Source: Collimonas fungivorans Ter331 (GTDB lineage Bacteria > Pseudomonadota > Gammaproteobacteria > Burkholderiales > Burkholderiaceae_D). From it: a stretch of DNA of 64,000 nt. The stretch covers positions 3,864,542 to 3,928,541 of the forward strand of contig NC_015856.1 of NCBI RefSeq assembly GCF_000221045.1. The letters are read 5' to 3'. This document shows, in pieces, positions 1 through 64,000 of this stretch. A program made the translations under genes and the position numbers. The notes beneath the pieces are model-generated. The model saw nothing but the letters and a program-made list of their open reading frames with translations, was not told the DNA's origin and did not search any database. Positions within the stretch are counted from its first letter, which is position 1. Each line of letters opens with the position of its first letter.

Positions 1-1
1 A

Positions 2-385
2 TACGACCAGCGCATCGCTGTCCTCGACGGCGTCACGCCGGTCCCGGAAGGCGCCGGCGTACGTTCGAATTACCATAAATATGTTGTGCTGCTCGATGCC
101 GGCTGCGACAGGGCGATGCTGCGCTCCATGATGCAGGAAACGGCTGGCATCCAGCTTGGAACCGGCGTCTACGATGTGCCGCTGCATCTGCAGCCGGTTT
201 TTTCGGGCATGGACAATACCGGCCTGCAGGTAGCGGAAGACGTTTGCGCCCGCCACGTCTGCCTGCCGATTCATTCCGACATGACATTTGCGGACGCCGA
301 CCGCGTCATTACCGCGCTGGCCGCCTGCCTGGCCCGCTTGCGCAAAACCGCGGCGCCGCTTGTCCACGAAGGCGATCTGCAATGA
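2..385 (+). CDS. DegT/DnrJ/EryC1 aminotransferase, C-terminal part
   Basis: The reading frame is open from the left edge, so only about the last 127 residues are present. Visible motifs are PLHLQPVF and, near the end, LPIHSDMTFADADRVITAL, which match the C-terminal part of DegT/DnrJ/EryC1/StrS sugar aminotransferases. These are PLP enzymes that usually transfer an amino group from glutamate to a keto-sugar. The PLP lysine lies outside the window. The gene is followed at 31 bases by a Mur ligase and then by three more genes on the same strand. The family call rests on the C-terminal motifs alone, and the substrate is unknown. Confidence 0.8.
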   Translation, partial: YDQRIAVLDGVTPVPEGAGVRSNYHKYVVLLDAGCDRAMLRSMMQETAGIQLGTGVYDVPLHLQPVFSGMDNTGLQVAEDVCARHVCLPIHSDMTFADADRVITALAACLARLRKTAAPLVHEGDLQ

Positions 386-415
386 AAACGCAGGCTTCCC
401 ACACCGCAGCGCGCC

Positions 416-1666
416 ATGGATAGGCATGCTGCGCTGCCTCGCATGCGCCCTCCTGCGCCGCCCCTATGGAGCGATTGCCTGCTGACGGTCGGCGTCACCG
501 GGACCAACGGCAAGACTTCGACTACCGGCATGGTGGCAAACGCGCTTGGCTGCCTGCAACAGCCGGTGGCTCGCATCACCAGCATCGGCGCCTATGTCGG
601 CAGCGAGCACATGAACGTGCCGCGCAGCTACGCCGGCCTGGTCGAGACGATGCGCGCGGTCTTGCAGCGTGGCGGCCATTACGCCGCGCTTGAGCTGGCC
701 AGCTGGTCGTTGGCCCAGGGTTTCATGCAAGCGTGGCCGTGCCAGGTTGGCGTCTTTACCAACCTTACCCCCGAACATATGGATATCCACGGCTCGATGG
801 AAAACTACCTGGCCGCCAAGACCCAGCTGTTCATCAACCTGCCGGAAGCGGGGATCGCCGTGCTCAATGGCTGCGACCCGGCGTCAGAAGTTATCGCAGC
901 CGTCACGCCGCCTGGAACGCGGATCATTTATTACGGTACGGCGTCGCGCGGCCGGCCGCGGCACGCGCTGGACATTATCGCGGACGAGGTTGCCGTGAGC
1001 TGGACCGGCACCCGCCTGCGCTTGTCGGCAGCAGCCGGCCTCGGTGCAGTGCCGGTGAAACTGACGCTGCGGGCGATTGGTGAAATTTACGCGGAAAATG
1101 CGCTAGCCGCACTGGCTGCAGCCATCGGCGCTGGTGTCCCGGCGCAGCAGGCGGCCGATGCCATTGCGGCAACCGCGCCGCCGCCGGGCCGCTTTGAAAT
1201 ACTCGGGCAATCACCATGGATCGTGCTGGACTATGCCCACACGCCCGATGCCATCTGCCGTACGCTTTCCACGGCGCGCCAGTTGAGCCACGGCTGCATC
1301 TCGATCGTCTTCGGCGCCGGCGGCGACCGCGACCGGCCCAAGCGGAAGCTGATGGGACAGGCGGCAATGGCGGCCGACCGCGTGTTCCTTACCAGCGACA
1401 ATCCGCGCAACGAAGATCCGCTGGCCATCATCGAAGATATCCGGCTTGGACTGCAAGGACATCGGGACATCAGTGTCAATCCCGATCGCAGGCAGGCCAT
1501 CATCGCAGCGCTTGCAGCGGCCTCGGGCGACGATGTCGTCATCCTCGCCGGCCGCGGCCCGGAGACGCACCAATGCGTACGGGCGGCCTGGCACCCCATG
1601 TGCGACGCCGATATCGTCCGGGAGATCATCGGCGGCGAACCGGTGGTTCACGAAGGATGGACATGA
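416..1666 (+). CDS. Mur ligase family protein, MurE-like, lacking the N-terminal UDP-sugar domain
   Basis: The protein has 416 residues. An ATP-binding loop, GVTGTNGKTST, starts near residue 27. It is followed by NLTPEHMDIHGSMENYLAAK (central domain), LDYAHTPDA, FGAGGDRDRPKR and the C-terminal TSDNPRNEDP and LAGRGPETHQ. This is the Mur ligase order of an ATPase domain followed by a ligase domain. MurE is about 490 residues and starts with a UDP-MurNAc-binding domain of roughly 95 residues, which is absent here. DNPR is the motif linked to meso-diaminopimelate recognition in MurE. The start is the first ATG after the upstream stop, and an ATG near 443 is an alternative. The gene overlaps the next one by 4 bases. 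It probably joins an amino acid to a non-UDP acceptor, which is an inference. Confidence 0.82.
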   Translation: MDRHAALPRMRPPAPPLWSDCLLTVGVTGTNGKTSTTGMVANALGCLQQPVARITSIGAYVGSEHMNVPRSYAGLVETMRAVLQRGGHYAALELASWSLAQGFMQAWPCQVGVFTNLTPEHMDIHGSMENYLAAKTQLFINLPEAGIAVLNGCDPASEVIAAVTPPGTRIIYYGTASRGRPRHALDIIADEVAVSWTGTRLRLSAAAGLGAVPVKLTLRAIGEIYAENALAALAAAIGAGVPAQQAADAIAATAPPPGRFEILGQSPWIVLDYAHTPDAICRTLSTARQLSHGCISIVFGAGGDRDRPKRKLMGQAAMAADRVFLTSDNPRNEDPLAIIEDIRLGLQGHRDISVNPDRRQAIIAALAAASGDDVVILAGRGPETHQCVRAAWHPMCDADIVREIIGGEPVVHEGWT

Positions 1667-2385
1667 CGGCTCCCAAAAAAATACTGCTGGTCAACGGCTG
1701 CAGCCACACCGCGGGATCGGAAATCGATACGCTTGGCGTGGCGCCGCACGGGTATTCGCCGGAAAAGGCATTCGGCGCCCATCTTGCCAATGCAATGGGT
1801 TGCGACGATTACGTCAACATTGCAATGCCCGGGGGTTCCAACGAACGGATCACGCGCACCACGATCGACTGGATAGGCAAATACCATAAGCCCGCGGACC
1901 AGCTGTTCGTGGTGATCATGTGGACCGGCCGCGACCGCTTCGAACTTTACGACGACCGCAACCGGATCTGGCTCAGCCTGTGTCCGGGCGTAGAACGCTC
2001 CAGGTGGTTCGCCGACTTCACTTATGCGGTCCAGCAATACTTCAAGTTCCACATGCTGGTGCGCACCAGCGATGTCCAGACTTACTCGCGGCTCTGGGCC
2101 GAAGTCATCATGATGCAGAGCTACCTGAAGATCAACCACATCAACTACATGTTCTGCAACGCCTACCAGGGCCTTCCCGAAACCCTGGACTATGCCGGCT
2201 TCCGCAGCCAGGTCGATCTTGCCGCCTACTACCAGCCATTCGAAGACAGCACCGGTTTTGTGCAGATCCTGACGCAGCAGGGATTCAAGACGCGCGCCGG
2301 CGACAACGTGCATTTTGGCGAAGACGGGCATCGTTATTGGGCCGGCGTCTTGCACGCCTTTATTCAAGACAGGAGACTGGCATGA
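1663..2385 (+). CDS. SGNH/GDSL hydrolase-like protein
   Basis: The protein has 240 residues and no signal peptide. An N-terminal strand leads into NGCSHTAGSE, where the serine would be the nucleophile. PGGSNERI gives the glycine block, and DNVHFGEDGH near the C-terminus supplies a D-x-x-H pair. These fit an SGNH-fold hydrolase or transferase acting in the cytoplasm. The ATG at 1663 is preferred over that at 1657 because GAAGGA sits 5 bases upstream. The start overlaps the Mur ligase stop (ATGA), and the stop overlaps the next start in the same way, so the genes are probably translationally coupled. The fold is reasonably clear, the activity is not. Confidence 0.7.
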   Translation: MTAPKKILLVNGCSHTAGSEIDTLGVAPHGYSPEKAFGAHLANAMGCDDYVNIAMPGGSNERITRTTIDWIGKYHKPADQLFVVIMWTGRDRFELYDDRNRIWLSLCPGVERSRWFADFTYAVQQYFKFHMLVRTSDVQTYSRLWAEVIMMQSYLKINHINYMFCNAYQGLPETLDYAGFRSQVDLAAYYQPFEDSTGFVQILTQQGFKTRAGDNVHFGEDGHRYWAGVLHAFIQDRRLA

Positions 2386-2486
2386 TCAACTATCTCAAGC
2401 AGCTGCTGCAGCGCTGGAGCACCGCGCGCGCGTACAAGAAAAAAATGCGCGCCATCAGGAAACGCGATCCCTATATTTACAAATAA
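2382..2486 (+). CDS. 34-residue basic protein, translationally coupled
   Basis: The start codon overlaps the stop of the SGNH gene (ATGA), and the stop lies 11 bases before the carbamoyltransferase. The product has a hydrophobic start (MINYLKQLLQ) followed by a strongly basic stretch (RAYKKKMRAIRKRD) and ends DPYIYK. It could be a peripheral membrane or scaffold peptide for its neighbours, but no family is recognised. The tight packing between two genes is the main reason to call it real. Confidence 0.6.
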   Translation: MINYLKQLLQRWSTARAYKKKMRAIRKRDPYIYK

Positions 2487-2497
2487 CGGCCGCCGCC

Positions 2498-4045
2498 ATG
2501 ATTTCCTGGGGCATCTCTGCCCGCAGCCATGACGCGGCATTGGCGGTATTCGCCGACGGAACGCTGGTGTTTGCAGGGCATGCGGAACGCTATTCAAAAA
2601 TCAAGAACGACAGCGAACTTGCTCCCGGCCTGGTTGCGGACGCGCTCGCCTATGGCGAACCGGGACAGATCGTCTGGTACGAGCGCCCCTGGCTGAAAAA
2701 AACCAGGCAGATGCTGGCAGGACAATGGCAGGAAATCCGGAAGACCGAAAACATCGCTCGCTACCTGTCCAGATACCTGACCTCTCGCCCCATTTCATTC
2801 ACCGGCCATCACCTGAGCCACGCGGCGGCAGGATATTACACATCGCCTTTCCGCGATGCGACGATCATTGTGCTGGACGCCATCGGCGAATGGCAAACCT
2901 ATACCATCTGGGAAGCCACGGGAACCCAGCTCAAGCTCCGCTTCAGCCAGCGCTACCCGCATTCGGTCGGCCTCTGGTACTCCGCCATGACCCAGCGCTG
3001 CGGCTTCAAGCCGAACGAAGAAGAGTACATCCTGATGGGCCTGTCGGCCTTCGGCGATCCGCTGAAATATTACGACAGGATCAAGGCCGATTTTTTTGTG
3101 TGGCAGCAGGGCCACCCGTCGATTCGGCTGCGCCATAACCTGCATCGCGGCTGCAGATGGTGGGCGCCGGAGGTGACGGATGTGGAAAACATCGCCGCCG
3201 CGACCCAAAGGATCTATGAGGACATCCTGCTGCACGCATCGCGCTTTGCATGCAAGACCCTGCCGAGCAGGAACCTGGTGCTGATGGGCGGCTGCGCCCT
3301 CAACTGCGTAGCCAACCGGCGCCTGGCGGACAGCGGCGACTGGGGTGACATATGGGTGATGCCCTGTCCCGGCGATGCCGGCAGCAGCATCGGCTGTGTG
3401 CTGGCGACCATGCAGGAATTCGTGCACTGGCCCGGACCGTTTCTCGGGCACAGGATCGACGGCGCCTATCCCGTCGCACCGGCCTTGCGGCGCCTGACGG
3501 CCGGCGAAGTGGTCGGCATCGCCAACGGCCGGGCCGAGTTCGGCCCGCGTGCGCTGGGCAACCGCAGCCTGCTGGCTGATCCACGGATTGCCGACAGCCA
3601 GTCGAAGGTCAACGCCATCAAGCAGCGGGAGCGCTTCAGGCCGTTCGCGCCCGCCATCATCGTTGAAATGGCCACAGATTATTTCGACATGGGTGTGCCG
3701 TCCAGCCCCTACATGCAATTTACCGCCAGGTGCAGGCAGCCTGAACAGTTTCCAGGCATTGTCCACGTCGACGGCACCTCGCGCGTGCAGACCGTGACGG
3801 CCACGGACAATCCCGGATTCTACGCATTGCTGCGGGAATTCCACCACGCCACGGGCTGTCCCATGCTGCTCAATACCAGCCTGAATGTGAAAGGTGAACC
3901 GCTCGTCAACGATAGGCACGATGCTGCGCGCTTTGCCATTACCTATGGCGTGCCGGTGTTCTGCGATGGAACAGAAGAAAAGCCGGGGCCGCCGGTAACG
4001 GCAACCCGGTCGGACCCGACTCTTCTCTTTTCATACAACCCCTAA
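2498..4045 (+). CDS. NodU/CmcH/TobZ-type carbamoyltransferase
   Basis: The protein has 515 residues. The N-terminal Kae1/ASKHA-like domain begins WGISARSHDAALAVF and has the metal-binding signature GHHLSHAAAGYYTSPF. The C-terminal domain carries EFGPRALGNRSLLADPR and NTSLNVKGEPLVN, both characteristic of O-carbamoyltransferases such as TobZ, NodU and CmcH. These use carbamoyl phosphate and ATP to make a carbamoyl adenylate and then transfer the carbamoyl group to a hydroxyl. The start chosen is the ATG 11 bases after the small gene, because the motif-bearing domain begins there; no strong ribosome binding site is seen, so coupling to upstream translation is likely. It is the last gene of the cluster. 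The acceptor is unknown. Confidence 0.9.
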   Translation: MISWGISARSHDAALAVFADGTLVFAGHAERYSKIKNDSELAPGLVADALAYGEPGQIVWYERPWLKKTRQMLAGQWQEIRKTENIARYLSRYLTSRPISFTGHHLSHAAAGYYTSPFRDATIIVLDAIGEWQTYTIWEATGTQLKLRFSQRYPHSVGLWYSAMTQRCGFKPNEEEYILMGLSAFGDPLKYYDRIKADFFVWQQGHPSIRLRHNLHRGCRWWAPEVTDVENIAAATQRIYEDILLHASRFACKTLPSRNLVLMGGCALNCVANRRLADSGDWGDIWVMPCPGDAGSSIGCVLATMQEFVHWPGPFLGHRIDGAYPVAPALRRLTAGEVVGIANGRAEFGPRALGNRSLLADPRIADSQSKVNAIKQRERFRPFAPAIIVEMATDYFDMGVPSSPYMQFTARCRQPEQFPGIVHVDGTSRVQTVTATDNPGFYALLREFHHATGCPMLLNTSLNVKGEPLVNDRHDAARFAITYGVPVFCDGTEEKPGPPVTATRSDPTLLFSYNP

Positions 4046-4067
4046 GACCGCGCCAGGATCGCCGGCG

Positions 4068-5390
4068 TTACTGCCCTGCCTTGTAAAAAGCCGTCACCGC
4101 ATCGGCCAGCAGCTTGTGCGTATGCGTGGTCGGATGCAGCGTGTCCCAGAACACAAAACTGTCCGGATTGCTGCACTGTGATCGCGCGCTCTGCGTGCTC
4201 AGGTAGTTGGTGCTGGAATCGGTGTTGATGTTCAGGCAGGACTGGGTGGTATTGCTGACCTGGTATTTGGCCGGGTTGCTCAGCAGGTCGTTGAACAGCG
4301 CATAGCTGTCGAACAGGCGGATATGCAAACTTGAGCCGTATTGCGTCTGCAAGGAGGCGACCAGCGCCGCCAGCCGCGTGTTCAGGTCAACCACCTGCGC
4401 CGCAACAGCCGGGCCGTTGGTCTTGATGGTAAACACAGGCGCCTTGGATACATCGGGCAGCTTGAGCAGCAGGATATTCCTGGCGCCGGCCTGGATCAGG
4501 TTTTGCAAGGCCTGACTCTGGCCGCTGATCACCTGGTCGACCGTGCTGTTGTAGTTGACCAGGTCGTTGCCGCCTATGAGCATGGTAAACAAGGTGTTTT
4601 GCGGCTGGTAATTCTGCGCCTTCTGCATGTACTCGGTGTACGACTGCACTTGCTGGATCACGCCCGGAATCACCAGGTTCTGGGTGCTCACGCCGGCGCC
4701 GCCGATAGCCCAGTTGTACAAGGGAAGCTGCAGATTGTCGGCCAGGTATTCGACCCAGTTCTTGCCGTTGCTGAAGCGGCCCAGGAACCAGCTGCCGGAA
4801 TTGGGCAGCTTCCATTGCGAGGCGTTGTAGACGTTCTGGGTATCGGACAAGCTGTCGCCGAACGCGACGATCTTGTTGATGCCGCCCTGGACCACGCTGT
4901 CGTTGGTCCACACGGTGTAGTTGAACGACAGCGCATTGTCGGCGGCCGCCACCATCGCCACCGGCTGGCTGATGCCTTTGGCGCTTAGCGTACTTTGGCA
5001 TACCGATTGCAGCGTGTTCTGCGTGACATCGCTGTAGAACATGTTTTCCCAATTGAGCAGGCCGCCGGCCCACCAGTAGCCGTTGATGCGGTAATAATCG
5101 CCGCTGGACGGATCGAGCCCCCAGACGTAGGTGGTGGTCGGCTTGGTCGGGTTGCTGCCGGTGCGGTACCAGCAGCGCAAATAAGTGTAGGTGCTGGTGC
5201 TGGCCGCCGCGGTCGCAGCCATGCTGCGCGCGGCAGGCTTTTGCGCCTGCTGCTTCAGCAACTGCTCTTTGGAGAGCGGGCCGGACGACGATAGCCGGTG
5301 GGTATAAGCAGGATCGGGTTTTGCATCGGATTGGACTTCTGCCACGGCTAGATTCGAACACAAAGCACAAAGTAAAAACAGAGTTTTCAT
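4068..5390 (-). CDS. Secreted GDSL esterase/phospholipase, thermolabile haemolysin type
   Basis: The protein has 440 residues. The start is the ATG followed by a signal peptide (MKTLFLLCALCSNLAVAEV); the frame is open further upstream, but that extension would bury the signal. Residues about 65-150 form an N-terminal domain rich in Tyr and Trp. The SGNH domain begins at IVAFGDSLSDTQN with the nucleophile near Ser180. SWFLGRFSNGKNWVEYLA, LPLYNWAIGGAG and IGGNDL follow, and WDTLHPTTHTH gives the catalytic Asp and His at the C-terminus. The order and the RFSNGKNW and YNWAIGG blocks match Vibrio thermolabile haemolysin (TLH/VvPlpA) and related phospholipases. It converges on the carbamoyltransferase with a 22-base gap and no clear terminator. 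Confidence 0.88.
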   Translation of the reverse strand: MKTLFLLCALCSNLAVAEVQSDAKPDPAYTHRLSSSGPLSKEQLLKQQAQKPAARSMAATAAASTSTYTYLRCWYRTGSNPTKPTTTYVWGLDPSSGDYYRINGYWWAGGLLNWENMFYSDVTQNTLQSVCQSTLSAKGISQPVAMVAAADNALSFNYTVWTNDSVVQGGINKIVAFGDSLSDTQNVYNASQWKLPNSGSWFLGRFSNGKNWVEYLADNLQLPLYNWAIGGAGVSTQNLVIPGVIQQVQSYTEYMQKAQNYQPQNTLFTMLIGGNDLVNYNSTVDQVISGQSQALQNLIQAGARNILLLKLPDVSKAPVFTIKTNGPAVAAQVVDLNTRLAALVASLQTQYGSSLHIRLFDSYALFNDLLSNPAKYQVSNTTQSCLNINTDSSTNYLSTQSARSQCSNPDSFVFWDTLHPTTHTHKLLADAVTAFYKAGQ

Positions 5391-5560
5391 TATGGATTTC
5401 CTTGTCGTCTCGTTAGTCTCTGGATCACGGGAACAGCGCTGCCATCGATAGCAAATTGCCATCATTGATATGGCCGCGACAATATTGACACAAGGAAACA
5501 ATATCCAGGTGACATTAAGATGACGGCGGGTCCTTTCCGATGATTACCTCTAATTCCGGG

Positions 5561-5636
5561 TTACCCACAGAAAGGACAGTCCTGTTGATAACGCCCATGT
5601 GTTTTAGCTATGTGCCTGATATGTATAGGTTTTTCA
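5561..5636. repeat. Dispersed intergenic repeat with DnaA-box-like ends, copy A
   Basis: This stretch opens TTACCCACAGAAA, continues GGACAGTCCTGTTGATAAC and ends in TATAGGTTTTTCA. It matches 10271-10351 over its full length apart from one 5-base gap and scattered substitutions. The outer parts resemble DnaA boxes (TTATCCACA and its complement). It lies in the 341-base gap between the esterase and the response regulator; the rest of that gap holds only the regulator's promoter region. Confidence 0.6.
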
Positions 5637-5663
5637 TCACTGCACAAAGTTGCCCCGCAGCGC

Positions 5664-5680
5664 TTTAAGAATCGTTTAAT
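5664..5680 (+). promoter_or_regulatory. PmrA/QseB-type response-regulator box
   Basis: TTTAAG, five bases, then TTTAAT is the tandem half-site arrangement bound by PmrA/QseB-type regulators. A possible -10 element, TAAACT, follows at 5691-5696, so the box sits where a -35 element would be. It is 51 bases before the response-regulator start, which suggests autoregulation. Confidence 0.55.
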
Positions 5681-5731
5681 TCAATCCGGCTAAACTGTCA
5701 CGATTTCCGCTGTTTCTAAGGAGCCGGTCCC

Positions 5732-6388
5732 ATGCGTTTGCTGTTGGTGGAAGACGATCTGATGGTAGGCGAAGCCGTGCGCAAGGGATTGCGCCAGGAC
5801 GGGTTCGCGGTCGACTGGGTGCAGGACGGCGCCGCGGCGCTCAGCGCGCTGGCGCAGGAAGACTACCAGCTGCTGCTGCTCGATCTCGGCCTGCCGAAAA
5901 AGAACGGCCTGGAAGTGCTGAAATCGCTGCGCGCCGGCGGCAACCGCATCCCGGTCCTGATCATGACCGCGCGCGACGCCATCTCGGACCGGGTCGCCGG
6001 CCTCGACGGCGGCGCCGACGATTACCTGGTCAAGCCGTTCGACCTGGAAGAACTGGCGGCGCGCATCCGCGCCCTGCTGCGGCGCCAGTCGGGACGCGCC
6101 GAACCGTTGATCGAACTGGGCCAGCTGACGCTCAACCCGGCCACCCATGAAGTATTGCTGGAAGGCCGCCAGGTGAACCTGTCGGCGCGCGAATTCGCCC
6201 TGCTGCGCGCCTTCCTCGATCGCCCCGGCGTAGTGCTGTCGCGCGCCCAGCTGGAAGAAAAAATGTACGGCTGGGACGACAGCATCGAAAGCAATGCGGT
6301 GGAGGTCTATATCCATGCCTTGCGCAAAAAACTCGGCAGCAACTTCATCAAGAATGTGCGCGGCATCGGTTACATGGTGGCCAAATGA
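5732..6388 (+). CDS. OmpR-family response regulator, QseB/PmrA type
   Basis: The protein has 218 residues. The receiver domain shows the acidic pair EDD near residue 7, the phosphorylation site in LLLLDLGLPKKNG (Asp near 51), a Thr in IMTARDA and the Lys in LVKPFD. The C-terminal half is a winged-helix DNA-binding domain ending NVRGIGYMVAK. AAGGAG lies upstream of the ATG. The gene overlaps its sensor kinase by 4 bases. The TTTAAG/TTTAAT box upstream points to the QseB/PmrA subgroup and to self-regulation. Confidence 0.93.
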   Translation: MRLLLVEDDLMVGEAVRKGLRQDGFAVDWVQDGAAALSALAQEDYQLLLLDLGLPKKNGLEVLKSLRAGGNRIPVLIMTARDAISDRVAGLDGGADDYLVKPFDLEELAARIRALLRRQSGRAEPLIELGQLTLNPATHEVLLEGRQVNLSAREFALLRAFLDRPGVVLSRAQLEEKMYGWDDSIESNAVEVYIHALRKKLGSNFIKNVRGIGYMVAK

Positions 6389-7698
6389 AATCGGCGCCGT
6401 CGATACGCAGGAGCTTGCTGCTGTGGCTGGCGCTCGGCCTGAGCGGCGCCATCCTGGTGGCCGGCATCGCCCTGTATTTCCAGGCGCGCGGCGAAGCCAA
6501 CGAACTGTTCGATTATCAGATGCGGCAGATCGTCGCGTCCCTGCCGCGCCAGGCGTTTTCACCGATGACAGAGAATGGCGACGGCGGCCCCGAGCTGGAC
6601 GACCAGATCATGATCCAGATCTGGGACAACACCGGCGTCGTCATCTACCACTCGCATGGGCAGGCCAGCCTGCCGCCGCAAGCCGAGCTCGGATTCACCA
6701 ACGTCCGCCAGAGCAATGGCCTGTGGCGCGTCTACAGCGCGCAGATCGGCAATACCGTGGTGCAGATCGCGCAGCCGCAAAGCGCGCGCAACCAGATCGC
6801 CGCGCAGATGGCGGTCAAGACCGTCACTCCCCTGCTGCTGCTGTTTCCGCTGCTGGGCCTGCTGATCTGGGTCGCCGTCAGCCGCGGGCTGGCGCCGATC
6901 AGACGCGCTGCGATGGAGGTCCAGGCGCGTGACATGCATGCCTTGTCGCCGATCCCCGACGCCACGCTGCCAGGAGAAATCCAGCCCTTGACTCAAGCCC
7001 TCAATGATTTGCTGGCGCGCCTGGGACAATCGATCAAGGCGCAACGCGCCTTCGTCGCCGACGCCGCGCATGAGCTGCGCACGCCGCTGACCGCCCTGCG
7101 CCTGCAAGTCCAGCTGGCGGAACGCGCCGCCGGCGAAGGCGAGCGGCAAGCGGCTTTCGGCGACCTGAAACAAGGGCTGGAACGCGCCACCCACTTGTTG
7201 CAGCAACTGCTGACGCTGGCGCGCCAGGAGCCTGGCGCCTTCGATCAGGCCCATGCCGAACTCGACTTGCGCGCACTGCTGCACAGCGTGATCGGCGACT
7301 TCGCCCTGACCGCCCACGAACGCCAGGTCGATCTCGGCATCAGTACGGAGATGCCTGCCAGCGTGACCGGCAACGCCGACGCCTTGCGCATCCTGTTCAA
7401 CAACCTGATCGACAACGCCTTGCAATACAGCCCTGCCGGCGGCACCATCGACGTCTCGCTGGCCGCCGGCGCCGCCGGCGTCACCGTAACGGTGCAAGAC
7501 GGCGGCCCCGGCATTCCCGAGGCCGACCTGGCACGCGTATTCGATCGCTTCTACCGCGCCGCCGACAGCCAGTCGCAGACACGCGGCAGCGGCCTCGGCC
7601 TAGCGATCGTCAAGCAGATCGCCGATGCCCACCAGGCCAGCGTCAGCCTGCAAAATACCGGGCATGGGCTGCGCGCCAGCGTACGTTTCAACGCCTGA
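6385..7698 (+). CDS. Sensor histidine kinase, QseC type
   Basis: The protein has 437 residues. One membrane segment lies near residues 10-30 and another near 150-170, around a periplasmic sensor of about 120 residues. A HAMP-like linker follows. The H box FVADAAHELRTPLTAL holds the phospho-accepting His near residue 229. The N box is NNLIDNALQYSP, then DGGPGIP and GSGLGLAIVKQIA close the ATPase domain. It overlaps the response-regulator stop (ATGA) and is its cognate kinase. The sensed signal cannot be read from the sequence. Confidence 0.93.
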   Translation: MKSAPSIRRSLLLWLALGLSGAILVAGIALYFQARGEANELFDYQMRQIVASLPRQAFSPMTENGDGGPELDDQIMIQIWDNTGVVIYHSHGQASLPPQAELGFTNVRQSNGLWRVYSAQIGNTVVQIAQPQSARNQIAAQMAVKTVTPLLLLFPLLGLLIWVAVSRGLAPIRRAAMEVQARDMHALSPIPDATLPGEIQPLTQALNDLLARLGQSIKAQRAFVADAAHELRTPLTALRLQVQLAERAAGEGERQAAFGDLKQGLERATHLLQQLLTLARQEPGAFDQAHAELDLRALLHSVIGDFALTAHERQVDLGISTEMPASVTGNADALRILFNNLIDNALQYSPAGGTIDVSLAAGAAGVTVTVQDGGPGIPEADLARVFDRFYRAADSQSQTRGSGLGLAIVKQIADAHQASVSLQNTGHGLRASVRFNA

Positions 7699-7766
7699 GC
7701 AACTCTTTAAGTTATTGCTCAAATGCTCTCATAAATGATATTTATTTAACAATTTAAACTACAATA

Positions 7767-7778
7767 ATGTAACTACAT
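7767..7778. promoter_or_regulatory. Inverted repeat upstream of brnT, possible BrnA operator
   Basis: ATGTA-AC-TACAT lies just after a possible -10 element (TACAAT, 7760-7765) and before the brnT start. BrnTA operons are known to be autorepressed by the antitoxin. The site is short, so the assignment is tentative. Confidence 0.35.
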
Positions 7779-7792
7779 ATTTGGAGTTACAA

Positions 7793-8077
7793 TTGTTTGC
7801 ATGGGATGAGGCCAAAAACGAGAGTAACCGGCGCAAACATGGCGTCAGTTTCGAGGCTGCGACACTTGTCTTTGACGACCCTTTGCATCTCACCAGGCAA
7901 GATCGTGTCGAAAACAACGAGCAACGATGGCAGACCATCGGCATGGTCAGCGGCGTCACCTTGTTGTTGGTTGCCCATACCTGGCACGAAGCAGAAAGCG
8001 GTTCGGAACATATCCGCATCATCTCCGCGCGACGCGCGACAAAGCTGGAAAGGAAAATCTATGAACAAGGTACCTGA
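7793..8077 (+). CDS. brnT: BrnT family toxin
   Basis: The product has about 94 residues and contains FAWDEAKNESNRRKHGVSFEAATLVFDDP, split here as FAWDEAKNESNRRKHG and FEAATLVFDDP, then HIRIISARRATKLERKIYE, which are the conserved BrnT blocks. BrnT is a RelE-fold ribonuclease that inhibits translation. No ATG start exists. A TTG at 7793 with TTGGAG at the right distance gives the usual family start, and a second TTG at 7781 would add four residues. The antitoxin gene overlaps its end by 17 bases. Confidence 0.88.
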   Translation: MFAWDEAKNESNRRKHGVSFEAATLVFDDPLHLTRQDRVENNEQRWQTIGMVSGVTLLLVAHTWHEAESGSEHIRIISARRATKLERKIYEQGT

Positions 8078-8333
8078 ATCTATCCGCAAAGAACTGGCGG
8101 CATTGGCAGCCAAGCCAGAGAGCGATATCGATTTCTCCGACCTCCCGGCCACCACCAAACAGGACTGGCAAGGCGCAGTCCGCGGGAAATTCTATCGCCC
8201 CGTCAAACAACAGCTGACTGTACGCATTGACGCCGATGTCGTGGAGTGGCTCAAGGAAGAAGGAAAAGGTTACCAAAGCCGCATGAACGATATCTTGCGG
8301 ACAGCCATGCTGGACAAGGTTCGTCACCGTTAG
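8061..8333 (+). CDS. brnA: BrnA family antitoxin
   Basis: The protein has 90 residues. The N-terminal part has DIDFSDLPATT, and the C-terminal half has QLTVRIDADVVEWLKEEG followed by GYQSRMNDILR, a ribbon-helix-helix DNA-binding domain. It neutralises BrnT and represses the operon. The ATG lies inside the end of brnT, the normal toxin-first arrangement. The gene is followed by the degQ promoter region. Confidence 0.88.
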   Translation: MNKVPESIRKELAALAAKPESDIDFSDLPATTKQDWQGAVRGKFYRPVKQQLTVRIDADVVEWLKEEGKGYQSRMNDILRTAMLDKVRHR

Positions 8334-8440
8334 ATTGATCCGTGATCTGAAACAAGCGTCTGGTTTGCTGTTTAAGTTTGCTTTAATTTTTCGTATTTAT
8401 GCTGTGTGCTAGTTCTAATCCATCTGCAAAGGAGCACAGC

Positions 8441-9922
8441 ATGAGTCGTCAAACCCGTCAAACCTTTATCCGCAGCGCCATTGCCATCGCCGTCCTGGTG
8501 GTGGCCGGCGGCACCTACCTGCATTCGAAGAATGGCGATATCGGCATCGACAACGCCAATGCAGCGATCGTCGCCCCCGCCCCCGTGGTAAGCAATACCG
8601 CGCCGGCAGTTGCGGTGGCCACCGATTTTTCCGGCATCGTCGAACGCGCCGGGCCGGCCGTGGTGAATATCAGCGTCACCGGCAAGGCGAAGCAGAGTGC
8701 GGTGTCCGACCAGGACGATGAACTCGATCCGAACGATCCTTTCTCCCAATTCTTCAAACGCTTCGGCCCGCAGCTGCAAATCCCGCGCCATCCGCAAATC
8801 ATGCGCGGAGAAGGCTCCGGCTTCATCATCAGCGCCGACGGCCTGATCCTGACCAACGCCCACGTGGTCGAGGGCGCCTCGGAAGTCACGGTCAAGCTGA
8901 CCGACCGCCGCGAATTCAGGGCCAAGGTATTGGGCTCCGACAAACAGAGCGACATCGCCGTGATACGGATAGACGCCAAGAACCTGCCGATCGTGCAGAT
9001 CGGCAATCCGGCGCTGACCAGGGTCGGCGAACCGGTGCTGGCGATAGGCTCGCCTTACGGTTTTGAAAATACCGCCACCGCCGGCATCGTCAGCGCCAAG
9101 TCGCGCTCCTTGCCGGACGATACCTATGTGCCGTTCATCCAGACCGACGTCGCCGTCAATCCCGGCAACTCGGGCGGTCCGCTGTTCAATATCAAAGGCG
9201 AAGTGATCGGCATCAATTCGCAGATCTACAGCCAGACCGGCGGCTACCAAGGCCTGTCGTTTGCGATTCCCATCGATGTCGCCACCAAGGTCGAGCAGCA
9301 GCTGGTCAAGCACGGCAAGGTCACGCGCAGCCATCTCGGCGTCAGCGTGCAAGAGGTGAACCAGGCGCTGGCCGAATCGTTCGGCCTAAAGAGCGCCGCC
9401 GGCGCGCTGGTCAGCTCGGTCGACAAGGGCAGTCCGGCCGACAAGGGCGGCCTGCAGACCGGCGATGTGATCCTGCGCTTCAACGGCCAGCCGATCAGCC
9501 ATTCTTCCGACCTGCCGAGCCTGGTGGCCGACACCGCGCCGGGCACCGCCAGCACGATTGAAGTGGTGCGCAACGGCCAGCCCAAGACGCTGACCGTCAA
9601 GCCGACCGAAGCAGAAGCGGTGAAAACCGCCAGCAACGACGAAGGCGCCGGTTCGCAGGCGCGGCTGGGACTGGCGCTGCGCCAGCTCAGCCCGGACGAA
9701 CAGCAACAGGTAGGGATCCATGGCGGGCTGGTGGTGGAAGATGCTTCCGGACCGTCGGCGCTGGCCGGCATCCAGCGCGGCGACGTGATCCTGTCGCTCA
9801 ACGGCAAGCCGGTCAACAGCGTTGAGCAGTTGCGCCAGCTGGTGAGCAAGGCCGGCAAGAACGTGGCGCTGCTGGTGCAGCGTGACAAGGACAAGATCTT
9901 CGTCCCGCTCAACCTGGGCTGA
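8441..9922 (+). CDS. DegP/DegQ (Do) family periplasmic serine protease
   Basis: The protein has 493 residues. An N-terminal membrane or signal segment (residues about 8-25) is followed by a trypsin-like domain with His in LTNAHVVEGA, Asp in SDIAVIRID and Ser in NPGNSGGPLFN. Two PDZ domains follow, with GDVILRFNGQPI in the first and GDVILSLNGKPV in the second. This is the full HtrA/Do layout for periplasmic protein quality control. AAAGGAG precedes the ATG. It follows the two-component genes and the toxin-antitoxin pair, and a small membrane protein comes next. DegP and DegQ cannot be told apart by eye. Confidence 0.93.
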   Translation: MSRQTRQTFIRSAIAIAVLVVAGGTYLHSKNGDIGIDNANAAIVAPAPVVSNTAPAVAVATDFSGIVERAGPAVVNISVTGKAKQSAVSDQDDELDPNDPFSQFFKRFGPQLQIPRHPQIMRGEGSGFIISADGLILTNAHVVEGASEVTVKLTDRREFRAKVLGSDKQSDIAVIRIDAKNLPIVQIGNPALTRVGEPVLAIGSPYGFENTATAGIVSAKSRSLPDDTYVPFIQTDVAVNPGNSGGPLFNIKGEVIGINSQIYSQTGGYQGLSFAIPIDVATKVEQQLVKHGKVTRSHLGVSVQEVNQALAESFGLKSAAGALVSSVDKGSPADKGGLQTGDVILRFNGQPISHSSDLPSLVADTAPGTASTIEVVRNGQPKTLTVKPTEAEAVKTASNDEGAGSQARLGLALRQLSPDEQQQVGIHGGLVVEDASGPSALAGIQRGDVILSLNGKPVNSVEQLRQLVSKAGKNVALLVQRDKDKIFVPLNLG

Positions 9923-9948
9923 CGCCTCAACCGCAGGATGTGGAAACG

Positions 9949-10251
9949 ATGATCAAGCTGGCCAACAACAATCTGTCGCAGCACATCCTGCCCTCTTCCG
10001 CCACGATGATCGGCGTCTGCATCACCGCGCTGTCGATCATCAAGCTGGCCAGGTTCAGCGGACTGGCGCTTTGGCTGGGCCACCTGCTGGCGCTCAACAG
10101 CCTGGTGTTCCTGACCAGCGGCGTGCTGTCGTACGCCTCCATGCGTTCCAGCCGCAGCATGCGCCTGGAACAATACGCCGACATCGCCTTCATCTTTGGC
10201 CTGATCCTGCTCAGCCTGTCCACCGTCTTCATGGCGGTGGTGATTGATTGA
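9949..10251 (+). CDS. Small hydrophobic membrane protein
   Basis: The product has 100 residues with about three predicted membrane segments (around ATMIGVCITALSIIKLA, LGHLLALNSLVFLTSGVLS and IAFIFGLILLSLSTVFMAVV). No family is recognised. A GTG at 9940 is an alternative start; the ATG is preferred because AGGA lies about 11 bases upstream. It begins 26 bases after the protease and may be co-transcribed with it. Confidence 0.65.
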   Translation: MIKLANNNLSQHILPSSATMIGVCITALSIIKLARFSGLALWLGHLLALNSLVFLTSGVLSYASMRSSRSMRLEQYADIAFIFGLILLSLSTVFMAVVID

Positions 10252-10270
10252 ATTTTCATTCCCCTCGAAG

Positions 10271-10351
10271 TTACCCACAGAAACTGTGGACAGTCCTGTT
10301 GATAACTCCAGCGAGTTTTATCTATGTGGTTGATCTATATGGATTTTTCAG
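10271..10351. repeat. Dispersed intergenic repeat with DnaA-box-like ends, copy B
   Basis: The copy opens TTACCCACAGAAACTGTGGA, continues CAGTCCTGTTGATAAC and ends in ATATGGATTTTTCA. The extra CTGTG relative to copy A (5561-5636) makes an inverted CCACAG/CTGTGG pair. Its ends resemble DnaA boxes. It lies just after a gene end. Confidence 0.6.
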
Positions 10352-10700
10352 GCCTGCTCATTGTTGTGCGGACAGTGCCGCTGAAACGGGAGCGGATGTA
10401 GGCGTCTGCGCCGGAATCGCCGCACCATAAAAATATCCAGCCTGAACGAACGCTCGGTTTGAGGCCCATGTCGAACCTGCCTAAGCATGATTGTGCTTCA
10501 ATGTCCGGTGCGGCAGCTTCTGCCTGGGAGGGGATATTGCAATTTAGATAATCAGAATCCGTTCCGTCAAATATAATTCAAAAAAAATCTGCAAGCTGTC
10601 GATCTGGCGATTTCCCGCTCGACTAGTTAGCAGATCCGGGAGTTAATTGCATGCAGTCGGCAGCCCGGCACTTACCCTGAAACCAAACGGAGATATTACG
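10352..10700. other. Intergenic stretch without a recognisable gene
   Basis: About 350 bases hold no convincing coding region; a short open frame at 10248-10430 overlaps the repeat and resembles nothing. The last 100 bases, which are A+T-richer, probably carry the promoter of the YciI-like gene. AAACGGAG before 10701 serves as its ribosome binding site. Confidence 0.5.
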
Positions 10701-11126
10701 ATGCGATTCATGATCATACGCAAAGCAGACAAGGATACCGAAGCCGGCACCATGCCCAGCACAGAGCTGATCGCCGCCATGATGAAATACAACGAAGAAC
10801 TGGTGCAAGCCGGCGTCATGCTGGCCGGCGAAGGACTGCAGCCAAGCACCAAGGGTGCTCGCATCAGCTTTGCGGGCGGCAAGCCGACCGTGTTCGACGG
10901 CCCCTTCGCCGAAACCAAGGAACTGATCGCCGGGTTTACCATGATCCAGGTGAAGTCGAAACAGGAAGCCATCGAATGGGTCAAGCGCTGGCCCGCCCTG
11001 GATGGCAACGGCGCCGTCGAGCTCGAACTGCGCCAGGTATTCGAGGCGGAAGATTTCGGCGCCGAGTTCACGCCGGAACTCAGGGAAACCGAAGAACGCT
11101 TGCGCCGCCAGAGTTCAGGCGCCTAA
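10701..11126 (+). CDS. YciI/DGPF family protein
   Basis: The protein has 141 residues. It starts MRFMIIRKADKDTEAGTMP and contains FDGPFAETKELIAGF, the DGPF signature of the YCII-related superfamily (a ferredoxin-like fold with a His/Asp pair). The biochemical role of the family is poorly defined. Relatives often sit beside extracytoplasmic sigma factors, but none is present here. An SRPBCC and a VOC protein follow on the same strand, a common set of small-molecule-binding folds. Confidence 0.85.
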   Translation: MRFMIIRKADKDTEAGTMPSTELIAAMMKYNEELVQAGVMLAGEGLQPSTKGARISFAGGKPTVFDGPFAETKELIAGFTMIQVKSKQEAIEWVKRWPALDGNGAVELELRQVFEAEDFGAEFTPELRETEERLRRQSSGA

Positions 11127-11177
11127 GCTGCCTGCGCAGTTCGCACCGCCATTACAACGCCATCAGGAGATAAAGTA

Positions 11178-11702
11178 ATGATCAAGACCATCGCCATCGT
11201 TATCGTCGTCGCACTGGCCGCCACCCTCGGCTATGCGGCGACCCGGCCCGATACTTTCCGCGTCCAGCGCACGATCTCGATCAAGGCGCCGCCGGAAAAG
11301 ATCCTGGCGCAGGTCAACAACTTCCACGACTGGAGCGGCTGGTCGCCTTACGAAAAAATGGATCCGGCGATGAAACGGACTTTCAGCGGCGCCGCCAGCG
11401 GCCCGGGCGCGGTGTATGCCTGGGACGGCAACGGCGACGCCGGCGCCGGACGCATGGAGATCAAGGAAGCGTCACCGTCGAAAACCGTCATCAAGCTCGA
11501 TTTCAGCAAACCGTTTGAAGCCAGCAATGTCGCTGAGTTCAGCGTCGACACCCAGGGCGACAGCAGCAACGTCACCTGGGCCATGTATGGACCCGCGCCT
11601 TATATCAGCAAGGTGATGGGCTTGTTTTTCAATATGGACAGCATGATCGGCAAGGATTTCGAAGCCGGGCTTGCCAACCTGAAGACCGTCGCCGAGAAAT
11701 AA
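11178..11702 (+). CDS. SRPBCC family (polyketide cyclase/START-like) protein with membrane anchor
   Basis: The protein has 174 residues. Residues 1-20 form a membrane or signal segment (IAIVIVVALAATLGYA). The rest matches the START-like helix-grip fold: VQRTISIKAPPEKILAQV, WSGWSPYEKMDPAM, then SNVTWAMYGPAPYISK. Such proteins bind hydrophobic ligands. It has its own ribosome binding site (AGGAG) and sits between YciI-like and VOC genes. Confidence 0.85.
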   Translation: MIKTIAIVIVVALAATLGYAATRPDTFRVQRTISIKAPPEKILAQVNNFHDWSGWSPYEKMDPAMKRTFSGAASGPGAVYAWDGNGDAGAGRMEIKEASPSKTVIKLDFSKPFEASNVAEFSVDTQGDSSNVTWAMYGPAPYISKVMGLFFNMDSMIGKDFEAGLANLKTVAEK

Positions 11703-11783
11703 ACGACGGTCACCCTGGCGTCACGCACACAAGCAGGCGTGACGCTGTTTTCATTATCCATCGCAGGAACAGAGGAGATCAAC

Positions 11784-12194
11784 ATGCTATTGAATGCCTA
11801 CCTGAATTTCAACGGCCAGTGCGACGCCGCCTTCAAGTTCTATCAGCAAGTCCTGGGCGGGAAAATCGCCTTCAGGCTGACCAACAAAGAAACGCCGATG
11901 GCAGAACAGACGCCGCCTGACCGGCAAGACAAGATCGCGCACATCCGCCTGGAACTGGATGGCGGCGTCTTGATGGGCTCGGATTGCCCGCCCGATTATT
12001 TCGAAAAAATGCAAGGCATGGTGTTGTCGATCAACGTCGACACGATTGCGGACGGCGCCCGCATCTTCAATGCCCTGGCAAAAAACGGCACGGTCAAGAT
12101 GCCTTACGAGAAAACCTTCTGGGCCGCCAGTTTCGGCATGCTGGAAGACCAGTTCGGCACGCCGTGGATGGTCAATTGCGAGAAAGACGGCTAA
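11784..12194 (+). CDS. VOC family protein, PhnB/glyoxalase-like
   Basis: The protein has 136 residues. It begins MLLNAYLNFNGQCDAAFKFY and ends FGMLEDQFGTPWMVNCE, which are the usual ends of PhnB-type vicinal oxygen chelate proteins. GAGGAG precedes the ATG. The metal or substrate is unknown. A strong hairpin follows the stop. Confidence 0.88.
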   Translation: MLLNAYLNFNGQCDAAFKFYQQVLGGKIAFRLTNKETPMAEQTPPDRQDKIAHIRLELDGGVLMGSDCPPDYFEKMQGMVLSINVDTIADGARIFNALAKNGTVKMPYEKTFWAASFGMLEDQFGTPWMVNCEKDG

Positions 12195-12211
12195 GCAACG
12201 GTTGCCGCACA

Positions 12212-12247
12212 GGCGCGCCGCCATCCTCGTAAGGATGGCGGCGCGCC
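12212..12247. terminator. GC-rich hairpin between convergent genes
   Basis: Perfect 15-base arms (GGCGCGCCGCCATCC and its complement) enclose a 6-base loop. It separates the VOC gene from the convergent small gene. There is no T tract on either side, so it may be a weak or bidirectional terminator. Confidence 0.5.
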
Positions 12248-12250
12248 GGA

Positions 12251-12478
12251 TCAGGACAGCGGCAGCTTGACCGCCGTCACGCGGTCTATGAAAAATTCGC
12301 CGTCGACGCACTTGCGGTGCGGCACGCCGGCCACCTTGAATCCCGGTCCGCCCTGCGCCACCCAGATTTTGGCGACCGTGTCGAAATCTTCCAACTCCAG
12401 CCCGAGCAGCGGCGCCGACAGCACGAATTGCGCGCCCTCTTTTTGTCTTGCCAGAACTTCTTCAATCGTCTTTGCCAT
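12251..12478 (-). CDS. Hypothetical 75-residue protein
   Basis: The product starts MAKTIEEVLARQKEGAQFVL and includes GGPGFKVAGVPHRKCVDGEF. It looks globular and soluble, without signal or membrane segments. No family is recognised. It lies 47 bases downstream of the Lrp-type regulator on the same strand, so it may share that transcript. Confidence 0.55.
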   Translation of the reverse strand: MAKTIEEVLARQKEGAQFVLSAPLLGLELEDFDTVAKIWVAQGGPGFKVAGVPHRKCVDGEFFIDRVTAVKLPLS

Positions 12479-12525
12479 GGTGTCAATCTGATGTCTCGGG
12501 TTAATCGTTATCCGCGCGCGGCGCC

Positions 12526-13002
12526 TCAGCCATCGCGCAGCAATTCGCGCGGCAGCTCGTAGGTTTCCTTGATCGCCTGCAGCACGATATTGGAGCGGAT
12601 ATCCTGCACGCCCGGTATTTTATATAACTTCTCCAGTACAAAAGCGGAATAGTGCTTCAGGTTGCGCGCCTTCACCCGCAGCAGGTAGTTGGCGTCGCCG
12701 GTGATGATGTAGGAACCGACCACTTCCGGGTAATCCTGCAGCACCTGCATGAAGTTCTCGTGCCAGCTCTCGACATCGCGCCGCATCGTCACCTGCACGA
12801 ACACATCCAGCTCCAACCCCAGTTTTTCCGGGCTCAGCACGGCGCTGTAGCGGCTGATGATGCCAGCCTCTTCCAGGATGCGGACGCGGCGCAGGCAGGA
12901 TGAAGGCGACAGGAACACCTGCTCCGCCAGGTCCTGGTTGCTGATGCGGCCATTCTGCTGCAGCAGCGTCAGGATGTTCAAATCGATAGTATCGAGTTGC
13001 AT
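12526..13002 (-). CDS. kynR: Lrp/AsnC family regulator, KynR-like
   Basis: The protein has 158 residues. The N-terminal helix-turn-helix is typical of the family: LDTIDLNILTLLQQNGRISN, then LSPSSCLRRVRILEEAGII. The C-terminal RAM ligand-binding domain contains VGSYIITGDANYLLRV. It is divergent from kynB-kynU-kynA with inverted repeats between them, the arrangement of KynR in Pseudomonas aeruginosa, where it activates the operon in response to kynurenine. The name is assigned from context and family. Confidence 0.85.
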   Translation of the reverse strand: MQLDTIDLNILTLLQQNGRISNQDLAEQVFLSPSSCLRRVRILEEAGIISRYSAVLSPEKLGLELDVFVQVTMRRDVESWHENFMQVLQDYPEVVGSYIITGDANYLLRVKARNLKHYSAFVLEKLYKIPGVQDIRSNIVLQAIKETYELPRELLRDG

Positions 13003-13061
13003 TGAAATTATCTTTCAATATTAGTCAATTAGTCTTCATTTTATTCTAATTAATATTGAAA
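13001..13061. promoter_or_regulatory. Inverted repeats in the kynR-kynB intergenic region
   Basis: TTTCAATATTA (13013-13023) and its exact complement TAATATTGAAA (13051-13061) form 11-base arms 27 bases apart. A second pair, ATTGAAA at 13001 and TTTCAAT at 13013, shares the half-site. Several A+T-rich half-sites in phase suit a multimeric Lrp-type activator. Confidence 0.5.
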
Positions 13062-13137
13062 TCGACTATTAATTTCGTATAAAAATTCCGGCCAGCTCAT
13101 CTAAAATAATTGTTCGGATTCAGCACCGGGGAACGCC

Positions 13138-13791
13138 ATCGCCACTTCAAAACCTATCTGGGATATCAGCCCAGCCCTGTCCGCACGGATCCCCGTGTGG
13201 CCGGGCGACACCGCCTTTAGCGCACAAGCCACCTGGGAAATCGGCGACGGCTGCCCGGTGCATGTCAGCCGGATCACGCTTTCCACCCATACCGGCGCCC
13301 ACTGCGATGCGCCCAGCCATTACGATGCACAGGGCCTGTCTATCGACCAGGTCGCCCTGGATGCCTATATCGGCCCCTGCCGCGTGATCCATTGCATAGG
13401 CGTTGCGCTGGTCATGCCGCAGCACATTGCCCATGCCTTGGCCGACATCCCGCCGCGCGTGCTGCTGCGCACTTACGCCAGCGCGCCGCAACAGCAATGG
13501 GATCCGGCGTTTGCAGCGGTAGCGCCGCAAACCATCGCACTGCTGGCGCAACACGGGGTGCGCCTGGTCGGCATCGATACGCCGTCGCTCGATCCGCAGG
13601 AATCCAAGACCATGCTGGCGCACCACGCCGTCAGGCAGCACGGCATGGCGATACTGGAAGGCATCGTGCTCGATGCGATAGACGCCGGCGACTATGAACT
13701 GATTGCCCTGCCGCTGCGCCTGGCCGGCATGGACGCCAGTCCGGTGCGGGCGGTTTTGCGTCCTCTTTCACCTTCAGGAACACTCTCATGA
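13138..13791 (+). CDS. kynB: Kynurenine formamidase KynB
   Basis: This is a cyclase-family metal hydrolase that converts N-formylkynurenine to kynurenine. It shows the metal site [12 protein letters not shown] and the downstream [14 protein letters not shown]. The conserved N-terminus [10 protein letters not shown] lies upstream of the only canonical start (GTG at 13195). In frame, GGGGAA followed by ATC at 13138 gives [10 protein letters not shown] after the initiator, so ATC is the likely start. No ATG exists in the 13003-13195 interval. The full product is about 217 residues; the GTG form would be 198 and lack the first strand. The stop overlaps the kynU start (ATGA). Confidence 0.85.
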
Positions 13792-15029
13792 CAAACAGTA
13801 GCCGTGCAGCTTGCCAAGCCCTGGACGCAGACGATCCGCTGGCGCCGCTGCGAACCTGGTTCGACCTGCCGCCAGGCATGATTTACCTGGACGGCAATTC
13901 GCTCGGCGCGCGCCCGCACGCAGCGCTGCAGCGCGCGCAACAAGTGATCCAGCAGGAATGGGGACACGACCTGATCCGCAGCTGGAACAAGGCCGGCTGG
14001 TTCGACCTGCCGAGCCGGCTGGGCAACAAGCTGGCGCCGCTGATCGGCGCCGGCGAGAACGAAGTGGTGGTCACCGATTCCACTTCCATCAACCTGTTCA
14101 AGCTGCTGGCCGGCGCCTTGCAGATCCAGGCCGCCAGCCGCAAGGTGATCGTCACCGAACGCGACAATTTCCCGACCGACATCTACATGGCGCAAGGCCT
14201 TACCGAATGGCTGGACCGCGGCTACCGCATCCACCTGATCGACACGCCGCAAGAACTCACCACGGCGGTAAACGCGGAAACCGCAGTCCTCATGCTGACC
14301 CACGTCAACTACCGCAGCGGCCACCTGCACGACATGCAGGCCGTCACCCAAGCCGCGCAAGAACAAGGTGCGCTAGTGCTGTGGGACCTGGCGCATTCGG
14401 CCGGCGCCGTGCCGATCGACCTGCATGCGGCAAATGCCGACTTTGCCGTCGGCTGCACCTACAAATACCTCAACGGCGGTCCCGGCGCGCCGGCCTTCGC
14501 CTGGATCGCGCCGCGCCACCACGCGCAGTTCCGGCAACCGCTGAGCGGCTGGTGGAGCCACCAGGCGCCGTTCACCATGCAACCCGCCTTTGCGCCCGGC
14601 GAAGGCATACGCCGCGCACTGTGCGGCACCCAGCCGGTCATATCGCTGGCGATGGTGGAATGCGGGCTCGACGTCTTCGCTCAAACCGACATGCACGCCT
14701 TGCGCCGCAAATCGCTGGCGCTGACCGACCTGTTCATCGCCCTGGTCGAAAGCCGCTGCGCCGGCCTCGGCCTGGCGCTGGTGACGCCGCGCCCGCATGC
14801 GCAACGCGGCAGCCACGTCAGTTTCACCCACGTGCACGGCTACGCCGTCATGCGCGAGCTGATCGCGCACGGCGTCATCGGCGATTACCGCGAACCGCAG
14901 GTGATGCGCTTCGGCTTCACGCCGCTGTATACGCAGTTCACCGATGTCTGGGATGCCGTCAGCATCCTGCGCCGGATCCTGGCCGACCAGGACTATGAAA
15001 TCGATGCGCGGCAGGAAGCTGTCACCTAA
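13788..15029 (+). CDS. kynU: Kynureninase
   Basis: The protein has 413 residues and is PLP-dependent; it cleaves kynurenine to anthranilate and alanine. Visible blocks are [35 protein letters not shown], the phosphate-binding [28 protein letters not shown] (Asp that pairs with the pyridine ring) and [16 protein letters not shown], whose Lys forms the Schiff base. The length is normal. It overlaps kynB by 4 bases and is followed at 18 bases by kynA. Confidence 0.96.
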
Positions 15030-15047
15030 TTACCCAGGAGCCACGCA

Positions 15048-15890
15048 ATGGAATGCCCTTACAAACCCAACCAATCATGGCATGGCGCGAAGATGGAATT
15101 CGGCGAGAACATGAGTTACGGCGACTACCTGGCGCTGGACCAGGTATTGTCGGCGCAGCGGCCGCTCTCGCCCAACCACAATGAAATGCTGTTCATCGTC
15201 CAGCACCAGACCAGCGAGCTGTGGATGAAGCTGATGCTGCATGAACTGCACGCAGTGCGCGCGCAGATGCGCAGCAACGACTTGTCGCCTGCGTTCAAGA
15301 TGATGGCCAGGGTGGCGCGCATCATGGACCAGCTGGTGCATGCCTGGGATGTGCTGGCGACCATGACGCCGCCGGAATACACCGCGATCCGCCCCTACCT
15401 CGGACAGTCGTCCGGTTTCCAGTCGTTCCAGTACCGGGAAATCGAATTCCTGCTGGGGAACAAGAACGCCGCCTTGTTGCAGGTGCACCAGCATTCGCCG
15501 GAATCGTATGCGCGGCTGCAGGACGCCTTGCAGCAGCCGTCGGTCTATGACGAAGCAGTGATGCTGCTGGCGCGCGCCGGCCTGGCGGTCGACCCGGCCC
15601 GCCTGAGCCGCGACTGGAGCCAGGCGACCGCCGCCGACCATTCGGTGGAAACGGCCTGGCTGGCGGTGTATCAGGCCCCGGACACGCATTGGGAGTTATA
15701 CGAGTTGGCCGAAAAACTGGTCGATCTGGAAACCGCGTTCCGCTACTGGCGCTTCCGCCACCTGACCACGGTGGAACGCATCATCGGCTTCAAGAAAGGC
15801 ACCGGCGGCACCGAAGGCGCCAGCTACCTGAAGATGATGCTGGACGTGGTGCTGTTCCCGGAATTGTTTTCGCTGCGCACGTCGCTCTGA
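15048..15890 (+). CDS. kynA: Tryptophan 2,3-dioxygenase
   Basis: The protein has 280 residues, the usual bacterial size. It has [33 protein letters not shown] (substrate-site His), [19 protein letters not shown] and [21 protein letters not shown], where the His binds heme. It opens the indole ring of tryptophan to give N-formylkynurenine, the first step of the pathway completed by kynB and kynU. CAGGAG precedes the ATG. With no anthranilate-degrading genes nearby, the product may feed catabolism elsewhere or signalling. Confidence 0.96.
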
Positions 15891-15901
15891 ACTAGCGCAG
15901 G

Positions 15902-16465
15902 CTACGTCCCCGCGTTGCGCCTTGCCATATGCGTGCGCACCTCTTGCACATCGGCCGGATCGCAGCGCAGTTCCAGCAGCTGGTTGACCGCGATTTCGTC
16001 GGCCAGCGAAGTCGCCGTCACTTTGGCGCCGAAAAAATCGGCGTCCAGTCCGAGCGCATTGCAGATGCGTTTGCGGCCTGCTTCGTCCTGCGGCAACTGC
16101 AGCACCACTGTCAGGAAGTTTGCCGCTGCGCCGCCCTGCGTTGTGTCCGGCAAAAACTGGCGGACCGCAGCCTGCTCCGGTGCAGCTTGCGCGGGAAATC
16201 GTATTTGCTGTTCCTCGGCGATTTCATCCACCGTCACCAGCACGCTGCTGTGCGGCCCCGGCCACTTCTTGACGCCGCCAATCACAGCCGGCGCGCCGCC
16301 GCTGACTTCGTACTCAGTCTCGGAAATCTTCTCGTAGTGAAACGGCTCCCAGGCCGGATCGCCGTGCTTGCGCATCGCCACCGCCTCCAGCACCTGGCCG
16401 GCCAGCGCGCCGTTGCCCAGCATGCCAACCGCGCCTAGCCCTGCATCGGCTGTCGTATCGTCCAT
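15902..16465 (-). CDS. Hypothetical protein in the nuclease operon
   Basis: The product has 187 residues, is soluble and slightly acidic, with no signal peptide. Segments such as VGGVKKWPGPHSS-like (seen as VIGGVKKWPGPHSSVLVTVD) and NALGLDADFFGAKVTA look conserved, but no family is recognised. The ATG at 16465 is chosen because GAGGTG lies upstream; a TTG at 16486 is an alternative. It is the last of three overlapping or abutting genes that begin with a secreted nuclease. Its stop faces kynA at 11 bases. Confidence 0.65.
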   Translation of the reverse strand: MDDTTADAGLGAVGMLGNGALAGQVLEAVAMRKHGDPAWEPFHYEKISETEYEVSGGAPAVIGGVKKWPGPHSSVLVTVDEIAEEQQIRFPAQAAPEQAAVRQFLPDTTQGGAAANFLTVVLQLPQDEAGRKRICNALGLDADFFGAKVTATSLADEIAVNQLLELRCDPADVQEVRTHMARRNAGT

Positions 16466-16482
16466 CTCGCCACCTCGCTTGT

Positions 16483-16728
16483 TCAAAAAGGATTGTTGAC
16501 CTTGACTACCGGCGCGGCAGGCAGCACTTCTGGCAAGGTGCGCGACTCCAGTTCCTCCACCACCCGGTTGAGCAGCGACTGCAGCGTCTTGGCTTGCTCC
16601 AGCCCGCGCTGGTCGAGGGTCAGGTCGAGATCGCCGAACAGGCTGACCCGGTCCAGGCGGTTCTCGACATTCAGCTTGCCGATGGTGAGAGTGGCGCTCT
16701 CATCCGAGAACGGGGTAAATTTAGACAT
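16483..16728 (-). CDS. Hypothetical 81-residue protein in the nuclease operon
   Basis: The product starts MSKFTPFSDESATLTIGKLN and continues with ENRLDRVSLFGDLDLTLDQ and a helix containing LQSLLNRVVEELESR. It has no signal peptide. No family is recognised. Its start overlaps the nuclease stop by 8 bases, so translation is probably coupled to the nuclease; an accessory or inhibitory role is possible but unproved. Confidence 0.65.
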   Translation of the reverse strand: MSKFTPFSDESATLTIGKLNVENRLDRVSLFGDLDLTLDQRGLEQAKTLQSLLNRVVEELESRTLPEVLPAAPVVKVNNPF

Positions 16729-17626
16729 GCGACCATCCTTTATGGATCAGGTTTGTGATGAAATTCAGGAACATTTTCAAGCCTTCGTTGAATAGCCTGG
16801 ACAGCAAATCTGCCTCGATCTTCTTGACCTGGGCAGCCGGCTCTTCTCTTTTTTCGGGAGCGCTCATGCCGCCGTGCCGGCCCGCACCCGGCAATGCCAT
16901 CGCCACATCCTTGATGCGCTTCGGCACGCCGGGCAGCAGATCGATGCGCAAGGTGTTTTCCAGCTGCGTCACCGACAAGGCCTGGTAACGGGAAGTGTCT
17001 TCGTTCTTGATGAAGTAGGCGGCGGCCTGCTGCTTCCTCGGACTATAGACCACTTTATAGATATAAGTCGGCACCAGCACATTGCCGATCTTTTGCAGGT
17101 CCTGGCCGAGGAACGCCGGGCCGGTAATCACGTACAGCTCGCCGTCTTTCTCGGCCAGGCGCCGCACCGCGCTTTCGATTTCGGCCCAGACATGGCGGTT
17201 GTTCTGCGGATTCTGCGGAATCATGTTGGCCAGGCTGAAGCTTTCATATTGCGAAGTACGGTTCGCCATGTCGCCGTTGGGGCTCATGTGGCCGCGGTCG
17301 AAACCGGAGCGCGCATAGTCTTTCAGCTCGGCGCGGCCGCTGATCAGCAGGCCGGGTTCGGGATGAAAGGAATTTTCGCGCGACAGCGTGCGGGCGGCGT
17401 CGATATTGCTGCGCGTCAGATGCTCGGCGGACCATAAAGGCGTGCGCGTAACCCCTGAATGCATGACTGCAAAAGCCTGGTAGCACAACTCCTGGGTCTG
17501 GCGCGCCAGCTTGTCGTTAAGGATTTCAGGGGCGCGGCCGGCAGCGTAATGCGAGGGACAATCTGTGGCAAGAACCGTAGAACTGAAAAAGAAAAGCAGG
17601 AAGAAGGTACATAGCTTGTGCGGCAT
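16721..17626 (-). CDS. Secreted DNA/RNA non-specific endonuclease
   Basis: The protein has 301 residues with a signal peptide (LCTFFLLFFFSSTVLATD). The beta-beta-alpha-metal nuclease domain shows GFDRGHMSPNGDMANR, where the His is the general base, and then SLANMIPQNPQNNRHVW, whose Asn binds the metal. YVITGPAFLG follows. This is the NucA/EndA/Serratia nuclease family, which degrades DNA and RNA in periplasm or medium. The C-terminal 70 residues are an extension ending in a hydrophobic helix (MFLNFITNLI). It leads a three-gene unit. Confidence 0.9.
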   Translation of the reverse strand: MPHKLCTFFLLFFFSSTVLATDCPSHYAAGRAPEILNDKLARQTQELCYQAFAVMHSGVTRTPLWSAEHLTRSNIDAARTLSRENSFHPEPGLLISGRAELKDYARSGFDRGHMSPNGDMANRTSQYESFSLANMIPQNPQNNRHVWAEIESAVRRLAEKDGELYVITGPAFLGQDLQKIGNVLVPTYIYKVVYSPRKQQAAAYFIKNEDTSRYQALSVTQLENTLRIDLLPGVPKRIKDVAMALPGAGRHGGMSAPEKREEPAAQVKKIEADLLSRLFNEGLKMFLNFITNLIHKGWSHV

Positions 17627-17710
17627 TGCTCACCAAAAACTGTATAAATACCCAGTATAAGGTTTAACTTAAATCGCTCCAAGCACTATCCCCGATTTCT
17701 CCCTGCAATT

Positions 17711-18241
17711 TTAGTGCGGCGTACGGAATTCGTTGGCTGCCCAGGCGCTGGCGCTGCTCTGGCTGAGCTTGAAAGTTGCGGCCACCCGCACTTGCGCCAG
17801 CTGTTCGCCGTCTGCATCGTGGGCGGTCAGCAAGGCATAAGGGAAATCGTCGTCGGGAACGATGTCGAGCGTAATATTGAGCGTTGTTTCGGCATGGTCC
17901 ACCACGATGCTCTTGTGCAGCATGGCATGCAATTGCTGCTCGTGCCGGCGCACGAATTCCGAGGCTGTCTTGACCAGCGTAATGAAGGCCGAGGGGTCCA
18001 GCGGCTTGGGATTCTTCTTGTCGCGGCCCATGGTCCAGGGGCCGATCAGCGCCGGTTCCGGTTCGCCGTCCTTGATCATCGCTACCGCCCAGCCGTCGTC
18101 ATCGTCGTTCTTGATGATGCGCGCGGTCCAGCCGTCATCCTGCCACAGGCGCGGTTCCTGGATTTTCTGGTCGCCGGCGGCGGCGGCGCTTTCATCGTGG
18201 GCATCGTGTGCTTCGGGGCTTGCTGCGGAATGGTCTGTCAT
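17711..18241 (-). CDS. Hypothetical acidic protein
   Basis: The product has 176 residues. The N-terminal 35 are Ala/Asp/Glu-rich and probably disordered. The rest has WTARIIKNDDDDGWAVAMIK, IGPWTMGRDKKNPKPLD and a C-terminal beta-rich part. It has no signal peptide or membrane segment and no recognised family. A GTG at 18256 is an alternative start. It lies 84 bases upstream of the nuclease on the same strand, so a link to that operon is possible. Confidence 0.6.
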   Translation of the reverse strand: MTDHSAASPEAHDAHDESAAAAGDQKIQEPRLWQDDGWTARIIKNDDDDGWAVAMIKDGEPEPALIGPWTMGRDKKNPKPLDPSAFITLVKTASEFVRRHEQQLHAMLHKSIVVDHAETTLNITLDIVPDDDFPYALLTAHDADGEQLAQVRVAATFKLSQSSASAWAANEFRTPH

Positions 18242-18317
18242 TGCGGATTGCTTCACTGCTGATGGAGGATAAGGAGGCTGGAACTAGCCCGAATTGTATA
18301 GTACAAAGCGCGGCGGC

Positions 18318-19310
18318 TCACTGGCGCCGGAATTGTTTGCGGTAGGCGGCCGGCGAAACCGAGAACGCGGAGGTGAAATGCTGGCGCAGCGACACGGTGG
18401 AGCCGAAGCCGACTATTTCGGCGACGCGGTCGATCGCCTTGTCGCTGGTCTCCAGCAATCGCTGCGCCGCAGCCAGCCTGTGATTGAGCAGCCATTGCGA
18501 TACCGTGGTCCCGGTTTTCATCTTGAAGCGGCGCGTGAAATTGCGCCGGCTCATGGCCGCCCGCGCCGCCAGCACATCCAGGCACAGCGGCTGCTCAAGA
18601 TGTTCCATGGCCCAGTCCAGGGTGGTCGTGAGCTGGTCGCTGCCGCCGGTTGCCGGCAAGGGCTGTTCGATATATTGCGCCTGGCCGCCATTGCGGTGCG
18701 GCGCCACCACCATGCGCCGGGCGATGCGGTTCGCCACTTCGGCGCCATGGTCGCGCCGCAGCAGATGCAGGCAGCAGTCGATTGCAGCGGCGGTGCCGGC
18801 TGACGTCAGGATGTCGCCGTCGTCCACGTACAGTACTTTCTGGTCCAGCCTGACGCGCGGGTATTTCCGCGCAAAGTCGTCGGCCCACACCCAGTGGGTG
18901 GAGGCTGCGCGGCCATCCAGCAAACCGGCTTCGGCCAGCACAAAAGCTCCCAGGCATAAACCGACGATCCTGGCGCCGCGCGCGTGCGCCTTGCGCAAAG
19001 CCCGCAGCAGGGCTTCGGGCGGACGCTCGTCGGGATCGCGCCAGGCCGGCACGATCACCGTATCGGCCTGAGCCAGCGCAGACAAATCATGCTGCACATC
19101 GATATTGAAGCCCGACATGGTCGGAATCAGCCCCGCCTGCTCGCCGCATATCAGCAAACGGTAACGCGGTGCGCCCAGCCGGGCAAGGTCGTCGCCGAAC
19201 ACCATGCAGGGCACGGACAGGTGAAACGGGCTGATGCCCTCGAACGCGATCACCGCTACGGTGTGGGCTGCCTCGGGTGCAATCTCGGGAATATGGGCTG
19301 GTTTCAGCAT
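18318..19310 (-). CDS. GlxA-type transcriptional regulator (DJ-1/PfpI plus AraC domains)
   Basis: The protein has 330 residues. Residues about 15-190 form a DJ-1/PfpI-like domain (VAVIAFEGISPFHLSVPCMV, then ARGARIVGLCLGAFVLAEAG with the elbow Cys). The C-terminal 100 residues are an AraC helix-turn-helix pair (AARAAMSRRNFTRRFKMKTG and IVGFGSTVSLRQHF). Such regulators sense small nitrogenous compounds. It is divergent from the isochorismatase-like gene and probably controls it. Confidence 0.92.
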   Translation of the reverse strand: MLKPAHIPEIAPEAAHTVAVIAFEGISPFHLSVPCMVFGDDLARLGAPRYRLLICGEQAGLIPTMSGFNIDVQHDLSALAQADTVIVPAWRDPDERPPEALLRALRKAHARGARIVGLCLGAFVLAEAGLLDGRAASTHWVWADDFARKYPRVRLDQKVLYVDDGDILTSAGTAAAIDCCLHLLRRDHGAEVANRIARRMVVAPHRNGGQAQYIEQPLPATGGSDQLTTTLDWAMEHLEQPLCLDVLAARAAMSRRNFTRRFKMKTGTTVSQWLLNHRLAAAQRLLETSDKAIDRVAEIVGFGSTVSLRQHFTSAFSVSPAAYRKQFRRQ

Positions 19311-19467
19311 GGCCCGATCTTATCATATTATGTCTATCGGGACACTTTCGCCTCCAACCCCGACATCCGATACTTCGTCCTGTTCCGGCGCTCAATGCAG
19401 CGAGCCAAGGGAAAAGCAGAGATGAGCGACTGGCGTTCGTCATGCCCAATCAGACAGGAGCTTCAAT

Positions 19468-20079
19468 ATGAACCATCCAACCATCCGCACTATCGCCGGC
19501 GCCGGCGCACCGGCCACGATAGAGGCCGGCAGCGCCGCCCTGCTGGTGATCGACTTTCAAAACGAATACTTCAGCGGCAAGATGCCGATTCCCGACGGCA
19601 AACGCGCGCTTGGCAACGCCCGGCGCCTGGTCGAATTCGCCGACCGGGCCGGCATCCCGGTGTTCCATATCCAGCATGTCACCCCGGCCGGCACGCCGAT
19701 TTTTGCCGAGGACGGCGCCACGGTCCAGTTCCATGCCGAACTGCAACCCGCAGCCCACCATACCGTGCTGCAGAAATCCTCTGTCAGCGTATTCCCGACC
19801 ACCGACATCGACAGCCGCCTGAAGGCAGCCGGCATCAAGACCTTGATCATCAGCGGCCTGATGACCCACGCCTGTGTAGCCGGCGCGGCGCGCGACGCCG
19901 TGCCGCATGGTTATGAAGTGATTGTTGCCGACGACGCCTGCGCCACACGCGACCTCGACAGCGTCGATGGCGCCGTCCTGCCGCACGCCGCGCTCCACCG
20001 CGCATCGCTAGCAACCATCGCCGACACTTTCGGCGATGTCATGACAACCGCACAGATCTTGCAACTCCCCCTAGCCTAA
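19468..20079 (+). CDS. Isochorismatase-family cysteine hydrolase
   Basis: The protein has 203 residues. The catalytic triad is visible as Asp in LLVIDFQNEYF, Lys in VLQKSSVSVF and Cys in ISGLMTHACVAGAARDA. Members hydrolyse amides or vinyl ethers such as nicotinamide, carbamoylsarcosine and isochorismate. AGGAG precedes the ATG. It is divergent from a GlxA-type regulator, a common pairing. The substrate is not evident. Confidence 0.9.
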   Translation: MNHPTIRTIAGAGAPATIEAGSAALLVIDFQNEYFSGKMPIPDGKRALGNARRLVEFADRAGIPVFHIQHVTPAGTPIFAEDGATVQFHAELQPAAHHTVLQKSSVSVFPTTDIDSRLKAAGIKTLIISGLMTHACVAGAARDAVPHGYEVIVADDACATRDLDSVDGAVLPHAALHRASLATIADTFGDVMTTAQILQLPLA

Positions 20080-20092
20080 ACCACCGCACTTA

Positions 20093-20152
20093 TTAATTAG
20101 GGTCAGAGTCGAATATTCTCGTGCATCAATATTCCACTCTGACCCTAATTAA
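20093..20152. repeat. REP-like palindrome, copy 1
   Basis: Two 25-base arms (20093-20117 and 20128-20152) are complementary with one mismatch around a 10-base loop. The core is TTAATTAGGGTCAGAGTC. The same core forms the palindrome at 29304-29338. It sits just after the isochorismatase stop and could act as a terminator or mRNA stabiliser. Confidence 0.7.
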
Positions 20153-20272
20153 CTGGGTGGCATGGTTGTGGGCGGTTTGGGGGCTATTGGCGGCGGGCGG
20201 AAATAATCCGGAAAATAGGTGGCATACTATGCGGATCGCAAGGCTGAACACTACTGAAAAAGGCGGAATGAA

Positions 20273-20941
20273 ATGAAAAACTGGATTCGTCTCAACAAGG
20301 GATTCCTGCTGTTCCTTTTTCTTTTCGGGATTTTCCGCACCGCCGTCGCCGACTGGAATCCGATCCCTTCCGGCTCGATGCGCCCCAACCTGCTGGAAGG
20401 CGACGTGGTGTTCGTCAACCGCCTTGCATTCAACCTCAAAGTCCCGCTTACCAATATCGTCATCGGCCACCTCGGCGAACCGAAGCGCGGCGACATCGTC
20501 ACCTTCTTTTCACCGCTGGATGAAACCAGGCTCATCAAGCGCGTGATCGCCTTGCCCGGCGACACCGTCGAAATGCGCGATGAAAAGATGATCATCAACG
20601 GCCAGGAAGCCAGCTACGCCATGCTGGGCAGCGCGCCGGAACCGCTGGACCACGGCGGCGCCCTGGTCGCCTTGCGCCTGAATGAAAAAATGGGAGCGGA
20701 ACAGCATCGCATCCAGCTGCTGCCGCAAGTCAACGCCAACCGCAATTTCGGCCCGATCACGGTGCCGCAAGACCACTACATGATGCTAGGCGATAACCGC
20801 GACAACAGCGGCGATTACCGCCATTTCGGCTTCGTCCCGCGCGAGCTGCTGATCGGGCGCGCGGAGCGGGTGCTGGTATCGGCCGATATCAAAGGCGACT
20901 GGATGCCAAGGACAGAACGTTTCGGCATGCAGCTGCACTAG
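20273..20941 (+). CDS. lepB: Signal peptidase I
   Basis: The protein has 222 residues. One N-terminal membrane segment (GFLLFLFLFGIFRTAVA) is followed by the catalytic Ser in PIPSGSMRPNLLEGD, the catalytic Lys in TRLIKRVIALPGD and the box D motif MLGDNRDNSGDYR. It removes signal peptides at the outer face of the inner membrane. It lacks the second membrane segment of Escherichia coli LepB and stands away from lepA and rnc, so it is probably an additional signal peptidase. Confidence 0.9.
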   Translation: MKNWIRLNKGFLLFLFLFGIFRTAVADWNPIPSGSMRPNLLEGDVVFVNRLAFNLKVPLTNIVIGHLGEPKRGDIVTFFSPLDETRLIKRVIALPGDTVEMRDEKMIINGQEASYAMLGSAPEPLDHGGALVALRLNEKMGAEQHRIQLLPQVNANRNFGPITVPQDHYMMLGDNRDNSGDYRHFGFVPRELLIGRAERVLVSADIKGDWMPRTERFGMQLH

Positions 20942-20970
20942 CAGCCGATCATCCTAAGTCCGACAGGCTG

Positions 20971-21888
20971 CTACCGCTTCGCTGCACGGCTGCCGATGTT
21001 ATGCAGCCGCTTTTCAATCAGTTCCGACATGCCCTGCGCTGCAATCGACAGAGAGCGCTCTTTCTTTTTCACGATCAGGATAGGCCGCACGATGTCATGC
21101 GCATCGATCGGGATACTGACCAGGTCCATGTGACGGAACTGGAACAAGGTCAGTTCCGGCACGATGCTGACGCCGAGGCCGGATTCGATCAAGCCCGCCA
21201 CCGTAGCCAGATGCTCCACTTCAAGGCCGGAATTCATCACCGGGATGCCGCGCAACAGCAGCTCGACATGCTGGCGCACGCTGGTGGAGCGCGCCAGGTG
21301 GATCAGCTCGCAGCCGCTCAGGTCAGATATCCGGATGCGGCGCTTGCCGGCCAGCGCGTGATCCTGGCGGCACACCAGGTAAAACGGATCGCTGCATAAG
21401 GTCTTCGTATCGAATTCGATCAGGCCCGAGCCCGGCGCGGTCAGGGCAATATCCACCTTGCCCTGGCGCAGCATGGCAAGGCACTGGTCCGACAAGGCAT
21501 CGAACAGCTGCACCGTGATCCCGGGATAAGCCCGCTTGTATTCGGCAATCACCGCCGGCAAACCGTTCGCCGCCAGCGACGGCAAGGCCGCAATCGCAAC
21601 CCTGCCCTTGCGCCTGGCAACGTAATCGCTCATGTCCGCAAACGCCGATTCGATATCGCTCACCAGCGAACGCGCCACTTCCGCGAACAGTTCGCCCTCT
21701 GCGGTCAGCGTGACATTGCGCGTATCGCGTTCGAACAGCTTGGCGCCTACCGCTACTTCCAGCTTCTGGATCATGACGCTGAACGCGGATTGCGACATGA
21801 AACAACGCTCGGCGGCATGGGTGAAGTGCTTGCATTCCTGCAGCGCCAGGAAGGCGTGCAGCGAGCGGGTGGAGATATTGAGTTTCAT
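20971..21888 (-). CDS. LysR family transcriptional regulator
   Basis: The protein has 305 residues. The N-terminal winged helix is typical (LHAFLALQECKHFTHAAERC and SAFSVMIQKLEVAVGAKLFE). A type 2 periplasmic-binding-like effector domain follows. It is divergent from the CitMHS transporter and the AtuA-like genes, and likely regulates them. A near-perfect direct repeat lies immediately upstream of its start. Confidence 0.92.
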   Translation of the reverse strand: MKLNISTRSLHAFLALQECKHFTHAAERCFMSQSAFSVMIQKLEVAVGAKLFERDTRNVTLTAEGELFAEVARSLVSDIESAFADMSDYVARRKGRVAIAALPSLAANGLPAVIAEYKRAYPGITVQLFDALSDQCLAMLRQGKVDIALTAPGSGLIEFDTKTLCSDPFYLVCRQDHALAGKRRIRISDLSGCELIHLARSTSVRQHVELLLRGIPVMNSGLEVEHLATVAGLIESGLGVSIVPELTLFQFRHMDLVSIPIDAHDIVRPILIVKKKERSLSIAAQGMSELIEKRLHNIGSRAAKR

Positions 21889-21915
21889 CGATTAATCCGT
21901 TTTTACGATCAATCC
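21889..21915. promoter_or_regulatory. Direct repeat upstream of the LysR gene
   Basis: CGATTAATCC (21889-21898) and CGATCAATCC (21906-21915) differ at one base and start 17 bases apart. They lie next to the LysR start in the divergent region and may be its binding sites. Confidence 0.35.
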
Positions 21916-22025
21916 ATCGAAAAAAATCATTTTACAGCACAAACCCAAGCTCCCAGAATGCGTTTAAAACAAGAGCAATAACAGGTATTCCCATAAAAAT
22001 ATCCAAGGGATAGGAGACAGACAAC

Positions 22026-23324
22026 ATGCTGGCATTACTCGGCTTCATTACCATCGTCACCCTGCTGGCGGCGATCCTGACAAAAAAGATGTCGCCGCTG
22101 GTGGCGCTTATCGCGATTCCCATCATCGCCGCCCTGATAGGCGGCTTTGGCCTGGAGACTTCCAAATTCATCGTATCGGGCATCACCAGCATTGCGCCGG
22201 TGGCCGGCATGTTCGTATTCGCCATCCTGTTCTTCGGCATAGTCACCGATGCCGGCATGCTGGATCCGATCATCTCCGCCATCCTGCGCATCGTCGGCAG
22301 CCGCCCCACCCGCATCGTGCCCGGCACCGCATTGCTGGCGCTGCTGATCCACCTGGACGGCTCGGGCGCGGTCACCTTCCTGGTGACGATTCCGGCCATG
22401 CTGCCGCTATATACGCGGCTCGGCATAGACAAGCGCATCCTGGCCTGTGTCGCCTCGCTGGCGGCCGGCGTCAATTTCCTGCCGTGGACCGGCCCCATGA
22501 TCCGCGCTTCCGCCGCCCTGCACATCCCGGTCAGTGACATCTTCACGCCGCTGATCCCGGTGCAGATCGTCGGCCTGGTGTTCGTTTTTTCGGTGGCTTA
22601 TTACCTGGGTTTGAAGGAAGAACGGCGGCTCGGCCTGACCAAGGGCGCTCCGCTTGGATTCGTCCATACCCACGAATTGTCGGAAGCGGAAAAGAACATA
22701 CGCCGTCCGCAGAATTTCTGGATCAATATCGTGCTGACCGTGTTTGTATTGGGAGTGATGATCAGCGGAAAAATCGATCCGGTGGTGATGTTCATGATCG
22801 GCGTGGTGCTGGCGCTAATGATCAATTACCGCAACGCCGACATGCAGCGCACCCGCATCGACGCCCATGCCAAGGCTGCCTTGCTGATGGCCAGCATCCT
22901 GTTCGCTGCCGGCGTGTTCACCGGCATCATGACTAAATCGGGGATGCTGAGCGCCATGGCCAAGATGGCGGTGGGCCTGGTGCCGCCTTCGATGGCGTCG
23001 CATATCCCGGCAGCGCTCGGGCTGCTGTCGATGCCGCTGTCGATGGTGTTCGATCCCGACTCTTTCTACTTCGGCGTGCTGCCCGTGATCGCCGAAGTCG
23101 GCCACATGCTGGGCGTACAGCCGCTGCATGTGGCGCAAGCCGCGCTGCTGGGCCAGATGACCACCGGCTTCCCCGTCAGTCCGCTGACGCCGGCGACCTT
23201 CCTGGTGGCGGGCCTGGCCGGCATCGACCTGGCCGACCACCAGAAATACACGTTCAAATACCTGTTCGCCGCGTCCGTCATCATGACCATCACCTGCGTC
23301 TTGATCGGCGTCTTTCCCCTGTGA
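22026..23324 (+). CDS. CitMHS family citrate-type transporter
   Basis: The protein has 432 residues, almost entirely hydrophobic, with roughly 12 membrane segments. IHLDGSGAVTFLVTIPAMLP and LAAGVNFLPWTGPMIRAS match the CitMHS family, which moves metal-citrate or related carboxylates with protons. It begins the operon that continues with AtuA-like genes. The divergent LysR regulator suggests substrate-induced expression. Confidence 0.88.
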   Translation: MLALLGFITIVTLLAAILTKKMSPLVALIAIPIIAALIGGFGLETSKFIVSGITSIAPVAGMFVFAILFFGIVTDAGMLDPIISAILRIVGSRPTRIVPGTALLALLIHLDGSGAVTFLVTIPAMLPLYTRLGIDKRILACVASLAAGVNFLPWTGPMIRASAALHIPVSDIFTPLIPVQIVGLVFVFSVAYYLGLKEERRLGLTKGAPLGFVHTHELSEAEKNIRRPQNFWINIVLTVFVLGVMISGKIDPVVMFMIGVVLALMINYRNADMQRTRIDAHAKAALLMASILFAAGVFTGIMTKSGMLSAMAKMAVGLVPPSMASHIPAALGLLSMPLSMVFDPDSFYFGVLPVIAEVGHMLGVQPLHVAQAALLGQMTTGFPVSPLTPATFLVAGLAGIDLADHQKYTFKYLFAASVIMTITCVLIGVFPL

Positions 23325-23351
23325 GACGCGCTTTAGATTGAGGAAACCAGC

Positions 23352-24680
23352 ATGAGACATATCCGCATCGGCGCCGGCGCCGGCTATTCCGGCGACCGCA
23401 TCGAACCCGCCATCGAACTGGCAGAGAAAGGCGAAATCGACTACCTGGTGTTCGAATGCCTGGCCGAGCGCACCATCGCCATCGCCCAGCAGACCCGGAT
23501 GAAAGATCCTGCGCTCGGTTTCGACCCGCTGCTGGCGGAGCGGATGCAGGCAGTGCTCGCCATCTGCAGCGAAAAAAAAATCAAGATCATCACCAATATG
23601 GGCGCCGCCAATCCGCTGGCCGCAGCCGCCATGGTCAGGCAGATTGCGCAGGCCATGCATCTCAAGCTGAAGGTAGCTGCGGTAACCGGTGACGATGTGC
23701 TCGACACCCTGAAAGCTGGCGACTACACCAGCGACCAAGACATCGCCGTCAATAGCCTCGGCGACAAGCTGCTGTCGGCCAATGCCTATATCGGCGCCGC
23801 ACCGCTGGTGGAAGCGCTGGCGCAAGGCGCCGACGTGATCATCACCGGCCGCGTGGCCGATCCGGCGCTGTTCCTGGCGCCCCTGATCCACGAATTCAAC
23901 TGGGCCATGGACGACTGGCGCCGCCTCGGCCAGGGCACGCTGGTGGGGCATTTGCTGGAATGCGCCGGCCAGGTCAGCGGCGGCTACTTCGCCGATCCCG
24001 GCTACAAAGACGTCCAGGGACTGGCGCGGCTGGGGTTCCCGATCGGCGAGGTGGCGGAAGACGGTTCGGTGGTCATCACCAAGGTGGCGGGTTCCGGCGG
24101 CCAGGTGACGGCGGCCACCTGCAAGGAACAGCTGCTGTACGAAATACACGATCCCGCCAGTTACCTGACGCCGGACGTGGTGGCCGATTTTTCCGCGGCG
24201 ACGGTGGAACAGATCGGCCCCGACCGGGTGCTGGTGCGAGGCGCCACCGGCCGCGCCAGGCCGGATACCCTGAAAGTATCGATAGGCTACATCGACAGCT
24301 ACATCGGCGAAGGGCAGATTTCCTATGCCGGGCCGGGCGCGCTGGCGCGCGGCAAACTGGCGCAGGCGATTGTTGCGGAACGGCTGCAACTCAGCGCGGC
24401 GGCGTTCGATGAAATCCGCTATGACTTGCTGGGAGTCGACGCCATCCACGGCGCCGCCTTGTCTGCGCAAGCGAGCGAGCCGTATGAAGTGCGGGTCCGC
24501 GTGAGCGCTCGCAGCGGCAACATGCGCGACGCCATCCGCATCGGCAACGAAGTCGAAACGCTGTACACCTGCGGTCCGGCCGGCGGCGGCGGCGCCACCA
24601 AGGCGGCGAAGGAAGTGGTCGCCGTGCAGTCATGCCTGCTGCCGCGCCGGCAAGTAACAACCTCTGTGCATTTCGAGTGA
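23352..24680 (+). CDS. AtuA family (DUF1446) acyclic terpene utilisation-like protein
   Basis: The protein has 442 residues. It starts IRIGAGAGYSGDRIEPAIEL and carries ITNMGAANPLAAA, ADVIITGRVADPALFLAPLI and VTKVAGSGGQVT-like segments (seen as ITKVAGSGGQVTAATCKEQL). AtuA of Pseudomonas takes part in acyclic terpene breakdown, but most relatives in carboxylate-transporter operons have no known reaction. It lies 27 bases after CitMHS and 8 bases before its usual partner. Assignment to terpene metabolism here would be speculative. Confidence 0.85.
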   Translation: MRHIRIGAGAGYSGDRIEPAIELAEKGEIDYLVFECLAERTIAIAQQTRMKDPALGFDPLLAERMQAVLAICSEKKIKIITNMGAANPLAAAAMVRQIAQAMHLKLKVAAVTGDDVLDTLKAGDYTSDQDIAVNSLGDKLLSANAYIGAAPLVEALAQGADVIITGRVADPALFLAPLIHEFNWAMDDWRRLGQGTLVGHLLECAGQVSGGYFADPGYKDVQGLARLGFPIGEVAEDGSVVITKVAGSGGQVTAATCKEQLLYEIHDPASYLTPDVVADFSAATVEQIGPDRVLVRGATGRARPDTLKVSIGYIDSYIGEGQISYAGPGALARGKLAQAIVAERLQLSAAAFDEIRYDLLGVDAIHGAALSAQASEPYEVRVRVSARSGNMRDAIRIGNEVETLYTCGPAGGGGATKAAKEVVAVQSCLLPRRQVTTSVHFE

Positions 24681-24688
24681 GGATAAAG

Positions 24689-25009
24689 ATGAAACTACGC
24701 GAACTTGCCCATTCCCGCGCCGGCGACAAAGGCGACATCTCGAACATTTCGGTGATCGCCTACCTGGAGAAAGATTACGCGCTGCTGGAAAAATACCTTA
24801 CCCCGGAACGCGTCAAGGCGCATTTCGTAGGCATCGCGCAGGGCGAGGTGCTGCGTTATGCACTGCCAAGCATTGGCGCGCTGAACTTCGTCATGCAGCG
24901 CGCCCTGGGCGGCGGCGTCACCCGCTCGCTCGCGCTGGATGCTCACGGAAAATGCCTGAGTTCGGCGATAATGACCATGGAAATTCCTGACGATACCGAT
25001 CCATCCTGA
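24689..25009 (+). CDS. AtuA-related small protein
   Basis: The product has 106 residues and contains LAHSRAGDKGDISNISVIAY and the C-terminal LNFVMQRALGGGVTRSLALD. It matches the short domain that is either fused to or next to DUF1446/AtuA proteins. GAGGATAAAG provides a ribosome binding site. It follows the AtuA gene by 8 bases, so the two probably form a complex. Confidence 0.85.
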   Translation: MKLRELAHSRAGDKGDISNISVIAYLEKDYALLEKYLTPERVKAHFVGIAQGEVLRYALPSIGALNFVMQRALGGGVTRSLALDAHGKCLSSAIMTMEIPDDTDPS

Positions 25010-25038
25010 TCCATCCACCCCGCCAAGAAAGGAAGTCC

Positions 25039-26448
25039 ATGAGAATGCAGATTGGCCGCTTGCCGACACAAGCCACGCTGGCCCTTGCCCTTGCCGCATT
25101 GGGAGCCATGGCGTCGGCGCAAACGCTGACGCCGGAAACCCAGCGCTACCACGACATCTACAAAGAGCTGGTGGAAATCAATACCAGCCACTCCGCGGGC
25201 GACACCACGAAGGCCGCGCACGCGATGGAAAAGCACTTGCTGGACGCCGGTTTCACGGCCGCCGATATCCAGGTGATCGAACCGTTCCCGCGCAAAGGCA
25301 ACCTGGTGCTGCGTTTCAAGGGCAACGGCAGCAAGCAGCCGCTGCTGTTGCTGGCGCATATCGACGTGGTCGAAGCCAAACGCGAGGACTGGAAGACCGA
25401 TCCCTTCCAGCTGCAGGAAACCGGCGGCTATTTCACCGCCCGCGGCTCGATCGACGACAAGGCGATGGCCTCGGCTTTCGTCTCGGTGCTGAGCCAGCTC
25501 AAGAAGGAAGGATTCAAGCCCAGCCGCGACATCATCCTGGCGCTGACTACCGATGAAGAGCGTGGCGATGTGGAGAGCAACGGCGCCAAATGGCTGATCG
25601 CCAACAAGCCGGAGTTGCTCAAGGCGGAGTTCGGCATCAACGAAGGCGGCGGCGGCGAGCTGCGCGACGGCAAGCCGAACCTGCACCGGATCCAGGTCGC
25701 CGAGAAAATCTACGCCACCTATGAACTGGAAGCGCGCGACGCCGGCGGCCACAGTTCGACCCCGACCGCCAACAATCCGATCTATGCCATCGCCGCAGCC
25801 CTGAACAGGCTGAGCGCTTACCGCTTCCCGGTGCACCTGGCCGAAGTCACCACCGGCTATTTCGCCCGCAGCGCGCCATTCGCCGGCGGCCAGCTGGCCG
25901 CAGACATGCGCGCGGTCGGCAGCGGCAAACCGGACACCGCTGCAATCGAGCGCCTGTCGGCAGTGCCCGACTACAATGCACAGCTGCGCAGCACCTGTGT
26001 AGCCACCATGGTCAACGCCGGCCATGCGGAAAACGCATTACCGCAATCGGCCAAGGCGACAGTCAACTGCCGCATCCTGCCGCAAGACGATCCTGACGAC
26101 ATAGATCGCCAGCTCAAGCAGGTGATCAATAACGACAAGATCGCGGTGCGCTACACCAACAAACCGCTGCGCAGCCCGGCTTCGCCGCTGAACGGCGACC
26201 TGGTGAAGACAGTCGAGGCGCTGACCCAGGATATGTGGCCAGGCGTGCCGGTAGTGCCGGCCATGAGCACCGGCGCCACCGACAGCAGCTACATGCGCAA
26301 TGCGGGCATTCCCATGTATGGCGTGTCAGGCCTGTTTGTCGAACCTTCGGACCGCCGCACGCACGGCCTCGACGAGCGCGTCGAAATCCAGCGCCTGTAC
26401 GACGGCCGGGAATTCCTCTACCGCTTGGTGAAGCGCCTGGCGCAATAA
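25039..26448 (+). CDS. Secreted M20 family metallopeptidase
   Basis: The protein has 469 residues with a signal peptide (TLALALAALGAMASAQ). Metal ligands and catalytic residues are in LLLLAHIDVVEAKREDW, RGSIDDKAMASAF and LTTDEERGDVESNG. A dimerisation domain with GGHSSTPTANNPIYAIA follows. It is a periplasmic di-zinc peptidase or amidohydrolase. It lies 29 bases after the AtuA-related gene and may belong to the same operon, perhaps releasing the substrate that CitMHS imports (inference). Confidence 0.9.
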   Translation: MRMQIGRLPTQATLALALAALGAMASAQTLTPETQRYHDIYKELVEINTSHSAGDTTKAAHAMEKHLLDAGFTAADIQVIEPFPRKGNLVLRFKGNGSKQPLLLLAHIDVVEAKREDWKTDPFQLQETGGYFTARGSIDDKAMASAFVSVLSQLKKEGFKPSRDIILALTTDEERGDVESNGAKWLIANKPELLKAEFGINEGGGGELRDGKPNLHRIQVAEKIYATYELEARDAGGHSSTPTANNPIYAIAAALNRLSAYRFPVHLAEVTTGYFARSAPFAGGQLAADMRAVGSGKPDTAAIERLSAVPDYNAQLRSTCVATMVNAGHAENALPQSAKATVNCRILPQDDPDDIDRQLKQVINNDKIAVRYTNKPLRSPASPLNGDLVKTVEALTQDMWPGVPVVPAMSTGATDSSYMRNAGIPMYGVSGLFVEPSDRRTHGLDERVEIQRLYDGREFLYRLVKRLAQ

Positions 26449-26584
26449 GGCTTGGAGCTGCAACGGCGCTGACCGGGGCCGGACTGCCGAATTCGATCGC
26501 AAGAAGCAGAGTGTCCAGGGTCTCGACATGTCCTATGTTTCAGTTACGCAGCAGCTGCTGCTCGCCAACTGACGGACACTCGCC

Positions 26585-27469
26585 ATGAACTTTATCGAAT
26601 TGCTCCTGCTCGCCGCGATCTGGGGCGCCTCTTTTCTCTTCCTGCGGATTGCCGCGCCCGAATTCGGACCTTTCGCGCTGATCGCGCTGCGCGTCGGCAT
26701 CGCCGCACTGGTGCTGGCGCCGGTGTTGCGCTCAGCCGCCGCCGGCAGCCAATGCCGCGGCAAGGCATGGCCTTTGTTTGTGGTCGGCATCAGCAATTCT
26801 GCGATTCCCTTCGGCCTGTTTGCTTATTCCACGCTGTACGTGAATGCCGGCATCGATTCCATCCTGAATGCAACCACACCGATCTGGGCCGCCCTGATCG
26901 CAGCGCTCTGGTTCGGACAAGCCATGAACCGCAGCCAGGTCTGTGACCTGATGCTGGGCCTGGCCGGGGTTGCCGTGCTGGTGTGGGATACCGCGGGCGG
27001 CGGTGTTGCCGGCATGCCGCTGGCGATCGGCGCCGCGCTGCTGGCCGCCGTATGCTACGGTTTTGCGGTAAATTATTCAAAGCGGCGCCTGGCTGGAGTC
27101 CAGCCGCTGGTGGTCGCCTTCGGCAGCCAGCTGGCCGCCTCTGTCGTACTGCTGCCGCCGGCGCTGCTGTCCTGGCCGCAACAGGCGATCGCACCTTCAA
27201 TATGGCTGTGCGTCGCTGCCCTCGGCGTGATCTGCACCGGCTTTGCCTACATCCTGTATTTCCGCCTGATCGAACGGGTGGGTGCAGCTTATGCCGCCTC
27301 CGTCACTTTCCTGATTCCGGTCTTTGGGCTGGTCTGGGGTGCTGTTTTCCTTAACGAAAAAATCACGCCGGCAATGCTGGCCGGCTGCGCCATCACCCTG
27401 CTTGGGACCGGGCTTGCCAGCGGCAAGCTGAGCGATTTGCTGCCGGGGAAGCACAAAAAATTGGCATGA
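26585..27469 (+). CDS. EamA/DMT family exporter
   Basis: The protein has 294 residues with ten predicted membrane segments in two EamA repeats. The first contains LAAIWGASFLFLRIAAPEFG, the second ends FLIPVFGLVWGAVFLNEKIT. Members export amino acids, metabolites or drugs. It follows the M20 peptidase by 136 bases with no visible shared control. The substrate is unknown. Confidence 0.9.
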   Translation: MNFIELLLLAAIWGASFLFLRIAAPEFGPFALIALRVGIAALVLAPVLRSAAAGSQCRGKAWPLFVVGISNSAIPFGLFAYSTLYVNAGIDSILNATTPIWAALIAALWFGQAMNRSQVCDLMLGLAGVAVLVWDTAGGGVAGMPLAIGAALLAAVCYGFAVNYSKRRLAGVQPLVVAFGSQLAASVVLLPPALLSWPQQAIAPSIWLCVAALGVICTGFAYILYFRLIERVGAAYAASVTFLIPVFGLVWGAVFLNEKITPAMLAGCAITLLGTGLASGKLSDLLPGKHKKLA

Positions 27470-27602
27470 ACCGGGCAGCCATGGCAAGCAGGTGTTGCCG
27501 CCAGCTTCAAAATTTAACTAAATGATTAAGAAATACTGATTTATTATTGTTTTACGATAATTTTATACTAGAATACGACCATCCTATCGAACAGGAGGCG
27601 TC

Positions 27603-27824
27603 GTGCAGAAAAACATCATCACCCTGGTCCGCCGCGTCCTGGCCGCGCTCTGCTCATGGCTGGCGATTGCCATCTTGGGTTTCTATCTCGCCGCCAGGAT
27701 CTTGCCGCACCTGGGCATCAGCGCTTCACTGGAAATGGTCCTTCAGCACACCCTGGCCGACCAGGCCATGGCGCGTCTTGGCCACACCTTCTGCATTTCC
27801 ATCCGCCTCAATAACAAGCAATAA
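27603..27824 (+). CDS. Small membrane protein with GTG start
   Basis: The product has 73 residues with one hydrophobic segment (ALCSWLAIAILGFYLAARIL). The GTG start is supported by AGGAGG five bases upstream. It begins the short unit that continues with DUF2975 and XRE genes, and the 130 bases before it are A+T-rich and probably hold the promoter. No family is recognised. Confidence 0.6.
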   Translation: MQKNIITLVRRVLAALCSWLAIAILGFYLAARILPHLGISASLEMVLQHTLADQAMARLGHTFCISIRLNNKQ

Positions 27825-27839
27825 ATCCAAGGACGCTGC

Positions 27840-28382
27840 ATGAAACAAGATCGCATTGCGCAAACCAGCCAGCGCATGGCCAGCCTCACCATGCTGTTGC
27901 TGGTTGCCATACTGGTTTTTAATATCGGCGGCTGGCTGTTCCCCGATACGCTCAATCAAGTACTGGAATTTTCCAATGCCGGGACCAAGCTTGGCATCGA
28001 CATTTCCACCCTGCCGCCATGGCAGCTGCTGGGCGCCATTGTCCTGACCAATATTCCGCTGCTGGCATTGGGATATGGCTTGTTCCAGCTGCGCGCCCTG
28101 TTCCGGCGCTACGCCCTAGGCGAATATTTCTCGCCGGCGGCCGCCATCCACCTGGGCCGGGTCGGCCACGGCATCGCGTGGTGGGTGCTGCTGGATTTCC
28201 TGTGCGGGCCACTCTCCTCCGTCTGGCTGACGATCACCCGGCCGGCAGGCCAGCGCCTGCTCAATATCGGCTTTGACGGCAACGCGATAGTCGCCCTCTT
28301 CATGGCGGCCTGCATTACCGTGATCGCCCGCATCCTGCAACGCGCCAGCGAAGTCGATGCAGAAAACCGGCAGTTCGTATAA
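27840..28382 (+). CDS. DUF2975 family membrane protein
   Basis: The protein has 180 residues with four predicted membrane segments (around MLLLVAILVFNIGGWLF, LLGAIVLTNIPLLALGYGLF, GIAWWVLLDFLCGPL and AIVALFMAACITVIARIL). The block LRALFRRYALGEYFSP is typical of DUF2975. It is immediately followed by a YozG-like XRE regulator, the usual partner. The function of the pair is unknown. Confidence 0.85.
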   Translation: MKQDRIAQTSQRMASLTMLLLVAILVFNIGGWLFPDTLNQVLEFSNAGTKLGIDISTLPPWQLLGAIVLTNIPLLALGYGLFQLRALFRRYALGEYFSPAAAIHLGRVGHGIAWWVLLDFLCGPLSSVWLTITRPAGQRLLNIGFDGNAIVALFMAACITVIARILQRASEVDAENRQFV

Positions 28383-28634
28383 ATGAGCATCGTCATTACG
28401 CTGGACGTCATGCTGGCAAAACGCAAGGCGAAATCCAAGGACCTGGCAGCGGCCATCGGCATCACCGAGCAAAACCTGTCCCTGCTAAAACAAGGCAAGG
28501 TAAAGGGCGTACGCCTGGAAACCCTGGAGGCGATCTGCCGCTACCTGGATTGCCAACCGGGCGACCTGCTGAGCTACCAGCCGGATGACATGGCTACTGC
28601 AAGGGAAACGGATTCCCTTCTAAAAAATGGCTAA
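28383..28634 (+). CDS. XRE family (YozG-like) small regulator
   Basis: The protein has 83 residues and is essentially one helix-turn-helix domain: LAKRKAKSKDLAAAIGITEQ, NLSLLKQGKVKGVRLETLE and YLDCQPGDLLSYQPDD. It directly abuts the DUF2975 gene and overlaps the next by 8 bases. It probably regulates this small operon. Confidence 0.87.
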   Translation: MSIVITLDVMLAKRKAKSKDLAAAIGITEQNLSLLKQGKVKGVRLETLEAICRYLDCQPGDLLSYQPDDMATARETDSLLKNG

Positions 28635-29241
28635 CCAGAGCCGCTGGCCTGCCGCGGTAAGCCGGCGTGCCATGAGCCTGGGCTTGTTGCTGTCCCTGGT
28701 GCTGCATGCCGGTTTGCTGCAATTGTTCCGTCCTCACAAAATAATCGATGCCGGCCCGGCTACACAGGCAGCGATGACGCTGTTGCTGCTGCCGGCAACG
28801 CTGCCCCGGCCAATTCCGGTACGAACGCTATCGCCGGCCAAGCCAGTAGTCGTGCAGCATGGCTCGCGCCCTGAAAAATCGTCTCCACGCGCAAACACAA
28901 TAACGCCGCCGCAACTTGTTTCGCCACGCGAGAACAGCATCAGCGATACGGCAGCCATCTCCCCGCCGCCGGACAGACAACCTCGCGTGGATCTGGACGC
29001 CGCACTGAAAACGGCCCGGCAGATAGCCACAGATCCGGCCAGCAGGCGCAACGGCAGCGCCGTCTCGCAATTGCAGACGCATCCGCTCGAAGCCCAGCCG
29101 GACAGCCGCCTGGCGCAGGACATTCAACGCAGCGCGCGCGCCGACTGCCTGGACGTCGGCCGTCCCTTCGGCTTACTGGCGCCGCTGGTGCTGGCCGCTG
29201 ATGCGGTATTGTCAAAAAAAGATGGCGGCTGCAAATGGTAG
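28627..29241 (+). CDS. Hypothetical membrane-anchored proline-rich protein
   Basis: The product has 204 residues. One N-terminal membrane segment (SLGLLLSLVLHAGLLQLF) is followed by a Pro/Ser-rich stretch of about 100 residues and a C-terminal segment with SARADCLDVGRPFGLLAPLV ending in a second Cys (GGCKW). The layout, anchor plus Pro-rich periplasmic arm, recalls TonB-like or energy-transducing proteins, but no TonB C-terminal domain is seen. It overlaps the XRE gene by 8 bases. Confidence 0.6.
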   Translation: MANQSRWPAAVSRRAMSLGLLLSLVLHAGLLQLFRPHKIIDAGPATQAAMTLLLLPATLPRPIPVRTLSPAKPVVVQHGSRPEKSSPRANTITPPQLVSPRENSISDTAAISPPPDRQPRVDLDAALKTARQIATDPASRRNGSAVSQLQTHPLEAQPDSRLAQDIQRSARADCLDVGRPFGLLAPLVLAADAVLSKKDGGCKW

Positions 29242-29303
29242 GGTTCGCGGATGTTCTTGTGGCCAGCTAGTTACGGTGTTACATTTTTCTCTTTTGCAAT
29301 TCG

Positions 29304-29338
29304 GGGTCAGAGTCAAATAAATAATTCGACTCTGACCC
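29304..29338. repeat. REP-like palindrome, copy 2
   Basis: GGGTCAGAGTC (29304-29314) and its complement GACTCTGACCC (29328-29338) flank an A+T-rich loop, and CTAATTAA follows. The core is identical to that of copy 1 at 20093-20152. It sits between the proline-rich protein gene and yccF. Confidence 0.7.
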
Positions 29339-29371
29339 TAATTAATTTCGCAACAATGGAGAGAAAACGAT

Positions 29372-29833
29372 ATGCGCGCCATCCTCAATTTCCTGTGGTT
29401 TGTGCTGGGCGGGGTGTTCATGGGCCTGGGCTGGTGGCTGGCTGGCGCCGTCGCCTTCCTCACGATAGTCGGCATCCCGTGGGGTAAAGCCTGTTTCGTG
29501 ATCGGACAGTTCACTTTCCTCCCCTTCGGCAGGGAAGCCGTGAGCCGCAAGGAACTGAACAATAGGGACGATATCGGCACCGGCGGCCTGGGCCTGGTCG
29601 GCAACATCTTGTGGTTCGTGTTTGCCGGCATCTGGCTGGCTATCGGCCACGTGCTGTCAGCCATCGCCTGCTTCATCACCATCATCGGCATTCCATTCGG
29701 CGTCCAGCATCTGAAGCTGGCTGGCATCGCGCTGGCGCCGATAGGAAAAACCATTGTGACGAAAGAAGTGGCGGCTGCGGCGCGCAAGCAGAATGCGGAA
29801 GAGCTGGTAACTGCGCTGAACTCACGCCACTAA
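29372..29833 (+). CDS. yccF: YccF domain-containing inner membrane protein
   Basis: The protein has 153 residues in two similar halves: FLWFVLGGVFMGLGWWLAG with TIVGIPWGKACF in the first, and NILWFVFAGIWLAIGHVLS with TIIGIPFGVQHLKLAGIALAP in the second. This duplicated IGIP layout defines the YccF family. About four membrane segments are expected. The function is unknown. GGAGAG lies upstream of the ATG. Confidence 0.9.
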   Translation: MRAILNFLWFVLGGVFMGLGWWLAGAVAFLTIVGIPWGKACFVIGQFTFLPFGREAVSRKELNNRDDIGTGGLGLVGNILWFVFAGIWLAIGHVLSAIACFITIIGIPFGVQHLKLAGIALAPIGKTIVTKEVAAAARKQNAEELVTALNSRH

Positions 29834-29875
29834 GCAATTACTGTCGAGTCGATTTATATTTTTATACGCTCTGGC

Positions 29876-30247
29876 TCAATCATCCAAATCTGACTGCAAG
29901 ACAGTCTCATAGTCCCGACCGCCATAGAAAATACCGATGATCGATACTAGCTCAGCTTCCACGGAGAAAGCGATCACGGCCCGTTTTCTATAATTCGTGA
30001 TGCGCAGACCGGGGCGTATGTCGTCGCGTCGGCTGCCACGATGCGGGGCATCCTGCAGACCTTCGCAATAAGCGACAATCGAACCGGTGTAACGCTCAGC
30101 TATCTCCGGCGAAGCTGCCGCCGCGATGTAGCGATAGAGTGCGACCAGTTGCTCCTGAGCTTCCGGCGTAAAATCACCCTGTACCGCATCACATTTTTGC
30201 CACGGCCTTCTTGTATTCGGCTGCGAGCGTCGCCCGCACCTGATCAA
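29876..30247 (-). CDS. parE: ParE-family toxin, 5' end probably frameshifted
   Basis: The ParE/RelE fold is seen from FTPEAQEQLVALYRYIAAAA through YCEGLQDAPHRGSRRDDIRP and ITNYRKRAVIAFSVE to IIGIFYGGRDYE. In frame, the only start is a TTG at 30247, deep inside the antitoxin gene. In the neighbouring frame an ATG at 30189 overlaps the antitoxin stop (TGATG) and begins MRYRV, a typical ParE start. Joining that to the toxin frame needs one extra base near 30176. The toxin is therefore probably a frameshift mutant, or starts poorly at TTG. Confidence 0.75.
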   Translation of the reverse strand: MIRCGRRSQPNTRRPWQKCDAVQGDFTPEAQEQLVALYRYIAAAASPEIAERYTGSIVAYCEGLQDAPHRGSRRDDIRPGLRITNYRKRAVIAFSVEAELVSIIGIFYGGRDYETVLQSDLDD

Positions 30248-30476
30248 GCGTAACCGCTCGGGCGGGGTCAGCCTTCAGTGCGTCGTATGCTTGTCCCACT
30301 TCTTGCCGCAACCAGATCTCCATAACGCGGTCACGGGCTATCAGGACGCGCAATCCATCCCTGATCACTTCACTTTCGCTGGCATACTCACCGGTCGCAA
30401 CCTTGGTCTTCACAATATCTGCCATCTCGTTTGGTAGGGTAATGCTGAGTTGTTGAGTTGTTCGCACGGGCTGCAT
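30189..30476 (-). CDS. parD: ParD/CopG-family antitoxin
   Basis: The protein has up to 95 residues. The N-terminal ribbon-helix-helix is LSITLPNEMADIVKTKVATG followed by YASESEVIRDGLRVL. The C-terminal half binds the toxin. The ATG at 30476 is directly against AAAGG; a GTG at 30467 has better spacing and gives the usual short N-terminus. A perfect 16-base inverted repeat lies immediately upstream. Confidence 0.87.
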   Translation of the reverse strand: MQPVRTTQQLSITLPNEMADIVKTKVATGEYASESEVIRDGLRVLIARDRVMEIWLRQEVGQAYDALKADPARAVTLDQVRATLAAEYKKAVAKM

Positions 30477-30479
30477 CCT

Positions 30480-30512
30480 TTGAGAGAATAGGATTAAATC
30501 CTATTCTCTCAA
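30480..30512. promoter_or_regulatory. Perfect inverted repeat, probable ParD operator
   Basis: TTGAGAGAATAGGATT and its exact complement (30480-30495 and 30497-30512) are separated by one base. It abuts the parD start. ParD-type antitoxins bind such palindromes to repress their operon. Confidence 0.7.
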
Positions 30513-30694
30513 GAACACTGCGTCAATGGACAGAAAATCAACAAAAATAAACAGCCTGAAACATTCCCGGAAGTCATCATCCAAACAGAAGTCTACAAAA
30601 GGGATATGTCAACGTATATAAGCAACTGCCCTGTTTAGTAGAAGAGCCACGCACTCTCATCGTATTGATATGCTAAGGACACCGGCCTGCGTCG

Positions 30695-32972
30695 TCAGGA
30701 TGGTTTTTTGCCGATGCTCTTGGATTTCTGCGACGCTTTTTCAACCGCACCACGCACTTCAAAACGGACCTGGTCGACCACGGCCATTTTATGGTCCAGC
30801 AATTCCAGCACATGGCGGCCGGGCCATGGCATCCAGTCGAAAGCAAGCTGCGGATCTGGAGCGGCTGCCTGACGGTTGGCTGTCTTACCATTTGCCCTAC
30901 CGGTCTTCGCCATCGGTAGCGCCAGCAGCTTGCCATCCAGCCGCCACGTACCGCTGGACAAACCATCTGCGGCAAATCTTATGCGCTGCCGCTGCGGCGG
31001 AATATCCGGGTCCAGCGCGACCAGCATGCCTGGCGTCGGATAACGGATGGCGATGCTGATGTCGTCTGACTTGGCGGTGGTGAGCAGGCTTTGCTCTGTC
31101 CCTGCCAGGAAATACTCCGGGCGCGGCGCTTCAATCTTGTCCTGGTAGCGGATATCCTGCTCCACCACGCCGGCCGGTTTTTGCGGGATCTGCTGCCGCA
31201 GCTGGTCACGCGCGTGCAGGTATTGCATCACTTCCTGCCAGACCGGCGCGGCGCCGGTCACGCCGGATACGTCCCACATCGGCAGGCCCGACGCGTTGCC
31301 GACCCAGACGCCCACCGTATACCGGTCCGAATAACCGACCGCCCAGTTGTCGCGCATGTCCTTGGAAGTGCCGGTCTTGACTGCCGCCCAGACGCGCGTC
31401 GAGAGCGCGTTCTCCAGGCCGAAAGTGCGGCTGCGGGCGCTGCGGTCGGACAGGATGTCGCCGATGATGAAAGCGGCGCCGGGATCCATCACCTTGCGCA
31501 TTTTTACCGCGGGATCGCTCAGCGCAGTGCGCACACCGCTGTAGCGCCCCTGGTTGGCCAGCGCGCGGTAGGCATTGCTCAACGCCAGCAGGCTGACGTC
31601 GGCGCTGCCCAGCGCCAGGCTGTAGCCGTAATAATCGCCGGATTCGCGCAACTGGAAACCCAGTCCTTGCAGCCGTTCGAAAAAAGTCGTGGGCGTCACC
31701 GTCACCAGGGTGCGCACCGCTGGAATGTTCAGCGACGACGCCAGGGCGGTACGCACGCTGACCAGGCCCTTGAACTGCTTGTCGTAGTTTTGCGGGATAT
31801 ACAGACCGCTGGCGGTCGGCAGGTTGATTGCCGAATCGTTCAGGATCGAGGCCGCGGTCATCCATTTTTTTTTCGATCGCCAATTCGTACAGGAACGGCT
31901 TCAAGGTCGAGCCGGCCTGGCGCAAGGCAACCACGCCGTCGACATCGGCCGCGTTCGAAAACGAACCGCTGGAACCGACCCAGGCCAGCACGTCGCCGCT
32001 GGCGTTGTCGAGCACGACAATGGCGCCGTCTTCGATATTGCGTTCCACCAAGGCCGCCAGCTGGCGCCGCAAGGCATCGTTGGCAAAACGCTGCACGCCG
32101 GCATCCAGGGTTGAGCGCACCGATTGCCCGGGCGTACGCAGCAGCTTGCGCGCCAGGTGCGGCGCCAGTTGCGGTGCGGTGGTGGTGACAATGACTTCCG
32201 AGTTAGAGCCGGTGCGCACCAGCGCCAGCAGGGTGAAATCTTCCAGGCCTTTGCACTCCTGCGCCGCGCGTTGCTCCTGCAAGATGCGGCAGGCGCGTTC
32301 GGCGACACGGGCCGGCGTCGCGTTCGGGCCGCGTATCAACGCCACCGCAATCGCCGCTTCGCGCTGGCTCAGGCCGCTGGGATGCTTGCCGAACAGCACG
32401 CGCGACAAGGCATGTATGCCCACCAGCTCGCCCCTGAAACTGACCAGGTTCAGGTAGGCTTCCAGGATCTGGTCCTTGCGCCAGTTGCGCTCCAGCTGCT
32501 GCGCCACCACCACCTGCGACATTTTCTGGCCGAGCGAACGCGGCGCATTGCGGCGCCGCAGGTCGTCGTCCAGCAAACCCGCCAGCTGCATGGTGATGGT
32601 CGAGGCGCCCCGGGTCTTGGTGTTCCACAGATTGCCCCATGCGGCCGCCGCCACGGCGTTCCAGTCGACCCCGCTGTGCTGGTAGAAACGCCGGTCTTCC
32701 GACGCCACCAGCGCATTGCGCAACGCCGGCGACACATCTTCCAGCGCCACCCACGACAGGCGGCGCTCGTTCGGATTCATGCGGACCTGCTGCAGCAGCT
32801 GGCCCTTGCGGTCGTACAGACTGGCTTCGGAAGAACGGAATTCCTGTTGCACATCGGCGAAACTCTGCAGGGCGTGCACCGGGCCGGCGCTTAAGGCCAG
32901 CGCAAAGGCCAACGTCAGTGCAGCGCCCAGCGTCCAGCGCCTGAGTCCAGTCGACTTCACTTCACCGTCCAT
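30695..32972 (-). pseudogene. pbpC: Penicillin-binding protein 1C, interrupted by a homopolymer frameshift
   Basis: The N-terminal frame (32972 to about 31873) encodes a signal or anchor, then the glycosyltransferase domain: EDRRFYQHSGVDWNAVAAAA, GASTITMQLAGLL and YLNLVSFRGELVGI, and the start of the transpeptidase with QAGSTLKPFLYELAIEK. The rest (from about 31873 to 30695) is in another frame: SSLNIPAVRTLV, VKTGTSKDMRDNWAVGYSDR and the C-terminal domain. The break is a run of nine A residues (31865-31873). Eight would restore one protein of about 760 residues, normal for PBP1C. It overlaps the upstream alpha-2-macroglobulin gene by 16 bases. Confidence 0.88.
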
Positions 32973-35900
32973 TTCTGGTTAGGGCTTTCACCAAACATTT
33001 CCGGCGCATACATCGCTTCCACCCGCGTCGGCGGCAAGCTGAATTCGCCCGGGTTGTTGATGCGGAAGGTATACGTCATGGTGAATTTCCCCTTCGGTAC
33101 GTACTCGTAATAACTGCGGAACGCTTCAAAACTGCGTTCTTCGTACGCCACCCAGGCGCTGCGGCTAGGCCGTTCGCTGCTGGTGGCTATGGCAGAATCG
33201 CGGCCCAGGCCCGAACCCAGCAGGGTAGCGCCGGCCGGGATCGGATCGGTCACTACCACCCAGGTCATGTCGGTCTGCGCATCGACTTCGAGGTCGATCC
33301 GCACGATATCGCCGCGTGTGTATTTACCTTTTTCCTTTTGCTCGACCGGGACAATGTTCTTGCTGATCCGATAGCCGCTGGAGAACGGTTTCTTCAACAC
33401 TACTGCAGCCAGGCTTTGCACCGTCACCCATGGCGCGCCGCTGCCGGCATGGCTCAGCTTCAGGTCTGCAGGAGCAGCGGACGCCGGCCATGACAATTGC
33501 AGTTTGCCGGGCTCGGTCGCTGCAGCTGCAGCAGGCCAGCTGTAGCTTTGGCTGCCGCTGACGGCAGCGCCCTGCTCCAGGCTGGCCTTGGTCACGCCCG
33601 TCACTTTTTCCGACTCGAACTTGCGCGCGAATTTCTGCAACGCGAGCGAACCCCACAGATTGGCCGTGGTGGTCGACCAGTGGCCGCGCGACTGGCGCTG
33701 GATGGCGCCGTTGATCAGCTTCGGCATGTCTTCTTTCCAGGCCGGATTTTCCAGCATGGTCAGCACCAGCCGGTTGGCGTTGGTGTCGGCGCTGGCCATC
33801 AGCCACCACCAGTAGTCGCTGCTCTCGGTGGAGAAGCCCATGCGCGTGCTTTGGTAATTCAAGCGCGAACGGATGATCTGTTCGGCTTCGGCCTGGCGCT
33901 TGGCGCGCTCTGGAATGCTGGAAACCCGTTGCAGGATATTGATCCAGTCCAGCACAGCCGAAGTCGGCCACAGGTTCGGGGAGATCTGGATCGAATCCAG
34001 CATCGCCGGCCGTACCCGGTCGTAGCGCGACAAGGCTTCCAGCGCCGCTAGCTTGCGTACGTCCAGGTCTTTCTGCGGCGACCAGAAATCGCGGGTGATC
34101 TTGCCTTCCACGAACGCTGCGAGGCCATCGAGCATCTTGTCGCGGCTTTGCTGCGGAATCGCAAAACCGGATTCCTGGGTTACCGCCAGCAGGTAAGCCG
34201 TCAAGGTATCGCTGCCGCGGCGCGCATTGCCTTCGTTCGGCGGATAGTAATAAGCCAGGCCGTCGCTATCCAGGTAAGTCGGCAAATCGTTCAATACCTT
34301 TTGCCACATGGCCTCGTCGCGCAATCCTATCGCGCGCGAGGTCTTTTGCTCCAGGCAAGAGAATGGATAATTGACGAAGTAGCGGCGTATGCCTTCATTG
34401 CCGGAAGCCAGCGACGGCGCCAGCGAGATCGCCAGGCCGCCACGCCCGGGCAAGCCGTCAGCCGGCGGCGCTACCGCCATGCTGAACGGCTTGTCGAGCT
34501 GGAACAGGGTGGCTTGCTGCACCGTCACCGGCACCGCAGGCACCACGCGCTGGGTGAACTTGATGCTGTCCTTGACCTTGGGGCCGCCCTGTTCCTGGGC
34601 ATTGATCTCCCACGCCAGCTGGCCGACGTCCGGCGGCACTGTCACCGTCCACACCAGCTCACGGGTTTCACCGGCAGGAATGCTCTCATCCTTGGCCGGC
34701 AATGGCGTTGCCGCCAGGCCGGCGGCCTGCGCCGTGGCATGGACTTGCATGACGCGGGTGGTGGTGTTGCGCACCGTGACCAGCGCGCTGAAATTGTCGC
34801 CTTCCCGCACCAGCGGCGGCAAGCCGGAAATCAGCTGCAGGTCCTGGGTCGAGCGGATGCTGACGGCGCCGGTGCCGAACAGGCTGTCGCCGCTTTGCGC
34901 CACCGCCACGATCTTGAAGCTGGTGAGTGCATCGTTCAAGGGGACGTCGACCTGGGCCCGGCCGTTGGCGTCCAGCACGATGGCCGGCTTCCATAACAGC
35001 AAGGTGTCGAACAGTTCACGGGTCGGCGATTTGCCGCCGCCGCCGCCGGCAGGAATCGCCTTGCGGCCGTAATGGCGCTTGCCGACTACCTGCATTTGCG
35101 CAGTCGAAGTTTCCACGCCGTAGCTGCGCCGCTGCAGCATCGCTTCCAGCAGGTTCCAGCTGCGGTTGGGCTCCAGCTCCAACAAGGCTTCGTCGACCGC
35201 CGCCAGGGCGATTTCAGCGCCGGCGGCCGGTTTGCCGTTTGGCAGGTTGACCTGGATGTTGACCTTGGCGGTGGTGCGGATCGCATAGCTGGGCTGGTCG
35301 GCCTTGACCGCCACCGCAAGCTGGTTGGCGGCAGTGCCGACCGTGATTTCGGCAATGCCGTATTTATAGGCCGGCTTGGCCAGGTCGACGGTGGCGCTAG
35401 GCGCCTGGTACTCCTTGAATTCACTCCACCAGTTCAGCGGTTCTTTCCAGCCCCAGGTAAAGAAGGAATACCAGGGTACGTCGCGCATACGACCGCGCAC
35501 CGCCAGCACCGAGACAAACACATTGGGGCCGTAGCTGGCCTTGACCGGCAGGCTGAAGGTCGGGTCCTGCCCGTTCAGCTGCACCACCTGGGTTTCGATC
35601 ACGCCTTCGCGTTCTACCGCAATCAGGGCGGTGGCGTAGCGGAACGGCATGCGCACCTGGAACTTGGCGGTTTCGCCCGGCTGGTAAATCTTTTTCTCAG
35701 GCAAGATATCAATGCGGTCCTGGTTTTCGCCATCGAACCACAATTCGCCTTGTTTGGTGACCCAGACCGAGCTGCTGGCGAGCGCAGGATAACCGCTGCC
35801 ATCCTGACCCTTGGCGGTGAGTTCGATATTGCCCGGCTCCAGCAGTTCCACGCTGCAGATCATCAAGCCGCGAGCATCGGTCTTGCCGGAGCATAGCGGC

Positions 35901-38842
35901 CCCAGATCGCTGCCTGTACTGGTGTTTTCGTAAGCGTAGAAGCCGCCCACCATGCGCTTGCGATGGGAATTGGTCTGTTTGCTGGAACCGCTGATTTCAA
36001 TCGGCACCCCGGCTTGCGGCTGGCCTGCCGGATTGAGGGCGACCGCCGTCAAGGTCAGTTTCTTCTTGACCGAAACCCACTCTCCTGCTTTCAGGCCCAC
36101 CACCACCGCCGAAGGCCAGATCGGCGTGACGCTCGATACGGTCTGGATCTCGCCGTTCGGATCGGCGTACGTCATTTCCGTCAGCAATTCCTTCGGCACG
36201 GTAATGGCGGGCATGTCCTTCACCACGGTTTTGCCGGCGCCGTTCTTGTCCAGTGTCACCGGCAATTTGTCGGCCACGATTTTCTGGCTGTCGGCGCTGC
36301 TGTCCTCATCGTTGCGGCCTGCTGCAAAAGAATAACCGTCGTAGCCGGCAAAACTGACCGACTTGCCGCGCAGCAGGCTGGTGACGTGCACCGCCTGGCC
36401 GGAAGCGCCGCCGCCGTTCAAGTAATTCAGCTGCACGTCGAGCGGCACTTCCTTGGGCGCCACCAGGATCTTGGGCGGCGTGATCCGTCCCTGCAGCAAA
36501 GGCAAGCGGAATTCTTCGACGCGGAAACTGCCGCTGCTGTAGCTGCGGCGGTTTTCATCGTAGCCTCCGCTGTCAGAATCGGCATCGCTGTCTGCGTCGC
36601 CGTCAGCATTGCCGCCGCTGACGCCGCTCTTGACCTTGCCGCCGTCCAGCACCACCTCATAACTGCCGAGCTTGGCCTCCTTCGGAATCTGGAACACGGT
36701 CTCGGCATTCTTCTGCCCGCGCCAGCTCAGCGCAAACTGATATTCCTGGCCGCTGCCCTGGTGGGTGATGCGCACCCGCGTCGGCAGCTTGTCGTTCGGC
36801 AGCAGGCCGAATCCCTGCATGGTCTCGGTGCGGATCACGTGTTTCATCGATACCGTTTCGCCGGCGCGGAACAGGGTGCGGTCAAATATCGTATGGGCGC
36901 GCACGGTGGCGGATTTGTCGTAATCCATCGGCAGGTTGAAGCGCCAGGATTCGATGCCGTCATTCCAGGAAGTCAATGCAAAAGCCATGTCGGGCCGGCC
37001 TTTTTCATCGGTCTTGCGGGCGCTGACAAAAAAGCCGTCGATATGCCCCGGCTCGTTGTTATCGCCATTGCGGCAACCGTCTACCGGGAATTCCGGCACC
37101 ACGACGACCCCGGTCTTGTCGGTCTTGCCACGCCACAGCTCAGTGCCGCGGCAATCGGAAATGCGGACATCGGCGTCGCTCACCGGCTTTGCGCTATCGA
37201 GCGTGGTGACCCACACCGCGCCGTTCTGGCGGCCGATCTTGACATGCACCGACAGATTGGTCACCAGCGCGCTGGTGCGCACATACATGGGCGCGGCCTT
37301 GCCTAGCAGCGAGGCGCCCAGCTTTTGCGATTCCAGTTCGACCACATAGAAACCCGGGTCCTTGAGCGGGATGCCGATCACTTCAAACGGCCGCACGCCA
37401 TCCTTGCTGTCCGGCGACGGCGGCAGGGCCAAGGTCTTGGCACCGGCCTGCTTCGCCAGCAAGCCGATGCTGCGCGTTTCCACCTGCTTCTTGCTGATGG
37501 TGATGGTGGTTTCGTGATACTTCCTGAGCTTGGTCAGCCAGGCGATGATGTTCTGGTCGTCGCTGACTTTCAGGTTGCTGACCGTTCCTGGATTGACCTT
37601 GCCGTCGGCGCTGCGGGCCAGCATGCCGGTTTCGACGCTGCGCAGGGTGACCGGCAAGGTGGCGTCGGCGTTGAGTTCGATGATGCCGAACGGCGCCGAG
37701 GGAAATTTCGCCAGCGGCGGATAATCCGCCATCCGCACTTTCAGCGGAAACGCAGCGGCATTCGACAGCGGCCGGCCGCTCTCGTCCTGGAATCCTTGCG
37801 GCAGGTTGACGCCGAGTTCCTCTTTTTCGGCAAACGGCGGCTTGAAGGTCAGTTGCGAAACGGTGTCGTCGGTATCGTTCTTTTCAAAAAAAGGCTTCAG
37901 CTTACCGTTGGCGGCGCTCAGCGTCACACCTTCGGCCAGCTTGCGCGGGACCGGCGCAGTAAATAAGATGCGCAGCGGCAGGATCGGCGCACAGGCTGCA
38001 TTGGCGTTCTCGCGCTCGCAACTGACGCTGGCAGTAAACACCGGCCGCACCTTGAACTTGAATACTTGCGGCTGGCTGCTGGCGATGCCGGACGCGGTGC
38101 TCACGCCTTTGTCCCAGGTCAGGCTGACCGCACTGTCGTTAGGCAGACGCTGCTGGCATTGCACCGTGCTGACCCTGTCGGGATTGATCTTGTCGGCAAA
38201 ATGATCGAGCAGCTGCTTGCGTTCGACGCCGGCGATGAACTTGACCGGAATCCGCTCATGCACGCCCTCGGCCTGGCAATACACGTGTTTCAGTATGCTG
38301 TCGCCGGTGGCGGCGCCGTTCTGGACCAGTATGAAGACTTGCTCTTCATCGATATGGTCGCCGCGCGGCATGATGTCGACCACGGCCGGGCCGCCGGTAT
38401 TGAACTGGAATACGGTCTTGCCGCTGACTGCGGCGCCGGACACCAGCTTGAACCCGGTTTTTACGGTAAAGCCGCAGCGTGTTCCCGGCGGCAGGTCGCG
38501 CACGAAATCGTAGATCCAGTTGCGCTCATCGGCCCAGCGCCCGCTGCCGGCCTCGGAACAGCTGATGTCGAACGGCGTGGGCGCTTTCGGATCGCCGAAC
38601 TTGATGGCGGCCTCCGAGAAATTCACCCGCACCTGGCGCACCTGGCTGATCTCGCCTTGCGGCGAAAAACTGCTGATGTTGGCGGCATAGGCAGCTTGCG
38701 TCATCTGGCCGCCGAGCAAGGCCATGAGCAGCGCCAAGGTGCTGCGCACAACGGCGCCGGAATGTTTTTGGCCGAAAAAAAACAGCCCCGGAAAGCTCAC
38801 GGCGCTGCTACTGGTTTTCTTTCGTTCTATTGCTGCTTGCAT
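32957..38842 (-). CDS. Bacterial alpha-2-macroglobulin (YfhM/MagD-like)
   Basis: The protein has 1961 residues. An unusually long N-terminal segment ends in LALLMALLGGQMTQAAYA, a probable signal peptide. A series of MG (beta-sandwich) domains follows. The thioester motif is present as YPFSCLEQKTSRAIGL (Cys to Gln thioester), then an alpha-helical domain with WWWLMASADTNAN. Such proteins trap proteases in the periplasm. The gene overlaps pbpC, and this pairing with PBP1C is a known conserved operon thought to protect the cell when the wall is breached. Residues near 780 include an Asp/Ala/Gly-rich low-complexity insert. Confidence 0.93.
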   Translation of the reverse strand: MQAAIERKKTSSSAVSFPGLFFFGQKHSGAVVRSTLALLMALLGGQMTQAAYAANISSFSPQGEISQVRQVRVNFSEAAIKFGDPKAPTPFDISCSEAGSGRWADERNWIYDFVRDLPPGTRCGFTVKTGFKLVSGAAVSGKTVFQFNTGGPAVVDIMPRGDHIDEEQVFILVQNGAATGDSILKHVYCQAEGVHERIPVKFIAGVERKQLLDHFADKINPDRVSTVQCQQRLPNDSAVSLTWDKGVSTASGIASSQPQVFKFKVRPVFTASVSCERENANAACAPILPLRILFTAPVPRKLAEGVTLSAANGKLKPFFEKNDTDDTVSQLTFKPPFAEKEELGVNLPQGFQDESGRPLSNAAAFPLKVRMADYPPLAKFPSAPFGIIELNADATLPVTLRSVETGMLARSADGKVNPGTVSNLKVSDDQNIIAWLTKLRKYHETTITISKKQVETRSIGLLAKQAGAKTLALPPSPDSKDGVRPFEVIGIPLKDPGFYVVELESQKLGASLLGKAAPMYVRTSALVTNLSVHVKIGRQNGAVWVTTLDSAKPVSDADVRISDCRGTELWRGKTDKTGVVVVPEFPVDGCRNGDNNEPGHIDGFFVSARKTDEKGRPDMAFALTSWNDGIESWRFNLPMDYDKSATVRAHTIFDRTLFRAGETVSMKHVIRTETMQGFGLLPNDKLPTRVRITHQGSGQEYQFALSWRGQKNAETVFQIPKEAKLGSYEVVLDGGKVKSGVSGGNADGDADSDADSDSGGYDENRRSYSSGSFRVEEFRLPLLQGRITPPKILVAPKEVPLDVQLNYLNGGGASGQAVHVTSLLRGKSVSFAGYDGYSFAAGRNDEDSSADSQKIVADKLPVTLDKNGAGKTVVKDMPAITVPKELLTEMTYADPNGEIQTVSSVTPIWPSAVVVGLKAGEWVSVKKKLTLTAVALNPAGQPQAGVPIEISGSSKQTNSHRKRMVGGFYAYENTSTGSDLGPLCSGKTDARGLMICSVELLEPGNIELTAKGQDGSGYPALASSSVWVTKQGELWFDGENQDRIDILPEKKIYQPGETAKFQVRMPFRYATALIAVEREGVIETQVVQLNGQDPTFSLPVKASYGPNVFVSVLAVRGRMRDVPWYSFFTWGWKEPLNWWSEFKEYQAPSATVDLAKPAYKYGIAEITVGTAANQLAVAVKADQPSYAIRTTAKVNIQVNLPNGKPAAGAEIALAAVDEALLELEPNRSWNLLEAMLQRRSYGVETSTAQMQVVGKRHYGRKAIPAGGGGGKSPTRELFDTLLLWKPAIVLDANGRAQVDVPLNDALTSFKIVAVAQSGDSLFGTGAVSIRSTQDLQLISGLPPLVREGDNFSALVTVRNTTTRVMQVHATAQAAGLAATPLPAKDESIPAGETRELVWTVTVPPDVGQLAWEINAQEQGGPKVKDSIKFTQRVVPAVPVTVQQATLFQLDKPFSMAVAPPADGLPGRGGLAISLAPSLASGNEGIRRYFVNYPFSCLEQKTSRAIGLRDEAMWQKVLNDLPTYLDSDGLAYYYPPNEGNARRGSDTLTAYLLAVTQESGFAIPQQSRDKMLDGLAAFVEGKITRDFWSPQKDLDVRKLAALEALSRYDRVRPAMLDSIQISPNLWPTSAVLDWINILQRVSSIPERAKRQAEAEQIIRSRLNYQSTRMGFSTESSDYWWWLMASADTNANRLVLTMLENPAWKEDMPKLINGAIQRQSRGHWSTTTANLWGSLALQKFARKFESEKVTGVTKASLEQGAAVSGSQSYSWPAAAAATEPGKLQLSWPASAAPADLKLSHAGSGAPWVTVQSLAAVVLKKPFSSGYRISKNIVPVEQKEKGKYTRGDIVRIDLEVDAQTDMTWVVVTDPIPAGATLLGSGLGRDSAIATSSERPSRSAWVAYEERSFEAFRSYYEYVPKGKFTMTYTFRINNPGEFSLPPTRVEAMYAPEMFGESPNQKWTVK

Positions 38843-39066
38843 AGCAATCCTCGGGCTAGGAAAAGATGGAATATCACTTTGCGAGGATACAGCATCTTTG
38901 TGTCTTTATGGCAATTTTACAATTTAGATAATGCTTGCCATCTTAAGCATATTGCCATAGCCATAAGCCACGGCTTGAAACGTCTCAGATACGTTCGCAG
39001 AGGCATTTTTCTGTCAAAAATGTCGTTACGATAACTATCCGCATGCAAATCTAAAACCTCCTTCAT

Positions 39067-39086
39067 ATACGTCAATGACGTATAAT
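39067..39086 (+). promoter_or_regulatory. Inverted repeat overlapping the -10 element of higBA
   Basis: ATACGTCA-A-TGACGTAT (39067-39083) is a perfect palindrome whose right end overlaps TATAAT (39081-39086), six bases before the toxin start. It fits an operator at which the antitoxin represses the operon. No convincing -35 element is seen. The rest of the gap back to 38843 shows nothing. Confidence 0.6.
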
Positions 39087-39091
39087 TTAAA

Positions 39092-39406
39092 ATGTACACT
39101 GTCGTCGAAACCAAAATTTTTCAACAGTATGCATCGGCTATCTGGTCCGACGTCGAACGCGAGGAGCTGATCAACTGGATTGCGGTACATCCTTTTTCCG
39201 GCGACGTCATACCTGGCACCGGAGGCTTGCGCAAAGTGCGCTACGCACGTGATGGCATGGGCAAACGTGGAGGTGCGCGAGTGATTTATTACAATCTTCT
39301 CGGTAACGGCGAAATATGGCTGCTGATTGCGTACACAAAAACCAAATTCGATAAGCTGCCGGCCAGTTTCTTAAACAAGCTTCGCGAGGAAATTCATCAT
39401 GGATAA
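39092..39406 (+). CDS. higB: HigB2/RelE-like toxin
   Basis: The protein has 104 residues. Motifs include GTGGLRKVRYARDGMGKRGG, RVIYYNLLGNGEIWLL and YTKTKFDKLPASFLNKLREE, typical of the HigB2/RelE group of ribosome-dependent mRNA nucleases. The toxin precedes the antitoxin, as in higBA, and overlaps it by 8 bases. The ATG follows the -10 element closely, so the leader is very short or absent. Confidence 0.88.
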   Translation: MYTVVETKIFQQYASAIWSDVEREELINWIAVHPFSGDVIPGTGGLRKVRYARDGMGKRGGARVIYYNLLGNGEIWLLIAYTKTKFDKLPASFLNKLREEIHHG

Positions 39407-39722
39407 AGAGCTGGATCAATTTCAATCCGACTTGTTGAAATCGGTGCGTGACATGAAGACGGGCAAAGCTGCCCGCTCGACATCCGTGATGGTCTCTCCA
39501 ATTGCCAAAGCGCGCACACAGTCCGGTTTGTCGCAGTCGCAATTTGCGGCACTCATGGGCGTATCGGTTCGGACATTGCAAGAATGGGAACAAGGCCGCC
39601 GCGGACCTTCCGGCGCCGCGCGAACACTACTGAACATTGCAATCCGGCATCCCGAAGTACTTATCGAAGAATCGCGGCAAGCTGCGATCTCCGTCTTCAC
39701 AGCGGCGCCCACGGAAACCTGA
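39399..39722 (+). CDS. higA: HigA-like XRE antitoxin
   Basis: The protein has 107 residues. The C-terminal helix-turn-helix is ARTQSGLSQSQFAALMGVSV followed by RTLQEWEQGRRGPSGAARTL. The N-terminal half probably binds the toxin. It begins inside the end of higB. Its last 26 bases overlap, in antisense, the end of the convergent sensor kinase gene. Confidence 0.88.
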   Translation: MDKELDQFQSDLLKSVRDMKTGKAARSTSVMVSPIAKARTQSGLSQSQFAALMGVSVRTLQEWEQGRRGPSGAARTLLNIAIRHPEVLIEESRQAAISVFTAAPTET

Positions 39723-41091
39723 CTTCAACCAGCAAACCCTGGTCGTCATCGGCCGCATTCAGCCTGATGAACGCGCCATGCTGATGCGCCACCGACTTGA
39801 CGATCGTCAGGCCCAGCCCGCTGCCGCTCTGGGTCTGGTCCGGATTGCGGAAAAAGCGGTCGAATACGCGGTCGCGCAGGGCTGGCGCAATGCCCGGTCC
39901 CTGGTCCGCCACGTTCAGCACGACCTGGGTCAGGTTGCTGTGCAGGCTGACAAAAACCGTGGCGCCCGACGGGCTGTACTTGATCGCATTGTCGACCAGG
40001 TTGTCGATCAGGGACACCAGGCTGTCGCGATGGCCGAGGATGTAGCATTGGTTTTCGGACATCAGCTCCAGCTCGATCTGTTTCAGCTGGGCCAAACTCG
40101 ATAGCACCGCCAAGCGGTCCTGCAGCAGCACGCCCAAATCCAGCCGCTCGAGCACGATGCTGGCGGCGGGATCGCTGCGCATCAGCATCAGCAACTGGCC
40201 CACCAGCCTGGTAGCGCGGCTGTTGCTGCTCAGGATCCCGGCCAGCAATTCCTGCTGGCGCTGGTTGCCGCCCTGGCTTTGCAATGCCTCCACATTCACC
40301 CGCATGGCGGCCAGCGGCGTACGCAGCTCATGCGCGGCGTCGGCAATAAAATTGCGTTCCCGCTCCACACTCTCGCTCATGCGCTGCAGCAGGGCATTGA
40401 TGCGATCAACCATGGAACTCAGTTCCAGGTGCTTGGGCTTGAACTCCAGAGGCGCCAGGTTCTGCGGGCCGCGCGTAGCCACTTCGCGCGCCACCCGGCT
40501 CCAGGGGCGCAGCGCCATGCGTATCGACAGCCAGGCCGGCAGCAGCAGGAACGGCAGGCTGATCAGCAAGGGCAAGGAATAATAACCGCGCGAATTCATG
40601 TCGATCAGCATTTCCATGCCATCTCCCGGCACGATCATGGTGACGCGGGTATCCGACTGCCGCGACTGCACGGTGCGCGCGCGCCAGCGTATGCCGTCGA
40701 CGTAGACGGTTTCCGGCTGGCCGAGACGGCGGTTAACGATGCCGCTGGGCGTATCCTCGGATTGGTAAAGCAGTTTCCCGCCTTGCCGCACCTGCATGCT
40801 GGGCGACAGCTGGGGCGTGTTGCCGCCGACGCCATAACCTTCGCGCACCGCCTGGTCTATCAGGCTCAGCACCTTGTGCTGGCGCTCCGGATTGTCGGCC
40901 AGGTTTTCGACAACGCCGAAAATCGCGTCGTATGTGCGGTCAAGGCTGATCGGACCGGGCGCCCGGCTGGTCTCGAACATGGCGTAGCCGATGAACAAGC
41001 TCCACAGCAGCGTCAGCAACAGCATCTGCGCCAGCAGCAGGCGCCGCACCAGGGTCGGCCGCAGCAGGCCGCTCCACCAGCGGCGCATCAT
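39697..41091 (-). CDS. Sensor histidine kinase
   Basis: The protein has 464 residues. One membrane segment lies near residues 18-40 (LLLAQMLLLTLLWSLFIGY) and another near 170-190 (LPLLISLPFLLLPAWLSI), around a periplasmic sensor. The H box is FIADAAHELRTPLAAMR, the N box NLVDNAIKYSPSG, then DQGPGIAP and GSGLGLTIVKSVA. It overlaps its response regulator by 4 bases and follows it. The divergent MipA/OmpV gene may be a target. Confidence 0.93.
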   Translation of the reverse strand: MMRRWWSGLLRPTLVRRLLLAQMLLLTLLWSLFIGYAMFETSRAPGPISLDRTYDAIFGVVENLADNPERQHKVLSLIDQAVREGYGVGGNTPQLSPSMQVRQGGKLLYQSEDTPSGIVNRRLGQPETVYVDGIRWRARTVQSRQSDTRVTMIVPGDGMEMLIDMNSRGYYSLPLLISLPFLLLPAWLSIRMALRPWSRVAREVATRGPQNLAPLEFKPKHLELSSMVDRINALLQRMSESVERERNFIADAAHELRTPLAAMRVNVEALQSQGGNQRQQELLAGILSSNSRATRLVGQLLMLMRSDPAASIVLERLDLGVLLQDRLAVLSSLAQLKQIELELMSENQCYILGHRDSLVSLIDNLVDNAIKYSPSGATVFVSLHSNLTQVVLNVADQGPGIAPALRDRVFDRFFRNPDQTQSGSGLGLTIVKSVAHQHGAFIRLNAADDDQGLLVEVRFPWAPL

Positions 41092-41771
41092 TTGCGGACG
41101 CTGCGGGCCGGCGCCTGCAGGTCTATCACGAAGCCGACGCCGCGCACGGTGCGGATATAACCGTCGCCGATCTTGCGCCGCAGGTTGGCCATGTGCACAT
41201 CCAAGGTATTGCTGGCGTTGCCCTGGCCGCCGGGCAGCGCCAGGTCTTCCAGGATGCGCCGCGTCACCACCCGGTCGGCGCGTATCAGCAAGGTGCTGAG
41301 CAAGGCATATTCGCTGGCGGTCAGCTCTACCGGACGCTCCTGCACGGAGACACGGCGGGTCGGCGCATGCAGCGACAGGCCGCGCAATTCCAGGGTCTCG
41401 CCGTCGAAGCCGTAGCTGCGCCGCGCCAGCGCCCGCACGCGCGACAGCAGTTCCGCCAGCACGAACGGCTTGACCAGGTAATCGTCGGCGCCGCTGTCGA
41501 GGCCAAGCAGGCGGTCGCTGACCGCATCGCGGGCGCTCAGGATGATTACCGGCAGCCCCTTCTTTTCACGACGCAGGCGCGTCAGCAGGCTGAGGCCGTC
41601 GCCGTCGGGCAAACCCAGATCCAGCAGCACTAGATCGCAGGTGTCGGATTCCAGGTGGCGCAGCGCATCCTCCAGCTGGCGCACCCACACCACGTCCATG
41701 CCATGGTCTGTCAGGGCAATGCGCACGCCATTGCCCAGGTCCAGATCGTCTTCTATCAGCAGTATTTTCAT
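41088..41771 (-). CDS. OmpR-family response regulator
   Basis: The protein has 227 residues. The start is placed at MKILLIEDD, the usual family start; the open frame extends six codons further. The phosphorylation site is in LVLLDLGLPDGDG, with the conserved Lys in LVKPFV. The DNA-binding half ends IRTVRGVGFVIDL. It is co-transcribed with the kinase. The 177-base divergent region before mipA includes a hairpin (GAAGACGC and GCGTCTTC, 41812-41833). Confidence 0.93.
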   Translation of the reverse strand: MKILLIEDDLDLGNGVRIALTDHGMDVVWVRQLEDALRHLESDTCDLVLLDLGLPDGDGLSLLTRLRREKKGLPVIILSARDAVSDRLLGLDSGADDYLVKPFVLAELLSRVRALARRSYGFDGETLELRGLSLHAPTRRVSVQERPVELTASEYALLSTLLIRADRVVTRRILEDLALPGGQGNASNTLDVHMANLRRKIGDGYIRTVRGVGFVIDLQAPARSVRK

Positions 41772-41948
41772 AGCCTCGTATTTAAACACTCTAACGTGAA
41801 GAAAAGCTGAAGAAGACGCTGCCGTGCGTCTTCAGCAAACGTTAACGAATGGCTCATGTTCCCTTCATATCGCTCACGGATACTGCTGGCTTGGACAATC
41901 CGCCATGGCACGTCCCCCCGACAACGCAATCCGACCAGAAAGCCGATA

Positions 41949-42776
41949 ATGAAAAAGCGTTTCAACAGAATCAACCTCGCCTCGCTTGGCATGCAGCTGA
42001 TGCTGCTGGGCGCCGGCAGCACGGCGAGCGCCAACGCGCTGACCGACATCGCAAAAAAGAGCGACGAAAATACCCTCACCATAGGCGCCGGCGCCGCCTT
42101 CGGCCCGCGCTACTCCGGTTCCGACCAGAACATGACAGGGCCGGTCCTGGCGCTCGATTACTCCACGCCGGGCGGTTTCTTCGCCAGCACCATGCGTGGC
42201 ATAGGCTATGGCAGCACGGCGGGCAGCTTCAACTATAGCGCAGCGCTGGGTTATCGCGACGGGCGCCAGGAAAAGGATGAAAGCAGCTTCGGTTTCAGCA
42301 GCGGCAGCACCCGTTTGCGCGGCATGGGTGAAATCAAGGGCTCGGCCATCGCCATCCTGAGCGCCGGCTACACACCGCTGGAATGGCTGAACCTGAGCGT
42401 CACGGCCGATCTCGCGCTGTCGCAAAAAGATAACGGCAATGCCTTCCATTTTTCGGCGTCCAGTCCGTTCTACACGGCCGACAAGGACAAGCTGTCGCTG
42501 GCCGCAACCGCCAGCGTCGGCGATACCAAATACCTGCAAACCTATTACGGCGTCACAGCGCTGCAATCCGCCAATTCCGGCTACGCCGCTTTCAAGCCGA
42601 ACAGCGGCTTGTACGAAGTCAGCGCCAACCTGAGCTGGGAGCACCAGTTCGACAAGAACTGGGCGCTGCATACCCTGGTGGGCGCAGCGCGCCTGCAGGG
42701 CGACGCCGCCAAGAGCCCGATCGCCAGGCGCAGGCTGGCGCCGAATGCCGCGGCGTACGTCACCTATAGTTATTAA
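41949..42776 (+). CDS. MipA/OmpV family outer-membrane protein
   Basis: The protein has 275 residues with a signal peptide (LGMQLMLLGAGSTASANA). Repeated amphipathic strands and the opening TIGAGAAFGPRYSGSDQ are typical of MipA/OmpV, and it ends in an aromatic residue (AYVTYSY) as outer-membrane barrels do. MipA is a scaffold for murein enzymes, while other members act in osmotic or cation stress. It is divergent from a two-component system that may control it. Confidence 0.87.
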   Translation: MKKRFNRINLASLGMQLMLLGAGSTASANALTDIAKKSDENTLTIGAGAAFGPRYSGSDQNMTGPVLALDYSTPGGFFASTMRGIGYGSTAGSFNYSAALGYRDGRQEKDESSFGFSSGSTRLRGMGEIKGSAIAILSAGYTPLEWLNLSVTADLALSQKDNGNAFHFSASSPFYTADKDKLSLAATASVGDTKYLQTYYGVTALQSANSGYAAFKPNSGLYEVSANLSWEHQFDKNWALHTLVGAARLQGDAAKSPIARRRLAPNAAAYVTYSY

Positions 42777-42788
42777 GATCGCCAGCAG

Positions 42789-43910
42789 ATGAACAATGAA
42801 GACTTGATCCTGATTACCGGCGCTACCGGCTTCCTGGGCGGCGCCACCGCCGTGGAAGCGATCCAGGCCGGACTGGCGCACCGCTTGCTGCTGCTGGTGC
42901 GGGCGCCGAATCCCCGGCAAGCCCTGGAGCGCCTGTGGATCCAGCTCAAGCAGGTGGGCGCCAGCGATGCCGACCTGGCGCAACTGAGTTCGCAGCAGGT
43001 CCTGTGCGCCGACTTGTCGGAGCTCGCCGGCATCGTCGGCGATCCGCGCCTGGAAAGAGTATCGACCGTGATCCATTGCGCCGCGCTGGCGACTTTCGCC
43101 GACCATCCTGCACTGGAAACAACCAACGTCGACGGCACGCTGGCGCTGGCCGCGCTGATGGAAGGCCGCCCGCGGCTACGGCGCTTTCTCTACATCGGCA
43201 CGGCCATGGCTTGCGGCAGCCATTCCGCCGCCGACAACAGCATCCCGGAAATGGCGAACCTGCCGCTGGCGCAGGAAGACCACCTGGTGCCATACACCCG
43301 CTCCAAGGCCATCAGCGAGCGCATGCTGAAGGAACGTTTTCCGGACCTGCCGCTGGTGGTGCTGCGCCCGTCCATCGTGGTCGGCCACACGCGGCTCGGC
43401 TGCGCGCCATCGCAAAGCATTTTCTGGGTGTTCATGGTGTGGCAGAAGCTGGGCGTACTGACCACTTCGCTGGATGCCAAGATCGACGTCGTGCCGGTCG
43501 ACTGGTGCGCGCAGGCCATCCTGCACCTGGCGTTCAAGGAAACGCTGGCGCGGCAGGTGTTTCATCTATCAGCCGGAGCCCAGTCCAGCCGTTCGTTCCG
43601 CCAGATCGACGACGCGCTCGGCAGCCGCAGCAACGCTTACGGCCGCGATTACGAGCAGATCGCGGTCGACCAGATCGACCAGCTGATACCGCGCATCAAG
43701 GTCCGCATCCCCGACTGCAATCCGCGGCTGCTATCCAGGGCCTTGAAGCTGTATGGGGAATTCGCCAGGTTGAACTACGTCTTCAACAACGACAACCTGT
43801 TGGAGGAAGGGATGACAAGCGCTGCGCCGTTGACCGACTATATTGGCTTGTGTGTGGCCAGCACCAGGAACATTCCTATCTCTGAGCAGATGAAATGGGA
43901 TTTCAAATAA
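42789..43910 (+). CDS. NAD(P)-dependent reductase, thioester-reductase/NAD_binding_4 type
   Basis: The protein has 373 residues. The Rossmann loop is ITGATGFLGGATAVEAIQ, then VIHCAALATFADHPALETTN, YTRSKAISERMLKE with the catalytic Tyr and Lys, and LRPSIVVGHT. This matches the extended short-chain reductases with the NAD_binding_4 domain, which reduce thioesters or modify sugars and lipids. No carrier or adenylation domain is present, so a free substrate or a separate carrier is expected. It starts 12 bases after the mipA stop. Confidence 0.85.
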   Translation: MNNEDLILITGATGFLGGATAVEAIQAGLAHRLLLLVRAPNPRQALERLWIQLKQVGASDADLAQLSSQQVLCADLSELAGIVGDPRLERVSTVIHCAALATFADHPALETTNVDGTLALAALMEGRPRLRRFLYIGTAMACGSHSAADNSIPEMANLPLAQEDHLVPYTRSKAISERMLKERFPDLPLVVLRPSIVVGHTRLGCAPSQSIFWVFMVWQKLGVLTTSLDAKIDVVPVDWCAQAILHLAFKETLARQVFHLSAGAQSSRSFRQIDDALGSRSNAYGRDYEQIAVDQIDQLIPRIKVRIPDCNPRLLSRALKLYGEFARLNYVFNNDNLLEEGMTSAAPLTDYIGLCVASTRNIPISEQMKWDFK

Positions 43911-43963
43911 CCGGGCATGCTTGGGCCTGATGTTGCATCGCCAATGGCATCGCGTATAAGCGC

Positions 43964-44197
43964 TTAGGCAAGCCACTTCGATAGCACGCTGAAAGCGCTT
44001 AGCGCAACCACCACGATAGCGCCCAGCTTGATAGTCAGGCTGAGCTCCAGCTCGCGCAGGTCAGCCTTGGTTGCCACTTCCGCCGATTCGTGCGCTTCTT
44101 TCACTGCATTGGAGATCGCCTCGGCTTGTGGCGCAGGCAGGCCTGCGGCCTCAAGGGTTTTAACAAATTTAAGCGTATCAAATGTCACAGCCGACAT
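43964..44197 (-). CDS. DUF1640-like small coiled-coil membrane protein
   Basis: The product has 77 residues. AGGAGG at good spacing supports the ATG at 44197. It has FDTLKFVKTLEAAGLPAPQA, then a charged helix (EVATKADLRELELSLTIK) and a C-terminal membrane segment (LGAIVVVALSAFSVL). This layout is that of DUF1640/CCDC90-like proteins, seen often beside mobile elements. The function is unknown. Confidence 0.8.
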   Translation of the reverse strand: MSAVTFDTLKFVKTLEAAGLPAPQAEAISNAVKEAHESAEVATKADLRELELSLTIKLGAIVVVALSAFSVLSKWLA

Positions 44198-44351
44198 ATA
44201 CCGACCTCCTGTCGTCAGGATTTTATCACTGAGCGAAATGCCTGCTGCACACCGGATAGCCTGGTTCAGTGCAATCTTAAATATACGTCTGCAACCTACC
44301 AGCAACGCTGATGATGCCGATTTTCAATAGTGAGCGGGATTCTGCAAACAA

Positions 44352-44376
44352 AAAGGCCTCCGCTCGGGAGGCCTTT
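44352..44376 (-). terminator. Terminator of tRNA-Ser
   Basis: AAAGGCCTCC and GGAGGCCTTT form a perfect 10-base stem with a 5-base loop. On the - strand it is followed by a T-rich run. It lies nine bases beyond the encoded CCA of the tRNA. Confidence 0.85.
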
Positions 44377-44384
44377 CAAATACT

Positions 44385-44475
44385 TGGCGGAGAGACGGGG
44401 ATTCGAACCCCGGATAGGCTATGAACCTATACACGCTTTCCAGGCGTGCGACTTCAACCACTCATCCATCTCTCC
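44385..44475 (-). tRNA. tRNA-Ser (anticodon GGA)
   Basis: The acceptor stem GGAGAGA pairs with TCTCTCC; the discriminator base is G and CCA is encoded. The anticodon loop is CTGGAAA, giving GGA. A long variable arm (between the anticodon stem and GGTTCGAATCC) is typical of tRNA-Ser. The length is 91 bases. Confidence 0.95.
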
Positions 44476-44535
44476 TGCAACTACAACAGCGCTTTTTACA
44501 ACTCTCCGTGGGATTTGATTTTCACGAAGCCGCGT

Positions 44536-44541
44536 ATTATA
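44536..44541 (-). promoter_or_regulatory. Possible -10 element of tRNA-Ser
   Basis: TATAAT on the - strand lies about 60 bases upstream of the tRNA. The expected -35 position has no good match, so the promoter is only partly supported. Confidence 0.4.
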
Positions 44542-44604
44542 GCAACAAATCCGGCAGAAACAGAAATTTCTCTTCAATACCCCGCGCAAGCCCTGTTCAA
44601 GCGC

Positions 44605-46587
44605 TTATTGAGCTTCCTTGAGCTGCTCCAGGATGGCTGGATTTTCCAAAGTGGAAACATCCTGCGTGATTTCCTCGCCTTTCGCCAGCACCCGCAACAA
44701 ACGCCGCATGATCTTGCCCGAGCGGGTTTTCGGCAGGTTGTCGCCGAAGCGGATTTCTCTGGGCTTGGCGATCGGGCCGATTTCCTTGGCGACCCAGTCG
44801 CGCAACTCCTTGGCGATCTGCTTGGCTTCGTCGCCGGTCGGGCGGCTGCGCTTGAGGACCACGAAGGCGCAGATGGCTTCGCCGGTGGTGTCGTCCGGCT
44901 TGCCGACCACGGCGGCTTCGGCAACCATGGGATGGGCCACCAGCGCCGATTCGATTTCCATGGTGCCCATGCGGTGGCCGGAGACGTTCAGCACATCGTC
45001 GATGCGGCCGGTGATGGTGAAGTAGCCGGTGTCCTTGTTGCGGATCGCGCCGTCGCCGGCGAGATACAGCTTGCCGCCGAACTCGGGCGGGAAATAGGCG
45101 CTCTTGAATCGTTCCGGATTGTTCCAGATGGCGCGGATCATCGATGGCCATGGACGCTTGACGACCAGGATGCCGCCGTGGCCATCCGGCAGTTCATGCC
45201 CGGCTTCGTCGACGATTACCGCCTGGATGCCCGGCAGCGGCAAGGTGCAGGAACCCGGCACCAGCGGCGTCGCGCCCGGCAGCGGCGAGATCATGTGGCC
45301 GCCGGTTTCGGTTTGCCAGAAGGTGTCGACGATGGGGCAGCGTTCGCCGCCTATATGCTTGTGGTACCACATCCAGGCTTCCGGATTGATCGGCTCGCCG
45401 ACCGTGCCCAGCAGGCGCAGCGACGACAGGTCGTATTGCGAAGGATGGATGTTCTTGTCGGCGTCGGCGGCCTTGATCAGGGAACGGATCGCGGTCGGCG
45501 CGGTATAGAAAATCGTCGCCTTGTGCTTCTGTATCATGTCCCAGAAGCGGCCGGCGTTGGGGAAAGTCGGCACGCCTTCGAAAATGATCTGGGTGGCGCC
45601 GACCGCGGTCGGGCCGTAGGCGATATAGGTGTGGCCGGTGATCCAGCCGATATCGGCGGTGCACCAGTAGACGTCGTCGGGTTTGATATCGAACACCCAC
45701 TTCATGGTCAGCGCCGCCCACAGCAGGTAGCCGCCGGACGAGTGCTGCACACCTTTCGGCGTGCCGGTAGAGCCCGAGGTGTACAGGATGAACAGCGGAT
45801 GTTCGGCGTCTACCCATTCCGGTTCGCAGGTCTCGGCCTGCGCTGCGACCAGTTCGTGCAGCCAGAGGTCGCGGCCGGCTACAAAATTGATGGCGCCGCC
45901 GGTGCGCTGGTAGACCACTACGTTCTTGATGCTGTCGCAGCCGCCCAGCGCCAGCGCTTCGTCGACGATGGATTTGAGCGGCAGGCGCTTGCCGCCGCGC
46001 GCTTGTTCGTCGGCGGTCAGCACGGCGACTGCGCCGGCGTCGATGATGCGTTCCTGCAGCGATTTGGCGGAGAAGCCGCCGAACACCACCGAATGGGTGG
46101 CGCCGATGCGTGCGCAGGCTTGCATCGCGACCACGCCTTCGACCGACATCGGCATGTAGATGACGACGCGGTCGCCCTTCTTGATGCCCAGCGATTTCAG
46201 GCCGTTGGCGAACTGGCAGACTTTCTTGTGCAGTTCGCGATAAGTGATCTTGCTGACATCGCCGCTATCGGTTTCGAAAATGACCGCGACCTTGTCGGCA
46301 TTGCCATTCTGCAAATGGACGTCGAGGCAATTGTAGGAGACGTTCAGCTTGCCGTCGTCGAACCATTTGTAGAACGGCGCATTGGATTCGTCCAGCACCT
46401 TGGTGAAAGGTTTGTGCCATTGCAGGTTTTCCCGGGCCAGGCGGCCCCAGAAACCTTCGTAGTCCTGCTCGGCTTCAGCTACCAGCGCGCGATACGCGTC
46501 CATGCCGGAAATTGCCGCAGTCTTGGAAAATTCTGCCGGGGCTGGAAAAATGCGGGTTTCCTGGCCAAAGGTTTCGATGTTCGCCAT
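44605..46587 (-). CDS. acs: Acetyl-CoA synthetase
   Basis: The protein has 660 residues, the normal size. AMP-binding motifs are [39 protein letters not shown] and [10 protein letters not shown]. The C-terminal [11 protein letters not shown] holds the Lys that is typically acetylated to switch the enzyme off. It activates acetate to acetyl-CoA with ATP. GGAGACAG precedes the ATG. It stands alone, with the tRNA-Ser gene downstream on the same strand. Confidence 0.96.
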
Positions 46588-46722
46588 GCTGTCTCCTGCT
46601 TTTTAGTAATTGACGCTAAACATAAACTTTTACACTTACTCTAGTCTTACATTGCCAGATGCTAACGCTACCAGAGCCTCACAGTCGGTTATCATCGCAC
46701 ATTCAGCTCATTCCTACAGCCC

Positions 46723-47619
46723 ATGCGTCACACAAAATCTTATGCTTACCTGGCGCTGGCCATGATGCTGGTAGGCGCCAATATCGGTTTCGGCAAGGCC
46801 ATCATCGCGGTGATGCCGGTGCTGGTGTTCGGCCTGCTGCGCTTTGTGATTGCTGTGGTGGTGATGGCGCCGCAGTTCTTCAAGGCCGCGCCGCGCCTGG
46901 AGCGACACGAATGGCTGACCCTGTTCGGCCAGGCTTTTTTCGGCACTTTCCTGTTTACGCTATGCATGCTGTACGGCGTCCAGCACACCACCGCTACCGC
47001 CGCAGGCGTGATCACCAGCACCCTGCCGGCGGCGGTGGCGATCCTGTCGCGCCTGATCCTCAAGGAGCGGCTGCAGCCGCGTACGCTGGCTTCCATCCTG
47101 CTGGCGATTGCCGGCATTGCCGTGCTCAACCTGAGCAAGAGCGATAGCGGCGACGGCGGCCAGACGCCGCTGATAGGCAACCTGTTCGTAATGGCTGCGG
47201 TGCTGTGCGAAGCTACTTATGTGGTGCTGTCCAAGCGCCTGACGCAAACCCTGTCGCCGATGCGGATCACTGCCTACAGCCATCTGTTCGGCCTGCTGCT
47301 GATGCTGCCGTTCGGGCTGACGGCAGCCTTGTCCTACGATTTCAGCCAGGTCACGCCCGGCATGTGGCTGCTGGTCTTCTGGTATGCGCTGGCCGCCAGC
47401 GTGATCGCATTCTGGCTATGGCTGACCGGCACCAAGCACGTGCAGGCCAACGTGGCCGGCATCTTCACTGCCCTGATGCCGCTGGCGGCGGCCTTCATCG
47501 GCGTGGTATTCCTGCATGAAAGCCTTAGCTGGGCGCACTTTGTGGCGCTGGCGCTGGTATTGACCGGGATTGCGGTGGCCAGCTGGCCGCAGTCCATGAA
47601 AACCGTGCAAGAAGTGTAA
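46723..47619 (+). CDS. EamA/DMT family transporter
   Basis: The protein has 298 residues with ten predicted membrane segments in two EamA halves (YLALAMMLVGANIGFGKAII at the start, LMPLAAAFIGVVFLHESLSW near the end). It probably exports small metabolites. It is unlike the first EamA protein at 26585 in detail and is divergent from acs. Confidence 0.9.
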   Translation: MRHTKSYAYLALAMMLVGANIGFGKAIIAVMPVLVFGLLRFVIAVVVMAPQFFKAAPRLERHEWLTLFGQAFFGTFLFTLCMLYGVQHTTATAAGVITSTLPAAVAILSRLILKERLQPRTLASILLAIAGIAVLNLSKSDSGDGGQTPLIGNLFVMAAVLCEATYVVLSKRLTQTLSPMRITAYSHLFGLLLMLPFGLTAALSYDFSQVTPGMWLLVFWYALAASVIAFWLWLTGTKHVQANVAGIFTALMPLAAAFIGVVFLHESLSWAHFVALALVLTGIAVASWPQSMKTVQEV

Positions 47620-47653
47620 AATAGCGACGCTTTTCCCTTTCCCGATAATTCCA

Positions 47654-48268
47654 ATGAGCAACATGCAACCATCTGCGCCAAAAAAAGCCATAGGCGTCCT
47701 GCCGAACCTGATTTTCATGAGCCGCTGGCTGCAATTGCCGCTGTACCTGGGCCTGATCCTGGCGCAATGCGTCTATGTTTTCCATTTCTGGGTCGAACTG
47801 ACCGACCTGATCGGCGCCGTGTTCGGCAACGCCGCCTCGCTCAACCACATCCTCGACGTGGTCACGATCGATGGCGCGGTGCGTCCGACCAAACTGACCG
47901 AAGCCACCATCATGCTGGTGGTGCTGGGGCTGATCGACGTCGTGATGATCTCCAACCTGCTGATCATGGTGATCGTCGGCGGTTATGAAACCTTTGTCTC
48001 GCGCATGAACCTGGAAAGCCATCCGGACCAGCCGGAGTGGCTGTCGCATGTGAATGCTTCGGTGCTGAAGGTGAAACTGGCGATGGCGATCATCGGCATT
48101 TCGTCTATCCACCTGCTGAAGACCTTCATCAACGCCAATGCCTACGATGTCAAAACGCTGCTGGCGCAGACCGGCATCCACATCACTTTCCTGCTGTCGG
48201 CGCTGGCGATCGCCTGGTGCGACCGCATCATGACCGCGACCCAGAACCAGGCCAACGGAGAGCATTAA
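47654..48268 (+). CDS. UPF0114/YqhA family membrane protein
   Basis: The protein has 204 residues with four membrane segments (around WLQLPLYLGLILAQCVYVF, IMLVVLGLIDVVMISNLLIM, IIGISSIHLLKTF and ITFLLSALAIAWCDRIM). GGYETFVSRM and the overall layout match the UPF0114 (TIGR00645) family. The function is unknown. It lies 34 bases after the EamA gene and 61 before fumarase. Confidence 0.88.
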   Translation: MSNMQPSAPKKAIGVLPNLIFMSRWLQLPLYLGLILAQCVYVFHFWVELTDLIGAVFGNAASLNHILDVVTIDGAVRPTKLTEATIMLVVLGLIDVVMISNLLIMVIVGGYETFVSRMNLESHPDQPEWLSHVNASVLKVKLAMAIIGISSIHLLKTFINANAYDVKTLLAQTGIHITFLLSALAIAWCDRIMTATQNQANGEH

Positions 48269-48329
48269 AGTACATCCGCGTGGGCACAGGTGCCTACCCT
48301 ACATCGTTTAATTTTTACAGAGATACGCC

Positions 48330-49886
48330 ATGACCACCCTAGCCACCCTGACCACGATCAAGCAAGAAGATCTCATCGAGTCGGTAGCCGCTGCGCTCCA
48401 GTACATCAGCTATTACCATCCGGTCGACTATATCCAGCATCTGGCACGCGCCTATGAGCAGGAACAGAGTCCTGCGGCGAAAGACGCGATTGCGCAGATT
48501 CTGACCAACTCGCGCATGTGCGCAGAAGGCAAGCGGCCGATCTGCCAGGACACCGGCATCGTCAACGTGTTCCTGAAGATCGGCATGGATGTGCGCTTCG
48601 AAGGCTTCAAGGGTTCGATTACCGATGCTGTCAACGAAGGCGTGCGCCGCGGTTACCTGAACCCGGACAACATGCTGCGCGCTTCGATCGTGGCCGATCC
48701 GCAGTTCGAGCGCAAGAATACCAAGGACAATACGCCGGCTGTGGTGCACATGGAACTGGTGCCGGGCAATACGGTGGACGTGCAGATCGCAGCCAAGGGC
48801 GGTGGTTCGGAAAACAAGACCAAGTTCGTGATGCTCAATCCTTCCGATTCGCTGGTCGACTGGGTCATGAAGACCGTGCCGACCATGGGCGCCGGCTGGT
48901 GTCCGCCGGGCATGCTCGGCATCGGCATCGGCGGCACCGCGGAACGGGCGATGCTGATGGCCAAGCAAGTGCTGATGGAAGATATCGACATGTACGACCT
49001 GCTCAAGCGCGGCCCGCAGAACAAGACGGAAGAACTGCGCATCGAGCTGTTCCAGAAAGTCAATGCGCTCGGCATCGGCGCCCAGGGCCTGGGCGGTCTG
49101 ACCACCGTGCTCGACGTCAAGATCATGATGCACCCTACCCACGCGGCATCGAAACCGGTGGCGATGATCCCGAACTGCGCGGCGACCCGCCACGGCCACT
49201 TCGTGCTCGACGGTTCGGGTCCGGCCTACATGGAACCGCCATCGCTGTCGGAATGGCCGGAAGTGCACTGGGTGCCGGACACCGAGAAATCGAAACGGGT
49301 TGACCTCAACACGCTGACCAAGGAAGAAGTCGCTTCCTGGAAACCGGGCCAGACCCTGCTGTTGAACGGCAAGATGCTGACCGGCCGCGATGCCGCGCAC
49401 AAGCGGATCCAGGAAATGCTGGCCAAGGGCGAGAAGCTGCCGGTGGATTTCACCAACCGCGTGATTTATTACGTCGGTCCGGTCGATCCGGTGCGCGATG
49501 AAGTAGTTGGCCCGGCTGGCCCGACCACTGCAACCCGCATGGACAAGTTCACCGACATGATGCTGGAACAGACCGGCCTGATTTCAATGATCGGCAAATC
49601 GGAGCGCGGCCCGGTCGCCATCGAGTCGATCAAGCAGCACAAATCGGCCTACCTGATGGCGGTGGGCGGCGCGGCTTACCTCGTGTCGAAGGCGATCAAG
49701 TCGGCGCAGGTGCTGGGCTTTGCCGACCTCGGCATGGAAGCGATCTACGAGTTCGACGTCAAGGACATGCCGGTAACGGTGGCAGTCGATTCCAACGGCA
49801 TCTCGGTGCATAACACCGGACCGAAGGAATGGCAGGAAAAGATCGCGCATGCGGCGCTGTCTAAAATCCCTGTAACTGCCATCTGA
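48330..49886 (+). CDS. Class I fumarate hydratase
   Basis: The protein has 518 residues. It is the oxygen-sensitive iron-sulphur type: Cys in KRPICQDTGIVNVF, then GWCPPGMLGIGIGGTAERAM and PNCAATRHGHFVLDGSG supply cluster and substrate residues. VGPAGPTTATRMDKFT marks the C-terminal beta domain. It interconverts fumarate and malate in the TCA cycle. The length is slightly below the 548 of FumA. It is followed by murI at 49 bases. Confidence 0.95.
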   Translation: MTTLATLTTIKQEDLIESVAAALQYISYYHPVDYIQHLARAYEQEQSPAAKDAIAQILTNSRMCAEGKRPICQDTGIVNVFLKIGMDVRFEGFKGSITDAVNEGVRRGYLNPDNMLRASIVADPQFERKNTKDNTPAVVHMELVPGNTVDVQIAAKGGGSENKTKFVMLNPSDSLVDWVMKTVPTMGAGWCPPGMLGIGIGGTAERAMLMAKQVLMEDIDMYDLLKRGPQNKTEELRIELFQKVNALGIGAQGLGGLTTVLDVKIMMHPTHAASKPVAMIPNCAATRHGHFVLDGSGPAYMEPPSLSEWPEVHWVPDTEKSKRVDLNTLTKEEVASWKPGQTLLLNGKMLTGRDAAHKRIQEMLAKGEKLPVDFTNRVIYYVGPVDPVRDEVVGPAGPTTATRMDKFTDMMLEQTGLISMIGKSERGPVAIESIKQHKSAYLMAVGGAAYLVSKAIKSAQVLGFADLGMEAIYEFDVKDMPVTVAVDSNGISVHNTGPKEWQEKIAHAALSKIPVTAI

Positions 49887-49935
49887 TCCGATCTGGTCGA
49901 TTTTGCAGATGACTGGCAATACTCAGGAAATGCCG

Positions 49936-50775
49936 ATGGCGCAAAGTGCGCCCATCGGCATTTTTGATTCCGGCATCGGCGGCTTGTCAGTGCTGCGGCA
50001 TATCCACCAGGACCTGCCGCTGGAAGATCTCTTGTATTTTGCCGATTCCGCCTATGCGCCGTACGGCGACAGATCGGAAGCGGAAATTTCCGCGCGCTCG
50101 CTGGCCGTGACCGGATTCCTGCTGCAGCAAGGCGCCAAGGCGCTAGTGGTCGCTTGCAATACCGCCACCACTGCCGCCATCAAGGCGATACGCAACGCCT
50201 ATCCGGCGTTGCAGGTGATCGGCATCGAACCAGGGCTCAAGCCGGCTGCTGCACAAAGCCGCAGCAAGATCGTCGGCGTGCTGGCGACCAAGGCTACATT
50301 GCAAAGCGCGCGGCTGCTGGCGCTGCAGCAGCAGATCGGCGAGGCCAGCGGCGTGCATTTCGAACTGCAGCCTTGCGTCGGCCTGGTCGACCAGATTGAA
50401 AAGGGCGAATTGCGCTCCCCGCAGACTGCCCTGCTGCTACGGCGTTATATCGCTCCCCTGATCGCGCAAGGCGCGGACACGCTGGTGCTGGGTTGCACCC
50501 ACTACCCTTTTGTACGCCCGCTGATCGAGGAGATCGTGGCCGAACTGGCGTCCGGGCCGGTAACCATCATCGACACCGGCGCCGCAGTCAGCCGGCAGCT
50601 GACCAAGGTCCTGGGAGAAAACAACTTGCTGCACACTGCCGCGCGTGCCGGCAAGGTCAGCGCCTTTACCACCGGCAGCCAGTCAGTCCTGTCGACTACG
50701 TTCGCCAGCCTGCTGCAGCTGCATCCGCCGGTGTCGGCGGTAGCAGCAATCGCTCAGCCTGCGGGAATTTCATAA
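49936..50775 (+). CDS. murI: Glutamate racemase
   Basis: The protein has 279 residues and makes D-glutamate for peptidoglycan. Catalytic Cys residues are in LVVACNTATTAA and LVLGCTHYPFV, and the N-terminus has GIFDSGIGGLSVL. The ATG at 49936 is chosen because AGGAA lies six bases upstream; in-frame ATGs at 49909 and 49930 are alternatives. It ends about 16 bases before the tRNA-His promoter. Confidence 0.95.
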   Translation: MAQSAPIGIFDSGIGGLSVLRHIHQDLPLEDLLYFADSAYAPYGDRSEAEISARSLAVTGFLLQQGAKALVVACNTATTAAIKAIRNAYPALQVIGIEPGLKPAAAQSRSKIVGVLATKATLQSARLLALQQQIGEASGVHFELQPCVGLVDQIEKGELRSPQTALLLRRYIAPLIAQGADTLVLGCTHYPFVRPLIEEIVAELASGPVTIIDTGAAVSRQLTKVLGENNLLHTAARAGKVSAFTTGSQSVLSTTFASLLQLHPPVSAVAAIAQPAGIS

Positions 50776-50791
50776 TTAGCTGTTATTTGAT

Positions 50792-50820
50792 TTGCCAGGC
50801 CGCAGGTTACTTTGTATAAT
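50792..50820 (+). promoter_or_regulatory. Sigma-70 promoter of tRNA-His
   Basis: TTGCCA (50792-50797), 17 bases, then TATAAT (50815-50820) is a near-consensus promoter. It lies just after murI and about 54 bases before the tRNA. Confidence 0.8.
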
Positions 50821-50873
50821 AGCCAGCTGTCCTAGTGCTGAACAAGCATGGCAGTCTGCAGTAGCAATGCAAT

Positions 50874-50950
50874 GGTGGCTGTAGCTCAGTTGGTAGAGTC
50901 CAGGATTGTGATTCCTGTTGTCGCGGGTTCGAGTCCCGTCAGCCACCCCA
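50874..50950 (+). tRNA. tRNA-His (anticodon GTG)
   Basis: The G-1 base at 50874 precedes GTGGCTG, which pairs with CAGCCAC, and CCCA follows with CCA encoded. The anticodon loop is TTGTGAT. The T loop is GGTTCGAGTCC. The 3' end is the likely prophage attachment site, since phage genes start just downstream. Confidence 0.96.
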
Positions 50951-51025
50951 ATAAAATCAATGCTTCTGCCGATAGTGCCTACTAACTTTTGGAAGATGGA
51001 ATTCCAAATTTTGGAAGATAAAAGT

Positions 51026-51052
51026 AAAGCTACCCTCTGGGTAGCTTTTTTT
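51026..51052 (+). terminator. Terminator downstream of tRNA-His
   Basis: AAAGCTACCC and GGGTAGCTTT form a perfect 10-base stem with a 3-base loop, followed by a run of seven T. It ends the tRNA-His transcript and separates it from the phage acyltransferase gene. Confidence 0.88.
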
Positions 51053-51213
51053 ATTTGCACCTCAGTTCAATAAGCCCCCTATTGCAGCAATATATAAACT
51101 TTGCATACTGCTTATCCATACAGTGCTCATATAGCATTGCAAATGAGACATTTCTTGTATTAGGTCGCGCTACAATAGCGCCTTGGCATGCCAGCAATAA
51201 ATATCCAATAACG

Positions 51214-53265
51214 ATGACAAAACAACCGCAAGTAGTCCCGCCCACCGAGCACCATCTAATTCATCCCAAATATAGAGCTGACATCGATGGCTTACGCGCT
51301 GTTGCGGTCTTGTCGGTTGTGATCTTCCATGCCTTCCCATCCTGGCTAAAAGGTGGCTTCGTCGGCGTAGATATTTTCTTCGTTATCTCCGGGTTCCTGA
51401 TTTCGACTATTCTTTTTACCAGCCTCGAAAAGAATCAGTTCAGCTTCTCGGAATTTTATGCTCGACGTGTAAAGCGAATTTTTCCAGCCCTTCTCCTGGT
51501 ACTGATCACGAGTTACGTCTTTGGTTGGTATGTGTTATTTGCCGATGAGTTCAAGCAACTAGGCAAACACATTGCCGGCGGCGCCGGATTCATCAGCAAT
51601 TTTGTTCTGTGGGATGAGAGCGGATATTTCGACACGACCGCCGAGGTAAAGCCGCTTCTACACCTCTGGTCGCTGGGCATCGAGGAACAGTTTTACATCG
51701 TGTGGCCGCTTATTCTTTGGGCAACATGGAAGAGAAAATTCAATGTTCTGACGATCACGGCGGCCATATTTGCAGCCTCGTTTGCGTGGAACGTCAACCA
51801 TGTTAGTCATGATCCTTCCACTACCTTCTATCTACCAGGCTCCCGTTTTTGGGAGCTGCTATCCGGCTCGATAGTCGCATACCTGACAATCCGTCGTAGC
51901 TCCGGGCTGGGTTGGATTGTGGAAAAATTGGACCCGATATTAGGCAAGGTTATTTTTTCAAGGCAGCAAGATAAAGGTATTGCGCTGCGCGATACACAAT
52001 CGATGGTCGGGGCGCTACTATTGGTGGCTGGAATTTTATGCACCACAAGTAAAAGCGCCTTCCCCGGCTGGTGGGCGATTTTGCCAACCGCCGGCGCCGT
52101 GTTGATTATTTCTGCTGGCCCTCGCGCATGGCTCAATAAAACAGTTCTTTCTAGCCGCCTGCTCGTCTGGATTGGATTGATCAGCTTCCCGTTGTATCTC
52201 TGGCACTGGCCTATTCTTTCGTTCGCCCGGATTGTCGAGAGCCAAACACCGTCATTAAAAATCCGCGTTGCCGCGGTGATCGTAGCTATAGCACTGGCAT
52301 GGCTGACTTACCGAATCATCGAGCGACCAATCCGCGCCGGCAAGAGCAATTACAAAACACCCGTGCTTGTTTTCCTGATGATCCTGGTCGGCACGGCCGG
52401 CTATGTAACGTATAAGCGTGACGGCCTTCCATTCCGGCCGCCGATCAGGTCAGCCGAAAAAATAAACTCTCAATTTGTAGGCCCATTGTGGAAGTACACC
52501 AAGAACGAAACATGCGTCAAGCGGTACCCGTTCCACGAGTCCGACAGTTATTTGTGGTGGTTCTGCATTGCCAGCAGCGAGCAGCCAACGACCGTATTTG
52601 TTTTGGGAACCAGCTATGCCAATCAGCTTTACCCGGGGTTCATTCAAAACAGCATGCTCAACAAAAACAGCATCCTCTCGATTGGCGCATGCGACATTGC
52701 CATCGATGCAGATGCTGCAGCTGCTACCCCGCAAACCAATGTCCCATGCACTGGCGAAGGCCCGCGCCATCAAGAACAACTGATTGCGGATATTGTTGAA
52801 AAAAACAAATCGATCAAGTACATCATCATCGATGGGCTGACCATCAATAACCCGGATAAGTTTTATATCGCCAGGCTTGAAAAGAGAATCAAGGCGTTTG
52901 AGGATCATGATATTAAAGTGATCATATTTACACCTCACCTCCGTGTCGACTACGACATAAAGGGATGCTTTGCGCGGCCCTTAAAAGAACCGCAGCGGGA
53001 TTGCATCATGCCACCGGAAGATGTGAAAAAATTTAAAGATGCCTTTGCGCCGATCATGGCGTCGATCTCAAAATCTCACCCAAACGTAGCGTTTTTTGAT
53101 CAGAACCAACTGTTCTGCGACAAAGAAAAATGCTCGATGATCCGCGACGGCATGCCCCTTTTTAGGGATGAATATCACCACATTTCCGAGTATGGCAGCA
53201 TCGAGCTGTCTCAGATTTTCGTAAAGTGGGCAGAGATAAATGCCCCAGGTATTTTGATTAAATAA
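51214..53265 (+). CDS. Membrane O-acyltransferase (OafA type) with C-terminal SGNH domain
   Basis: The protein has 683 residues. It starts at the ATG at 51214, since YRADIDGLRAVAVLSVVIFH is the usual N-terminus; the open frame further upstream runs into the terminator. About ten membrane segments follow, with GVDIFFVISGFLIS and LWSLGIEEQFYIVWP as acyltransferase-3 motifs. The C-terminal domain has VLGTSYANQLYPG (SGNH serine) and FRDEYHHISEYG (Asp and His). Such proteins O-acetylate lipopolysaccharide or other surface glycans. As prophage cargo next to the tRNA it is probably a lysogenic conversion gene. Confidence 0.9.
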   Translation: MTKQPQVVPPTEHHLIHPKYRADIDGLRAVAVLSVVIFHAFPSWLKGGFVGVDIFFVISGFLISTILFTSLEKNQFSFSEFYARRVKRIFPALLLVLITSYVFGWYVLFADEFKQLGKHIAGGAGFISNFVLWDESGYFDTTAEVKPLLHLWSLGIEEQFYIVWPLILWATWKRKFNVLTITAAIFAASFAWNVNHVSHDPSTTFYLPGSRFWELLSGSIVAYLTIRRSSGLGWIVEKLDPILGKVIFSRQQDKGIALRDTQSMVGALLLVAGILCTTSKSAFPGWWAILPTAGAVLIISAGPRAWLNKTVLSSRLLVWIGLISFPLYLWHWPILSFARIVESQTPSLKIRVAAVIVAIALAWLTYRIIERPIRAGKSNYKTPVLVFLMILVGTAGYVTYKRDGLPFRPPIRSAEKINSQFVGPLWKYTKNETCVKRYPFHESDSYLWWFCIASSEQPTTVFVLGTSYANQLYPGFIQNSMLNKNSILSIGACDIAIDADAAAATPQTNVPCTGEGPRHQEQLIADIVEKNKSIKYIIIDGLTINNPDKFYIARLEKRIKAFEDHDIKVIIFTPHLRVDYDIKGCFARPLKEPQRDCIMPPEDVKKFKDAFAPIMASISKSHPNVAFFDQNQLFCDKEKCSMIRDGMPLFRDEYHHISEYGSIELSQIFVKWAEINAPGILIK

Positions 53266-53284
53266 CAAATAAAGCACACCTAAA

Positions 53285-54358
53285 ATGCCGATCGATTTCA
53301 CACAGTTTCATGCATGCACAACCACCGCCTGCTCGACAGAAATGGTAGCTGCATTCCACCTTAACCAACCCATCTGGGATGCCGGGATTGTCTTCGATGA
53401 ACCCGTATTGCCTACGGGCGGCCCGGCCAATCTTTGGCGCAAACCAACAGCGATTGTCATGGTATCTAATCGCCACACTGGCGACGTCTATGTCCAAGGC
53501 CAGGACTATGATCTGTCGGACGGCGTGCTGCGGATCCTGCCTAACTCGCGCATTCCCATGGCGTTGAAGTTTCCCAATGTTCCTAACCCTGGGGCGCCAG
53601 CGATCTGGCAGCCGTTCACAAAATCGGGCGCGCCGCTGCGCATTGCCAGTGATTACCAGCAGCACCAAATAGCAGTGACATATACCGCAGGCGCCCTAGG
53701 TGGCCTGGTGCCGCTAATTGGGAGCGTTCCGATATCCGCAAGGAAGATTTCTGAGCGATCAGCCTTGGCCGCCACCATCTACGGCGATAGCATTTCAAAG
53801 GGAGACAATGCCACGGCCACGATAAACGAGGCACCGCACCAGCCTGGATGGGCTGACCTGATGGGGGCGATGCTTTCAAATGAAGGTGACGGCGAGTACT
53901 ACTGGCGCAATGTTTCTGTGGGCGGCTGGGATTCCTGGACAGGCTTGGTCAACGTGCAGGAGAAGGTCAACACTGTAGCCTCTGACCTGGTGATTATAGG
54001 CTTTGGCATGAACGATGCGTCCGGCGGCGTCACAAGCAAGAAATTCGAAGAGAATCTGCGCGCGATGATTGCGGCTATTCGTAAAAAATCACCAGAGACA
54101 GAGTTTATCCTGGTGTCATCCTTCCTTGGAAACGAGGATTGGAAGCCGTCGAATAACGGCTTGCTGCGTGACTATCGGGTATCGATGATACGTATCGTGG
54201 CAAACACAGATGGCGTCGCGCTGGCCGACATGACGGCCTTGTCCGAGAGCGTTTTGAAGAGCAAGAGCTATTACGACATTACGTCCAACGGGGTCAACCA
54301 CCCGGGGGATTTCCTGCACGTAGGCTATGCGCAGGTAGTCTCCCGGGCTATCCGCTAG
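53285..54358 (+). CDS. SGNH/GDSL hydrolase, prophage cargo
   Basis: The protein has 357 residues without a signal peptide. An N-terminal domain of about 150 residues with GDVYVQGQDYDLSDG resembles a beta-rich module. The SGNH domain starts at ATIYGDSISKGDNA (nucleophilic Ser), with GFGMNDAS and the C-terminal VNHPGDFLHVG providing Asp and His. It lies 19 bases after the acyltransferase, on the same strand, and its stop overlaps that of the convergent Rz gene. It may be an acyl esterase for the glycan that the acyltransferase modifies (inference). Confidence 0.82.
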   Translation: MPIDFTQFHACTTTACSTEMVAAFHLNQPIWDAGIVFDEPVLPTGGPANLWRKPTAIVMVSNRHTGDVYVQGQDYDLSDGVLRILPNSRIPMALKFPNVPNPGAPAIWQPFTKSGAPLRIASDYQQHQIAVTYTAGALGGLVPLIGSVPISARKISERSALAATIYGDSISKGDNATATINEAPHQPGWADLMGAMLSNEGDGEYYWRNVSVGGWDSWTGLVNVQEKVNTVASDLVIIGFGMNDASGGVTSKKFEENLRAMIAAIRKKSPETEFILVSSFLGNEDWKPSNNGLLRDYRVSMIRIVANTDGVALADMTALSESVLKSKSYYDITSNGVNHPGDFLHVGYAQVVSRAIR

Positions 54359-54849
54359 TTACCGCTCTTGGCGGGAGCCAGCTTGTTTATCTCAGTTGCC
54401 ACACCGTCGTAGCGGACATTGCAGGCATTCAGTTCGTTGATGTAGTTGTCTGCTCTGGCAGCTTCCCCCGCAAGAAATCCTGCATCCGGCTTTGAAAGTT
54501 CGGCACCACTGGCACCCGCGCACTGGCCGACCGTTCCGGCACCTTCGCCACTGGCGTTTGCACGACGCGCAGGGCGGGCGCGCAGCTCGTTAAGAGCAGC
54601 AGCGAGCTTGCTATTGACAATAGCAACTTGTTTAACCTTTTCATCGTCGGCCTCTTTTATCTTAGCTTTCATGGTGGATTCTGCGGTGTCAGCGCGCACG
54701 GTGGCGGCGTCGAGATCGGTCTTTGCTGTGGCGCTTGCCGCTGCTTCGCGGGCAACCCATACGCGCCGCTCGTCAAACTTACCGACAAAGAACATCGCCG
54801 CGGCAATCGCCAGGGCTGCGAGCCAGAGGCGCGGGTCGAGGATGCTCAT
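54355..54849 (-). CDS. Phage Rz-like i-spanin
   Basis: The protein has 164 residues. An N-terminal membrane segment (LWLAALAIAAAMFFVGK) is followed by a long helical, charged periplasmic part (ATVRADTAESTMKAKIKEAD and ELRARPARRAN). This is the layout of Rz, the inner-membrane spanin that disrupts the outer membrane in the last step of lysis. It overlaps the endolysin stop by 4 bases, and an Rz1-like lipoprotein is nested in it. Confidence 0.85.
   Translation of the reverse strand: MSILDPRLWLAALAIAAAMFFVGKFDERRVWVAREAAASATAKTDLDAATVRADTAESTMKAKIKEADDEKVKQVAIVNSKLAAALNELRARPARRANASGEGAGTVGQCAGASGAELSKPDAGFLAGEAARADNYINELNACNVRYDGVATEINKLAPAKSGN
54429..54644 (-). CDS. Phage Rz1-like o-spanin lipoprotein, nested in Rz
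   Basis: The product has 71 residues. The signal peptide ends in a lipobox (LLLLTSC, Cys21), followed by a Pro-rich short mature part. It lies entirely within the Rz gene in another frame, as Rz1 does in lambda. Together with Rz it forms the spanin complex bridging inner and outer membranes. Confidence 0.85.
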   Translation of the reverse strand: MKRLNKLLLSIASSLLLLTSCAPALRVVQTPVAKVPERSASARVPVVPNFQSRMQDFLRGKLPEQTTTSTN

Positions 54850-55277
54850 ACGATGCCCGACATATAGCCGGTCCCGGTGCGGATCGTCAGCAGCTGGTTG
54901 CGCAGCTTGCCGGCTGCCAGGCCGACATGGACCCAGCGGTCAAACTCCAGGATGAGCTGGTCAAACTGGATACCGCTGTCCTTGATGAGATTGGCGAGCG
55001 CCTTGGGCGTGTAGCCTGGGACGTTGATATCGGCAGCCAGGCCAAGGACGTGCGCGCTGTTGGATGCGCCGCCAACGGCCTTGTTGACTGCCGGCGACCT
55101 GTAGCCGCTGGTGACGATGATGGGCTTACCTACCAGGGTGCGGATCTGCTCCAGGGTCGCAGCCGTCAGTTTCAGGTTATCGATCACAGCCAGGCTGGGG
55201 GTGTTGTCAATCCCTTGGCGTACGGCTGTTTCCGATATCGTCATTTCGGCAAGCGTGAAGTGTTCGGTCAGGTTCAT
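54846..55277 (-). CDS. Phage endolysin, peptidase M15 family
   Basis: The protein has 143 residues. Zinc-site motifs are VTSGYRSPAVNKAVGGASNS, SAHVLGLAADI and RWVHVGL. M15-type phage enzymes cut the peptide part of peptidoglycan. No signal peptide is seen, so it needs a holin to reach the wall. It overlaps its neighbours on both sides by 4 bases. Confidence 0.9.
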   Translation of the reverse strand: MNLTEHFTLAEMTISETAVRQGIDNTPSLAVIDNLKLTAATLEQIRTLVGKPIIVTSGYRSPAVNKAVGGASNSAHVLGLAADINVPGYTPKALANLIKDSGIQFDQLILEFDRWVHVGLAAGKLRNQLLTIRTGTGYMSGIV

Positions 55278-55540
55278 TGTTCATCCTCGCAATTGCACTT
55301 GCGCCACCGCAGGAAAAACCAGACGGCCAGGATGGCGACAGCGACGTTAGAAAGCACCTCGGATTGCTCGGCCCAAAAGCCGAAAACGTCCGGGCGGGTG
55401 ATGTTCACAAAGGAAGTAATCGCCACCAGCGACAGCGCAACGGTGCCGAACACCTGGGTATCGAGCCTCTTGTTCAAGACAGCCCACAGGCAGAAAACCA
55501 ACAGCACCAGATTAGCGATCGTGTTAACGAGTTGGATCAT
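55274..55540 (-). CDS. Phage small membrane protein, holin or antiholin candidate
   Basis: The product has 88 residues with three predicted membrane segments (around TIANLVLLVFCLWAVL, VFGTVALSLVAITSFV and VLSNVAVAILAVWFFLRW) and a charged C-terminus with two Cys. The ATG at 55540 starts the hydrophobic protein; the longer frame upstream overlaps the next gene without similarity. It lies directly upstream of the endolysin, where holins are found. Confidence 0.72.
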   Translation of the reverse strand: MIQLVNTIANLVLLVFCLWAVLNKRLDTQVFGTVALSLVAITSFVNITRPDVFGFWAEQSEVLSNVAVAILAVWFFLRWRKCNCEDEQ

Positions 55541-55883
55541 TTTTCGCTCCAAGGTAACGGCGCTTGAGAGCGCCGATGATGTCGGCTTCGTTAATCTCTT
55601 TGAACACTTCGCGGGCCGTGGCAAGCGCAAATAGCCCGACAAGAAATTCGATACCAGAGTGCGTTCGGCTGCCGGTGATCGCGAACCACTCGATCAGCAC
55701 CGGGGCGATATACACGGCACAGGCCAGGCCAGCGCCGAAGCTGGATAGCTTTTGCCACCAGTTCAGACCATCGCCCAGAAATTTCAACGCTACAGCCGAT
55801 CCTACGGCGCCGGGCAAAAGCGGAAGCAAGTACTTTGTCACCGCCACCCACGTCACCGTGGCAAAGCTAGTTGGTTCTGGCAT
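55524..55883 (-). CDS. Phage holin-like membrane protein
   Basis: The product has 119 residues with membrane segments around TKYLLPLLPGAVGSAVALKF, GAGLACAVYIAPVLIEWF and GIEFLVGLFALATAREVF, and a basic C-terminus. The ATG at 55883 is chosen over an in-frame one at 55895, which overlaps the terminator hairpin. Position at the head of the lysis cassette and overlap with the second membrane protein support a holin. Confidence 0.72.
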   Translation of the reverse strand: MPEPTSFATVTWVAVTKYLLPLLPGAVGSAVALKFLGDGLNWWQKLSSFGAGLACAVYIAPVLIEWFAITGSRTHSGIEFLVGLFALATAREVFKEINEADIIGALKRRYLGAKNDPTR

Positions 55884-55892
55884 TATTTTTCC

Positions 55893-55917
55893 CAAAAAAA
55901 AGCCTGCCGTAGCAGGT
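55893..55917 (-). terminator. Terminator after the tailspike gene
   Basis: On the - strand, CCTGC and GCAGG enclose a short loop and are followed by a run of eight T. It lies between the tailspike stop and the first lysis gene. Confidence 0.75.
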
Positions 55918-55938
55918 CTTGGTGGCGGTCTAAACCGA

Positions 55939-58260
55939 TCAACGGTTATCTATCTGCCAGGTGAGCCCCGAAAGATTCACATAACTCGAAGCTGTCGCGC
56001 CGGTGATAGTGATATTTCCGTTAGGATTGATCGATACGATCACGCGCTCAGTCGTAATGTCAGTAACTAGGTAGACGTCAATTTGATGTTTCGGCGCCAA
56101 ATTTGCCGGAATCGTCGCAATCACAGTACCATTGGTCTTGATTGCACCGGCTAGAGCATTAATAATGCCGGTACAGTTCACGGAATATGCCGCACTTATT
56201 TGGAGATTTGGCGCAGCTATTGTTCCGCCCCAGTTATTCAAAAAGGTGGCTATCGGCACATCAAACATTTTGCTACCGACATTCTGCGGATACAAAATGC
56301 CCATGATCTTACGAGCGACCATCATGCCGGTCAGGCGATTGGCCATAGTGGTCGGGTGAATGTTGTCGTAGACCACGGAGTCACCGGCATTAGTCAAATT
56401 TGGCGTCAGCGCGGGATTTATGTAGTTCGCCAGGACCGGGCCTTCATAGTCCAACGGATCAACAATAAATCCTCCCCGCTCTATGCAAACACGAATGATT
56501 GCAGCCCGCAGCAAACCAGCATTACCGTAATTCAGCGATGCCTGTCCGCCGGATCCAGCCTGTGCCTGTCCATACCACATACCAGGAATAATCACGACTG
56601 GAATGGCTCCGGCTGCCGTGCAAAGATCAAGCATCGCACCGATATTTGCCAGGGAATTTGCCATGGCATAGCCACCCTGCACGTCGTTTGTGCCACCTTC
56701 GATGATCACTACGCTTGCACCCGCGACGCCGTTTGTCTGCATTGAAGCCAGCATATCCGGCGTCGACGTGCCAGCGACTGCCAGGTTGGTGATCACTGTA
56801 TTTCTAAGGCCGGCGGTAAACTCAAGAGCCTCCTTCATATAATTTGGCCATGCATCATGCCGTGGACACGATTTCGAATCGCCGAAAATCTTAATTCCAA
56901 TAAATCTGCCGGCGGTCGGTGGTTTTCCACGACAGATATGCAGACTTTGAAACTTAGTCGTTTGACCTGCAGACGTCGGCAATATCCCGAAGCCGGCCTC
57001 GTATATGGCACCGGGCGTGGTTTCAGAATCCACCACAAGTCCATTCAAAAGAATTGAATATTTATTCCATGCATCAATACGTATTGACAGAATGCCGTTG
57101 AGCCCGGCGTATGACTGATGGGACCCTTGACCTGGTGGGCTGGCGGACAATACAACTTGTGTTTGTCCAACATTTTTAGTAAAGCCCTTGACATCAGTAA
57201 AGCCGATGTCTGACGAAACATAAACCCCTGCATAGCCGCCCTGGTATCTCACTATGGCATAGTTCAAAGGCGTGCCAGTTTGCGCCATGCCACAGCTTAT
57301 TTTGTCACCTGGCATGATGGTAATCATGCCCATGTGAATATTTCCACCAATGGCACCAGAAACCGTAAAACTGTCTGAATTGGAAGCTGTGAAGGTATCT
57401 GCACTGAACGTGTCGCCAGTGCTCCACGCAACCTGCCTCGCAGTAAAACCGGTTCCTTGTAATGCCAAGTAGGTGGATCGATCGTATTCAGCGTCTGACA
57501 GCCAGAGCGATTTATTAGCCGATGGCTGCCGGAAAAATGGTGACGCATCGTAATATCTGGATAAATCTCTGCAATAGATACGTGTTGTATGCTTGAAATT
57601 CAACATGTCGGCACCGACAGTCGAACCAAAAATGTAATTGTTGTTCGGGATAGAAAGCACAACACCAGGATCAACGTCGATTCTTTTCCCATTTAATTCA
57701 GCCGTCGGGAATAGCGAGTTAAACCAGTATATGTTTGATGCGCCCGCCACAAATGGGAAGCGCACCGAAAATCCGGAAGATGCGGCCGCAACGGTCGCCG
57801 CGTAGCAATCAGTGACGCCATCCGCAGCGCCGCCCTTGTCCAGAATACTCACGACCTCATGCAGCTTCCGATCAATCGTCTGAGAAATAGACCCTGTTCC
57901 TGCCTGCTTGAAGCCCACGAGCAGTGCACCAGCGTCAGCGGCGAGTGATTCGCCCATTACCCCTTGATACACTCTCCAATTGGCAGCATCGCCCGTAAAG
58001 GTCGGGCCAGACGTATTTGCAATAACGCAGATGTACCAGGAACCCAAATTCGAGACGACGTCTTTGATTGCATAGGTCGTTGCGGTCGCCCATGCACCGC
58101 GAATATTCACACTCTTAATTGTGTCCACGGCTCCCTGTACGGTAAGCTTTGTGTTTCCTTTTCTGTCGGTAGCAGTACTGGCCGGCGAAGTTGCTATATC
58201 TGCGATGTGATCGACGTCAAGTTTTGCGTTATCCAAGTCGACAATAGTAAGTGCGGTCAT
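55939..58260 (-). CDS. Phage tailspike with SGNH esterase domain
   Basis: The protein has 773 residues. Residues 1-140 carry a tail-attachment region with ALLVGFKQAGTGSISQTIDR, and then LHEVVSILDKGGAADGVTD, the usual start of tailspike beta-helices. The middle is beta-rich. An SGNH domain runs from about residue 455 (IKIFGDSKSC) through EGGTNDVQGG to YDNIHPTT near 633. A beta-rich C-terminus may trimerise. It probably binds the host surface glycan and removes acyl groups from it. Terminators lie on both sides. Confidence 0.87.
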   Translation of the reverse strand: MTALTIVDLDNAKLDVDHIADIATSPASTATDRKGNTKLTVQGAVDTIKSVNIRGAWATATTYAIKDVVSNLGSWYICVIANTSGPTFTGDAANWRVYQGVMGESLAADAGALLVGFKQAGTGSISQTIDRKLHEVVSILDKGGAADGVTDCYAATVAAASSGFSVRFPFVAGASNIYWFNSLFPTAELNGKRIDVDPGVVLSIPNNNYIFGSTVGADMLNFKHTTRIYCRDLSRYYDASPFFRQPSANKSLWLSDAEYDRSTYLALQGTGFTARQVAWSTGDTFSADTFTASNSDSFTVSGAIGGNIHMGMITIMPGDKISCGMAQTGTPLNYAIVRYQGGYAGVYVSSDIGFTDVKGFTKNVGQTQVVLSASPPGQGSHQSYAGLNGILSIRIDAWNKYSILLNGLVVDSETTPGAIYEAGFGILPTSAGQTTKFQSLHICRGKPPTAGRFIGIKIFGDSKSCPRHDAWPNYMKEALEFTAGLRNTVITNLAVAGTSTPDMLASMQTNGVAGASVVIIEGGTNDVQGGYAMANSLANIGAMLDLCTAAGAIPVVIIPGMWYGQAQAGSGGQASLNYGNAGLLRAAIIRVCIERGGFIVDPLDYEGPVLANYINPALTPNLTNAGDSVVYDNIHPTTMANRLTGMMVARKIMGILYPQNVGSKMFDVPIATFLNNWGGTIAAPNLQISAAYSVNCTGIINALAGAIKTNGTVIATIPANLAPKHQIDVYLVTDITTERVIVSINPNGNITITGATASSYVNLSGLTWQIDNR

Positions 58261-58280
58261 GATGTCCTTTTTGTAGGCGT

Positions 58281-58304
58281 AAAAAAACCGCCTCGAGGGC
58301 GGTT
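58281..58304 (-). terminator. Terminator after the J gene
   Basis: On the - strand, AACCGCC and GGCGGTT enclose a 5-base loop and run into seven T. It lies 22 bases beyond the J stop. Confidence 0.85.
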
Positions 58305-58325
58305 CAATGTATTTTGTGTGAGAAT

Positions 58326-61061
58326 CTAACTAATAACGGCATCCTTATTCGGGATGATTTCATAATCCTTTAAATAGTAGTCATCCGAATAATTGATTGC
58401 CCGGATAGCCGGATACTGAGCATCAGATAGATCAATTTCTTGCACCAGGTATGCCTGGGCGCCGCGAGTTGTGTCGGCGGCAAAACTGTATATGGTCCGG
58501 ATCCCATCCTGGCCGTACGAAGTAACAACAGCCTCGCTAGGCAAGCTACCCAAAACAATTTTGTTAGGCGCCGATCCAGCGGTACATCGGATGCTTTGCA
58601 GAGATCCATCACGCCGCATCAATATGATGCTGTGAGGCGCACCAGGCAGGAAGGTTACATTTTGACTCAACGTCAGTTCAAGCCCCTGTTGCCCCACCAC
58701 TTCACCGTCGTAAGATTTAAACCGCGTGTTGTCCACAATATCTACCCGACTGTTTGGAAGCAGTGACCGAGCGTCGGACGTTGTACTTGTCTCGATCGAG
58801 ATCCTTTGTCCAATCAGTTTTTGATACTCACGATTTGCTCGCAACCACGCCTGTTCATACGAACGAATGCCGGCAATCTCAAATTTTTTCAGCTTGGTGT
58901 AAATGCCATTGAGTGGCAGCGTTATCGTCTCGGATTGATCGCTGTCCGGGTCGACGTAAATAAACTCCACGCCATCGTATTCAGCATCGCTTGAGAAATT
59001 ACGTGTGATCGTTTCCGCATTGGGCTTCTTGTTTCGGTGCGTGAACAGCGCTGTACTGCTCGTTTGTTTTTGGTCGAATGCCAAGCGGATTTTCCCGTTC
59101 TGACGATAGGCAATACAAAATCCGGCGTTTGCGATCGACGTAATTGTTTCTTCGAATGATGTGTTGTCGGTGTCAAATGTGAAATTAAACTGACCGCAGT
59201 TCACGTTCCAAGCATCCAATTTCTGTTGCACACTCCAGATCTGTGCCATATCAATCTCCGTGGCCAGGTCACGGCGGCCGATCTTTGGATCGCTAGACAC
59301 CGCGGCAATGATGTCGACGATTTTTGACGTAGCGCCAATTACTCCGAAAATAAGCCGACCATTCGCATCAAGCGTGCCAGAAAACGAGGTTCCGTCAAAA
59401 ATAGGCAACTTTCTGGATGCCAGACAGTTCAATTGCCGCGTTTTAACGGCAGTCGCCCGCGCAGTCGCCTGAGTTACAGTGTGGATCGTCGTTTTATTGC
59501 CGAATTCAGACCGGTCGATGTATGAGGCACTATATAGATCAGTCCATTTGATCTCATCCTGAATCCCACCACCGAAGTCATAGTCATAGGCTGATGTACG
59601 GCGCATGCGGACTCGTGCCGGCCCGGTCCACGAGGTAGCGTGTTCGATGGTATCCGCACGTTCATCTTGCACTGAACCTGACAGCGTGCCAGATACCGTT
59701 TCAACAATTCCAGTCGGCACCAATGCAGCGGTCAATCTTTCAATTTCGATGGAAAAATTTACCGATGTCGCCGCTTTGCCACCGCCATCGTCTTTGAACA
59801 TACCATTCGGTGCCGTGACATTGCACCATACTTCTGTCCGATCTACGATGGGAAGCGTTACCCAATCCGTATAATTGGTTCGACCAGCAATTTGTACACT
59901 TGCACCTGGCGCAAACACACTTGATGGCCATGTGTTGACAGACAGATCTACATAGCCATCACCGACTGCCGTAACGACGTAAGATCCGCTATAGTTTCGC
60001 GTGATTTTAAATGTAGCGGCCGCCACAGATTCAGTCACAAGTGCCTGTGAGACTATCAACGTGTTTGCATTTGGTTTGCTTGTGACAGTAAAAATCCCAT
60101 TGTTTGAAATCGTGCCACTCACCGTTACGGAATCTCCCACTACGATTCCGGCAAATAGCTGTGCTCCAGACGTATCTGCGATGCCATGAGTGCCAATAGT
60201 GAACGTTGCCGAGCCCGAAGTACTGACAACTGTATTGGCCATTGAAACAATGAGTGTATCGCCAACGGCCGCCACCGCATTAAAATTTGGTTTCTTTGTC
60301 TGTTGGTAAATTCTATTCCCTGGTGCGAAGTTATAGTCAACAACAGGTGCGAGCTGCACTTGATTCAATGCCTTCAACGTGATCCCATCGACTTCAATTG
60401 CGCGCCGTGTCGTCAGTACGTTGTCTATGATTGCGCCCCCAATTTGCAGGTATGGTGCCGCATTGTTGGGGCTAGTGAACGGCGCATACACTGCAGCGCT
60501 GGCACCATCAATTGCTGCGATCAACGTGTCACCGTCCTTGACGTCAGTAATGTCGTAATACCCACGTCCGATGCAGTAGTAACCGTACTCGTATTTGCTG
60601 TGATTGATGTATTTATTGTAAGTTGGCATCATCAGCGACGGAATCGATTTCACTGTGCCGTAAATATCTTCTACGCGCTCCAGCAAGCGTAACTTATTCT
60701 CGCGATCACCAAGCGCATTATTGGGGCTTTGCTGCGTGCGATTTATATTGCCAGGCATAACTGGCTTAGGCATCAAAACAATCGTCGCCACAACCAGAAC
60801 AGCGATCACAATATAGGCCCAAGAAATCGGATCGAAACCGGCAGGGCTTTGCAGAATAATGTATTCGTTGGCATCGCCAGCCATAATGGCCGCGATGTCA
60901 TCGCTGATGTCAGTTTCTACACTGGGTTCGCCTGAGAAAATCTGAACCTTGACTGCGGGAGAATCACCGTAATAATCAAAGAGCCACTCAGCAAGACTAT
61001 TTACTTCGAACACCTTTGGTTCCGCTACGACGAACGGATGATCATATAGCCTGATTTTCAT
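58326..61061 (-). CDS. Phage tail tip protein J (host specificity)
   Basis: The protein has 911 residues. It starts at MKIRLYDHPFVV, whose ATG overlaps the NlpC stop (TAATG); the frame extends further but without similarity. A hydrophobic segment (SWAYIVIAVLVVATIVLMP) near residue 130 and the central blocks RLLERVEDIYGTVKSIPSLM and VQQKLDAWNVNCGQFNFTFD are typical of lambda J/TipJ-like central tail proteins. The middle holds fibronectin-like segments. It caps the tail and directs DNA entry. Confidence 0.88.
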   Translation of the reverse strand: MKIRLYDHPFVVAEPKVFEVNSLAEWLFDYYGDSPAVKVQIFSGEPSVETDISDDIAAIMAGDANEYIILQSPAGFDPISWAYIVIAVLVVATIVLMPKPVMPGNINRTQQSPNNALGDRENKLRLLERVEDIYGTVKSIPSLMMPTYNKYINHSKYEYGYYCIGRGYYDITDVKDGDTLIAAIDGASAAVYAPFTSPNNAAPYLQIGGAIIDNVLTTRRAIEVDGITLKALNQVQLAPVVDYNFAPGNRIYQQTKKPNFNAVAAVGDTLIVSMANTVVSTSGSATFTIGTHGIADTSGAQLFAGIVVGDSVTVSGTISNNGIFTVTSKPNANTLIVSQALVTESVAAATFKITRNYSGSYVVTAVGDGYVDLSVNTWPSSVFAPGASVQIAGRTNYTDWVTLPIVDRTEVWCNVTAPNGMFKDDGGGKAATSVNFSIEIERLTAALVPTGIVETVSGTLSGSVQDERADTIEHATSWTGPARVRMRRTSAYDYDFGGGIQDEIKWTDLYSASYIDRSEFGNKTTIHTVTQATARATAVKTRQLNCLASRKLPIFDGTSFSGTLDANGRLIFGVIGATSKIVDIIAAVSSDPKIGRRDLATEIDMAQIWSVQQKLDAWNVNCGQFNFTFDTDNTSFEETITSIANAGFCIAYRQNGKIRLAFDQKQTSSTALFTHRNKKPNAETITRNFSSDAEYDGVEFIYVDPDSDQSETITLPLNGIYTKLKKFEIAGIRSYEQAWLRANREYQKLIGQRISIETSTTSDARSLLPNSRVDIVDNTRFKSYDGEVVGQQGLELTLSQNVTFLPGAPHSIILMRRDGSLQSIRCTAGSAPNKIVLGSLPSEAVVTSYGQDGIRTIYSFAADTTRGAQAYLVQEIDLSDAQYPAIRAINYSDDYYLKDYEIIPNKDAVIS

Positions 61062-61426
61062 TACTTTGCCCAAAATTCCACTACTGAATACCTGTCTTTT
61101 ATTACCGACAATTCCTCGTACAAAGTCGACTCGGGCATGGCATGCAAGACTTTCCCTTGGAAATAGATACCACAATGATGGATACCCATTACCTCTGTTT
61201 TACCAAGCAGAACGATGCATAGATCAACTGGGATATCAATTTTCTCGAATCCATGAGCAGTCTTATGAATTGCAATGCGAAACGCACCGGCCATTTCGCG
61301 AATTGAGCGATTGACGGTTTTATACCCCACCGCAATTGCTTGTAATTCCCGGTCGTAAACGTCGGCAACTAGTTCCCAGCAAGGTTGTGCTGAATACTGC
61401 TTTGCAAGATATGAATTAATGTCCAT
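61061..61426 (-). CDS. Phage tail assembly protein, NlpC/P60 type
   Basis: The protein has 121 residues. The catalytic Cys is in QPCWELVADVY and the His in MGIHHCGIYFQGKVLHA. It corresponds to the NlpC/P60 half of lambda gpK and lacks the Mov34/JAB half. It abuts J and the DUF1833 gene by one-base overlaps. It probably acts on peptidoglycan or matures the tail tip. Confidence 0.87.
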   Translation of the reverse strand: MDINSYLAKQYSAQPCWELVADVYDRELQAIAVGYKTVNRSIREMAGAFRIAIHKTAHGFEKIDIPVDLCIVLLGKTEVMGIHHCGIYFQGKVLHAMPESTLYEELSVIKDRYSVVEFWAK

Positions 61427-61935
61427 TACAAGAATCCGCGTAGGGTAGGTATTTCTTTGGGGTTGTAGGTCTCACCTGTACGAGTGATATTCAACCGCGG
61501 CGACACGGCAGAGATATTTGCAGCGCCGATGACAAATGACACGCTTTCGGCCTGAAGCGTCGCCGTTGACTGAGCAGACGCCAGGTCATCACTCAGGTAC
61601 TCCCGATAAACTATTCGAATCTTTTCATTCGTGTTAATCGGGATCCGATCAAGTTCGGTTCTGAATTCATCTTCAATATCGACAAGTCCAAGTCGAATAT
61701 CAAATTTCTGATCAAGATTTCCATCACTGCCGGCTAACTTAATCTCTATGTTGACCGGCTCCATATTGACGACAACACCACCCTCGATAGTGGTTTTACC
61801 GTTATACGGCTCGCGCCAGAGGTGATATGTTTTACTCATTGCGGAATGACTAATTTGCAGCGTTTGTATCGGCCAAATCCTCTGCGGTGCTGAAGCCAAG
61901 AACACACGGAGCCGCGTCTCAATATCAAGACTCAT
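61426..61935 (-). CDS. Phage DUF1833 tail protein
   Basis: The protein has 169 residues. IVYREYLSDDLAS in the middle and the C-terminal SPRLNITRTGETYNPKEIPT followed by LRGFL match DUF1833, found between minor tail and NlpC genes of lambdoid phages. It overlaps both neighbours by 1-4 bases. The structural role is not known in detail. Confidence 0.85.
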   Translation of the reverse strand: MSLDIETRLRVFLASAPQRIWPIQTLQISHSAMSKTYHLWREPYNGKTTIEGGVVVNMEPVNIEIKLAGSDGNLDQKFDIRLGLVDIEDEFRTELDRIPINTNEKIRIVYREYLSDDLASAQSTATLQAESVSFVIGAANISAVSPRLNITRTGETYNPKEIPTLRGFL

Positions 61936-62429
61936 AGCCCGAAATCCAGAACGTTAGACTCAAACGTGGCAAACCGGCCAAGCCGGTCAAAGAATGCATT
62001 CAATCCCGAGCCATATAAATTGTAAATATCCACCAACTCAGAACCGTCAGCGGCGGACATGTCGTAAACATCGCTCTCGGCCTCCGCCGTGAAGGAAACG
62101 ACTATCATGATCCCGCCAGTGCGCGCAGCCGTGTAGGAACCTGGCAAAATATTCACTGCGTGTGGAACAACACCAAAACCACTGTCCAACTGCATATCAA
62201 ACGTGATTGAACCTTTACGGATTACATGGTGATAGAAGGCAGTCCAGATCGAAAATTGCAGCGCGTCTAAAATAAGAGTTACTTTGAACCGTTGCACACC
62301 TCGATCCCAATCCATGCCATAGCGAGGTATGCCACCGGCAACATCTGTGCGCAATACACCGCCTGGCTCATCCATCGAGTAACCGGCAACGACAGGCTTT
62401 ATTCCATTTGGCATAACTGGATTTGCCAT
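61932..62429 (-). CDS. Phage minor tail protein
   Basis: The protein has 165 residues. It starts MANPVMPNGIKPVVAGYSMD, with GVQRFKVTLILDALQFSIWT and GSITFDMQLDSGFGVVPHAV further on. The position between the tape measure and DUF1833 genes and the beta-rich makeup indicate a distal tail component. The family cannot be named with certainty. Confidence 0.72.
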   Translation of the reverse strand: MANPVMPNGIKPVVAGYSMDEPGGVLRTDVAGGIPRYGMDWDRGVQRFKVTLILDALQFSIWTAFYHHVIRKGSITFDMQLDSGFGVVPHAVNILPGSYTAARTGGIMIVVSFTAEAESDVYDMSAADGSELVDIYNLYGSGLNAFFDRLGRFATFESNVLDFGL

Positions 62430-64000
62430 TACCTGCTCCTTTGGACACTGAAATTTCTACCCATCGACCTGGATATTTTGCTGTTTGGGTCACCCAACTG
62501 CACGCCGGTTGCGGCGAGGGCTTCCTCGATGATTAAGGCCCGTTCCCCATTGCTTAAACGCTGCTCAGTAACTTTTCCAATTGGCGCACTTGTCTGGTTC
62601 ACAATGGTGATAGCGCCCGAACCTACTTTTTCGCTGTCAGTGCTGCTGTTCTTTGCAAGATCACGAATCACGTTTGCTTGCTGCTGCGGCAATACCATTT
62701 CTTTTTCGTGGAGTTGCGTCAAAGGATTGACGCCGGCGGGAATATCGAAGCCGTCTCTGGCGGAAGCAACACTCAGCGTCGCAGAAGCAATGGCAGCCGC
62801 CGCAAAGCCTTCCGCAACAGCTGTTGCCGTGGCCGCCGCCGCTGGTGCAAGTACCGGCCCAACAATCGGTATTGCAGCAGTCGAAGCGAATGCCGCAAGG
62901 CCTGCCATTGCGACCATCGCTTGCGATTGCGCCGCTACCGTTCCTGCGTACATGGTGGCCGCTGTCTTGTCGATGAACAGCTTTTGAATCTGAATCTTGA
63001 TGAACGACGTAATGAACGCATCTGCAACACTGCTTGCAACGTTTTTTAAGGCATCGCCCAGATTTTCACTATAAATTATCGACTTGGAAATACTGGATGC
63101 AACGCCCTCAGTCATCGAATCAAAGGCATTTGTGAACATAGCGGCCGTGTTACCTGAGACATTCTCGGCGTTGCTCTGGTAATTTGCAAAAGCCTCGGTT
63201 GCACCGTTCAGCCAGTCACCCTGCTTTTCCTTTATTGCAGCTGTCCTGGCTGTATATGCCTCCACCTCTTTGGCATAAGTATCATTGACAACTGCAAGAT
63301 AGCTGTCGAATTGGTCCTTGGTGATTTTTTCGTTGCGCAAGTCACGCTCGAGGCCTTGACGTTCTGTCGTCTGCTTATCTTCAATCTTGCTGATGCCGGC
63401 TTGATTGTTTCGAAACTCGTCGCCCTTGCCGATGCCGGAAATTTCACGAGCATTCTGCCGATTTATAGTATCCAGATAGGCTTGCGCGGCCGTCGTAGCA
63501 TCGACGTACGATTGCGCAATTTTCTTGTTAGCTGCTTCCTCCTGAATTCCGTTCACAGCAACGTTTGACGCCGCGTCAGCACGGACTTTTGCCAGCTTTG
63601 CCTGAGCGTCTGCGATCTTACGATCGTTATTAATCTTATCCTTGCCGATCAGGTCTTCTTTCTGCAGGCGTGCAATTTCTGCTTGTAGCGCCGTTTCTTG
63701 AGCCTGGCTGTTGAGATTCAAGAATCCCAATTTTGAAGCGTAGTACTGTTGATCATCGACCAGACCAGCCGCACGCATGGCTTGCATGATTTTCTCGGCG
63801 TTCGCATACGCGCCAGTAGTGGCTTCCTGCGCTTTCCGAATTTCGTCCAGGTCTGCCGTAAGCTGGGCTTTCGCCTCCTGACCAGCGGTATTTTTCCCTT
63901 TACCCTCTTTATCCTGAGAAAGGCCTGAAATATTTATCTTCGGCTTGCCTGGCGCCGGATTGTTTCTACCCTCATTCGAATAATTCGACGGATCGGCCGG
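62429..64000 (-). CDS. Phage tail tape measure protein, C-terminal part
   Basis: The frame is open to the right edge, so at least 523 residues belong to this protein. The visible part has long Ala/Gln/Lys-rich helices (EIARLQKEDLIGKDKINNDR and similar), a segment VSGNTAAMFTNAFDSMTEGV, a glycine/alanine hydrophobic stretch (MVAMAGLAAFASTAAIPIVG) and NPLTQLHEKEMVLPQQQA near the end, all typical of lambda-type tape measure proteins. An ATG at 63787 is internal. The start lies outside the window. Confidence 0.88.
   Translation of the reverse strand, partial: PADPSNYSNEGRNNPAPGKPKINISGLSQDKEGKGKNTAGQEAKAQLTADLDEIRKAQEATTGAYANAEKIMQAMRAAGLVDDQQYYASKLGFLNLNSQAQETALQAEIARLQKEDLIGKDKINNDRKIADAQAKLAKVRADAASNVAVNGIQEEAANKKIAQSYVDATTAAQAYLDTINRQNAREISGIGKGDEFRNNQAGISKIEDKQTTERQGLERDLRNEKITKDQFDSYLAVVNDTYAKEVEAYTARTAAIKEKQGDWLNGATEAFANYQSNAENVSGNTAAMFTNAFDSMTEGVASSISKSIIYSENLGDALKNVASSVADAFITSFIKIQIQKLFIDKTAATMYAGTVAAQSQAMVAMAGLAAFASTAAIPIVGPVLAPAAAATATAVAEGFAAAAIASATLSVASARDGFDIPAGVNPLTQLHEKEMVLPQQQANVIRDLAKNSSTDSEKVGSGAITIVNQTSAPIGKVTEQRLSNGERALIIEEALAATGVQLGDPNSKISRSMGRNFSVQRSR

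Follow-up and report, generated by a model that had tools for sequence, protein, structure and literature searches.

A tiny peptide with a conserved end accompanies a DUF6071 protein and a distinct carbamoyltransferase subfamily in a Collimonas island, in other bacteria and in environmental viruses

Carbamoyltransferases of the NodU/TobZ type finish novobiocin, geldanamycin and tobramycin. NovN, GdmN and TobZ form a carbamoyl-adenylate and move the carbamoyl group to a small molecule, and the HHxxHA motif of these enzymes binds metal. We know of no agreed role for their phage relatives. In another group of systems (mycofactocin, PQQ, pearlin and microcin C), modifying enzymes are encoded next to a short peptide whose end is conserved. 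The locus described here lies at the left edge of the window, the 64,000-nucleotide stretch of Collimonas fungivorans Ter331 DNA that was analysed. Its features are as follows.

2..385, + strand: C-terminal part of a DegT/DnrJ-type sugar aminotransferase (PF01041, 4e-12; whole gene 1.8e-102)
about L004:17767-18927, start outside the window: the whole DegT aminotransferase gene (nearest NCBIfam model PseC, below its cut-off)
416..1666, + strand: predicted MurE-like amino-acid ligase without the N-terminal UDP-MurNAc-binding domain (PF08245, 2.6e-38; PF02875, 6.9e-28)
1663..2385, + strand: SGNH-like protein, Pfam DUF6071 (PF19547, 1.3e-22)
2382..2486, + strand: peptide of 34 aa ending RKRDPYIYK, with intact copies in G804 and L034; family members at carbamoyltransferase loci of viruses and bacteria
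2498..4045, + strand: carbamoyltransferase (CarbT) of the NodU/TobZ superfamily, distinct subfamily by tree (PF02543, 1.4e-44; PF16861, 1.8e-55; PHROG 1601, 7e-97)
1..4078, no strand: right-hand part of an acquired island of ~10.3 kb (flanks 0.24-0.54 kb apart in four other Collimonas)

Successive genes from the aminotransferase to CarbT are spaced by 30 nt, a 4-nt overlap, a second 4-nt overlap and 11 nt (window 2-4045). The original prediction of five closely spaced or overlapping genes on one strand is thus confirmed (overlaps of 4 bases, gaps of 11-30 bases), and the identities it gave them, aminotransferase, reduced Mur ligase, SGNH protein, 34-residue peptide and carbamoyltransferase, stand by domain matches. 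A second Collimonas genome (G804) carries the same genes at 92-93% DNA identity with every frame open, and dN/dS values against it are low (Mur ligase 0.134, SGNH 0.057, CarbT 0.126, and 0.163 for the peptide, based on 34 codons); the cluster is therefore real and not a chance assembly. A C. fungivorans MAG contig (L034) also carries these genes.

The island extends from near L004:12313 to near window position 4078, and the window boundary cuts through it. It is missing from that site in all four other Collimonas genomes examined. Upstream of the window lie two split WbsX-type genes and the remainder of the DegT aminotransferase, together with genes for a formyltransferase and a StrG-like oxygenase; the oxygenase matches the NCBI 'sporadic carbohydrate cluster' oxygenase model, under its cut-off. 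This comparison shows that the Collimonas copy of the SGNH, peptide and CarbT genes is located inside an acquired island, of sugar type as judged from its predicted genes. The idea of a sugar-tailoring cluster thus survives the upstream extension, which brought in no capsule or antibiotic cluster that can be named. None of 10 island proteins compared with the PADLOC anti-phage defence models gave a match, and a known anti-phage defence system was rejected on this result. The words 'carbamoyl' and 'Mur ligase' are absent from the main text of the Collimonas genome paper (PMC4690342), and no report of a C. fungivorans carbamoyltransferase was found in the open-access literature.

The window CarbT matched both Carbam_trans_N (1.4e-44) and Carbam_trans_C (1.8e-55) over their cut-offs, and has the HHxxHA motif of the Kae1-like domain as GHHLSHAA. 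HHxxH followed by A or C was present in 90/93 viral relatives of at least 440 aa. Its best solved relatives are NovN (9s2t), GdmN (7vyj) and TobZ (3ven). By domains and motif it is a NodU/TobZ-type carbamoyltransferase, with the activity predicted accordingly from sequence. It differs from the described enzymes in forming a subfamily of its own, set apart in the tree by a long branch with full support (79 of 80 viral loci included; L086 was dropped for an interrupted frame), and in being accompanied by the peptide. The peptide occurs across this subfamily, basal branches included, and its end was absent in all nine more distant CarbT loci examined (L037, L244-L251). Phage C48C1 falls inside the subfamily on a long branch and has no peptide.

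The peptide family is short and basic, ends in DP[FY]IY plus one residue, and is a free ORF in Collimonas and Streptomyces. In three genomes (L032, L033 and Mesorhizobium L039) the same end forms the C-terminal tail of the DUF6071 protein. The window peptide has no family match in Pfam, NCBIfam, PHROGs or PADLOC, and membership in a described protein family was rejected; four other members gave weak, short matches only against PHROGs and Pfam. With the window peptide as tblastn query no phage match was found, and a viral member gave three weak E. coli phage matches only (E 3), such short lysine-rich queries being a poor test. The profile of the family has 117 rows, from both viral sets described below and six others (Collimonas, Streptomyces, one marine virus and three tails cut from fused proteins); its search word was D or K, P, F/Y/W/L, I/M/V/L/T, Y/F, with the length range set by the analyst's cut-offs.

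Two sets of at least 80 viral loci each were compared, one selected by CarbT and one by the peptide pattern. The sets share contigs, and 127 of 159 loci were left after removal of copies. In the CarbT-selected set the strict motif was found on the CarbT strand in 61 of the 80 listed loci, against 1/80 on the opposite strand and 0-3/80 for altered words; these two controls reject a chance ORF. The other 19 comprise five whose ORF in that position has a looser ending and 14 counted as having none, among them L065, in which a short ORF at the corresponding place ends RRNKIYD. The pattern-selected set was chosen for KRDPFIYK, and motif conservation there is by construction; CarbT was present in 71/80 of its listed loci, on the same strand in 71/71. 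The SGNH gene adjoins the peptide in five of the nine listed loci that have no CarbT, and SGNH is present in 40/127 of the listed viral loci, many of which are incomplete. DUF6071 and the subfamily CarbT were found in the same 3/398 genomes and in the same 6 plasmid records. These counts show that the DUF6071 protein, the tiny peptide and CarbT, as assigned from sequence, form a conserved module in several bacterial lineages and many viruses. The two enzymes and the peptide thus also occur together in unrelated bacteria and many environmental viruses, and the combination was not found described in open-access literature: searches for DPFIYK and related words, for DUF6071, and for a carbamoyltransferase with a small peptide and SGNH returned nothing (broader matches to the last were judged by title and start of abstract).

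In 39/80 listed CarbT-selected loci the peptide stop codon falls between -100 and +20 relative to the CarbT start, as might be seen if the short ORF were a regulatory leader and its translation coupled or tuned the expression of CarbT. This is very improbable, as it is the amino-acid sequence of the end that is conserved, some genomes have this end joined to another protein, and in 9 of the 61 listed motif-bearing loci the peptide lies 1-2.9 kb upstream of CarbT (six) or downstream only (three).

A predicted model of the L032 DUF6071 protein, 29% identical to the window protein, had GDSL/SGNH-type esterases as all or nearly all of its 50 printed PDB matches (best E 9.6e-6), with modest TM-scores of 0.34-0.47 when scaled to query length. 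An SGNH fold is thus supported for the window protein through the model of this relative. Six residues, G21, S23, G27, N73, H229 and H235, are invariant over 19 DUF6071 members including the window protein, so that the invariant Ser, Gly, Asn and His of SGNH/GDSL hydrolases are present, with putative catalytic roles. The peptide end was unstructured in the L032 model, which fits a linear docking motif.

The window Mur ligase has 416 aa and shares with MurE the middle and C-terminal domains (Mur_ligase_M and Mur_ligase_C), the P-loop (GTNGKTS) and the DNPR motif (DNPRNEDP); its closest solved relative is a MurE (4bub). It differs in its small size and its place in a sugar-type island, and it was not filed as MurE because the N-terminal UDP-MurNAc-binding domain is missing: Pfam gave no N-terminal Mur match, and the murE model TIGR01085 aligned from model position 85 only. 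Among the loci examined, such a ligase was seen with the subfamily CarbT only in Collimonas. No relative was found beside it in the 127 listed viral loci, none is annotated in four CarbT plasmid regions whose gene tables are incomplete, and none was noticed by eye in the G317 and G328 stretches. The pairing of Mur ligase and carbamoyltransferase expected across genomes thus largely failed, while the gene identities and the idea of sugar tailoring held, and it is SGNH, peptide and CarbT, a set not foreseen, that co-occur widely instead. The same observations bear on a pathway to a glycan or metabolite that uses aminotransferase, Mur ligase, SGNH protein and CarbT one after another, with the peptide as a bystander. 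The sugar-type genes upstream and the single operon-like run kept in G804 agree with it; the peptide, however, is the very part that recurs with CarbT, and the Mur ligase does not in the loci examined outside Collimonas, and we consider such a pathway improbable.

The best explanation of the whole, which we infer tentatively and hold at somewhat less than even likelihood, is that the peptide serves as the docking subunit of a carbamoylation module within the pathway to a sugar-like product. Like NovN, GdmN and TobZ, CarbT would make carbamoyl-adenylate and pass its carbamoyl group on to a small product that is probably sugar-like. In the peptide, an amphipathic basic helix would lead into a free C-terminal end that hardly varies, DP[FY]IY, and this end may bind the Kae1-like N-terminal domain of CarbT and tie the enzyme to the SGNH protein, whose role would be acyl editing of that product. 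The docking end would be part of the SGNH protein in some lineages and a separate gene in others. In Collimonas, the product would be assembled by the WbsX-type and StrG-like enzymes with the formyltransferase and the aminotransferase, and the MurE-like ligase, having lost its UDP-MurNAc domain, would add an amino acid to it rather than to peptidoglycan. The N-terminal domain is proposed as the partner since the peptide is retained by 12 viral CarbTs that have this domain only. When a peptide-spacer-CarbT reading was modelled by AlphaFold (L046, single chain, few paired rows), values were about 95 for CarbT and about 50 for the peptide end, and confident docking was not obtained. In favour of the module stand the motif counts with their controls, the shared occurrence of DUF6071 and CarbT, the fused tails and the spread of the peptide across the subfamily; against it count, besides this model, the 19 listed loci without the strict motif, the nine in which the peptide lies 1-2.9 kb upstream of CarbT or downstream only, the presence of SGNH in no more than 40 of the 127 listed viral loci, and phage C48C1. 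SSB, with its short fixed C-terminal docking end on a flexible tail, is a likeness in manner of working only; sequence and setting are unrelated.

The chief rival, which we regard as rather unlikely, makes the peptide an acceptor or carrier that CarbT carbamoylates, most simply at the near-terminal tyrosine, and on which other enzymes build in the manner of peptide-scaffold or RiPP pathways; in Collimonas the MurE-like ligase would build at its C-terminus. Tyrosine lies at most two residues from the end in 117/117 collected peptides, where selection fixed the position and allowed Tyr or Phe, and the five looser endings, found without motif selection, likewise end in Tyr. A short ORF adjoining a group-transfer enzyme suits this role, and Mur ligases in general extend free carboxylates. 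A precursor gene beside a modifying enzyme, as used to recognise RiPP and scaffold peptides, is found at the peptide-CarbT loci, and the likeness to mycofactocin, PQQ, pearlin and microcin C is one of layout; in the present case a carbamoyltransferase is the partner, and some of the ends are fused to an enzyme. Against a carrier, this fusion, seen in three genomes, places the end on a protein about 295 residues long, the island genes include no recognised dedicated peptidase or exporter (one ORF is without assignment), and the 12 viral CarbTs noted above keep the peptide while lacking the C-terminal domain, which in TobZ makes the carbamoyl-adenylate. Were the near-terminal tyrosine both carbamoylated and used as a carrier, this would be peptide-scaffold chemistry of a new class, ancestral to a single CarbT subfamily, widespread in environmental viruses and shared by them with bacterial biosynthetic islands; we think this unlikely.

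The Mesorhizobium neighbours (L039) also speak against a carrier, as they resemble a C-nucleoside pathway, whose product is no peptide. TruD-like, EPSP-synthase-type, radical SAM, 2OG oxygenase, aminotransferase and CarbT genes are present there, a likeness by enzyme types only to the malayamycin A cluster, among whose described enzyme types is the carbamoyltransferase MalD (PMC8724604). The Collimonas island differs, with no nucleoside genes of malayamycin type recognised. As a sequence tag, the peptide could lead to other clusters of this kind, among them the malayamycin-like cluster carried by Mesorhizobium plasmids.

If a tiny peptide is the working partner of the whole CarbT subfamily, enzyme studies carried out without it may miss the function, and removing the peptide or altering its end would be a precise handle on what viruses carbamoylate. 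Relatives of the NodU/TobZ-type enzymes were found in 144 records of phages, most of which infect marine cyanobacteria.

All five genes of the original prediction are present on one strand, and the window edge cuts the aminotransferase gene. In order, including the genes in the DNA upstream of the window (L004), the run is:

Upstream: WbsX, N-terminal half
Upstream: 185-residue ORF without known family
Upstream: WbsX, C-terminal half
Upstream: second WbsX, N-terminal half
Upstream: StrG-like 2OG oxygenase
Upstream: second WbsX, C-terminal half
Upstream: formyltransferase, followed by the remainder of the DegT gene
Window 2-385: DegT aminotransferase (part)
Window 416-1666: Mur ligase
Window 1663-2385: SGNH protein (DUF6071)
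Window 2382-2486: 34-residue peptide
Window 2498-4045: NodU/TobZ-superfamily carbamoyltransferase (CarbT)

The coordinates of the five agree with those predicted. As judged from genome comparison, the run is an island of ~10.3 kb, because its flanks (left of L004 ~12,313; right of window ~4,078) lie 0.24-0.54 kb apart in 4/4 other Collimonas sites read (G825, G763, G858, G847). The right flank was matched in 14 of the 15 genomes of the genus searched. The host genome is one contig of 5,186,898 bases, and island G+C is host-like (60.9% vs 60.0 and 60.7). The whole run is present at ~93% identity in another Collimonas, G804; comparison of 12 island ORFs showed every frame intact in the two genomes, with dN/dS of 0.02-0.32. 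The SGNH protein is matched at 99% by a C. fungivorans MAG contig (L034).

The 34-residue peptide ends in RKRDPYIYK, and its own genome has a single copy of the DNA word that encodes this end. In Streptomyces a free ORF before CarbT ends in RRTDPFMYK, and a marine virus contig carries the end on a free ORF (RKSDPYIYEE). The end forms the C-terminus of the DUF6071 protein itself in Mesorhizobium L039 (RRRDPFIYE) and in the bacterial genomes G328 (KADPFIYP) and G317 (RVKPFIYP); in Mesorhizobium L035 the DUF6071 frame stops earlier than in L039. Peptides have a median length of 37 residues. Hydrophobic and aromatic residues recur at intervals of 3-4 positions and lead into a basic stretch, which the end follows. 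In 117 pooled rows, whose composition is partly fixed by row selection, the end has D in 116, P in 117, F in 113 or Y in 4 at one position, I in 115 and Y in 117, and the last residue is K in 97. The peptide matches no family in Pfam, NCBIfam, PHROGs or PADLOC, and no paper on it was found among the open-access papers searched. The carbamoyltransferase and SGNH kinds are already known; the conserved peptide partner appears to be new.

IMG/VR was scanned with a CarbT alignment, and the best 80 of a larger number of loci were taken. Among these, 61 have a same-strand ORF with the peptide end, compared with 1/80 on the opposite strand and 2, 0, 3 and 1 of 80 with four altered words. In 52 of the 61 the peptide ORF stops <=1 kb upstream of where CarbT starts (39 of them at -100 to +20), and in 6 it stops 1-2.9 kb upstream; in 3 the peptide is downstream only (L053, L064, L078). 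Five of the 19 loci without the strict end have a short basic ORF at the same place with a looser ending (L104 and L112, RRYIY; L118, RKYIY; L119, DRFTY; L120, KDYIY); the remaining 14, including L065 (ORF ending RRNKIYD), were counted as without it. A second scan, which used the pattern K[R]DPFIYK-stop and took no account of CarbT, found at least 80 loci. Among the 80 listed, CarbT, whole or part, was found in 71, on the same strand in 71/71, its frame opening at -100 to +20 of the peptide stop in 54 and 137-2005 bases behind the peptide in 17. In five of the nine without CarbT (L138, L139, L154, L162, L186) the peptide has a DUF6071-like SGNH gene next to it or close by; three of the other four (L140, L166, L183, L184) have <1 kb behind the peptide. 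At L162 the peptide occurs with several such SGNH genes and CarbT was not found. DUF6071-like genes (E up to 1e-3) were seen in 40/127 unique viral loci.

In a CarbT tree of 93 sequences (quick method, long branches, midpoint root), a long branch (SH-aLRT 100) sets 85 rows apart from the other 8. All 65 rows labelled peptide-bearing fall within the 85-row group, with the Collimonas CarbT nested inside. The peptide-CarbT link probably dates back to the origin of the subfamily and was lost in places, because the Mesorhizobium, G317 and Streptomyces branches at the base all have the peptide and phage C48C1, inside on a long branch, is without it. The end was present in 0/9 more distant CarbT loci (L037, L244-L251), which include those of cyanophage Nol and a Pelagibacter phage and a NodU-like one, and was not found at the G444 locus.

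From its domains we infer that CarbT would transfer a carbamoyl group. The peptide may serve as its docking subunit, a tentative reading ranked above an acceptor or carrier role; both fit. Docking is supported by the fusions to the SGNH protein, which leave the end free, and by 12 viral CarbTs that have only the N-terminal domain and keep the peptide. The carrier role draws on the tyrosine, which all collected peptides have, and on the position beside a group-transfer enzyme. Against docking, AlphaFold placed the peptide end at only ~50 pLDDT vs ~95 for CarbT. Residues 2-29 of the peptide are a predicted helix in the L046 model, and the DUF6071 model has a low-confidence helix followed by an unstructured end.

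In the 12 phage loci (L127, L131, L135, L137, L141, L145, L149, L156, L179, L190, L196, L203) the Kae1-like domain stands alone with HHxxH kept, still behind the peptide. Three further short CarbTs are truncated by contig ends; across all 15, a primase-like gene is nearby in 13 and a DnaB-like helicase gene in 12.

The sole family match of the SGNH protein is Pfam DUF6071. The SGNH call is supported by a structure model of the family member L032 (29% identical to the window protein; mean pLDDT 81). GDSL/SGNH-type esterases, including E. coli TesA and N. gonorrhoeae PatB, dominate its 50 PDB matches listed (best E 9.6e-6), at modest TM-scores of 0.34-0.47 by query length. Across an alignment of 19 members including the window protein, some G, S, N and H positions do not vary.

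A single-protein query found DUF6071 in 1/300 genomes of the order, namely that of the window itself, and a Pfam model search found it in 3/398 of the phylum (the window's own, G317, G328); CarbT at E <= 1e-60 occurs in the identical three and in no others of the 398. DUF6071 matches 6 of 72,556 plasmid records, the same six that have CarbT at 51-52% identity (next best 36.5%). They perhaps represent two lineages, since two are Mesorhizobium and four Streptomyces. In all four plasmid regions fetched DUF6071 adjoins CarbT, preceding it in Mesorhizobium and following it in Streptomyces. In G328 (L032:10029-16013) and G317 (L033:3648-9605) a ~2000-residue ORF, resembling by eye an iterative polyketide synthase, lies directly before DUF6071 and CarbT.

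L039 carries TruD-like, EPSP-synthase-type, radical SAM, 2OG oxygenase and aminotransferase genes with DUF6071 bearing the end and CarbT. The same enzyme types are described for malayamycin A, and its carbamoyl group is assigned to MalD (PMC8724604). If MalD is of the CarbT subfamily, the module of SGNH protein, peptide and CarbT gains a known product class. This malayamycin-like C-nucleoside gene set lies on Mesorhizobium plasmids (L039:6121-15458 and L035); in L039 its EPSP-synthase-type gene is split in two.

The Mur ligase is reduced, as predicted; it has only its middle and C-terminal domains. It retains the ATP loop and a DNPR motif, which is typical of ligases for diaminopimelate; assignment as MurE was rejected because the UDP-MurNAc-binding part is missing. 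The product of the island may receive an amino acid from this putative ligase. In the 127 viral loci 0 relatives of the ligase were found; of the island genes only CarbT, SGNH and DegT (4 matches) have relatives there.

At L004:12922-16931, the two adjoining WbsX-family genes are each split into N- and C-terminal ORFs at about the same place. An unrelated gene lies inside each split, the 185-residue ORF of no known family in one and the StrG-like oxygenase in the other. The split frames and their inserted genes are open and conserved in G804.
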